A stretch of 35,346 nucleotides of DNA from Puniceicoccaceae bacterium (GTDB taxonomy: Bacteria > Verrucomicrobiota > Verrucomicrobiia > Opitutales > Opitutaceae): assembly GCA_007695295.1 (NCBI GenBank), contig REEB01000123.1, positions 1 to 35,346 of the forward strand. Direction: 5' to 3'. This document shows positions 1-35,346 of the stretch, one piece after another. The notes beneath the pieces are model-generated. The model saw only the letters and a list, made by a program, of their open reading frames with translations, made no database searches and was not told the origin of the DNA. The stretch's first letter is position 1. Each line of letters opens with the position of its first letter. Position numbers and translations under genes: made by a program.

Positions 1-70
1 CGGAGAGGATCGTTTCGATTTCAGCACGGCTGCGCCGCACTTTCTTCCGGGGTTTGATTTCTGAATTCAT
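1..70 (-). CDS. IS66-type accessory protein TnpA, N-terminus only
   Basis: Only the first 23 codons are in the window. They read as a basic stretch (KPRKKVRR) followed by SRAEIETILS. This resembles the start of the small helix-turn-helix TnpA-like proteins of IS66 elements, in which such a segment leads into a glutamine-containing turn and a recognition helix. The ATG at 70 is used; an in-frame ATG at 82 would add four residues and cannot be excluded. Its place just inside a GTAAGCG element tip supports the call. The frame is open at the edge, so it is not known whether the gene is intact. Confidence 0.5.
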   Translation of the reverse strand, partial: MNSEIKPRKKVRRSRAEIETILS

Positions 71-128
71 CCCCGACAGCATAGCCGCCCGCACACCTAA
101 ACGATAGATGCGGAAGAAGAACGCTTAC
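1..128 (-). mobile_element. IS66-family insertion sequence, left end (partial)
   Basis: Read on the minus strand, an inverted-repeat end begins at 128 with GTAAGCG, the conserved tip of IS66-family elements. About 58 bases further in begins a small helix-turn-helix type ORF, the usual position of the first IS66 gene. The element runs off the left edge, so the rest of the transposition genes and the other end cannot be seen. It appears to have landed inside an older transposase fragment (125-238), whose reading frame ends within the repeat tip. The 8-bp target duplication typical of the family cannot be tested without the other end. Confidence 0.6.
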
Positions 129-238
129 CGCCGATCGACGCCCATCGAGCCGCCATGGCGCGCAAGGCACGCCAAGTGGAAGCGCTCGATCGCGTCGACG
201 ACCCTCGGCCCCGCGGCGTGTCCGCCGCAGCCGGGCAT
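125..238 (-). pseudogene. Truncated IS91-type transposase N-terminus (possible)
   Basis: A 37-codon frame starts 21 bases after the stop of the recombinase fragment and ends at a stop inside the IS66 tip. It contains PRVVDAIERF followed by LACLARHGGSM. The spacing loosely matches the first helices of IS91-family transposases (pattern P-x-V-x-D ... A-x-LAR-x-G), which are often encoded immediately downstream of a tyrosine recombinase. The zinc-binding cysteines and catalytic tyrosines would lie beyond the insertion point and are absent. The match is short, so the family is a guess resting mainly on gene order. Confidence 0.3.
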
Positions 239-259
239 GGCGCCGGTTGGCCTGGCTCT

Positions 260-460
260 CTACAGGGTCATTCGCGCAATTGCCTCGATATGCCCGAGGC
301 TCTTCTCCTCGGCGAAGGGGACGAGATGGGTGTAGAGCGTGGTCGTCTCGATCTCCTCGTGGCCCAGATAGAGATGAAGCTGCCTGAGGTTGACGCCCAT
401 GGCCAGCAGATGGGTCGCGTAGCTGTGGCGCAGGGTGTGGATGGTCGCCTCCCCCCAATC
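260..460 (-). pseudogene. Tyrosine recombinase/integrase, C-terminal fragment
   Basis: About 66 codons are left of a phage-integrase family recombinase. The piece carries the box II signature HTLRHSYATHLL (His and Arg of the H-x-x-R pair), then LGHEEIETTTLYTH with the second active-site His and the nucleophilic Tyr, and ends at a normal TAG at 260-262. The full protein would be about 300 residues, with an N-terminal core-binding domain and the box I arginine. Those are missing because the frame runs into the palindromic repeat at 462-486 and fold-back repeat copy A. The fragment cannot be active. It suggests an old integrase-transposase module later cut by repeats and by the IS66 element. Confidence 0.7.
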
Positions 461-461
461 C

Positions 462-486
462 GGGAGCAAGATGCTCCCGCTACTTT
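462..486. repeat. Small palindromic repeat (GGGAGCAA type), copy 1
   Basis: GGGAGCAAGATGCTCCC at 462-478 is a near-perfect palindrome followed by GCTACTTT. The same word with the same tail recurs at 32293-32316, in inverted orientation at 32258-32282, and with one change (GTTGC for GATGC) at 34528-34557. Here and at 32293 the tail directly abuts the left end of a fold-back element. It behaves like a REP-type interspersed palindrome. Its left edge also marks the truncation point of the integrase fragment. Confidence 0.7.
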
Positions 487-769
487 CCTGAGTTCAACAG
501 CACCTACCAGTTCGAACGTCAGTCGTTTATTCACAATGGAGAGATTGCGGGACTGGGTGTCCCTCAGCCCATCCTTATCGTAATCCTGCTCGTAATCCTA
601 ATCGACGGATCGAGTGCACTTCTGGCAGCCGCATCCATGAAGAACCATCGGGATACGGCGCTGAACCCGCGGAAAAACGGGGAGTGGGATTACGATCACG
701 ATTAGGATTACGATTAGGATTACGAGAAGGCTTACGGGCTTGGACAGGGGTGTCCCAATGGTGAACTCA
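487..769. repeat. Fold-back MITE-like repeat, copy A
   Basis: This is the most complete copy of a roughly 280-base interspersed element. Its left end is CCTGAGTTCAACAG (487-500). Its right end GGTGAACTCA (760-769) is an imperfect inverted match of that end. Inside, 573-604 and 699-730 are inverted copies of each other, matching at about 29 of 32 positions and built from CGATTAGGATTACGA-like units. They enclose a loop of about 94 bases containing the shared words GAGTGCACTTC and CAGCCGCATC. No protein is encoded: the short frames rich in Arg-Asn or Asp-Tyr are products of the hexamer repeat. The layout suggests a non-autonomous mobile element. Bases 770-866, between its end and the RND gene, hold no recognisable feature. 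Confidence 0.8.
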
Positions 770-866
770 TGTCTCGAAATCCATCACCGCAACGCCCTCG
801 TCCTGCTCGACATCGGCGCGTAAACCGCGGGCGGCCGGCGCACCTCCCGGCCTTCACACCCCGCTT

Positions 867-3800
867 CTACCAGGCCGCCGCTTCCTTGCGCTGCTCCTCA
901 ACTTCGCGGGCGCGGATCAAGCCGCGGGCACTGCTCTTGCCGGTCAAGGCCACCACCGCACGGTCGAGTGCATAATAAAAGACCGGCACCGCAAAGAGGC
1001 TGAAAAAGGTCGCCACGCTGAGTCCGCCCACCACCACAATGCCGAGAGCGTTGCGCGTTTCCGCCCCGGCGCCGGTCGCCAGCGCCAAGGGCAGGATGCC
1101 GAAAACGGTGGAGATGGCGGTCATAAGAATCGGACGAAACCGCAGCGCCGCGGCTTCGGTGACGGCCCCGTAGGCATCCCGCCCGCGGACGCGGAGCTGG
1201 TTGGCGAACTCCACGATGAGGATGCCGTTTTTCGCCACCAGGCCGATGAGCATGATGAGGCCGAAGCGCGAGAAGAGATTGTCCGTGACCGGGTTGGCGG
1301 TGAACTGGGTCAGGTATAAAACGATGATCCCGGCCGAGATCGCCATCATCACCCCCGAGTAAATGCTCACCGGATGGACCCAGGATTCGAACTGGGCCGC
1401 CAACACCAGAAAGGTGAAGACCAACGCGAAGCCGAAGAGAAAAAACGTCGCCTGCACGCCTTCGAGGTACTCCCGGGCCTCTCCATCCCAGTCGTAGCCC
1501 ATGCCGGGAGGGAGAATCTCCTGCGCCAGCTCCTCGAGAAACGCCACCCCGTCGCCCACCGAGACCCCGGGTGCGAGCTGCGTCACCAGCGCAACCGAGC
1601 GGAAGCGGTTGAAGTGGGGGTAGTTTTCCGGAATGACGGTTTCGTCGTAGGTGACGAGGTTGCTGAGCTGGATGAGGGCGCCGTCAGTGGAGCGCACATA
1701 GAGGCGGGTCAGATCCTCGGGCGAGGCGCGGCGGGCGTCATCGACTTGGATGACGACATCGAATTGGTCGTTGCCCTGGCGGAACTGCGTCACCTCCCGG
1801 CCGCCGAAGAGCGTCTCCAGGGTCGTGGCGACGACGGAGACGGGCACGTTGAGGTCGGCGGCGCGGCGGCGGTCCACCCGCACGTCGAGCTGGGGCTTGC
1901 TGGGCGAGGGGTCGACCCGCGGTTGGTTGAAGAGTCCGCTTTCGCGCATGCGATCGAGCATGGAGGCGCCCACCTGTTGGAGCTCGCCGAAGTCCTGGCC
2001 GGTCAGAATGAAGCGGAAATCCCCGCCTCCGCCGCCGAGCGGGCGGATGGGAATGGGGAAGGCGAGCCCGCCGGTGATTTCGGCGGCGTAGCGGCCAGCC
2101 AGTTCACCAATGATCTGCTGGGTGCTGCGATCGCGGTCTTCCCAGTGGGAGAGAGCGGTGAACATGAGGCCTTGGTTGCCCACGCCGGGGGTGCCGAAAG
2201 CCACCGCCGAAATGCTGAAATTGCGCTCCACCTCGGGAATGTCCGCCACGATCTCCTCCATTTTGATGATGTAGTGCCGGGTGTAGTCGGGCGTCGCCCC
2301 GAGCGGACCACGGAAAAAGGAGATCAGGATGCCGCGGTCCTCGGTGGGCACGAGTTCACGCTGGAGATTGAGGAACAGGATCGGCCCCACCGCACTGAAG
2401 CCGACCGCGAAGAGCATCACCAGCGGCCAGCCCTTCAGGCACCAGCCGAGGCAACGCGAGTAGAATGCCGTCAACCCTTCGAGCTGCTTCTCCGTCCACT
2501 GGTAAAAGCGGGAGTGGCCCCGGTCCTGCCGTTTGCCTTTGAGGGCGATCGAGCAGAGCATCGGCGTGAGGGTCAGGGCCACGATGCTGGAAACGCTGAC
2601 CGCGATCGCCAGAGTGAGCCCGAATTCGTAAAACAGCCGCCCCGTCGAGCCGCGCTGAAAAGCCACCGGCAGAAAAACCGCGATCAGCGTCAGGGTCGTG
2701 GCGATGATCGCGAAGGCCACCTGCCGGCTCCCCGCGAAGGCCGCCCGGATGGGGTCTTCCCCGCCTTCGATCCGCCGGTAAATGTTTTCCAGCATCACGA
2801 TGGCGTCGTCGATGACCAGGCCCACCGCCAGCACCAGCGCCAACAGGGTCAGAATGTTGATCGTGAAACCCATCGCCAACATGATGGCGAAGGTCCCGAT
2901 CAGCGAGACCGGCACCGTCACCAGCGGTATGATGGTGGCCCGGGGATTGCGCAGGAAAAAGAAGATGACCAGGATGACGAGCGAGAAGGCGATGAAAAGG
3001 GTCTTGATGACTTCGTTGACCGACCGCTCGACGAAGAGGCTGGCATCATAGGAAAGGATCACCTGCACGCCGTCCGGCATTTGCCGCTGGATCTCGGGGA
3101 TTATGGTTTTCACCCCGTCGGCGACATCGAGCAGGTTGCTCTGCGATTGGCGCACCACGCCCAGGCCGACCGAAGGCCGTTGGTTGAAGTAGGTCTGCGT
3201 GCGGTAGTCCCGCGCCCCCAGCTCGACCCGCGCCACTTCGCCCAACTCGACCTGGTACGTGGGTGTCGCCGCCACCACGATGCGCGAAAACTCGTCCTCG
3301 GTGGCAAGATCACCCTTCAGGCGGACAGTGAATTCCAGCCCCTCGGACTCGATTCTCCCCCCTGGAATTTCCACGTTCTGCTCCCGCAGCGCTCGTTCCA
3401 CATCGCCGGCCGTGAGCCCAAAGGCCGCCAAGCGCTCCGGCAGCAACCAAATCCGCATCGCCGGCCGGCGCTCGCCGCCGATGATGACATTGGCCACCCC
3501 GGGCACCGTCTGCAGCAGGCGCTTGCCGTAACGGTCGGCGAAACGGGTCAGCTCGATGCGGTCGTAGAACTCCGAGCTGACCGAGATCCACATGAAGGGG
3601 CGCGAATCCGCGTCGCTCTTGGCCACGGTGGGGTCGTTGGCCTCCTGGGGCAGCCGGCCGCGCGCCCGACCCACCCGGTCGCGCACGTCGTTGGCGGCTT
3701 CGTCAATGTTGCGATCAAGGGTGAACTCCAGGGTGATCTGGGAAACCTGCTCGCGGGAAACGGAGGTCATCTTGCGGATGCCGTCGATCGTCGAGAGCTG

Positions 3801-4007
3801 CTCCTCGAGCGGATCGGTGATGCGGGTCTCGATCACCTCGGCCGCCGCCCCGGGATAAATGGTGGTCACGGAAACGACCGGAGTGTCCGTATCCGGGTAC
3901 TCGCGCACCGGCAGGCGGCCGAAGGCAAGCAGCCCGACCACCACCAGGATGATGCAGCCGACCGTACAGACGATGGGCCGGCGGATGGAGACGTCGGAGA
4001 GAATCAT
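867..4007 (-). CDS. RND-family multidrug efflux permease (AcrB/HAE1 type)
   Basis: The 1046-residue protein has the normal length for an AcrB-type inner-membrane proton antiporter that exports drugs or other amphiphiles across the envelope. It begins MILSDVSIRRPI, typical of the family, with TM1 at about 10-30. A periplasmic porter region follows up to about 330. A helix cluster contains GLVIDDAIVMLENIYRR, whose D400-D401 pair corresponds to the proton-relay aspartates of TM4. The second half repeats the architecture and ends in the usual TM10-12 block (MLIGLVAKNGILIVEF). Its ATG overlaps the stop of the upstream membrane fusion protein by four bases (ATGA), so the two are co-translated. No outer-membrane channel gene is adjacent; the TolC-like gene at 26136-27491 is a possible partner. 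The substrate cannot be inferred. Confidence 0.95.
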   Translation of the reverse strand: MILSDVSIRRPIVCTVGCIILVVVGLLAFGRLPVREYPDTDTPVVSVTTIYPGAAAEVIETRITDPLEEQLSTIDGIRKMTSVSREQVSQITLEFTLDRNIDEAANDVRDRVGRARGRLPQEANDPTVAKSDADSRPFMWISVSSEFYDRIELTRFADRYGKRLLQTVPGVANVIIGGERRPAMRIWLLPERLAAFGLTAGDVERALREQNVEIPGGRIESEGLEFTVRLKGDLATEDEFSRIVVAATPTYQVELGEVARVELGARDYRTQTYFNQRPSVGLGVVRQSQSNLLDVADGVKTIIPEIQRQMPDGVQVILSYDASLFVERSVNEVIKTLFIAFSLVILVIFFFLRNPRATIIPLVTVPVSLIGTFAIMLAMGFTINILTLLALVLAVGLVIDDAIVMLENIYRRIEGGEDPIRAAFAGSRQVAFAIIATTLTLIAVFLPVAFQRGSTGRLFYEFGLTLAIAVSVSSIVALTLTPMLCSIALKGKRQDRGHSRFYQWTEKQLEGLTAFYSRCLGWCLKGWPLVMLFAVGFSAVGPILFLNLQRELVPTEDRGILISFFRGPLGATPDYTRHYIIKMEEIVADIPEVERNFSISAVAFGTPGVGNQGLMFTALSHWEDRDRSTQQIIGELAGRYAAEITGGLAFPIPIRPLGGGGGDFRFILTGQDFGELQQVGASMLDRMRESGLFNQPRVDPSPSKPQLDVRVDRRRAADLNVPVSVVATTLETLFGGREVTQFRQGNDQFDVVIQVDDARRASPEDLTRLYVRSTDGALIQLSNLVTYDETVIPENYPHFNRFRSVALVTQLAPGVSVGDGVAFLEELAQEILPPGMGYDWDGEAREYLEGVQATFFLFGFALVFTFLVLAAQFESWVHPVSIYSGVMMAISAGIIVLYLTQFTANPVTDNLFSRFGLIMLIGLVAKNGILIVEFANQLRVRGRDAYGAVTEAAALRFRPILMTAISTVFGILPLALATGAGAETRNALGIVVVGGLSVATFFSLFAVPVFYYALDRAVVALTGKSSARGLIRAREVEEQRKEAAAW

Positions 4008-5119
4008 GTGCCGCCGGTAAAGGTCAGAGGCCGCGGATTAACTTCCGCTCCGGGGAATAGAGGCAGGGCGCCGACACCGGCGGCGACCACACTGGCCCCC
4101 GCCCCGAGCGATGAATTGCGGGGGATGATCTGCACCAGGCCGTCGCGCCGGATGCCGATCGCGATTGGCTCGAAGGCGATGGTGGCCGGGCTGGAGGAGG
4201 CATCCACCCGCAGGAGATAGGTACCGTCGGCCCGGCTGAGCACCGCCGTTTCCGGCACCACAAGCGCATCCTCTTCCCGCCGCAGAACCAGCTCCACTTC
4301 GACAAACATGCCGGGGCGGAATCCGGACGGCGGCTCGGGCAACACCGCTTTGACTTGGGTCGCCCGGGTGGCCCGATCAACGCTGGAGCTGATGAAATAG
4401 ACCTTCCCTTCGGCCGTGGTCGCGGTCGCCCGCTCCCGCTCCTCGCCCCGCCGCACCAGCACCAGGCTGTCCTCCGCGAGTAGATCGGAGAAACGCTCCG
4501 GCACCGCGAAGTCGACTTTCAACTGGCTGACGTCGTCGATCCGGGTGATCTCCGTTCCGGTGGTGAGCAGGTCGCCGGGGGAAATGAGGCGTGCGCCGGC
4601 GATGCCGTCAAACGGCGCCACCACCTCCGCTTTCTCCACCCGCACCGCCAGCCGCTCGACATCCGCTTGGGCCCGCAGCAGGTCGGCCCGGCTCCGGTCA
4701 AGATCCGTCTCCGGCAGGGTGCGGCTTTCGAAAAGGGTTTGATTGCGTTCAAAGACAAGCCGGGCCAGCTCCTGCCGGCTCTGGGCCTCCGCCAATTGCG
4801 CCCGCGCATCGCGGTCATCCATCCGCACGAGCACGTCGCCGCGGCGCACCGCCTGTCCGTCCCGGAATTCTATTGAAGCCACCACCCCGGGATACTCCGA
4901 GCGCAGCACCACCGATTCGTTGGCCTCCAGGGTGCCGACCAAAGAGAGCCGCTGCTCCATCGGCTGGCGGCGGACTTCCGCAACTTCGACCGGCCGGGGC
5001 GGCATCCCCCCGCCGCCCGCGCCCGCGCCCGCCCCGGGCACATCCACGCCGCGCCCGCAACCCGCCAGGGTCGCGGCAACAAACAATCCGGAACTCAGTA
5101 AAATCAGTCGGGCAATCAT
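4004..5119 (-). CDS. RND efflux membrane fusion lipoprotein (AcrA/MexA type)
   Basis: The periplasmic adaptor of the efflux pair. The start at 5119 was chosen because it yields a lipoprotein signal peptide (MIARLILLSSGLFVAATLAGC, lipobox LAGC) and 371 residues; the open frame extends 29 codons further without signal-like sequence. A glycine-rich linker precedes the mature core. A first lipoyl half-motif (GVVASIEFRDGQAVRRGD) leads into an alpha-hairpin of Gln/Glu/Arg-rich heptads (about residues 100-165), then the second lipoyl half (VVAPFDGIAGARLISPGD). The beta-barrel and membrane-proximal domains follow (FRPGMFVEVELVL, ALVVPETAVL). It sits immediately upstream of, and overlaps, the RND pump gene. 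The family is clear; the substrate is not. Confidence 0.92.
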   Translation of the reverse strand: MIARLILLSSGLFVAATLAGCGRGVDVPGAGAGAGGGGMPPRPVEVAEVRRQPMEQRLSLVGTLEANESVVLRSEYPGVVASIEFRDGQAVRRGDVLVRMDDRDARAQLAEAQSRQELARLVFERNQTLFESRTLPETDLDRSRADLLRAQADVERLAVRVEKAEVVAPFDGIAGARLISPGDLLTTGTEITRIDDVSQLKVDFAVPERFSDLLAEDSLVLVRRGEERERATATTAEGKVYFISSSVDRATRATQVKAVLPEPPSGFRPGMFVEVELVLRREEDALVVPETAVLSRADGTYLLRVDASSSPATIAFEPIAIGIRRDGLVQIIPRNSSLGAGASVVAAGVGALPLFPGAEVNPRPLTFTGGT

Positions 5120-5192
5120 GGCATCCGCGGCATTCCGTGGCAAGGCGCTCCCATCTCGTGGCACCACCGGGTGCCGGCAAGATGGACAAGTT

Positions 5193-5219
5193 AAAAAAGA
5201 GCCCAAGCATGCCTGCTCT
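5193..5219 (-). terminator. Weak terminator-like hairpin ahead of the efflux operon
   Basis: On the minus strand, AGAGC and GCTCT (5 bp) enclose a 12-base loop containing GCATGC, followed directly by a run of six T. It lies about 75 bases upstream of the fusion-protein ATG, so it would act in the leader of the efflux operon. The stem is short and could be chance. Confidence 0.25.
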
Positions 5220-5269
5220 ATTCCCGCAGGTCAATGTCGCCCACAAGTCCCGGGAAAAAGTTTCGGCTT

Positions 5270-5315
5270 CTAACGCAAAAGTCTTGCACCAACTGCCGCA
5301 AGGCGTTTGCGTTAG
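5270..5315. promoter_or_regulatory. Two-tier inverted repeat upstream of the PEP-CTERM gene
   Basis: CTAACGCAAA (5270-5279) pairs perfectly with TTTGCGTTAG (5306-5315). Inside it, CTTGC (5283-5287) pairs with GCAAG (5298-5302), leaving a symmetric 3x3 internal loop and a 10-base apical loop. It ends 39 bases before the ATG of the PEP-CTERM gene and lies in the intergenic space shared with the divergent efflux operon. It could be an RNA hairpin in the leader or a protein-binding operator; nothing here decides between them. Confidence 0.45.
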
Positions 5316-5354
5316 GCCCACTCTCCTCATTCCAACCACGAAAAACACTGCCAC

Positions 5355-6134
5355 ATGAAAACCAAACTCTTCCTTCCTATCCTGCTTGGGCTGGCCGTTT
5401 CCGCCGCCGCGCTGAACGCCCAAACCCTGAACTACACCCAGGGCCATGCCGACCTCACATTCATTTACGACGACGACGCCGATGCCTGGTCCACCACCCT
5501 GCGCGCCCGCAGCTCGAATCCTCCCGCGGTCATCAATGGCCTCGTCCAAGGTTCGGCCGAAGCGCCCGGTGACCGGGTCGACTACGCCTTCGACACCCTC
5601 AACGTTTTTGTCCCCGCAGCCGCCACCGTCAGCCGTCCCGCCGGCGCGGAGTGGGATTTCACCGGCGTGGCCGCCGGCGAGGATCTTTTCCTGCTCCCCG
5701 CCACCGCGGCCGAGGCCATCAACTTCGGCTCCCCCTATTTCGGCATCCGCCCGGACATTGGCGCGGGCACGCTCTTCAACGACCAGTTCGTGCTCTGGGT
5801 GACGCAGGTGGACGGACCGGGCGAGGTCTCGGTCTGGAGCCGGATCAGCATTCCCGGGGCCGCTCCCTCGGTCCAGTATGCGACCGCCACCAACCAGCTC
5901 AGCGCGCTCCAGTCCTCCACCGGCCACCAGCACATGAACTGGGGCTTTTCCGCCGCGGGCGACTATGCCGTCACCTTCGCCTTCGCCGGTCTTTTGCCCG
6001 ATGGTGAAACCCTCACCTCGCTCGGCACCACCACCGTGAACTTCACCGTCATTCCCGAGCCGGCAACGGTCGCCCTTCTCGCCGGTCTTGGCGTCGCCGG
6101 GATCGCGTTGCTCCTGCGCCGCCGCCGCGGCTGA
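5355..6134 (+). CDS. PEP-CTERM sorting domain protein, unknown function
   Basis: A 259-residue secreted protein. It has an N-terminal signal peptide (MKTKLFLPILLGLAVSAAA, cleavage near LNAQ) and a C-terminal PEP-CTERM tripartite tail: VIPEPATVALLAGLG, a hydrophobic helix, then RRRRG. Such tails are recognised by exosortase-type enzymes and are common in exopolysaccharide-producing Gram-negatives and Verrucomicrobiota. The body (about residues 25-225) is rich in Ala, Thr and Asp and looks beta-rich; it begins YTQGHADLTFIYDDDADAW, and related verrucomicrobial proteins often contain a similar opening. No catalytic motif is visible. The gene stands alone, with no Shine-Dalgarno but with a strong terminator downstream. 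No exosortase gene is in the window. Confidence 0.85.
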   Translation: MKTKLFLPILLGLAVSAAALNAQTLNYTQGHADLTFIYDDDADAWSTTLRARSSNPPAVINGLVQGSAEAPGDRVDYAFDTLNVFVPAAATVSRPAGAEWDFTGVAAGEDLFLLPATAAEAINFGSPYFGIRPDIGAGTLFNDQFVLWVTQVDGPGEVSVWSRISIPGAAPSVQYATATNQLSALQSSTGHQHMNWGFSAAGDYAVTFAFAGLLPDGETLTSLGTTTVNFTVIPEPATVALLAGLGVAGIALLLRRRRG

Positions 6135-6162
6135 GGATCAGCCCGTTTCGTTTTCCTCCTGC

Positions 6163-6198
6163 CAGGCGGCTTCCCCCGGGAAGCCGCCTGTTTCTTTT
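6163..6198 (+). terminator. Rho-independent terminator of the PEP-CTERM gene
   Basis: CAGGCGGCTTCCC at 6163-6175 is an exact inverted match of GGGAAGCCGCCTG at 6178-6190, with only two bases between, so the innermost pairs must open to form the loop. TTTCTTTT follows at 6191-6198. It starts 29 bases after the stop codon. Confidence 0.85.
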
Positions 6199-6388
6199 CG
6201 CCTGCAGCAAACGGTTTGGAAACCGGCGGCCAACCTGCGCCCCACCCTCCCCGGCACCTCCCAACGACCATCGGCCCGTCGGCGGAAAAGAATCGGCAAC
6301 GTTCGCGGGGCTGGCTGCTCCCGTCACGGGGTCGTTTGCCAGTGGATTTTCTGATAAACCCCGATTTGAACATTTCCGACTTGATTCC

Positions 6389-6400
6389 CGAATCGATTCG
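6389..6400. promoter_or_regulatory. 12-base perfect palindrome, candidate operator
   Basis: CGAATCGATTCG is perfectly self-complementary and sits in the AT-rich, promoter-like part of the leader, about 200 bases before the first operon gene. A dimeric repressor could bind such a site, but only one copy is seen and no regulator gene is nearby. Confidence 0.25.
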
Positions 6401-6496
6401 TTTGGGGTTTAATGCCAGTCAGCCACTGCCGCGACGGTTTCAGGGCCGCCCCTCCGGCCTCGACTCTCTCCGGTTCCCTTCGCTCAGTCCCCTGGC

Positions 6497-6549
6497 AACA
6501 AACCACTGCTGGAGGCGGTCCGCACCGCCTCCAAGGAAGTTTGTTTTTT
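6497..6549 (+). terminator. Terminator-like two-part hairpin (possible attenuator)
   Basis: GGAGGCGGT (6511-6519) and ACCGCCTCC (6524-6532) form a 9-bp stem with a 4-base loop. Outside it AACAAAC (6497-6503) pairs with GTTTGTT (6539-6545), whose 3' side merges into a run of six T. The shape fits an intrinsic terminator. It has no upstream gene of its own and lies 52 bases before the first gene of the operon, so it would act as a conditional stop. Confidence 0.5.
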
Positions 6550-6601
6550 CGCCGCCCCATGGCCCGCATCCACTGAACCTCACCACTCCCGCTTTCACTC
6601 C

Positions 6602-8632
6602 ATGACCCCGCGAGCCCTGCTCATTGGTTTTGTTTTCGCCTCCCTGCTGGCGGGGTTCACCTACTTCAACGACTTCGTCCTCAAGCAGACCTTCCTCATC
6701 GGCACCCAAGTGCCGATCATTGTCTACGGCCTGCTCATCGTCTTCATCGTCACGATCAACCCGCTCCTGCGGCGGTTCGGCGAGAACGTCGCGCTCAGGG
6801 GGCGGGAGTTGGCGGTGATCCTCGGCATCACCACGGTGGTCTGCGTCATCCCGGGTTCGGGGCTCCTGCGGTATTTCATCATTTCGCTGATCATGCCGCA
6901 CTACGAGGCGCAGACGCAGGCCGGGGGCATCGGGGAGGAGCTGATCGGGCACATTCCCACGCGGATGCTCGCGGATCCCACCGCCCACCCGGACGCCCTG
7001 CCGGGCTACCTGCAGGGGCTCGGCGTGGGCGAGCAGGGGATGCAGTGGTCGCAGGTCCCCTGGGAAGCCTGGCTGCCCACTCTTTTGCTCTGGCTGCCAT
7101 TGCTGATGGTCTTCTGGATCGGGTTGATCGCGCTCGCGCTGGTCTTCCACACCCAGTGGTCCAAACACGAGCACCTGCCCTACCCGATCGCCCGCATCGC
7201 CAATGAGATGCTGCCGACCCATGGTGAGAAGCGCCACTCCATCTACAGCAACCGCTGGTTCTGGATTCCCTTCGCCATCGTGCTGGCGATCCACTTCAAC
7301 AACTTTCTCGTCAGCCACTACCCGCAGCTCATCGCGATCAAGCTCGGGATGGACCTGAATCCCGTCATGAATCCCCTCGACTGGCGTTTCCGGGGGCCGG
7401 CGTCGATGTGGAGCACGCTTAATTTCACCATCTATTTCAGTGCGATCGCGATCGCCTTTTTCCTGCCCCGGCAGATCTCCCTCTCCATCGGGCTGGCGCC
7501 ATTCTGCTACGGGCTGGTCGCGGGCACGCTCGGGCTCTACGGCATCAACATGGCCGGCGGCGGCGCCTATGCCCCCCGCAATTTGTTCAGCCTCGGCGCC
7601 TTCCTGGGCATTTTCCTCATGGTGGTCTATACCGGGCGTTATTTTTACCTCCAAGTCACCAAGCGGGCGCTCGGCATGGGAAAACCGGGGGAGGTGCCGG
7701 CCGAAGCGGTCTGGGGAGCGCGTATTTTTGTCCTCTGTTTTCTCCTCAGTGTCATCTGGTTCTCCGCCGCGGGCCTATCCTGGCCGATCACGTTCCTGGT
7801 TCTGGGGCTGATCCTGGTGACCTATATTGTCCTGAGCAGGATTTTCGCTGAGACCGGCATGTTTATCATCCAGCCCGTGCACAGCGCACCCGCCATGCTG
7901 TTGGTTTTTTTCGGCGCCCAGACGGTCGGGCCGGACGTGATGATGATTGTGGGCCTGCTCTGGGTCGTTTTCATGGCCGACCCCCGTGAGGCGCTCATGC
8001 CGTACGTGGTCAACGCCTTCAAACTCCTCGAGCACCGCAACCTCAGTCCGGCCCGGTTCGCACCCTGGGCCGTGGCCGTCCTCCTGCTCGGGCTCCTCAT
8101 CGCCGTGCCGGCGACGCTCTACTGGCAATACGAAGGGGGCTCCCGCAATGTCCAGCCGATCAGCGTGGTCATCGCCATGAGCAAGATTTTTCCCGAGGCC
8201 ATTCAGGTCCACCAGCGTCTTGATGCCCAGGGAGCTCTCGAGAGTTCGTTGCAAGCCTCCGGCTGGGAGGCGCTCCGGCAGATGCGGCCCCACGGCACCG
8301 GGTTGGTCGCCTTCGGGCTCGGGCTCGCCGCCGTCATCGGATTCAGTCTGCTGCGGCTGCGCATTCCCGCCTGGCCGCTGCATCCGGTCATCTTCGCCAT
8401 CTGGGCCGCCTGGGGCACGGCCGTTTTCTCGATTTCTTTTCTCATCGGCTGGTTTCTCAAGGGCATGGTCTCCAAATACGGGGGTGAAAAAGCGGTCAAC
8501 CACGTCAAACCCGCCATGGTCGGCCTCGTGGCCGGCGAGTTCATGGGCGCCATCCTCCCGGTGCTGATCAACTGGGGTTACTACTGGTTCACCGGCGAAA
8601 ACCCGCCGCATTTTATCGTGCTTCCGTCCTGA
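6602..8632 (+). CDS. DUF6785/DUF6784 polytopic membrane protein (OPT-like)
   Basis: A 676-residue integral membrane protein with about 13-14 hydrophobic helices spread from residue 5 to the end. The N-terminal two thirds resembles DUF6785. The C-terminal part carries the DUF6784 pattern, with PAWPLHPV followed by FLKGMVSKYGG and a final glycine-rich helix. Both are placed near oligopeptide-transporter (OPT)-like proteins, so transport of a small peptide or similar solute across the inner membrane is a reasonable but untested inference. It is the first gene of the operon, with the next ATG only three bases after its stop. A second OPT-like protein is encoded at 16971-18983, so the operon carries two large carriers of related style. 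There is no Shine-Dalgarno; the ATG at 6602 opens directly into the first helix. Confidence 0.75.
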   Translation: MTPRALLIGFVFASLLAGFTYFNDFVLKQTFLIGTQVPIIVYGLLIVFIVTINPLLRRFGENVALRGRELAVILGITTVVCVIPGSGLLRYFIISLIMPHYEAQTQAGGIGEELIGHIPTRMLADPTAHPDALPGYLQGLGVGEQGMQWSQVPWEAWLPTLLLWLPLLMVFWIGLIALALVFHTQWSKHEHLPYPIARIANEMLPTHGEKRHSIYSNRWFWIPFAIVLAIHFNNFLVSHYPQLIAIKLGMDLNPVMNPLDWRFRGPASMWSTLNFTIYFSAIAIAFFLPRQISLSIGLAPFCYGLVAGTLGLYGINMAGGGAYAPRNLFSLGAFLGIFLMVVYTGRYFYLQVTKRALGMGKPGEVPAEAVWGARIFVLCFLLSVIWFSAAGLSWPITFLVLGLILVTYIVLSRIFAETGMFIIQPVHSAPAMLLVFFGAQTVGPDVMMIVGLLWVVFMADPREALMPYVVNAFKLLEHRNLSPARFAPWAVAVLLLGLLIAVPATLYWQYEGGSRNVQPISVVIAMSKIFPEAIQVHQRLDAQGALESSLQASGWEALRQMRPHGTGLVAFGLGLAAVIGFSLLRLRIPAWPLHPVIFAIWAAWGTAVFSISFLIGWFLKGMVSKYGGEKAVNHVKPAMVGLVAGEFMGAILPVLINWGYYWFTGENPPHFIVLPS

Positions 8633-8635
8633 CCC

Positions 8636-9496
8636 ATGGAAACCTGGATCTGGCACGGTCTTCGCCTCCAACTCCCCGCCGACTGGGAGTTGCTGGAGTT
8701 TTCCAAAAACCCCCGCCAAGGCAGGTTGCTCTTCGCCGACGCCGATGACATCCGTCTCGAAGCCTCCTGGCAGGAAGCGGCCGGCGAACCGGGCTGGCGC
8801 CGCCTCCTTTCCGACTACCGCCACATGCTCGAGGAAGCCGGCTGGGACACCGCCAAACCCCGTCGCCACGGCCCCTGGCACCTCCTCCCGACCGAAGGGG
8901 GAGACCGCATCGCCTGGCGAGCCTTCCGCCACTTCCCCGGCTCCCGGCGGCTGCTTGAGCTGGTCGTCCGGCCGCCCCCGGAGCAGACCCTGGACGCCGT
9001 CACCTCCCTGCTCGATGGCTGCGACTGGCCCCAGCCGCCGGAGGATTCCCTCCACTGGCGGGCTTTCGGCATCGAGGTGCGCTTTTCCAGCCACCACCGG
9101 CTCAAGGACTGCGACATCAAGCCCGCCCACGTGAAGCTCGAGTTCGAGCATGAGCGCCACCGGCTCGTCTGCGAACGGCGCGGCCTCGCCGATCTCTGGC
9201 TCCGCGGCGACCTTGAGGAGTGGATTGAAAGCAAGCTTCCCGAGGGCACCCGCGTTCTCAAGCGGGAAGCCCGCTTCGACGAGGCCGGCCCGGGCTTCGA
9301 TTTCAACGGCGTCCACCACCGCGGCCGCGGCATGCTCGGCTGGCTGCGGCGGCGCCCGTTCACCGGCCGGCTCTGGCGCTGCTCCCGCTGTGGGCGGATC
9401 CTGCGTTGGCTCGCGTACCCCTTGGACGCCGACAATGAGGAGGAGACCCCGCTCGTGCTTGGCGTGGCCTGCACCGACCCGGAGGGCTTGAACTGA
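8636..9496 (+). CDS. Unknown 286-aa protein with C-terminal CxxC
   Basis: I do not recognise this protein. It is soluble (no signal peptide or membrane helix), rich in Trp, Arg and Glu, and opens METWIWHGLRLQLPADWELL, which looks like a compact beta-rich fold. Two halves may be related: each starts with a similar phrase about an amphipathic strand (WHGLRLQLP near residue 5, WRAFGIEVRFS near 141), suggesting an internal duplication. Near residue 248 is a CSRCGR knuckle, which may bind a metal if further ligands come from elsewhere. Its stop overlaps the start of the PqqD-like gene by one base (TGATG), so the two are probably translated together and may act together. Its position suggests a cytoplasmic partner of the transport system. 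Confidence 0.7.
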   Translation: METWIWHGLRLQLPADWELLEFSKNPRQGRLLFADADDIRLEASWQEAAGEPGWRRLLSDYRHMLEEAGWDTAKPRRHGPWHLLPTEGGDRIAWRAFRHFPGSRRLLELVVRPPPEQTLDAVTSLLDGCDWPQPPEDSLHWRAFGIEVRFSSHHRLKDCDIKPAHVKLEFEHERHRLVCERRGLADLWLRGDLEEWIESKLPEGTRVLKREARFDEAGPGFDFNGVHHRGRGMLGWLRRRPFTGRLWRCSRCGRILRWLAYPLDADNEEETPLVLGVACTDPEGLN

Positions 9497-9897
9497 TGGC
9501 GACCGCAGAAACGTCCATCCCCGGCCCCCATCACCACCCGCCCTGGCTGCCCCTGATGCGGTGCCGCCTGCTCGCCAACAAGGCCGTCAGTGTCGAAACC
9601 GATGAGCCGATGGGCCTGAGGGTTTCCGTCCCCGTGCAACCGCGAGCCTGGGCCCGTCCGCCCCTGACCTGGATTTTGCCGCTGCGCGAACGGCGGCGTT
9701 TCGCCCTCGATCCGATCGGAAAAGCCATCTGGCAGGCTTGCCGGACGGAGCAATCCGTCGCCACCGTGGTCAGGGAGTTCGGACGCCGCCACCGCCTCTC
9801 CTTCCATGAAGCGCGGGTGGCCCTGACGCCCTACCTTCAGCAACTTGTCGAGCGCGGTATTCTTGTGCTCGTCGGCCCCTCTTCCGCGCATGCCTGA
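9496..9897 (+). CDS. PqqD-family (RiPP recognition element) protein
   Basis: A 133-residue cytoplasmic protein whose C-terminal half fits the PqqD fold: FALDPIGKAIWQACRTEQSV (about 69-88), then VVREFGRRHRLSFHEARVAL and LQQLVERGILVLV. This is the family pattern L-D-x-x-G-x-x-I-W, a turn, then three helices ending in a hydrophobic strand. PqqD-type domains bind leader peptides of ribosomally made, modified peptides and hand them to a radical SAM enzyme; stand-alone versions of unknown role also exist. No radical SAM gene and no obvious precursor peptide lies in the window. It overlaps its neighbours at both ends (1 base upstream, 8 bases into the permease), so tight co-expression with the transporter is clear. 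Confidence 0.75.
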   Translation: MATAETSIPGPHHHPPWLPLMRCRLLANKAVSVETDEPMGLRVSVPVQPRAWARPPLTWILPLRERRRFALDPIGKAIWQACRTEQSVATVVREFGRRHRLSFHEARVALTPYLQQLVERGILVLVGPSSAHA

Positions 9898-11356
9898 CCT
9901 CGAAATCAAAGACCAGCCCACCCTCGGCCCGGCCAAGCTTTTCCAGCTCACTGTCACCGCCATCCGCTACCGGCTCATCCGGTCCATCGTCACCACCGTC
10001 GTCATCACCGTGGCGGTCGCCTTCGTGGTCCACATGGCCGCCACCGCCATGGCCGGCCAAGGCTTGCGGCGGCTCGCGGAAACGGAGTTGTCCGAACTCC
10101 GGCTGGCCGATACCTGGGCCACCCGGCTGACCCAGGCCCCCTCGCCCCGCGCCGTGCTCTCCGAGTGGGCCGACCCCCGGGCCGATGCCGCCGGGCTCGA
10201 AGCCGCCGCCCGCGCCGCCGGACTGGAGGCAGGCCATATCCCCGACCTCCGCCGCCAGGCCGCCGCCGCCCATCAGCTGCTCACCCGCATGGAAGCCCTC
10301 GATCCGATTACCCGCCGCGCCCTCGCCGGCCGCGCCTCCGGGCTCGCCTTGCTCGACGCCATGGCCGGCGTGTCGCCGGACGAGCGGCAGAGCCGCCTCA
10401 TCCACCACCGCCTGACCCGTGATGAGATTGCCGACCTCTGGCCCGCGGTGGCCGACTCTTGGACGGAAACCGGCACCGCCCTCCGGGCGATCGCCGCCGC
10501 CCGCGAAACCGGCATCCGCAGCCTCGCCCCGTTCTTCCGGCAACAATCCGCCCTCCAGATGCTCGCCGCCGCCGAGCCCGACTTCCGCGAGGCCGTCGCC
10601 TCCGCCGGCTTCCAGCTCAGCGCAGCCGCCTGGGAGACCGTCTCCCAACGCGCCCGGGCCCGCCTGACCGCCCTCGCGATCGAAAGCGGCATTGCCGATC
10701 TCGACTTGCGCCGCGGCCTCGCCGCCCACCTCGACCGGCAACCCCAGGACGTCCTGCCTTCCCTTCTCTGGCGCTTCCTGCGCAGCGAATCCCATGCCGC
10801 CTGGTACCATGAGCAGTGGCAAACCCACCTCCCCGAGGCTCCGGACTGGTCGGTCAGCGAGGCCACCGCCCTCGCCCGCGAAAACCGCCGCGAAGCCGCC
10901 CTCTCCGGGGCCGCCGTCCGCGCCGGAGGAGACACCGGCGGCTTTGCCGGCCTCGGCCGCCGCACCACCGTCCTCGTGGCTGTTTCCCTGCTCGTCTGCA
11001 TCGTCGGCATCACCAATGCCATGCTCATGTCGGTCACCGAACGCTACCGGGAGATCGCCACCCTCAAGTGCCTTGGCGCCCTCGATCAGTCCATCCTCTG
11101 GATCTTTGTGCTCGAAGCCCTTTTGCTCGGACTCGCCGGCGCCCTCGTCGGCGCATTGCTCGGTGCGGTCGTCGCCCTCAGCTCCGGCGTCATTCTCTCC
11201 GGCTTCCTTTTCCTGGCCGGCATGCCCTGGCTCAACCTCTTCGGCCTGCTCATCACCGCACTCCTGCTCGGCGCGATCATGGCCGCCACCGCCTCCGTTT
11301 ACCCCTCTTGGAAAGCCGCCCGCCTCCCCCCGCTGGAGGCCATGCGGATCGAATAA
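9890..11356 (+). CDS. FtsX-family ABC transporter permease
   Basis: A 488-residue inner-membrane permease of the FtsX/LolCE/MacB superfamily. TM1 is at about 32-54. A 300-residue, Ala/Arg/Glu-rich, mainly helical extracytoplasmic region follows (about 58-355). Then come three helices at about 359-380, 402-440 and 446-470. Between TM2 and TM3 is the coupling segment TERYREIATLKCLGA, which contacts the ATPase in this family, and the C-terminus ends in the usual SWKAARLPPLEAMRIE. The ATG at 9890 was chosen over one 45 bases upstream because it starts at a natural N-terminus and gives an 8-base overlap with the PqqD-like gene. The helical extracytoplasmic domain is unlike the MacB periplasmic core. 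It may pair with the second FtsX unit at 12154-16968. Confidence 0.88.
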   Translation: MPDLEIKDQPTLGPAKLFQLTVTAIRYRLIRSIVTTVVITVAVAFVVHMAATAMAGQGLRRLAETELSELRLADTWATRLTQAPSPRAVLSEWADPRADAAGLEAAARAAGLEAGHIPDLRRQAAAAHQLLTRMEALDPITRRALAGRASGLALLDAMAGVSPDERQSRLIHHRLTRDEIADLWPAVADSWTETGTALRAIAAARETGIRSLAPFFRQQSALQMLAAAEPDFREAVASAGFQLSAAAWETVSQRARARLTALAIESGIADLDLRRGLAAHLDRQPQDVLPSLLWRFLRSESHAAWYHEQWQTHLPEAPDWSVSEATALARENRREAALSGAAVRAGGDTGGFAGLGRRTTVLVAVSLLVCIVGITNAMLMSVTERYREIATLKCLGALDQSILWIFVLEALLLGLAGALVGALLGAVVALSSGVILSGFLFLAGMPWLNLFGLLITALLLGAIMAATASVYPSWKAARLPPLEAMRIE

Positions 11357-11359
11357 TTC

Positions 11360-12151
11360 ATGAGCACCGACCACCCAACCGCCACCGCCGAACCCTCCGC
11401 CGCCCGCTGGAAGGCGCCTTCCGGTCAGCGGGTGCTCATCCGCACCGTCGGGCTCCGCAAGGCCTACGATCGCAAGAGCACCATCACCGTTGCCCTCCAA
11501 GGCATCAATCTCGAGATCGGCCAGGGCGAATTCCTCGCCGTCATGGGCCCCTCCGGGAGCGGCAAGAGCACGTTTTTCAACATGATCGGCGGCCTCGACA
11601 GCCCCAGCGAGGGCCGGGTCTTCATCGACGAGGTCGATGTCGCCCAACTTTCCGCCGTCGAGCTGGCCTTCCTCCGGTGCCGGAAAATCGGATACATCTT
11701 CCAGCAGTACAACCTCATCCAGTACATGACGGCGCTGGAGAACGTCACCACCCCGATGACTTTTGCCGGGCTCGATCCCGACACCGCCCGCAAGCGCGGC
11801 ATGGATCTGCTCAATCTCGTCGGCCTGGGCGAGCGCTGGTTTCACCGCCCCATCGAGATGTCCGGCGGCCAACAGCAGCGCGTCGCCATCGCCCGCTCCA
11901 TGGCCAACCACCCCACCATCCTCCTCTGCGACGAACCCACCGCCAATCTCGACCTCCGCACCGGACAGGATATCCTCAACATCCTCGTCAAACTCAACCG
12001 CGAGCGGGGCGTCACTCTCATCTGCGCCACTCACGATCACCGGGTCCTCGATGTCTGCCACCGGCTCGTCTGGATCCGCGACGGCCGCATCGACCGCATC
12101 GCCCTGCGCGAGGAGGTCACCATCGAACTCGGCTCCGCCCCCCTCGACTAA
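11360..12151 (+). CDS. ABC transporter ATP-binding protein (LolD/MacB type)
   Basis: A 263-residue ATPase with every ABC motif: Walker [10 protein letters not shown] (63-71), Q-loop within FQQYNLIQ, signature [15 protein letters not shown] (about 166-180), Walker [13 protein letters not shown] and H-loop ATHDH. It groups with the LolD/MacB/FtsE-like ATPases that drive FtsX-type permeases in mechanotransmission rather than classical import. An N-terminal extension of about 25 residues precedes the core. The start codon follows the permease stop by three bases, and the FtsX fusion gene starts two bases after its own stop, so it lies between its two likely membrane partners. Confidence 0.93.
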   Translation: MSTDHPTATAEPSAARWKAPSGQRVLIRTVGLRKAYDRKSTITVALQGINLEIGQGEFLAVMGPSGSGKSTFFNMIGGLDSPSEGRVFIDEVDVAQLSAVELAFLRCRKIGYIFQQYNLIQYMTALENVTTPMTFAGLDPDTARKRGMDLLNLVGLGERWFHRPIEMSGGQQQRVAIARSMANHPTILLCDEPTANLDLRTGQDILNILVKLNRERGVTLICATHDHRVLDVCHRLVWIRDGRIDRIALREEVTIELGSAPLD

Positions 12152-12153
12152 GC

Positions 12154-15100
12154 ATGTCCCGCCTCTTTCTCATCCCGCTGCTCTTCCTTCCGGCCGCCGC
12201 CGCCGCTGAGTTCACCCTCGATCTCGATCTGCTCGAGCACGACACCCGCGCCCTCGCCTCCGGCCCCCACCGCCTGGCCAGCACGCCGGCCTTTCACGAG
12301 GCCATCGACTACCTCCAGACTCGCCTCCGCGAGGTCGGCGTGGAGGACCTTTTCGTCCAGACGTTCCGCACCACCCAACTTGTCAATCACGGGGCCGAAA
12401 TCCGACTCCACCACCAGGAGGACGACGCCGGGCCGCTCCCCCTCGTCCCCCTCCGCCCCAACGGCATCGTGCCCGCCGCCACCTCCGCGGAGGGCATCAC
12501 CGGCCGGCTCGTCTACGTCGGCCGCGCCACCCAGGAGGAAATGGGCGACTCGCTCGAGGGCGCCATCGCTGTACTTGATTATGAGTCGGGGGAAAACTGG
12601 CTCCGGGTCTTTCGCAAGGGCGCCGCCGCAGCCATCTTCCTGCCCGCGGTCGAGCCGCGCTCCGACCACCAACACCACGTCTTCGCCCCGGTGCCGATCC
12701 CCCGTTTCTACTTCGAGGGCGACCGCTCCCTGCTCACCGGGGGCGGCGAGGGCACCCTGCACGCCGCCGCCTCCTGGCAACCCGCCGAGGGCCGCAATCT
12801 CATTGCCTACCTGCCGGGGCATGATCCCCAGTTTTTCCTCGATCATCCCGAGACGGTCGTCATCGCCGTGCCGCTGGATTCCTACGGCAATGTCCCGGAG
12901 CGGTCCGCCGGCGCCCGCAAGGCCGCCAACGCCGCCGCTCTCATCCAGTGGGCGGGCTGGTTTGCGGAAAACCGCCCGCGCCGCAATGTCGTCTTTCTCT
13001 TCCTCGATCAGCACGCCCGCGGCCAGGCCGGCGCCCTCGCCTACTACCGGATGTTCCTGCACGACTCCTCCTCGGGCGCCCTCAACCGCCGCATCACCTA
13101 CAACGAGCGCGAGACCCGCTTCATCACCCATCTCATCGAGCTGGCCGGGGCACCCGATCCGCTCTCCGAGCGCGGCGATGTCGGCCGCGACCTCGTCCGC
13201 CGCCTCCGCGCCGTCGCCGACACCCGCACTTTCGACCTCCGTTTCGCCGAACGGGCAGAGATCGAAGCCGCCGCCGCCGCCCCCGATGACGCCACCCGGA
13301 CCGCCTTCCTGGAACGCGCCCGCTTCTACGAATCCACCCGGGCCGGCTGGAATGATCTCAAACGCTCCCTCGCCAACCGCCGCCTCGTCCCCCAAGCCGA
13401 AGAGCCTTTTCTCGAAGCCCTCGCCGAGGTCACCGCCAGCCTCGGGCGGCGCCGCGCCGAGCTCGACGCCGAACGCCGGGCGCTCGCTTCCGCCCAAGCC
13501 ATCCACAGTCACCTCGGCACCCACCAGCGCGTCCTCCACCTCACCGTCATGGCCGGCGACGGCTCCGACCGCTGGGGCCTGCTCATCGGCGACAACGCCA
13601 ACAACCTCCGCAACCCGCGCGACAGTTTCGCCTTTTACAGCGGCCTCCGCGCCTCCTTCGCCCGCACCGCCAACGAACTCACCGAAGCCGGATCCCCGCT
13701 TCCGGGATTTCTCCCCTTCACCGGCGACGGCTCACTCTTCGTTCCCCGCATCTTTTTTTCCGGACCCACTTTCGTCACCACCGGCGCCTTTGCCGGCCGC
13801 GTCGGCGTCCCCAACATGGCCCTCACCACCGGGCAGGACCGCTTCCCGCGGGAAGGCACCCCGCATGACACCCCCGACCGCCTCGCCTTCGACGTGCTCG
13901 GCGTCCAACTCTCCGAAATGGCCCGCCTCGTGCGCCATGCACTCGATCAGGACGGCCTCTCCCAGCGCTCCGCCATCGCCCGGCAGGACCACGTCGTCTG
14001 GGGTGAATTCACCGGCGGCAACGAGCGCTTCGGCCCCCGGGTCATGGTCCGCCGCCCGGGCCGCTCCGCCGCCAATGAACCCATGCCCGGCGCCATCATC
14101 CAGCTCATGATGCAGCCGAGCGACAATCCGGCGGTCGGCCCCTACGCCTTCGATCCGTTCAAGTTTCCCGACTACGACGATTTCATGGTCATCCGCTCCG
14201 ACGAAGAGGGCGCCTACCATGTGGGACCCTGGCACGACGACTTCGGCCAGACCTTCGCTTTCGGGGCCGCCTTCAACGACCGCGGGTTGGTCGAGTTCGC
14301 CTCCACCCAGAGCACCCGCGCACAGATCCATAATCGCATCAACCTCATCCCCGCCCGCGCCGCCTGGTTCGTCCCTCCCCCGCAACTCACCCACGGCAAT
14401 ACCGTGCCCTTCGGCTCCGGCACCAACGCCCGGCTCGACGACCAGCGGGCCTTTCACCGCACCTTCGACGGGGTCATGTTCGTCTATTTCGAAGACCGCC
14501 AGCAGGGCATCAAACTGCTCGGCCCGGATTCGTTCGCCCTCCTCAAACTTGATCCGATCGACGGACTCGCGGACGCGGACCGCGGCTTTTTCCGCGCCCA
14601 CCGGGACTACCGCTTCGGCATCGGGGTCGAAGGCCGGGCCCAGTTCGAGCCTCCGCCGCTTGCTCCCCGCGCCGCCCGGGACCTGCTCGAGTTAAACGAG
14701 TTTCGCCTCTCGCTCCTGCGCTCCCACGGCGTTCGCAATCCGACCCTTGAGACTCTCCACCTGCAGTCCCGCGATGCCCTCGAAGCCTCCGAGGAAAAGG
14801 AATCCAGCTGGCGCTCCGAAGCCCTCGCCGGCAGTGCCTACCTTTTCCAACGCCATGTCTATCGCGAGACCCGCGGCACCCTCCAGGACATGGTCCGGGC
14901 CGTCCTCGCCCTGCTCCTGCTCACCATTCCCTTCGCCTATGCCATGGAGCGGCTGCTCATCGGCTCCACCAACATCTACCGGCAGGTCATGGGCTTTGTG
15001 GTCTTCTTTTCCGGCACTTTCCTTCTCCTGTACTTCACCCATCCGGCGTTCTCCGTCTCCGCCACACCAATGGTGATTTTTCTCGGCTTCGGCATTCTGC

Positions 15101-16968
15101 TCATGGCGGTCCTGGTCATCGCGCTCATCATGGAGAAATTCGAGCGGGAGTTGAAGACGATACAGGGCATGGCCAGCACCATCCACTCCGCGGATGTCAG
15201 CCGCCTCGGCACGCTGCTGGCCGCCGTCCACATGGGCATCTCCACCATGCGGCGGCGCCCCATGCGCACCGCCCTCACCGCCATCACCGTCGTCCTGCTC
15301 ACCTTCACCCTGCTGACGTTTTCCTCCTTCGGCAGCCAACTCGGGGTCGTCAAACTCTTCCGCGGGGCCGCCCCTTCCTACAGCGCCATTTCCGTCGCCC
15401 GCACCAACTGGGGCCCGCTCAACCACACCATCGTTGATCTCGCCCGCGGTCTCTGGGCCGACCACTCCACCATCGCGCCCCGCTACTGGGTTACCCGCGA
15501 TTGGAGCGATCCCTCATGGAAAACCAGCTCCACCGGCCTGCTCGCCACCGATGCCACCCAGGACCGCATGGCCGTGCTCAATGGCATGCTCGGACTCTCC
15601 GATGCGGAGATCTCCGTGCGCCACGATTTCCGCGAGGCCCTCGGTCTCGACCCCGGAGAGCGGCTCGGTGAACGCATCTGGCTCACCTCCGGTCTCGCCC
15701 GCGATCTGGACGTGCAGGCCGGCGATACCATCCGGCTCGGAGGACTCGCCCTCACCGTCGGCGGGCTGCTCGGCACGCGGGAATTTCTCAGCCTGACCGA
15801 TATGGAGGGCAATCCGGTCATCCCGGTCGACCTCTCCGTTTTCGATCCAGGACAGGTCTCCGCCGAAGCCGAGGATCCCGGTGAAACCCAGAACTGGCAG
15901 TATCTGCCGGTCGACTCCGTCGTCGTCACTTCCAACGAAATCACCCGGCGGCTCGGCGGCACCCTCCGCCTCCTCCATGTCTATACGCAGGATGCCGACG
16001 AGGCTTCCCGCCTCGCCGACGAGTTCGCCGTCCTCACCAACGCGGAGGTTCTCGGCACCCGGCCGGACGGGGTCTACCGCCATGTCTTCGGCACGGTCCT
16101 CCAGGCCGGCGGGCTGCGCGAGCTGCTCCTGCCCATGATCCTCGGCGGCCTCGTCATTTTCGGCACCCTCCTCGGCTCCGTGGCCGACCGCGAACGCGAA
16201 ATCTACACCTTCAGCGCTCTGGGGCTCGCCCCGCGCCATGTCGCCAGCCTCTTCTTCGCCGAGGCCATGGTCTTTGCGGTCATCGGAGGGATCGCGGGCT
16301 ACTTGCTCGCCCAGAGCATCGCCAAGGGGATCGACATCCTCGCCACCGCCGGGCTGGTCAGCCCGCTGGAGCTGAATTATTCCAGCTTCAACGCCATCGC
16401 CACCCTCATCGTGGTCATGCTGGTGGTGCTGGCCTCCTCCATCTACCCCGCCCTCAAGGCTTCCCGCAGCGCCAATCCGGGCATCATGCGCTCCTGGAAA
16501 ATCCCCCCGCCCAAGGGCGACCACTGGGAGATCATTTTCCCCTTCACCGTCTCCAGCCACGACATCACCGGGGTGGTCTCCTTCCTGCGCGAACATTTCC
16601 TCAACTACACCGATACCGGCATGGGCAACTTCCTCTGCATGCGCTGCGAACTGGTCCAGAGCGAAACCGGCTCCCCGGGCGTCGAGGCGGACCTCGCGCT
16701 CGCCCCCTTCGATCTCGGGGTGACCCAATCCTTCCGGCTCGAAAGCCGCCCCAGCGAGATCGCCGGCATCGACGAGGTCCACATCCTCATCGAACGCCGC
16801 TCGGGCCAACGCGGCGACTGGAAACGCCTCAACCGCATGCTCGTCGACGACCTCCGCCGCCAGTTCCTGCTCTGGCGCGCCCTGCCCCACGAAACGATGG
16901 AAAACTACCGCCTCCGCACTCTCGAGTCCCTCGGCGAACCCGCTGAAACCGCCTCCGCCCAGGCCTGA
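12154..16968 (+). CDS. Degenerate M28-peptidase-like domain fused to FtsX permease
   Basis: A 1604-residue protein that starts at the ATG at 12154 with a signal-like helix (MSRLFLIPLLFLPAAAAA). Residues about 20-310 resemble M28 aminopeptidases: opening HRLASTPAFHEAIDYLQTRL, then VVIAVPLDSYGN (about 235) and VVFLFLDQHARGQAG (about 279). The zinc-binding positions are changed: the expected H-x-D reads P-L-D, the GADDNASG-type Asp is lost (SAGARKAANA), and the Glu pair reads Gln-His. The domain is therefore probably catalytically dead. A helical stretch (about 383-455) and a mainly beta region follow. Three helices begin near 915, then comes a MacB-like unit (MRRRPMRTALT near 1035) and FtsX helices near 1323-1445 with ADREREIYTFSALG. 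A cytoplasmic tail of about 155 residues (HWEIIFPF onward) ends the protein. It probably partners the ATPases and the permease at 9890. Confidence 0.85.
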   Translation: MSRLFLIPLLFLPAAAAAEFTLDLDLLEHDTRALASGPHRLASTPAFHEAIDYLQTRLREVGVEDLFVQTFRTTQLVNHGAEIRLHHQEDDAGPLPLVPLRPNGIVPAATSAEGITGRLVYVGRATQEEMGDSLEGAIAVLDYESGENWLRVFRKGAAAAIFLPAVEPRSDHQHHVFAPVPIPRFYFEGDRSLLTGGGEGTLHAAASWQPAEGRNLIAYLPGHDPQFFLDHPETVVIAVPLDSYGNVPERSAGARKAANAAALIQWAGWFAENRPRRNVVFLFLDQHARGQAGALAYYRMFLHDSSSGALNRRITYNERETRFITHLIELAGAPDPLSERGDVGRDLVRRLRAVADTRTFDLRFAERAEIEAAAAAPDDATRTAFLERARFYESTRAGWNDLKRSLANRRLVPQAEEPFLEALAEVTASLGRRRAELDAERRALASAQAIHSHLGTHQRVLHLTVMAGDGSDRWGLLIGDNANNLRNPRDSFAFYSGLRASFARTANELTEAGSPLPGFLPFTGDGSLFVPRIFFSGPTFVTTGAFAGRVGVPNMALTTGQDRFPREGTPHDTPDRLAFDVLGVQLSEMARLVRHALDQDGLSQRSAIARQDHVVWGEFTGGNERFGPRVMVRRPGRSAANEPMPGAIIQLMMQPSDNPAVGPYAFDPFKFPDYDDFMVIRSDEEGAYHVGPWHDDFGQTFAFGAAFNDRGLVEFASTQSTRAQIHNRINLIPARAAWFVPPPQLTHGNTVPFGSGTNARLDDQRAFHRTFDGVMFVYFEDRQQGIKLLGPDSFALLKLDPIDGLADADRGFFRAHRDYRFGIGVEGRAQFEPPPLAPRAARDLLELNEFRLSLLRSHGVRNPTLETLHLQSRDALEASEEKESSWRSEALAGSAYLFQRHVYRETRGTLQDMVRAVLALLLLTIPFAYAMERLLIGSTNIYRQVMGFVVFFSGTFLLLYFTHPAFSVSATPMVIFLGFGILLMAVLVIALIMEKFERELKTIQGMASTIHSADVSRLGTLLAAVHMGISTMRRRPMRTALTAITVVLLTFTLLTFSSFGSQLGVVKLFRGAAPSYSAISVARTNWGPLNHTIVDLARGLWADHSTIAPRYWVTRDWSDPSWKTSSTGLLATDATQDRMAVLNGMLGLSDAEISVRHDFREALGLDPGERLGERIWLTSGLARDLDVQAGDTIRLGGLALTVGGLLGTREFLSLTDMEGNPVIPVDLSVFDPGQVSAEAEDPGETQNWQYLPVDSVVVTSNEITRRLGGTLRLLHVYTQDADEASRLADEFAVLTNAEVLGTRPDGVYRHVFGTVLQAGGLRELLLPMILGGLVIFGTLLGSVADREREIYTFSALGLAPRHVASLFFAEAMVFAVIGGIAGYLLAQSIAKGIDILATAGLVSPLELNYSSFNAIATLIVVMLVVLASSIYPALKASRSANPGIMRSWKIPPPKGDHWEIIFPFTVSSHDITGVVSFLREHFLNYTDTGMGNFLCMRCELVQSETGSPGVEADLALAPFDLGVTQSFRLESRPSEIAGIDEVHILIERRSGQRGDWKRLNRMLVDDLRRQFLLWRALPHETMENYRLRTLESLGEPAETASAQA

Positions 16969-16970
16969 GC

Positions 16971-18983
16971 ATGATTTTCAAGAAGTCTCCCCCCGAAACC
17001 AAGTCCAGGCAGGACCGCGAACTCGAAGAGTTCCGCAACCTGATGAAGCCCCCCGGCACGTTCGAGGAGGGCTTCAACTGGACCGCCCTCTTCGGCGCCT
17101 TCTTCATCTCCATGATCATGATCCCGGGCGCCATCTACATGGGGCTGCTCGCCGGGGAGGCCAATATCGGCCCCGCCGCCCAATGGGTCACCGTCATCCT
17201 CTTCATCGAGGCCGCCCGCCGCGCCCAGCAAAACCTCCGCAAGGCCGAGATTTTCATCCTCTTCTTCATGGCCGGCACCGCCATGAGCATGCCTTTCACC
17301 GGTCTGCTCTGGAATCAATACTACGTCCAGAGCGAGCCCGCCATCGCCGCCGGCATCGCCGAAAACATCCCTTACTGGTGGGCCCCCCAGCCGGAGTCGG
17401 AGTCGTTTCTCACCCGCACGTTTTTCCACCTCGACTGGCTCCCGGTCATCGGCCTGGTCCTCTTCCAAGCTTTCTTCAGCCAGCTCAATTCCATGGTCCT
17501 CGGCTACGGGCTCTTCCGCATGACCAGCGACGTGGAAAAACTGCCTTTCCCCATGGCTCCCATCGGCGCCCAGGGCATCCTCGCCCTCGCCGAGGATCCG
17601 GATGACGACCCCGAACGCAAGGGCACCTCCTGGCGATGGCGGGTCTTCTCCATCGGCGGCGCCCTCGGGCTCGGCTTCGGCACCATCTACCTCGGCCTCC
17701 CCATCATCACCGAGGTGTTCGCCGGCGAGCCGATCAAGTTTCTCGACATCCCCTGGACCGACACCTCCGGCACCACCGCCCCCATCCTCCCCGCCGTCGC
17801 CACCGGACTGAGCTGGGATCTCGGCAATCTCCTCATCGGCATGGTCCTGCCGTTTTATGCCATGGTCGGCAGTTTTGTCGGTCTCGTCGTCACCATGGTC
17901 GGCAACCCCGTCCTCTACCACTTCGGCGTGCTCGACAGCTGGGTGCCGGGCGATGACACCGTCCAGACGGTCTTCAAAAACAACGTCGACTTCTACCTCA
18001 GCTTCCAGATCGGGATCTCCCTGGCCGTCGCCATCGTCGGGATCTGGCAGGTCGTCAAGGCCATCCGCGCCCGCCTCGCCCATCGCCGCCGCGAGGGGCC
18101 GGACGCACTCTCCGACATCGCCCCTCCCGAGGGCCGAGGCGATATCCGCCCCGGCTTCATCCTCGTGTGCTATTTCGTCGTCACGCTCATCTATGTGCTC
18201 GTCTGCGGCTGGCTCATTGACTGGCACCCGGGCGTCATGGTCGTGCTCATTTTCCTCGGGTTCTTCTACACCCCGTTGATCAGCTACGTGACCGCCCGCC
18301 TCGAGGGCATCGCCGGCCAGGTCGTGGAAATCCCCATGATCCGCGAAGCCAGCTTCATCCTGTCCGGCTACCGCGGGGTCGCGGTCTGGTTTCTCCCCGT
18401 GCCGATCGCCAATTACGGCGGCATGACAGTCCTCTACCGCCAGGCCGAGCTCACCGGCACCAAGTTCACCAGCATCTGGAAAACCCAGCTCATCCTCTAC
18501 CCCATCATCCTCGCCAGCTCCATGCTCTTCGCCAGCTTCATCTGGGGGCTGGCCCCCATCCCTTCCGCCACCTACCCGTTCGCCGAGGTCATGTGGGAGC
18601 TCAACGCCCTCAACACGTCCATCATCCAGTCCTCCACCATCGGCGAGTATTCGATTTTCGAGGACGCCCTCGACTTCGGCAACATCGGCTGGGGCACCGG
18701 CTTCGGGCTCGCCCTCTTCTGGTTCATGGGCGTGGCCCACGCTCCGGTCTTTCTCACCTACGGTGTCGTCCGCGGGCTCGGCCAGAGCCTCCCCCACATG
18801 ATTATCCCCCAGTTCATCGGCGCCCTCATCGGCCGCTACTACTTCCAAAAACGCCTCGGAGTGAAGTGGCGCCAATACATCCCCGTCGTCACCGCCGGCT
18901 TCGCCTGCGGCACCGGCCTCATCACCACCGCCTGCATGGGCATCAAGTTCCTCAGCAGCGCCGCCGTCAACCTGCCCTTCTGA
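16971..18983 (+). CDS. OPT-like oligopeptide transporter family membrane protein
   Basis: A 670-residue integral membrane protein with about 14 hydrophobic helices. A cytoplasmic N-terminus of about 40 charged residues precedes the first helix (ALFGAFFISMIMIPGAIYM), followed by GLLAGEANIGPAAQW, the sort of start seen in OPT-family peptide or metal-chelate importers. A charged cytoplasmic loop lies near residues 360-400 (ARLAHRRREGPDALSD). The closing part (LPHMIIPQFIGALIGRYYF then a glycine-rich helix) parallels the end of the DUF6784 protein encoded first in this operon, though the two are not close copies. It starts two bases after the fusion gene's stop, so it is translationally linked to it. 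Substrate and direction are unknown; peptides are the family-based guess. Confidence 0.75.
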   Translation: MIFKKSPPETKSRQDRELEEFRNLMKPPGTFEEGFNWTALFGAFFISMIMIPGAIYMGLLAGEANIGPAAQWVTVILFIEAARRAQQNLRKAEIFILFFMAGTAMSMPFTGLLWNQYYVQSEPAIAAGIAENIPYWWAPQPESESFLTRTFFHLDWLPVIGLVLFQAFFSQLNSMVLGYGLFRMTSDVEKLPFPMAPIGAQGILALAEDPDDDPERKGTSWRWRVFSIGGALGLGFGTIYLGLPIITEVFAGEPIKFLDIPWTDTSGTTAPILPAVATGLSWDLGNLLIGMVLPFYAMVGSFVGLVVTMVGNPVLYHFGVLDSWVPGDDTVQTVFKNNVDFYLSFQIGISLAVAIVGIWQVVKAIRARLAHRRREGPDALSDIAPPEGRGDIRPGFILVCYFVVTLIYVLVCGWLIDWHPGVMVVLIFLGFFYTPLISYVTARLEGIAGQVVEIPMIREASFILSGYRGVAVWFLPVPIANYGGMTVLYRQAELTGTKFTSIWKTQLILYPIILASSMLFASFIWGLAPIPSATYPFAEVMWELNALNTSIIQSSTIGEYSIFEDALDFGNIGWGTGFGLALFWFMGVAHAPVFLTYGVVRGLGQSLPHMIIPQFIGALIGRYYFQKRLGVKWRQYIPVVTAGFACGTGLITTACMGIKFLSSAAVNLPF

Positions 18984-18995
18984 CCCCACCTCTCC

Positions 18996-19094
18996 GCTTT
19001 CAACTTTCAGCTTTCCACTTTCCGCTTTCCGCTTTCCGCTTTCCGCCTTTCAGAATTTCAGCCTTTCAGCCTTTCAGCCTTTCAGATTTTCAGA
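18996..19094 (+). repeat. CTTTCCG/CTTTCAG pyrimidine repeat before the second ATPase
   Basis: About 100 bases of short direct repeats fill the whole gap before the second ATPase: several CTTTCCG units, then repeated CCTTTCAG and ATTTCAG units, right up to the ATG. The strand is almost free of purine runs, so no Shine-Dalgarno is possible. A shorter relative with the same words (TTTCAGCCTTTCAG, AATTTCAG) occurs at 34896-34928, so it is an interspersed family rather than a private leader. Confidence 0.75.
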
Positions 19095-19820
19095 ATGTCC
19101 CGCCCCGTCCTCATCACCGTCCGCGGTCTCTCCAAGCACTACCGGATGGGCAAGCTCGTCATCCAGGCCCTCAACCAGGTGGACCTCGATGTCCATCAGG
19201 GCGAATACCTCTCCATCATGGGACCGTCCGGCAGCGGCAAGAGCACGCTTTTCAACATGATCGGCGCCCTCGACCGGCCCTCCGCCGGCACCATCAGCGT
19301 CGCCGGTCTCGACCTCGCCCGCCAGCCCCCCCGGCGGCTCGCTTTCTTCCGCGGCCGGCACATCGGCTACATTTTCCAGAGCTTCAATCTCATCCCGGCC
19401 TATAACGCCCTCGATAATGTCGCCCTCCCGCTGATCTTCAGCGGCCGCACCCGTGCCGAAGCCCTCGACCAAGCCAAGGCCACTCTCGATCGCGTCGGCC
19501 TCGGCCACCGCCTCACCCACCGGCCCGACGAACTCTCCGGCGGCCAGCAGCAGCGCGTCGCCATCGCCCGCGCCCTCGCCAACAGTCCCTCCATCATCCT
19601 CGCCGACGAGCCCACCGCCAATCTCGACCTCCAGACCGGCGAGGAGATCATCAAGCTCCTTTTCGAGCTCTGCCGCGAACGCGGCGTCACCGTCATCTCC
19701 GCCACCCACGACCATAAGATGCTGGTCGCTTCCGACCGCATCTGTTGGATCCGCGACGGCGAGATCGACCGCATCGAAACCGCCCAGGAAGCCGGCATCC
19801 GCGTCGGCTCCATCACCTGA
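19095..19820 (+). CDS. ABC transporter ATP-binding protein, second of operon
   Basis: A 241-residue LolD/MacB-type ATPase with Walker [10 protein letters not shown] (43-51), Q-loop FQSFNLI, signature [15 protein letters not shown] (about 146-160), Walker [12 protein letters not shown] and H-loop ATHDH. It closely resembles the operon's first ATPase (11360-12151), including the GERGVT-like segment before the H-loop and a C-terminal IDRIE tail. An arrangement of two ATPases with two FtsX units is therefore likely, either as a heterodimer or as two exporters. It is separated from the OPT-like gene by the pyrimidine repeat and is followed by a terminator. Confidence 0.93.
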
Positions 19821-19869
19821 CCCGCTCTCCTCCTCGTCCCAACCTGCGGCCAGCGGCTTCTCGCCACGG

Positions 19870-19893
19870 AGGACCGCAAAACCGCGGTCCTTT
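19870..19893 (+). terminator. Probable terminator between convergent genes
   Basis: AGGACCGC and GCGGTCCT (8 bp) enclose a 6-base loop AAAACC and are followed by TTC. It lies 49 bases after the last ATPase gene and 21 bases before the convergent SMP-30 gene's end, so it could serve both strands. The U-tract is short, so efficiency is uncertain. Confidence 0.4.
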
Positions 19894-19914
19894 CGGGACC
19901 CGACCGGCTTCGCC

Positions 19915-20808
19915 CTACTCCCGCCCGCGGCCGACCATCGGCTCAGGCACGCCCCGAACCCCGGGACGACAGCGGAAGAGGCCGCCCGCCTCGGGTTCGA
20001 AGCCGGGTTCCTTCGCGCTGCGGCCCACCCGGGCGGAGGTGATGTAAAGCTCGTCCAGCTCCGGGCCGCCAAAGGCACAGGAAGTGACCTGACCACAGGG
20101 CAGGGCGATCTCACCCAGCACCTCACCCGACCGCGGATCGTAGTGCCTGACCGAATACCCGCCCCAGAAGGCCACCCAAAGCCGGTCCGAGGCGTCGATC
20201 GTCATGCCGTCCGGGCCACCCTGTCCCCCGGAGAAATCCAGGGCGGTGCGGCGCTCCTCGATCGCACCGGTGGCCGGGTCGTAATCGTATTCGAGCACCG
20301 TCCGCCGCGGGGTGTCGATGTGGTGAAAGGTGTCGGCGGCGGCATTCCAGGTGAGGCCGTTGGGGGTGGAAAGCTTTTCCAGCAGGGTCACGGCCGGCCC
20401 TTCCGGCCGGTCGAGCCGGTACAGACCACCGATCCCGCGCTCCCCTTTCATCCCCATCACTCCGGTGAAGATTCTCCCCCGGGGGTCGGTCTTGCCGTCG
20501 TTCGGCCGGCGGTTCTCCCCGAGATCGACCGGCGTCCCCAGCACCTCCGCCGCCCCCGTCTTTGTATCGACAGATAGAATACCATCGGTGCTGGCGGCGA
20601 TGAGCCGGCCCGTTTCGGGACTGCGGTGCAGGCTGCCCGGCATCCCGGAGAGCATGAAGTGGCCGGTGGCCCCGCTCCCCGGTTCATACCAGTGGATCCG
20701 CCGGTTGAGGATGTCCACCCAGTAGAGCCGGCCCTCCCGAGGCTCCCAGAGGGGACCTTCCCCGAGCAGGCATTGCGCATCGACGACGAGTTCGGCTTCG
20801 ATTTTCAT
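19915..20808 (-). CDS. SMP-30/gluconolactonase family lactonase
   Basis: A 297-residue six-bladed beta-propeller of the SMP-30/regucalcin/gluconolactonase family, which hydrolyses sugar lactones with one divalent metal. The three metal ligands are readable and correctly spaced: E17 in LLGEGPLW, N150 in STPNGLTW and D200 in [15 protein letters not shown] (N103) supplies the usual substrate-pocket Asn. The ATG at 20808 was selected because the family begins about 15 residues before the first ligand; the frame stays open far upstream only because of GC bias. Likely cytoplasmic (no signal peptide). The upstream gene on the same strand is a DASS-type carboxylate transporter, which would fit uptake and use of a sugar acid or dicarboxylate, but that link is inference. 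The start region is framed by an inverted repeat. Confidence 0.92.
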
Positions 20809-20809
20809 C

Positions 20810-20859
20810 GGCCCGATTCTGCACCCATGCCCCGCACCCGGAGCAAGTGAAATCGGGCC
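20810..20859 (-). promoter_or_regulatory. Inverted repeat abutting the SMP-30 start codon
   Basis: GGCCCGATT (20810-20818) and AATCGGGCC (20851-20859) are perfect 9-base inverted arms separated by 32 bases. On the minus-strand transcript the 3' arm ends one base before the ATG, so the hairpin would cover the ribosome loading zone. No Shine-Dalgarno is visible between the arms and the start. It could instead be a DNA operator. Confidence 0.4.
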
Positions 20860-20939
20860 GGCGCGAACCCTGTGCCGCCCGCAGTAATCCGGAAACGGCC
20901 AGGCCAAAGATCCGGGCCGATCCCCCTCTTGCCGCGGCC

Positions 20940-22355
20940 TCAATCGCCAAACTCCAGCAAGCCGGTGTAGGCGTTCAACAGCACCATCGCTGTCAACACG
21001 AAGGCCACGCCAACAAAGGTAAGCAGCGTGCCAGTTCGGGCCATGTCCGAGGTGCGGAGCAGTCCTGAGGCATAAGCGATCGCATTGGGCGGCGTGCTCA
21101 CCGGCAGGCTCATCGCCAGGGAAGCGGAAAAGGCCACCACCATCGCCCCCACCACCGGGCTCCAAACCGCGATCGCGGCCGCGATCGGGATGAGCAGGTT
21201 CGCCGCGGAGGTGTTGCTCATGAAGTTGGAGATCACCACCGTCACGACGGCGAAGACCAGCATGAGGGCGGTTAGGGGCAGGGTTTCAAAAGGCACCAGA
21301 TCCACCAGGTAGGTGGCCAGACCCGAGCGTTCCATACCGATGCCGAGAGAAAGCCCGCCCGCCACCAGCACGAGCACATCCCAATCGATCGACTTCAGGT
21401 CGTGCCGGGTGATGATGCCGGTGGTGGTGAAAACAAAGATCGGCGCCAGCGCCACCACCGCCGAGGGAATGCCGTGCAGCGGCTCCGTCATCCACAGCAA
21501 TACCGTGGTCGCAAAGGTCACCCCGACTATGATCAGGCGCGGTCCGATCCGCAGCTCATCGGCGAAGTTGAGGTCGCGCTCGGAGGTGCCGGGCCGGTGC
21601 AGTTTCAACAGCACCAGCCAAAGAATCATCAGCAGGCAAACCGCCAGCGGAAAGCCGATTATCATCCAGCCGATGAAGGTGACATTGTAACCCATGCCCC
21701 CGAGCACACTGGCCGCAACCGCATTGGGCGGGGTGCCGATGACGGTGCCGATGCCCCCGATGTTGGCCGCAAAAGGCACCGCCAGCAGCAGCGCCCGGAT
21801 AAACGGATCGCCCTTCTCGGCCCGGGTGTAAATGGGAGCGAGGATCGCGATCATCATCGCCGTGGTCGCGGTGTTCGACATGAACATCGAAAAAACTGCC
21901 GTAATCATGATCACCCCGAGGAGCAGGCCCGCCGGCCGCCGGCCGAAGGGCTTGAGCAGCAGCATCGCCATCCGCTTGTCCAAGCCGTGCTTGGACATGC
22001 TGATGGCGAGGATGAAACCGCCGAAAAAGAGCACCAGGATGGGGCTGGCGAGGGGATTGAGAAAGATTTGGTAGCCCTCGATGGCCTCGTGCCCGGGACT
22101 GCCGGGCAGCCCGAGCAGGTAAATCTGCAGCACGATCACCGCAATCGCCGTCGCAAAGGGCGGGATCGCCTCCGTGATCCAGAGCCCGGCCGCTCCAATG
22201 AATATCGCCAGCATGACCCGGCCGGACGGCCCCAGGCCTTCGAGTGGCAGCAGGAGTGACCCGGCCGCCAAGGCCAGGACAACCAAGACTTTGACAGCGG
22301 TGAGAACCGTGCCCGCAGGCAGGGGGATCCGGGAGGATTTCGATGGTTTGGCCAT
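20940..22355 (-). CDS. DASS/SLC13-family sodium:carboxylate (or sulfate) symporter
   Basis: A 471-residue inner-membrane carrier with about 11-12 helices. It carries both hallmark hairpin signatures of the divalent anion:Na+ symporter family: MSNTATTAMM (S160-N161-T162) with IGTPPNAVA, and their symmetry mates NFMSNTSAANLL and STPPNAIAYASG. These Ser-Asn-Thr motifs bind substrate carboxylates, with sodium sites beside them. The start at 22355 was picked because GGAAG lies 9 bases upstream; ATG at 22364 would add three residues. Substrates of the family include succinate, other C4 dicarboxylates, citrate and sulfate; the sequence alone does not choose. It is followed on the same strand by the SMP-30 gene after 131 bases. 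Confidence 0.93.
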   Translation of the reverse strand: MAKPSKSSRIPLPAGTVLTAVKVLVVLALAAGSLLLPLEGLGPSGRVMLAIFIGAAGLWITEAIPPFATAIAVIVLQIYLLGLPGSPGHEAIEGYQIFLNPLASPILVLFFGGFILAISMSKHGLDKRMAMLLLKPFGRRPAGLLLGVIMITAVFSMFMSNTATTAMMIAILAPIYTRAEKGDPFIRALLLAVPFAANIGGIGTVIGTPPNAVAASVLGGMGYNVTFIGWMIIGFPLAVCLLMILWLVLLKLHRPGTSERDLNFADELRIGPRLIIVGVTFATTVLLWMTEPLHGIPSAVVALAPIFVFTTTGIITRHDLKSIDWDVLVLVAGGLSLGIGMERSGLATYLVDLVPFETLPLTALMLVFAVVTVVISNFMSNTSAANLLIPIAAAIAVWSPVVGAMVVAFSASLAMSLPVSTPPNAIAYASGLLRTSDMARTGTLLTFVGVAFVLTAMVLLNAYTGLLEFGD

Positions 22356-22409
22356 GGGAATCATCTTCCATTGTTCACAGTGGAAGGGATCGTGAAAGCG
22401 AAAATCTCC

Positions 22410-22439
22410 CCGGCGCGCTCCCGGCCGGCTGCGCGCCGG
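22410..22439. other. GC-rich hairpin between divergent genes
   Basis: CCGGCGCGC (22410-22418) and GCGCGCCGG (22431-22439) are perfect inverted arms around a 12-base loop that itself contains CCGGCCGG. It lies about 55 bases upstream of the symporter start in the 251-base divergent region between the symporter and the phosphatase. No T-run follows on either strand, so it is not a terminator. I see no clear promoter pair elsewhere in this region. Confidence 0.35.
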
Positions 22440-22606
22440 CACGGTTTCCGCCTCCGCCACCCCGGCGTGCCTTCCTCAGACACGGGTTCACCGTATCGAC
22501 GATTTCATCACGCCGAACCAGCGCCGGAGGATCCGGCCCGGATTCCCGGCTGCTCCCCGCAACCCGAGGCTTGCCAGCACCGCAGCCACTCCGATCTGGT
22601 TGTCCC

Positions 22607-23245
22607 ATGACACCTCCCGAACGCACGGTCTGGATTGTCCGCCATGGCCATCGCGCCGATTTCGAAGACGACGCCTGGCGGGACAACGCGGAACAGCCCC
22701 ATGATCCCCCGCTCTCCGCCGAAGGGCTGGCGGCCGCGATTGCTCTCGCCTTAGATATCGAGACCGCCGGGCTCGAGATTCACCATGTCGTGAGTTCTCC
22801 GTTTCTGCGCGCCCTGCAAACCGCCGTGCCGGTGGCGGTGCGGCTCCGTCTGCCCCTCCTCATCGAGGCGGGCATGAGCGAGCATCTCAACGCCGAATGG
22901 TTCGAAGGCCCGCCCGTCCTGCATCCCCGCCGCACCCTTGAGCAGATCTTCCCGTTTATCGACCGCACCCACACTTCCGTCGTGGAACCGGTCTTTCCGG
23001 AATCCCTCGAGGAGCACCGGCAGCGCATGCGGATCTGTCTCGAACGGCTCCTCGATCGCCTCCCCGGCAACTTGATCCTCTTCGGCCACGGCGCCTCGGT
23101 GGTGGGAGCCGTCGCCGCCCTCGCCAAGGTGCCGGACGGTGTCGATTGCAGTTTCTGCGCTCTCAACCGGGTCGAACTCCGCAACGGCCGGTGGAAGCTG
23201 ACCACGAAACCCTCGGCCGAGGGTCAACCGCACCGCTTCCATTGA
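22607..23245 (+). CDS. Histidine phosphatase (phosphoglycerate mutase-like) protein
   Basis: A 212-residue cytoplasmic protein of the histidine phosphatase superfamily. The phosphohistidine motif is VRHGHRAD (R12-H13-G14), followed by SPFLRALQTA with the second arginine, then LILFGHGASVVGAV with the second catalytic His. The acid/base region between them includes EHLNAEWFEG. The WIVRHGHRADFEDDAW opening resembles the small UBASH3/Sts-like branch of the family more than glycolytic phosphoglycerate mutase. The start at 22607 is the first Met before the family N-terminus. The gene is alone, divergent from the symporter, and followed by repeat copy B. The substrate is unknown. Confidence 0.9.
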   Translation: MTPPERTVWIVRHGHRADFEDDAWRDNAEQPHDPPLSAEGLAAAIALALDIETAGLEIHHVVSSPFLRALQTAVPVAVRLRLPLLIEAGMSEHLNAEWFEGPPVLHPRRTLEQIFPFIDRTHTSVVEPVFPESLEEHRQRMRICLERLLDRLPGNLILFGHGASVVGAVAALAKVPDGVDCSFCALNRVELRNGRWKLTTKPSAEGQPHRFH

Positions 23246-23327
23246 CGTCGGCGCCCTGTCCGTCGCCGCCAAGGGCACTTTAGGCGAGCGACCATCGTCG
23301 GCTCTCGATGCCCGCCGCCGACAGGGT

Positions 23328-23642
23328 CCTGAGTTCAACAGCACCTCCCATTGCGTACTTCGGTCGCAGATTCCCAATGGCAAGATTGCTGGATTGGGTG
23401 TCCCTCAGCCCCTCTTAATCGTAATCCTGCTCGTAATCATAATCAACTCATCAAGTGCCATTGACTGCCACGAAGGATCACCGGGGTACGGCGATGGACC
23501 TGAAAAGGAACGGGACGTGGGATTACGATCACGATTAGGATTACGATTACGAGAAGGATTGCGGGCTTGGACAGAGGTGCCCCGCGGCCCATCCTGATCG
23601 TAATCATATTCGCCTGATCGAGTGCTCTCCTTGTCCACCGCC
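23328..23642. repeat. Fold-back repeat copy B with a partial second unit
   Basis: Copy B begins with CCTGAGTTCAACAG (23328-23341), identical to the left end of copy A. It contains TAATCGTAATCCTGCTCG on the left and GATTACGATCACGATTAGG plus ACGATTACGAGAAGG on the right, then GCGGGCTTGGACAG as in copies A and C. Instead of the usual right terminus, it continues at about 23576 into GTGCCCCGCGGCCCATC, GATCGTAATCATATTC and TGATCGAGTGC. Those words belong to the left half of the element, so a second truncated unit is joined head to tail. The repeat fills the gap between the phosphatase and RluA-type genes; no gene is hidden in it. Confidence 0.75.
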
Positions 23643-23656
23643 GGCAGGATCTATCC

Positions 23657-24451
23657 TCACCGGCGGCGGCCGCCCTTTCCGGGAGGCAGGTAGGGCACAA
23701 ACGCTTCCGGTGCGGGCGAGGTCGCCTCGATCGCGTGCTCCCGGCCGCCCCATGAATAGCGAAAACTCAGTCCGGCCGCATGGAGAAAAAGCCGCGAGCC
23801 ACTGCCGGTTGCTTTCGCAAAAGCACGGTTGAGGCGGAAGTCGCCGTAGTTGCGGTCGCCAACAATCGGCAGGCGCCGGCGGGCGCATTGGTGACGGAGC
23901 TGGTGCGTCCGTCCCGTCCGCGGCCTCAGCTCCAGGAGGGTGAGCGCGGGCGGACCGCTGACCAACCGCAGGCGGCGCACTTCCGTGACCGCGGACAAAT
24001 CGGCCGCCTCCGCCGAGGCCTGCACTCCGCGGCCGCGCCGGACCACTCCCATGCGATCCCGCCATAGCTCGGAAGTGCCGGCGTAATGCCCGAAAACCAG
24101 TGCCAGGTAGGTCTTGCTCACCGCCCGGCCCGCAAAGAGCGCCCGCACCGCCTCCGCCACCGTCGGTTCGGTCGCGACCACGATCAGCCCCGAGGTCGCC
24201 GAGTCGAGGCGGTTGAGCAGCCAGACCTGCCGACCGGTTTCCGGATCGCGGAAAAACTCGCCTGCAGCGTCATACGGCCAGGGCAGGAGCGCCCGGCCGC
24301 GATCGCCGGCGGTATTCGGGTGCGAAAGCACTCCGGCGGGTTTGTCCAGGATCCAAACCCCGCCCGGCCCGGCCGCCCGGACCCCCACCCCTCCAGCCCT
24401 GGAAAAAGGGGGCTCCTCCGTCGCCGCCGGGCCTGCCTCTCCCCGGCTCAT
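23657..24451 (-). CDS. RluA-family RNA pseudouridine synthase
   Basis: A 264-residue enzyme that isomerises uridine to pseudouridine in rRNA or tRNA. WILDKPAGVLSHP is the motif I region. LNRLDSATSGLIVVA carries the catalytic Asp (D83) in the variant N-R-L-D form, and LLELRPRTGRTHQLRHQCA is the motif with the conserved Arg and His. It ends in LFLHAAGLSF and a basic tail. There is no N-terminal S4 RNA-binding domain, as in RluA/TruC-like members. The start at 24451 was chosen because it follows the TonB-like gene's stop by four bases; about 25 Ala/Gly-rich residues precede the domain. It is the last gene of the TolC-Maf-TonB-RluA run. The target nucleotide cannot be assigned. Confidence 0.9.
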   Translation of the reverse strand: MSRGEAGPAATEEPPFSRAGGVGVRAAGPGGVWILDKPAGVLSHPNTAGDRGRALLPWPYDAAGEFFRDPETGRQVWLLNRLDSATSGLIVVATEPTVAEAVRALFAGRAVSKTYLALVFGHYAGTSELWRDRMGVVRRGRGVQASAEAADLSAVTEVRRLRLVSGPPALTLLELRPRTGRTHQLRHQCARRRLPIVGDRNYGDFRLNRAFAKATGSGSRLFLHAAGLSFRYSWGGREHAIEATSPAPEAFVPYLPPGKGGRRR

Positions 24452-24455
24452 CCGC

Positions 24456-25568
24456 TCAGCGGTAGTAAAAGGTGAAGCGGATGGTCTGGCGCTCCCCCAG
24501 CACCTCCGCCATTTCCATCGTCCAGGCGCCATAGGATTGCCCCTGCTCGATCGCGCTGCGCGTCAGCAGGGTGCCAAGTGCATGGGCGGTTGTATCCACG
24601 GTCTGGAGATTTTCGATCATGCCGTCGCGGGTGATTTCGAACTCCAGCACCACCCGCGAGGCCACTTCACTGTATTGGCGGGCGTTGACCAGCCGGTGCC
24701 ACCGCTGGCTGACCGCCTCCACCATCCGCTCCAGGTATTCTCCGTATTCACTGAAATTGGCGTCCACGCCGACCACCCCGGTCTGGGACACTCCCGCCGG
24801 CTGGGTGCGGACAGGGGTGGGAGCGACCCGCGGCAACCGCGGCTGCGGCTGGCGGACCGGTCGGGCCGTCTCCTCCCGCACCGGAGGCGACGGCGGCACC
24901 CGCTCCGCGATCACCTGATCTTCCGCCCTCTCTCCCTCCACCCGTTCTTCGACCGGTCGCGGATTCTGGAAGGGATCGAAGACCTGCGTGCCGACGTTGT
25001 CGTCGAGCTCGGTAAAGGTTTCTTCAAAGCCCGGCAGCGGGGTGGCTTCGGTCGGCGTCTGCTGCTCCGGGGTAGGCTCCTGCGCGGGCTGCTCCTGCTG
25101 CTGCTGGCGGGCCTGCTGGAGCCACTCGGGTTCCTCAAGGGTGCCGGTCACGATGCTCTCGGTGGGCAGGTCGTCGCCTTCGGTGGCGGGGGTGCGGTCG
25201 GGGCTGAGTTCCTCCACGGGGTCGGGGTTCGCGGCCTGTTGGTCGCGCGCGGCGATGTTGGTGGTGCGGTCCGGCGGGTTTTCCGGGACGTCGGGATTGG
25301 TTTGCACGTAGCGCCAATCGTCCGGGGAGATTTCTTCCTCCGGATCGGTCAGGAGGATGGCAAACTCACGGGCTTCTTCCGGCGCCATCTCGCCCTCCGG
25401 GAGCCAGAGAATGACCGGCCCGGAAACCATTACCAAAAGGTGAAAGAGGACAGTGCCAATGAAACCGACCCAGACCGCGCGATTCGTGAGCAGCTCCCGG
25501 CCCATCGGCTCAAAGCCGGGGGCGACGGGCCGCGGGGTGGCCGAGGGCGTGTGGGGGGTGAGCTTCAT
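24456..25568 (-). CDS. TonB/TolA-like energy-transducer family protein
   Basis: A 370-residue inner-membrane-anchored periplasmic protein. A short cytoplasmic start precedes a single helix at about 31-56 (AVWVGFIGTVLFHLLVMVSG). A long Pro/Glu/Gln-rich spacer follows (about 58-255, with runs such as QQQQEQPAQEP). The C-terminal domain of about 105 residues (EYGEYLERMVEAVSQRWHRL, then VVLEFEITRDGMIENLQ) matches the TonB/TolA C-terminal layout, two strands and a helix, and ends IRFTFYYR. Such proteins carry ion-motive force to outer-membrane receptors, but no ExbB/ExbD pair or receptor is nearby. Its ATG overlaps the Maf stop (ATGA). It may serve the general envelope rather than the neighbouring exporter. 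Confidence 0.8.
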   Translation of the reverse strand: MKLTPHTPSATPRPVAPGFEPMGRELLTNRAVWVGFIGTVLFHLLVMVSGPVILWLPEGEMAPEEAREFAILLTDPEEEISPDDWRYVQTNPDVPENPPDRTTNIAARDQQAANPDPVEELSPDRTPATEGDDLPTESIVTGTLEEPEWLQQARQQQQEQPAQEPTPEQQTPTEATPLPGFEETFTELDDNVGTQVFDPFQNPRPVEERVEGERAEDQVIAERVPPSPPVREETARPVRQPQPRLPRVAPTPVRTQPAGVSQTGVVGVDANFSEYGEYLERMVEAVSQRWHRLVNARQYSEVASRVVLEFEITRDGMIENLQTVDTTAHALGTLLTRSAIEQGQSYGAWTMEMAEVLGERQTIRFTFYYR

Positions 25569-26170
25569 GGCTGAAAACCGACTCCCAAGGTCCGCAGTCT
25601 CCGGAGGGTCGATTCCATCGGAAGACCGATGATGTTCGTCAATGATCCCTCGTAATGATCCACAATCGCGGCTCCGTTTTCCTGGATGGCATAGCCGCCG
25701 GCTTTGTCGAGTGGGTTGATGGTATTCAGGTAGCCGGTAATGGCCTCGGGGTCAAGGGGCTTGAAAACCACCCGGCTGCGCTCGACTTCCACCTCGGGCG
25801 CCTCCATCGCCGGTCCGCCCAGTGCCACCGCCGTCGAAACCCAGTGCGGCCGGCCGGCCAGCGCCGCCAGCATCCGCACGGCCTCCTCCCGGTCGGCGGG
25901 TTTGTTGAAGATTCGTCCGTCGAGGTGCACGGTGGTGTCCGCCGCCAGCACCACCGCCCCCGGGTGCCACTCCCTGACCCGGGCGGCCTTGCGGCGGGCG
26001 TTCTCAATTACCATCGCCTCCGGTCCCCCGGGTGCGCTCTCCAACTCCTCCACCTCCGGCACCACGACACGAAACCGCAGCCCAGCTTCCTCCAGGAGCT
26101 GGCGGCGGCGCGGAGAACCGGAAGCGAGGATCAGCTCAGTTTTCAAGCTCACCGAGCAGGCGGCGCACAT
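25565..26170 (-). CDS. Maf-family nucleoside triphosphate pyrophosphatase
   Basis: A 201-residue cytoplasmic enzyme that removes pyrophosphate from non-canonical or dTTP/UTP nucleotides. The signature LILASGSPRRRQLLEEAGL is at the start, VVLAADTTVHLDG carries the catalytic acidic residues, NKPADREEAVRML follows, and DKAGGYAIQENGA and GSLTNIIGLPM close it, all as in Maf/YhdE proteins. The ATG at 26170 lies 35 bases inside the TolC-like gene. An in-frame GTG at 26152 would start S-L-K-T-E-L-I-L, nearer the usual Maf N-terminus, so the true start may be there. It sits between the TolC-like and TonB-like genes with overlaps at both ends. Confidence 0.93.
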   Translation of the reverse strand: MCAACSVSLKTELILASGSPRRRQLLEEAGLRFRVVVPEVEELESAPGGPEAMVIENARRKAARVREWHPGAVVLAADTTVHLDGRIFNKPADREEAVRMLAALAGRPHWVSTAVALGGPAMEAPEVEVERSRVVFKPLDPEAITGYLNTINPLDKAGGYAIQENGAAIVDHYEGSLTNIIGLPMESTLRRLRTLGVGFQP

Positions 26171-27491
26171 CCCCGTGCACGCGGGCGAGCTGGAGCCGGC
26201 CGAGCCGGTACAAAAAGACCGCTTCGACCAAGTTGTCTTCGGCCCGGGCGAGGTTGTTTTGCGCTTCGATCACTTCGCGGTTGTCGGCCACACCCTGCTC
26301 GAAGCGGATCCGCGCCAGCCGCAGCTCCTCATCCGCCAGGGAACGGTTTTTCTCCGCCACTTCAATCTGGGCCAACCTTGAACGCACATCCTGCCGGGCG
26401 AAGGTCAGCTCCGAGGCAATCTGCTGCTCCAAGTCCCGCAGGCGCAACTCCGTGGTGCGCAGCCGCGATTCCGCCAGCCGTTGGTTCGAGCGGATCCGGA
26501 AGCCCTCGAAGATCGGTACCGAGGCCGTCACCCCCACCAGCCAGGCGTTGCGCTCGTCCCCGTCGAAGGCCCGTTCACTCACATAGCCGTATTCACCGAT
26601 CAAGTTCAGGCTGGGAAACCGCTCCCAGGCGGCCGCCCGGCGCTCGATCAGGTTGCGCTCCCGCTGCTCACGCTCGCGCTGATACTCCGCCCGGGCTTCC
26701 AGAATGCCGCCGAGGTCAGGCATCCGCTCCAAGTCGACGTCGGTGCGCCGCACCCGGGCCGGACGCAGGTCGAGCTCGACCCCGACATCGAGGTCGAGGA
26801 GGCGCTTGAGGGTGAGCGAGCTGTCCACCACCACTGTCTCCTGCTGCAGGCGGGCCTGCTCTTCGATCGCGAGCTGGGCCTCCGCGCGGGTGACGTCGAT
26901 CTGGGTGGCCACGCCGGCGTCGAGCTGATTGCGCGCGAGCTGCAGCAGGACTTCCGCCCGCTCGATGTTCGACTCAATAACGTCGAAACGGCTCACGTTG
27001 CGAAGGTGGGTGAAGTAAATCCGGCCAACTGCGGCGAGAATTTCCTGCACCGCCTGTTCGTAGTCCCGCTCGGCCACGCGCACACCCCGCCGGGCCGCCC
27101 GGTAGGTCGCGATGTTCACGGGGTCGATCAGGGAGATGGAGCCGACGATCTTGCCTTCGAAGCGGTTGATCGGCCGCACCCCGGCCGCGGGCTCATCAAA
27201 AGCATCCCCGCCCGCCCGCGTCAGCGGCTGACGGCTGCGAAACTGGCTCGCATTCAGGTCCACCCGTGGCAGCAGAAAGGAACGCTCCCGATCGGCCGCC
27301 GTCTCCGCCTGGGTCACCCCTTCGCGCCCGATGAGCAGATCGAGATTCAAGTCTTCGATGCGGTCGAAGAGTTCCTCGAGCCCGAGGTTTCTTCCGTCCG
27401 CGAGAGGATTCGCGGCCGCACTCCCCTGAATCGCGAAGCCGCCAAATACTGCAAACAGCAAGATGGACAACAGATGGCACCGTTTGGGCAT
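26136..27491 (-). CDS. TolC-family outer membrane efflux protein
   Basis: A 451-residue outer-membrane channel protein. The start at 27491 gives a signal peptide (MPKRCHLLSILLFAVFGGFA, cleavage near GSAAANP); the frame upstream lacks signal features. Two repeats of the outer-membrane-factor fold follow: long heptad-rich helices (YEQAVQEILAAVGRIYFTHL and RNQLDAGVATQIDVTRAEAQ in the first, RLRDLEQQIASELTFARQDV and RFEQGVADNREVIEAQNNLA in the second). Short beta strands include FPSLNLIGEYGY. TolC trimers form the exit duct for tripartite exporters. The gene is divergent from the MacA/MacB-like operon (161-base gap), so the two probably work together; it could also serve the RND pump, which lacks its own channel. 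Maf follows with overlap. Confidence 0.92.
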   Translation of the reverse strand: MPKRCHLLSILLFAVFGGFAIQGSAAANPLADGRNLGLEELFDRIEDLNLDLLIGREGVTQAETAADRERSFLLPRVDLNASQFRSRQPLTRAGGDAFDEPAAGVRPINRFEGKIVGSISLIDPVNIATYRAARRGVRVAERDYEQAVQEILAAVGRIYFTHLRNVSRFDVIESNIERAEVLLQLARNQLDAGVATQIDVTRAEAQLAIEEQARLQQETVVVDSSLTLKRLLDLDVGVELDLRPARVRRTDVDLERMPDLGGILEARAEYQREREQRERNLIERRAAAWERFPSLNLIGEYGYVSERAFDGDERNAWLVGVTASVPIFEGFRIRSNQRLAESRLRTTELRLRDLEQQIASELTFARQDVRSRLAQIEVAEKNRSLADEELRLARIRFEQGVADNREVIEAQNNLARAEDNLVEAVFLYRLGRLQLARVHGDVRRLLGELEN

Positions 27492-27618
27492 GGCGGGACA
27501 TTGAGCAGGCCGTCGCCCGGAATGCAAACCCAACCCCGACTCTGTCCGCGCTTGCGGCTTCCCCCGGCCCCGTAACCGCAGGCCGAACCCGGGCGTCTCG
27601 TCTTCGCTAGTACCCATC

Positions 27619-27652
27619 TTGAACTTAAACCGCACTGCATTAACCTAACTTC
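27619..27652 (+). promoter_or_regulatory. Possible promoter of the MacAB-like operon (leaderless)
   Basis: TTGAAC (27619-27624) and TAACCT (27641-27646) are separated by 16 bases. A transcript starting the usual 6-8 bases after the second box would begin at or beside the ATG at 27653. No Shine-Dalgarno precedes that ATG, which would suit a leaderless message. Both boxes match the sigma-70 consensus only partly. Confidence 0.3.
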
Positions 27653-28738
27653 ATGGTCCGTGGACGCCCCCGCCTTTCCCTGCGCTTTTCCATCGCCGCC
27701 GCCCTCCTCGGAGGATGGTTGCTCTTCCCTGGCTGCGGCAACGATGCCCCCACGGGCGCTTCCGGCGGTGCCAACCGCGTCGTTGAAGTCACGGTGCGGG
27801 ACATCTCCGAAACCGTTGAACTGACCGGCGAGGTTGTCCCGGCGATCTACTCCGAGATCAAATCCGAGATCAGCGGGCGGATCGCCCAAGTCCATGCCGA
27901 GCCCGGTGTTCTTGTCGCAGCCGGCGATCTTCTCGTCGAGCTCGACCGCACTCAGCTCGATACCGAGGTGCGCGAGGCCGAACGCCAAGTCGAGGCCGCC
28001 CGCCTCAACATGGAGAAAGCCCTGCGCGATTATGAGCGCACCCGCGAGCTCTTCCAACGCGAGCTCGTGCCCCAGCGCGAATACCTTGACGCCCAGGTCG
28101 CCCGCGAACTCGCCGCCAATAGCTTCGAAATCCAGCAGGCCCGCCTCGAGTCCTCCAAAGAGCGTCTCGCCCAGTCCGTCATCCGCGCCCCCCACGCCGG
28201 GCTCGTCCTCAACCACAACCTCCGTGCCGGGCAGGTCGTCACCGGAGCCACTTCCGTTTCCCAGGGCACCGTGCTCATGGAGGTGGCGGATATGAATCTT
28301 CTCTACGTCGAAACCCACATCAACGAGGTCGATATCACCCGGGTTGCCGTCGGCATGCCGGCGCGCGTCTCCTTCGACACCATTCGCGGAGCGATTTTCG
28401 AAGGTGCCATCGAAACCCTTTCCCCTTCCGCCATCCAGCGCGATCAGGTCCGCGTTTTCCCGACCCGGATTCGCTTTGAGTCCCACGACCCGCGCATCCG
28501 CCCCGGCATCAGCGCCAATGTCGTCATCCCGGTCAGCACCGCCGAAGGTGTGCCGGCCGTCATTATCTCGGCCGTCTTCACCGAGCGGGGGTCGCGGTTC
28601 GTCTTTGTCCGCGAGGGCGAGGGTTTCGCCCGCCGGCCGGTCGTCACCGGCATCAGTGACATGGAGTTCGTCGAAATCCGCGAGGGGCTCTCTCCCGGCG
28701 AGGCCATCTCCCTCACCCGTCCCGCCATCGTCAACTGA
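27653..28738 (+). CDS. MacA-like membrane fusion lipoprotein
   Basis: A 361-residue periplasmic adaptor. A basic N-terminus and hydrophobic stretch end in a lipobox-like LLFPGC (Cys at about 28), so it is probably a lipoprotein. The first lipoyl half (EIKSEISGRIAQVHAEPGVL) leads into a helical hairpin (about 95-165, rich in Glu, Arg and Ala). SVIRAPHAGLVLNHNLRAGQ is the second lipoyl half. Barrel strands follow (VGMPARVSFDTIRGAIFEG) and the protein ends with a membrane-proximal domain (GEGFARRPVVTGISD, IREGLSPGEAISLT). With the ATPase and two permeases immediately downstream it makes a MacAB-like exporter. The ATPase gene starts five bases after its stop. Confidence 0.9.
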   Translation: MVRGRPRLSLRFSIAAALLGGWLLFPGCGNDAPTGASGGANRVVEVTVRDISETVELTGEVVPAIYSEIKSEISGRIAQVHAEPGVLVAAGDLLVELDRTQLDTEVREAERQVEAARLNMEKALRDYERTRELFQRELVPQREYLDAQVARELAANSFEIQQARLESSKERLAQSVIRAPHAGLVLNHNLRAGQVVTGATSVSQGTVLMEVADMNLLYVETHINEVDITRVAVGMPARVSFDTIRGAIFEGAIETLSPSAIQRDQVRVFPTRIRFESHDPRIRPGISANVVIPVSTAEGVPAVIISAVFTERGSRFVFVREGEGFARRPVVTGISDMEFVEIREGLSPGEAISLTRPAIVN

Positions 28739-28743
28739 CCGCG

Positions 28744-29466
28744 ATGGCCAACCATCCCCCCTCCGCCTCGGCTCCGCTCATCGAGCTGGAAGACGTCACC
28801 CGGACCTACGCCATGGGCGACCATGTGGTGCGCGCCCTCGATGGCGTCAGCCTCACCATCCACGAGGGCGAGTTCATCGCCATCGTCGGCCCCTCGGGTT
28901 CGGGCAAATCCACCCTCATGCACCTGCTTGGTTTCATGGATGAGCCCAGCGGCGGCGTCATGCGCTTCGAGGGCGAGGATGTCTCCCGAATCGGCTCCGG
29001 CCGCCGCGCCGCCTACCGCTCCGAAAAAATCGGCTTCGTTTTCCAGGCCTTCAATCTCCTGCCCCGGCTCAACGTCCTCGACAACGTCCTCCTTCCGCTC
29101 AGCTACCACCGCGGCACGATCGACAAATCCCGCCGCCACGCCGAGCAAGCCCTCGAGCGGGTCGGTCTTTCCGGCCGCGCCGGTCATCGCCCCGGCCAGC
29201 TCTCCGGCGGTGAACGCCAGCGCGTCGCCATCGCCCGCGCCCTCATCAACCAGCCCCGCCTCATCCTCGCCGACGAGCCCACCGGCAACCTCGACAGCCG
29301 CAATGTCGAGCGCATTCTCGGACTCTTCGACCAGCTCCACCAAGAGGGCCAGACCATCATCCTCGTCACCCACGACGCCGGCGTCGCCGCCCACGCCCGC
29401 ACCCAGGTCCACATGCTCGACGGCCGTATCCAGGATCCGGCTAGCCTCGAAACCGCCGCCCGCTGA
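28744..29466 (+). CDS. ABC transporter ATP-binding protein (MacB/LolD type)
   Basis: A 240-residue ATPase with Walker [10 protein letters not shown] (49-57), Q-loop FQAFNLLPRL, signature [15 protein letters not shown], Walker B ILADEPTGNLDSRN and H-loop VTHDAGVAAHA. The LSGGERQR and DEPTGNLDS forms are those of MacB/LolD/HrtA-type ATPases; the two ATPases of the 6.6-19.8 kb operon instead have SGGQQQR and DEPTANLD. In MacB of Gram-negative model bacteria the ATPase and permease are one chain; here they are separate. The permease gene starts two bases after its stop. Confidence 0.95.
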   Translation: MANHPPSASAPLIELEDVTRTYAMGDHVVRALDGVSLTIHEGEFIAIVGPSGSGKSTLMHLLGFMDEPSGGVMRFEGEDVSRIGSGRRAAYRSEKIGFVFQAFNLLPRLNVLDNVLLPLSYHRGTIDKSRRHAEQALERVGLSGRAGHRPGQLSGGERQRVAIARALINQPRLILADEPTGNLDSRNVERILGLFDQLHQEGQTIILVTHDAGVAAHARTQVHMLDGRIQDPASLETAAR

Positions 29467-29468
29467 CC

Positions 29469-30689
29469 ATGGTCACCCCCAGCCTCGCCCACGGGTTCAA
29501 GGAAATCTGGGCCCACAAATTCCGCTCCGCCCTCACCATGAGCGGCATCGTTCTCGGCGTCTGCGCCCTCGTCGGCATGCTCGGCGTCATCGAGGGCCTC
29601 ATCCAAAACATGAAGGCCTTCACCGACACCCGCGGCGGTTGGGAGAAATTCTCCGTCGTCGATGAGACGGTGCCCGAAGAGCAGCGTGAGATCCGCTTCC
29701 TCTCGCCCGGCCGCACCTACCGCGACGTGGAGGCCATCCGCCAAACCGCCCCCCTCGTCACCCACGTAGCCCCGCGCATGAATCTCTGGTGGGCCCACGC
29801 CCAGTACGGCAACCGCCGCGAATGGGGCCGTCTCTTCGGCGTCACCCCCGAGCAACAGGATGTCGCCCGCTACGAGGTCAGCGAGGGCCGCTTCATCGGC
29901 GATCTCGACAGCGAATACTTCCATTCCGTCTGTGTGATCGGCTCCGACATCGCCAATGCTCTCTTCCCCGGGCGGTCCGGGATCGGCGAACGCATCCAAC
30001 TCCGCGGCCAGCTCTTCACCGTGGTGGGCGTTCTGCGCCACTACGAGGCCATGCAGGGCGGCGAAAACACCCTCCGCTGGCGCAACCGCAGCGTCTTTAT
30101 CCCCATCGGCACCGCCATCAAGCGCTTCGCCGGGCACGACCGGCTCGACCAGCTCGACCTCCAGGTCGCCCGCCTCGACGATCTTCCCGCCGGTATGGAA
30201 CAGGTCGAAAATATCATCCTCGCCACCCACCGCGGCATCCTCGATTTCCGGGTCGTCAACCAGATCGAGGAACTCCAGGCCATCGCCGACACCTACCGGC
30301 GGATGCGCATCGGGCTCGGCAGCGTGGCCGCGGTTTCCCTGCTCGTGGGCGGTCTCGGCATCACCAGCATCATGCTCGCCTCAGTCAACGAGCGGATCCG
30401 GGAGGTCGGCATCCGCCGCGCCGTCGGCGCCCGCGGCGGCGACATTTTTCTCCAATTCCTCTCCGAGGCTCTGCTCCTGAGCGTGGTCGGCGGAATCCTC
30501 GGTGTCGCCGCCGGCGTCGGTCTCATTCAAGTGCTGACTCCGCTCCTGCCGGAGACGCCGCCGGTCCTGCTGCCGAAGGCCATGCTGCTCGGCCTGGTTT
30601 TCAGCGCCGGCCTCGGCTTTCTCGCCGGCATCTACCCTGCGCTGCGCGCCTCCCGGCTCGATCCGATGGAGGCCCTCCGCTACGAATAA
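29469..30689 (+). CDS. MacB-type ABC permease, first paralog
   Basis: A 406-residue permease with TM1 near 20-42 (SALTMSGIVLGVCALVGMLG). A periplasmic MacB core domain follows (about 45-280), including FLSPGRTYRDVEAIRQTAP and EGRFIGDLDSEYFHSVCVIG. Three FtsX helices come next, with NERIREVGIRRAVGARGGDI between TM2 and TM3, and the typical ending YPALRASRLDPMEALRYE. It is the partner of the preceding ATPase and a clear paralog of the next gene: both have LSPGRT, EGRFIGDLD and THRGILDFR-type segments at matching positions. Two different permeases with one ATPase suggest a heterodimeric exporter. Confidence 0.93.
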   Translation: MVTPSLAHGFKEIWAHKFRSALTMSGIVLGVCALVGMLGVIEGLIQNMKAFTDTRGGWEKFSVVDETVPEEQREIRFLSPGRTYRDVEAIRQTAPLVTHVAPRMNLWWAHAQYGNRREWGRLFGVTPEQQDVARYEVSEGRFIGDLDSEYFHSVCVIGSDIANALFPGRSGIGERIQLRGQLFTVVGVLRHYEAMQGGENTLRWRNRSVFIPIGTAIKRFAGHDRLDQLDLQVARLDDLPAGMEQVENIILATHRGILDFRVVNQIEELQAIADTYRRMRIGLGSVAAVSLLVGGLGITSIMLASVNERIREVGIRRAVGARGGDIFLQFLSEALLLSVVGGILGVAAGVGLIQVLTPLLPETPPVLLPKAMLLGLVFSAGLGFLAGIYPALRASRLDPMEALRYE

Positions 30690-30704
30690 ACCTCCCCACC
30701 ACTG

Positions 30705-31940
30705 ATGCTTTTTCTTCAGGGTATTCTCAACGGGCTGCGCGAGATCCGCGCCAATCTTTTCCGCTCCCTCCTGACCCTCATCGGCATCGTTTGCGGGGTC
30801 GCTTCCCTCGTCGCCATGATGGCCGTGGTCCAGGGCATGCTGGCGGATTGGCGCGCCGTCCTCACCGAGCGCGGAGGCATGGAGCGCATGGAGGTCCTGC
30901 ATGAAGATCCACCCGATGACCAGACCCACCTCGCGGGCCTCTCGCCGGGCCGCACCAGCCGCGACGCCTTCGCCCTTCTGCACAGCGCCCACCTCATCCG
31001 CCATGTCTCGCCCGAGGTCCATGTCGACCGCTTCGGCACCCCCGTCCGTGCCGCCGGCCGGCGCGGCTGGTTCCGCGTCCGCGGCGTCACCCCCGCCATC
31101 CTCGAGGTCGACCGCTTCGAGGTCGCCGAGGGCCGCTTCATCGGCGATCTCGACAACGACGAGGCCCACGCGGTCGCCGTCATCGGCAGCGGAGTCGTCC
31201 GCCAGATGTTCCGACCCGGGCAACCGGTCCTCGGCGCCACCATCGAGATCCGCGGCGTGCCGTTCCGGGTGGTCGGCGTCCTCCAGCACTACGAGTTCAT
31301 GCAGGGCAACCGCAACGCCCTCGAGTGGAAGAACCGTTTCATCTTTATCCCCATGCGGACGGCCCAGCTCCGCTACCGGGGCAATGACAGTCTCGATGGC
31401 CTCAATCTCCAAGTTGCGGGCGTCGAATATATGGAGCGCGCCATCGAGCAGGTTGAAAACACCCTCCTCGTCACCCACCGAGGCGTCCTCGATTTCCGGA
31501 TACAGACGATGGAGGAAGAACTCGCCGAGCTGCGCGCGGCCGAGCGCCGTTTCCAGGTTTCCCTCGGCGGAGTGGCCGGGATTTCCCTTTTCATCGGCGG
31601 TATTGTCATCGCCAATGTCATGCTCGCCTCGATCAAGGAGCGCGTCCGCGAGATCGGGGTGCGCAAGGCCCTCGGTGCCCGCCGCCGCGATATTTTCATC
31701 CAGTTCCTCGCCGAGTCCTTCACCATCAGCGTGCTCGGCGGCATCCTCGGGCTCGCCGCAAGTTTCGCTTTTCTGCACTTTCTGGAGCAGCTCCTCACCG
31801 AGCAGCCGCCGCCCGTCATCCTGCCGGAGATCCTCCTGCTCGGCTTCGCCGCCAGCGTCGTCACCGGGATTCTCGCCGGCATCTACCCGGCCCTCCAAGC
31901 CGCCCGCCTCAGCCCCATCCAAGCCCTGCAGTACGAATAA
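30705..31940 (+). CDS. MacB-type ABC permease, second paralog
   Basis: A 411-residue permease, paralogous along its length to the preceding gene. TM1 is near 20-42 (LLTLIGIVCGVASLVAMMAV). The periplasmic core contains LSPGRTSRDAFALLHSAH, EGRFIGDLDNDEAHAVAVIG and VTHRGVLDF. The coupling segment is IKERVREIGVRKALGARRRD, and the end is YPALQAARLSPIQALQYE. No second ATPase accompanies it, so both permeases probably share the ATPase at 28744-29466. The gap before it is 15 bases. Its stop is followed by the repeat cluster, and no clear terminator is visible. Confidence 0.93.
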   Translation: MLFLQGILNGLREIRANLFRSLLTLIGIVCGVASLVAMMAVVQGMLADWRAVLTERGGMERMEVLHEDPPDDQTHLAGLSPGRTSRDAFALLHSAHLIRHVSPEVHVDRFGTPVRAAGRRGWFRVRGVTPAILEVDRFEVAEGRFIGDLDNDEAHAVAVIGSGVVRQMFRPGQPVLGATIEIRGVPFRVVGVLQHYEFMQGNRNALEWKNRFIFIPMRTAQLRYRGNDSLDGLNLQVAGVEYMERAIEQVENTLLVTHRGVLDFRIQTMEEELAELRAAERRFQVSLGGVAGISLFIGGIVIANVMLASIKERVREIGVRKALGARRRDIFIQFLAESFTISVLGGILGLAASFAFLHFLEQLLTEQPPPVILPEILLLGFAASVVTGILAGIYPALQAARLSPIQALQYE

Positions 31941-32007
31941 TCCGGCCGCGCAAGGTCCGGCGCCGCGCCCCCCCGCATCCACCCGGCCCGACCTCCGAAG
32001 TGGCTGC

Positions 32008-32247
32008 CCTGAACTCAACAGCACCTCCAAATGCGTACGTGAGACTTTGGCGTCCCGCGGCCCATCATAATCGTAATCCTGCTCGTAATCGTAATCGTAA
32101 TCGACGGATTGAGTGCACTTCCGCCAGCCGCATCGATAAAGAATCATCCGGGTACGGCGCAGGACCTGCGGAACAACGGTGGGATTTCGATTATGATTAC
32201 GATTACGAGAAGGATTACGGGCTTGGACAGGGTTTCCCACCGCTGAT
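32008..32247. repeat. Fold-back repeat copy C (right end truncated)
   Basis: The left end is CCTGAACTCAACAG (32008-32021). The left inner arm has three near-consecutive CGTAAT hexamers (TCGTAATCGTAATCGTAATC); the right inner arm is GATTATGATTACGATTACGAG. Between them are the shared words GAGTGCACTTCCGCCAGCC and GCATCGATAAAG. It ends GGGCTTGGACAGGGTTTCCCACCGCTGA, where the expected right terminus (GTTGAACTCAGG) breaks off, and a small inverted palindrome pair follows at once. It codes for nothing. Confidence 0.75.
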
Positions 32248-32257
32248 CCAAACCAGA

Positions 32258-32316
32258 GTAGGGGGAGCATCTTGCTCCCCCCAAAAAAACCCGGGAGCAA
32301 GATGCTCCCGCTACTT
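32258..32316. repeat. Inverted pair of the GGGAGCAA palindrome
   Basis: GTAGGGGGAGCATCTTGC onward (32258-32282) is the reverse complement, with a few changes, of GGGAGCAAGATGCTCCCGC and TAC (32293-32314); the two are separated by a short A-rich spacer. Each arm is itself a palindrome, so the pair can form one long hairpin or two small ones. It lies exactly between fold-back copies C and D. Confidence 0.75.
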
Positions 32317-32317
32317 T

Positions 32318-32595
32318 CCTGCGTTCAAGAGCACCTCCTTTTTCGAACGTCAGTCGTCGATTTCGAATGGCGAGATCGCGGGATGAGGTGCCCCGCCGCC
32401 CATCGTAATCGTAATCCTGCTCCTAATCCTAATCGACGGATCGAGTGTACTTCCGCCAGCCGCATCGGAGAAGCATCACCGGGGTACTGCGACGGACCTT
32501 CGGAGGAACGGGTAGTGGAGTTACGATTTCGATTAAGAATATGATTAGGAGAAGGATTACGGGCGCGAACAGGGTTTCCCACTGTTGAACTCAGG
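32318..32595. repeat. Fold-back MITE-like repeat, copy D
   Basis: A 278-base copy with both termini: left CCTGCGTTCAAGAG (32318-32331) and right CTGTTGAACTCAGG (32582-32595), which are inverted matches at 12 of 14 positions. Left inner arm: TCGTAATCGTAATCCTGC, TCCTAATCCTAATCG. Right inner arm: TACGATTTCGATTAAGAA, ATGATTAGGAGAAGG. The right arm has drifted more than in copies A-C. As in copy A, the GGGAGCAA palindrome tail GCTACTTT abuts its left end. The following 170 bases, up to the oxidoreductase start, hold no recognisable gene. Confidence 0.8.
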
Positions 32596-32765
32596 AAGGC
32601 CAGTGGCAGCCCAACGAGTGGAAGCGGCTTCGACTCGACTGAGCCCGTCGCAGGCCAGCCGCTGCAAAGTCCCAAGATGGCGCTGCCACGCCCGCTCTCC
32701 GAAGTCGCTGCGTTTTCGCCTTGCGCCCGGCCCCCTCCTGCCAACCCATCGCCCTGCACCGCTCC

Positions 32766-34442
32766 ATGTCCACCGCCGCATCATCCCGTGATTGCCTCGT
32801 CGTCGGAGGCGGACTCGCCGGCTCGCTCCTCGCCAACCGTCTGCTCGACCGCGGCTGGACCGTCGATCTGGCAGCCGACCCCTCCACCATGCCCGCCTCA
32901 AGGGTCGGAGCCGGTCTCATCACCCCCGTCACCGGACGCAAGTTCGGGCTCACCCCGGACTGGGGGCCACTCTCGAAAACGGCGCTGGAATGGTACCGCG
33001 CTTTCGAAAAGCAGTTTCAGGCTCCGCTCCTTGCCCCCCTCGAAGTCTTCCGCTGGTTCGCCAACGCCGAAGAAGCCACCGCCGCCCGCCGCCGGCGCCG
33101 CCGGCTCCAGCCCGCCGGCTGGGCCCGGCCGATCACCACCGCCGAGCAGGCCGCGTGGGAACCTTTTTTCCATCCCCCCCATGCCGGACTGGTTCTCACC
33201 GGTGCCTGGCGGCTCGACACCGCCGGCCTGCTCGACCACCTTCACCGCCGCCTCGCCGCCGCCGGGCGTTTCATCCCGCAGTCACTGCCGCCTCCAGCCA
33301 ACGAAGCCGGCGACGGGTATGCCGCCCACGGCATCCGCTACCGAAAGGTCGTCTGGTGCGAAGGAGCCGGCGTGCTTCGTCACCGGGGAGCGGATACGCT
33401 GCCCTGGAAACCTTCCCGCGGCGAACTGCTGGAAGTGGAAATCCCCGGCCTCCGGTTGGATGCGGTCATCCGCCGCGGTCACAGTCTCATCCCCCTCGGG
33501 GACCATCGCTTCCTTGCCGGCGCCACGTACGACTGGGATCACCCCGACCAAACCCCCACCCCGGAAGCCCGCGCGGAGCTGGAATCCTTCCTCCACAACC
33601 TGCTCCGGGTGCCGTCGACGATCACCGGTCACCGTGCCGGAGTTCGGGTCGGCACACCCGACAACCGGCCCGTGGCCGGCCCCCATCCCCTCCATCCCGG
33701 GCACTGGATCTGCAATGGCTTCGGCTCCAAAGGCTCGCTCCTCATCCCGTGGACCGTCGAAGCCCTCGCCCACCACTTGGTCGACGGAACCCCCCTGCCG
33801 CCCGAACTGCTCCCACAGCGTTTCTCCCGGCCGCCACCGCCGGAACCCCCGCCCAACCGCCGCCCCACCACCCTCGCACGCCAAGCCGTATGCGAAATCC
33901 TGCGACCCGGAGACGCCGCCCTCGATGCCACCGCCGGCAATGGCCACGACACCGCTTTCCTCGCCCGCACCGTCGGGCCGCGGGGCCGGGTCGCCGCCCT
34001 CGACATCCAGCCCGCCGCGATTTCCTCGACCCGCCGCCGTCTCACCGAGGAGAAGCTCCTCGACCGCGTCACGCTTCTCCAAGCCGACCACGGCGATCTC
34101 GCGGAGCTCGTCCTTTTCCCGCCCGGCGTCCGGCCCACGGCGATCATGTTCAACCTCGGCTACCTCCCCGGCGGCGACCGCCGCCTCATCACCCGGCCCG
34201 CCTCCACCCTGCGCGCCCTTGAAGCCGCCCTCACCCTCCTCGCCCCCGGCGGCATCCTCAGCGTGGTCGCTTATCCCGGCCACCCGGGCGGCGCCGGCGA
34301 ACTCGCCGCCCTCCAAACCTGGCTCACCACCCTCCCCCCGCCGTGGCAGGTCCGCCGCCTCGGCGACCACCCCCCGCCCGACTCCCCCCACCCGCGCGCT
34401 TTCGCCGTGTTGCAGCCCCCAGATCCCCGCAGCAGCCCTTAG
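32766..34442 (+). CDS. FAD oxidoreductase fused to MnmM/YtqB-type methyltransferase
   Basis: A 558-residue two-domain protein. Residues 1-350 are a DAO-type FAD oxidoreductase: GGGLAGSLLANRLLDRGW (14-31) is the dinucleotide-binding loop, then ASRVGAGLITPVTGRKFGL, TGHRAGVRVGTPDNRPVAGP and NGFGSKGSLLIPW near the flavin. Residues about 370-550 are a class I SAM methyltransferase of the rRNA_methylase/YtqB type: LDATAGNGHDTAFLA (about 386-400), VAALDIQPAAI, FNLGYLPGGD (about 462-471) and YPGHPGG (503-509). YtqB is known as MnmM, which methylates the 5-aminomethyl group of wobble uridine in tRNA. The pairing mirrors MnmC, whose FAD domain makes the aminomethyl group and whose other domain methylates it, with the order reversed and an unrelated methyltransferase branch. 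The ATG at 32766 was chosen by domain start. The tRNA role is strong inference. Confidence 0.85.
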   Translation: MSTAASSRDCLVVGGGLAGSLLANRLLDRGWTVDLAADPSTMPASRVGAGLITPVTGRKFGLTPDWGPLSKTALEWYRAFEKQFQAPLLAPLEVFRWFANAEEATAARRRRRRLQPAGWARPITTAEQAAWEPFFHPPHAGLVLTGAWRLDTAGLLDHLHRRLAAAGRFIPQSLPPPANEAGDGYAAHGIRYRKVVWCEGAGVLRHRGADTLPWKPSRGELLEVEIPGLRLDAVIRRGHSLIPLGDHRFLAGATYDWDHPDQTPTPEARAELESFLHNLLRVPSTITGHRAGVRVGTPDNRPVAGPHPLHPGHWICNGFGSKGSLLIPWTVEALAHHLVDGTPLPPELLPQRFSRPPPPEPPPNRRPTTLARQAVCEILRPGDAALDATAGNGHDTAFLARTVGPRGRVAALDIQPAAISSTRRRLTEEKLLDRVTLLQADHGDLAELVLFPPGVRPTAIMFNLGYLPGGDRRLITRPASTLRALEAALTLLAPGGILSVVAYPGHPGGAGELAALQTWLTTLPPPWQVRRLGDHPPPDSPHPRAFAVLQPPDPRSSP

Positions 34443-34527
34443 TTTGGTGTGTAACAGTTCAATAACTACGACAAGCCACGACCCCCGCAGCTAACGTCGT
34501 CAGACGGGTGACCCCGCCCCGCCGCAT

Positions 34528-34557
34528 GGGAGCAAGTTGCTCCCGCTACTTTTCCCA
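34528..34557. repeat. GGGAGCAA palindromic repeat, copy with GTT centre
   Basis: GGGAGCAAGTTGCTCCC (34528-34544), then GCTACTTTTCC. It shares arms and tail with the copies at 462 and 32293 but has a different centre that keeps the palindrome. No fold-back element is attached, so the tail belongs to this repeat and not to the larger element. Confidence 0.7.
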
Positions 34558-34753
34558 GCCCGCCAATGCAGAGGGACCTTCCAAGTCTCTTACTTGCCCG
34601 CACTCAGGCCAGGCCGGTCCGGACGAAACCGGCCCTCTCTTCCAAGCCTGTCCTCCCACAGCGGATCGACGGAGTCGTTTCGTCATCACCCCGCCACCGC
34701 GGGGTCCCCATGCCTGCAATCGGTGGCTTCAACCTCCACCGCCCCCCACCGTC

Positions 34754-34796
34754 GTAGCGGAGCCGCGGATGCGGCTTCGTCCCCCCGCGCCGCTAC
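34754..34796. repeat. GTAGCGG palindrome, REP-like
   Basis: GTAGCGG (34754-34760) pairs with CCGCTAC (34790-34796). Inside, AGCCGC pairs with GCGGCT around a 4-base loop, with an unpaired C-rich stretch after it. Only one copy is present here. The shape resembles REP sequences mobilised by RAYT transposases, but none is in the window. Confidence 0.45.
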
Positions 34797-34895
34797 GCCG
34801 CACGAAAGCCAGAAGCGCCCGCCACTCTCTCCCCCAGCCCCGTCACGCGCAGCCCCTTGTACGCGGAATCGCCAGTGTTCCTCGGAACAGCATTC

Positions 34896-34928
34896 TTCTT
34901 TCAGCCTTTCAGAATTTCAGCTTTTTCC
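34896..34928. repeat. Short CTTTCAG repeat, second site
   Basis: CTTTCAGCCTTTCAGAATTTCAGC repeats words found in the tract at 18996-19094, including the same AATTTCAG variant. It lies 23 bases beyond the stop of the serine hydrolase gene. Confidence 0.6.
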
Positions 34929-34951
34929 ACTCCTCCCCTCCCTCCGCCCGC

Positions 34952-35346
34952 TCAGGGAGCCGGATCCCCGTCGAGCGCGTCGTCGATCGTCAGGAGCAGT
35001 TCATCGAAAAAAGCCCCATGCGCCTCGCCCCGGCGGAACCGCCCCACCACCACAATCAACTCAAGCTCGGGATCGACCCGAAAGATCGTTCCCGACAACG
35101 ACCCGTGTCCCAAGGTGGAGGGACCCGGCAGGACCGCGGCTTCCGGTATCCCGTCCCGCCGCGCCCGGGGATGCGGACGGCTCGCCCAGCGGATCCCGAA
35201 GCCATAGTCCGCCCGGCCCTCGCCCAATCCGGGAAAGTGCTTTTCATAGGGTTGCGGCATCAGTTCCGCCAGCGTCTCCTCCGCCATAAACCGATACTCC
35301 CCGTAAGCCCCGCGGTTGATGATGAGCTGACCGATTTTCGCCAGAT
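34952..35346 (-). CDS. Beta-lactamase-family serine hydrolase, C-terminal part
   Basis: The frame is open to the right edge, so only the last 131 or so residues are seen. It starts in the window as LAKIGQLIINRGAYGEYRFM, then ETLAELM, the stretch that precedes the third active-site motif in class C beta-lactamase/esterase-like proteins. YGFGIRWASR and LGHGSLSGTIFRVDPELELIVVV follow; H-G in GHGSLSG corresponds to the KTG-equivalent (HxG) motif of this family. The catalytic S-x-x-K and Tyr lie outside the window. Such proteins are hydrolases or peptidases more often than true beta-lactamases. An ATG at 35287 is internal, not the start. Confidence 0.85.
   Translation of the reverse strand, partial: LAKIGQLIINRGAYGEYRFMAEETLAELMPQPYEKHFPGLGEGRADYGFGIRWASRPHPRARRDGIPEAAVLPGPSTLGHGSLSGTIFRVDPELELIVVVGRFRRGEAHGAFFDELLLTIDDALDGDPAP

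Follow-up and report, generated by a model that had tools for sequence, protein, structure and literature searches.

The window, a 35,346-nt stretch of DNA from a Puniceicoccaceae bacterium (family Opitutaceae of the phylum Verrucomicrobiota in GTDB), carries on its plus strand a gene (32766-34442) in which a FAD oxidoreductase and an MnmM methyltransferase are fused into a single protein of 558 aa plus stop. The open reading frame begins with ATG and ends with TAG (34440-34442), and its translation contains no internal stops. The same frame stays open 5' of the ATG, for 599 aa altogether, with a TTG at 32721; the ATG is nonetheless adequate as the start, because the FAD-binding GxGxxG motif falls at residues 14-19 of the protein that begins there. 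Full-length fused homologues with 31-39% identity are present in five other genomes, which excludes an assembly chimera as the source of the fusion. The region 5' of the gene is occupied by an efflux cluster (26136-31940), consisting of an outer membrane efflux protein on the minus strand followed on the plus strand (27653-31940) by HlyD, an ABC ATPase and two MacB-like permeases. No tRNA-modification genes were found among the neighbouring ORFs scanned, and the remaining neighbours had no Pfam match. The DNA between the efflux cluster and the fusion gene is rich in repeats. Positions 32070-32588 hold two copies of a ~170-nt intergenic repeat unit, 80-86% alike and rich in inverted TAATCG-type arrays, and the palindromic repeat GGGAGCAAGATGCTCCC (462-478, 32263-32309 and 34528-34544; 5 strand matches versus 0 expected) flanks the fusion gene and also occurs near the window start.

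The sequence-only reading of this DNA had described a FAD oxidoreductase followed by an MnmM/YtqB-type methyltransferase, and this order is borne out by Pfam matches to DAO (PF01266, residues 9-335, E=1.3e-31) and to PF06962 (residues 409-525, E=4e-35). An AlphaFold2 model of the protein, built from an alignment of the window and locus proteins, has a mean pLDDT of 91.5 with both domains included; the two enzymes are joined by a flexible, low-confidence linker at residues 356-364 (33831-33857, pLDDT <50).

The C-terminal domain matches the NCBIfam MnmM equivalog model NF053511 over residues 367-524 (33864-34337) with 167.3 bits, above the cut-off of 135, and in the structural model its fold continues to residue ~550. 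Structure comparison of the AlphaFold2 model matched this fold to solved MnmM structures, including the Bacillus subtilis MnmM-tRNA complex 8h0s (34% identity over 187 alignment columns, TMt 0.88). Mutation of K11, D34, N101, Y104, K110, Y141 or H144 almost abolishes the activity of B. subtilis MnmM (PMC9976899), and the corresponding positions of the fusion are R372, D395, N463, Y466, R472, Y503 and H506, so that two of the seven are conservatively replaced, K11 by R372 and K110 by R472. Asp395 (33948-33950), the equivalent of the D34 that contacts U33, is conserved in 18/18 sequences. The N463-L-G-Y466 segment (34152-34163) provides the counterparts of the proposed general base N101 and of Y104, which stacks on U34, and Y503-P-G-H506 (34272-34283) those of Y141 and H144, which take part in U34 recognition. 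With the equivalog model passed and the catalytic and tRNA-contact residues kept, the earlier identification of this half as MnmM holds: as judged from sequence, it is a member of MnmM, with methylation of nm5s2U34 as its predicted activity, and the fusion is the sole PF06962 protein in its genome. Two sister fusions, at locus L076 (4163-6235, minus strand) and locus L006 (1477-3219, minus strand), have lost key MnmM residues. The MnmM half of the fusion in genome G013 reads SLGR in place of NLGY, and that in genome G029 reads NLGH and has the later tyrosine without GH after it, which suggests a degenerate or altered methyltransferase in both.

The N-terminal half (residues 9-335, 32790-33770, with a fold reaching residue ~355) belongs to the DAO superfamily, scoring 110.9 bits against PF01266 where the gathering cut-off is 27.9. 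Its model has the DAO/glycine-oxidase fold, with a VIA Z of 35.4 to 4ysh (rmsd 3.0, 346 aligned), 32.8 to E. coli MnmC 3awi (rmsd 3.2, 340 aligned) and >30 to many DAO structures. Among solved structures glycine oxidases come closest (Z 33-35), with MnmC 1-3 Z units below them, a comparison that does not tell ThiO and MnmC apart; MnmC1 is structurally a relative of glycine oxidase (PMC3648344). Family models place the domain no more closely. The ThiO model TIGR02352, its best FAD match in NCBIfam, gave 87.4 bits against a cut-off of 250.8, and the MnmC1 model TIGR03197 gave 70.5 bits against an equivalog-domain cut-off of 174.2, with other members of the clade to which this half belongs (hereafter the FAD clade) at 65-93 bits and likewise below the cut-off.

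The dinucleotide-binding GxGxxG motif reads GGGLAG (residues 14-19, 32805-32822), and its A18 is present in 59/61 of the FAD clade and 11/11 MnmC1 sequences, versus isoleucine in 4/4 ThiO sequences. Arg294 (33645-33647), which aligns with the arginine that binds the substrate carboxylate in glycine oxidase, is invariant in the FAD clade, MnmC1 and ThiO. A GSKG motif at residues 320-323 (33723-33734) has at position 322 a lysine in 56/61 of the FAD clade (lysine or arginine in 59/61); the equivalent residue is lysine or arginine in 11/11 MnmC1 sequences (arginine in ten, giving GSRG) and asparagine in all four ThiO sequences. GS[KR]G, A18 and an aromatic residue at 255 are thus common to the FAD clade and MnmC1, unlike ThiO, and these features of the sequence favour MnmC1 over ThiO. 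In trees made with FastTree (61 FAD-clade sequences) and IQ-TREE (13 sequences), with supports read from unrooted splits, the FAD clade was monophyletic (0.988; 99.9/100), as was MnmC1 (0.998; 87/95), and the FAD clade stood apart from both MnmC1 and ThiO. FastTree joined the FAD clade with MnmC1 and PDB 22zt (0.874), whereas IQ-TREE did not. The 22zt_A chain, solved as a 'predicted D-amino acid dehydrogenase', carries a GLGSKG motif and matches a FAD-clade profile (E=2e-27), and its grouping with the clade is weak. By the tests made, score and clade placement, the FAD half is not classed as a member of MnmC1, and the FAD clade is a family of oxidases to which neither Pfam nor NCBIfam gives a specific name.

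The genome that contains the fusion also has an MnmG match (734 bits). The MnmC2 domain (PF05430) was found neither in the fusion protein nor elsewhere in this genome, which therefore has no classical MnmC; a complete one would have spoken against the sequence-only reading. No MnmL above the family cut-off was found there either, the best TIGR01212 match reaching 25 bits where 180 are required.

The two domains occur fused, as neighbouring genes and as separate genes. In the first sample, full-length fusions were present in six more genomes of the same family and in one of the same order, and the FAD and MnmM proteins were encoded by neighbouring genes in five genomes. A wider scan of one genome per species (84,980 species), with a query from seven FAD sequences, detected >550 relatives of the FAD domain. 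Among the best 80 of these, fusions were seen in Opitutaceae, Pelagicoccus, an acidobacterium (Mor1), a gammaproteobacterial MAG and a Mariprofundus MAG, and neighbouring genes in Mariprofundaceae, Methylobacter relatives, a Pirellulales MAG and a Kapaibacterium MAG. In 31/31 pairs of adjacent genes MnmM follows the FAD gene on the same strand, just as its domain does in the fusion. Parsimony on the tree requires at least six fusion/fission changes, with fusions on several branches.

The FAD clade, MnmM, MnmC2 and MnmL were tallied across 289 Verrucomicrobiota genomes, and this genome survey, of the kind that the sequence-only reading had called for, found the FAD clade in every one with MnmM. 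The clade was present in 46/46 genomes with MnmM versus 16/243 without (Fisher 4e-40), in 22/22 versus 8/131 when counted by genus (3e-20), and in 13/13 versus 1/9 within genus g72 (3e-5), where the two genes lie apart; these p-values are overstated, because the tests ignore shared ancestry. The g72 genomes divide into 13 with both genes, one with the FAD gene alone and eight with neither, so the co-occurrence repeats at the level of genome, of genus and within a genus. In 42 of the 46 genomes with MnmM no other known oxidase was detected; in the other four MnmL accompanies the FAD clade. MnmL is present in 9/62 of all FAD-clade genomes of the phylum.

Genomes with the FAD clade and no MnmM tend to carry the other methyltransferase. 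MnmC2 was found in 10/16 such Verrucomicrobiota genomes, as Tgt-MnmC2 fusions in the family of the window and as separate genes in family f38. Viewed from the methyltransferase, the 79 genomes with MnmC2 include 63 with MnmL, mostly as a fused MnmL-MnmC2, and 11 with the FAD clade (five of them also with MnmL), besides four with classical MnmC and six without MnmL, FAD clade or classical MnmC. Outside the Verrucomicrobiota set, 44 genomes have the FAD clade without a neighbouring MnmM; 28 of these carry an orphan MnmC2 and a further two encode MnmM at another locus. A search extending 4 kb from the FAD genes of Bacteroidota yielded no MnmC2; in the 28 cases it is located elsewhere in the genome. 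Neither methyltransferase was detected in 6/62 FAD-clade genomes of the Verrucomicrobiota set or in 14 outside it, many of them Chitinophaga. Some of these are incomplete MAGs; the Chitinophaga pattern is consistent. Six Chitinophaga loci have the FAD clade with MnmM and MnmC2 undetected in the genome, and in most of them the FAD gene adjoins a class II tRNA synthetase. The conserved neighbours of orphan FAD genes in Chitinophaga and Opitutaceae (class II tRNA synthetase, alpha-2-macroglobulin, FKBP and ROK proteins) include no third methyltransferase, and in Chitinophaga the pathway may stop at nm5U or rely on a different methyltransferase. The earlier statement that this FAD family performs the first step wherever it occurs unfused is thus backed by its pairing with MnmM and MnmC2, but as a universal claim it was too strong, given the genomes with neither partner.

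Further fusions of enzymes in this pathway were seen in the phylum. PF05430 matches of ~705 aa in the family of the window were considered as classical MnmC and rejected, the sequences being Tgt-MnmC2 fusions. At Opitutaceae locus L046 (3716-5830, minus strand), and likewise at four further loci of the family, the Tgt half, a queuosine tRNA-guanine transglycosylase (442 bits in the L046 type), is followed by a C-terminal MnmC2-like domain, so that two enzymes of tRNA position 34 are joined in one chain. The radical-SAM enzyme MnmL is fused to MnmC2 at L183 (640-2409, minus strand) and in ~60 genomes of families f32, f33, f37, f40 and others, an arrangement that prevails through much of the phylum.

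The fusion is very probably a functional analogue of the bifunctional MnmC, assembled from other parts in the reverse order. MnmG, found in the genome, and MnmE, whose presence is presumed, would make cmnm5(s2)U34. To judge from its association, fold and motifs, the FAD domain would then act on the modified base and oxidise its N-CH2-COO- unit; flavin N5 would probably accept the hydride given up by the alpha-carbon of the glycine moiety. Hydrolysis of the resulting imine would yield nm5(s2)U34 and glyoxylate, and the MnmM domain would subsequently methylate the amine with SAM to give mnm5(s2)U34. Assignment of the FAD clade as the cmnm5U34-to-nm5U34 oxidase, with methylation as the following step, is based on its co-occurrence with MnmM, the gene order, the recurrent fusions and the pairing with orphan MnmC2; encoded alone, it probably performs the same step, the partner being an MnmM encoded separately or an orphan MnmC2.

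A different reading of the same fold is that the FAD half is an oxidase of small-molecule amines, ThiO glycine oxidase or some other, whose fusion to MnmM does not reflect a common pathway. Glycine oxidases are its closest solved folds and ThiO its best NCBIfam match, yet the score of 87 bits is far below the cut-off of 251, which no gene in 57 relatives reaches, ThiO falls outside the strongly supported FAD clade, and the ThiO RNG motif is missing from all 61 sequences of that clade. True ThiO moreover sits in a thi cluster, whereas no thiamine genes were found among the scanned neighbours of the FAD genes, the efflux cluster of the window included. Such a chance union would also leave the perfect association with MnmM without an explanation, and we regard it as most improbable. 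It is likewise quite unlikely that the FAD domain acts on U34 in another way, on a different substituent or as an mnm5U demethylase, with the fusion regulating the modification rather than completing it. The DAO superfamily does include N-demethylating sarcosine and dimethylglycine enzymes, and the four MnmM genomes with both MnmL and the FAD clade would be in keeping with such a role; in the 42 genomes where no other known oxidase was detected, however, the first step would be left without an enzyme. MnmC2, with which the clade is paired as well, depends on the same substrate as MnmM, and the MnmC1-type GS[KR]G and conserved carboxylate arginine fit cmnm5.

A third alternative concerns descent rather than function, namely that the FAD clade is a diverged MnmC1 and the fusion a domain shuffle of classical MnmC. 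The FastTree grouping with MnmC1 and 22zt, the three shared sequence features and a Neisseria record in which a bona fide MnmC1 (417 bits) lies near an MnmM-like sequence all point in this direction, but the FAD clade and MnmC1 are each monophyletic and are not joined by IQ-TREE, and the score of the FAD half against TIGR03197 is well short of the cut-off. We hold this origin to be a serious possibility, if a somewhat doubtful one. The fusion is real, and under the preferred reading, that of an MnmC analogue, its predicted function as a replacement for MnmC is convincing.

Classical MnmC (E. coli MnmC2-MnmC1; NF002480, TIGR03197, PF05430) likewise unites a SAM methyltransferase and a DAO-fold FAD domain in one polypeptide, and the fusion is predicted to share with it the conversion of cmnm5U34 via nm5U34 to mnm5U34, as well as GS[KR]G and the carboxylate arginine in the FAD domain. 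It differs in its reversed domain order, in having MnmM instead of MnmC2, and in a FAD domain that forms a separate clade below the MnmC1 cut-off. MnmM/YtqB proteins (NF053511) of B. subtilis, S. aureus and plants (PMC9976899) have the key residues and fold of the C-terminal half, but those described in the literature consulted are single-domain, and that study mentions neither a fusion nor a FAD partner. ThiO (TIGR02352) has the fold of the FAD half, binds FAD as it does and probably shares its chemistry, in which a glycine unit is oxidised; the substrate of ThiO is a small molecule, and it differs in clade and in motifs. Stand-alone MnmC1, annotated in Piscirickettsia and present in Neisseria with MnmM nearby, is, like the FAD half, an MnmC1-type oxidase without an intact fused MnmC2, but it groups with true MnmC1 and is not fused to MnmM. 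In the Neisseria gonorrhoeae record L305 the MnmM-like sequence (1928-2314) and MnmC1 (5500-7167) are ~3 kb apart, and a pairing of the known MnmC1 with MnmM may exist in this organism as well. MnmL/YtqA (TIGR01212), which occurs in MnmL-MnmC2 fusions in the phylum of the window, is a radical SAM enzyme, in contrast to the flavin enzyme of the fusion. Jaroch et al. are said to have proposed in 2024 that MnmL/YtqA supplies nm5U34 to MnmM in Gram-positive bacteria. The abstract of that work reportedly mentions fusion proteins, so the FAD-MnmM fusion may already be noted there.

The last step of the pathway, methylation of nm5 to mnm5, has been demonstrated for B. subtilis MnmM, which by itself brings mnm5s2U back in an E. 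coli strain without mnmC (PMC9976899). The same 2023 study sought a FAD-methyltransferase fusion or operon among genes common to three Gram-positive species and found none, and it called the MnmC(o)-like enzyme unknown both in MnmM organisms and in organisms with orphan mnmC(m). A passage of PMC12548931 cites MnmL for the oxidase-equivalent step that supplies nm5U34. On balance we think it likely that the unnamed FAD family, apart from MnmC1, is the source of nm5U34 in Verrucomicrobiota, Bacteroidota, Zetaproteobacteria, Methylobacter relatives and others, that it pairs freely with either of two unrelated methyltransferases (with MnmM through a fusion or an operon, with MnmC2 as an orphan), and that it is this MnmC(o)-like enzyme, at least in Gram-negative lineages. 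It tracks MnmM perfectly in one phylum, accompanies orphan MnmC2 elsewhere, and fits the step that had been called missing. Hundreds of proteins for which the family libraries offer nothing more specific than 'FAD-dependent oxidoreductase' would thereby gain a testable function. The distribution points to more than one origin of the MnmC architecture, with different building blocks, and the pathway looks modular, combining a flavin or radical-SAM oxidase with either MnmC2 or MnmM.
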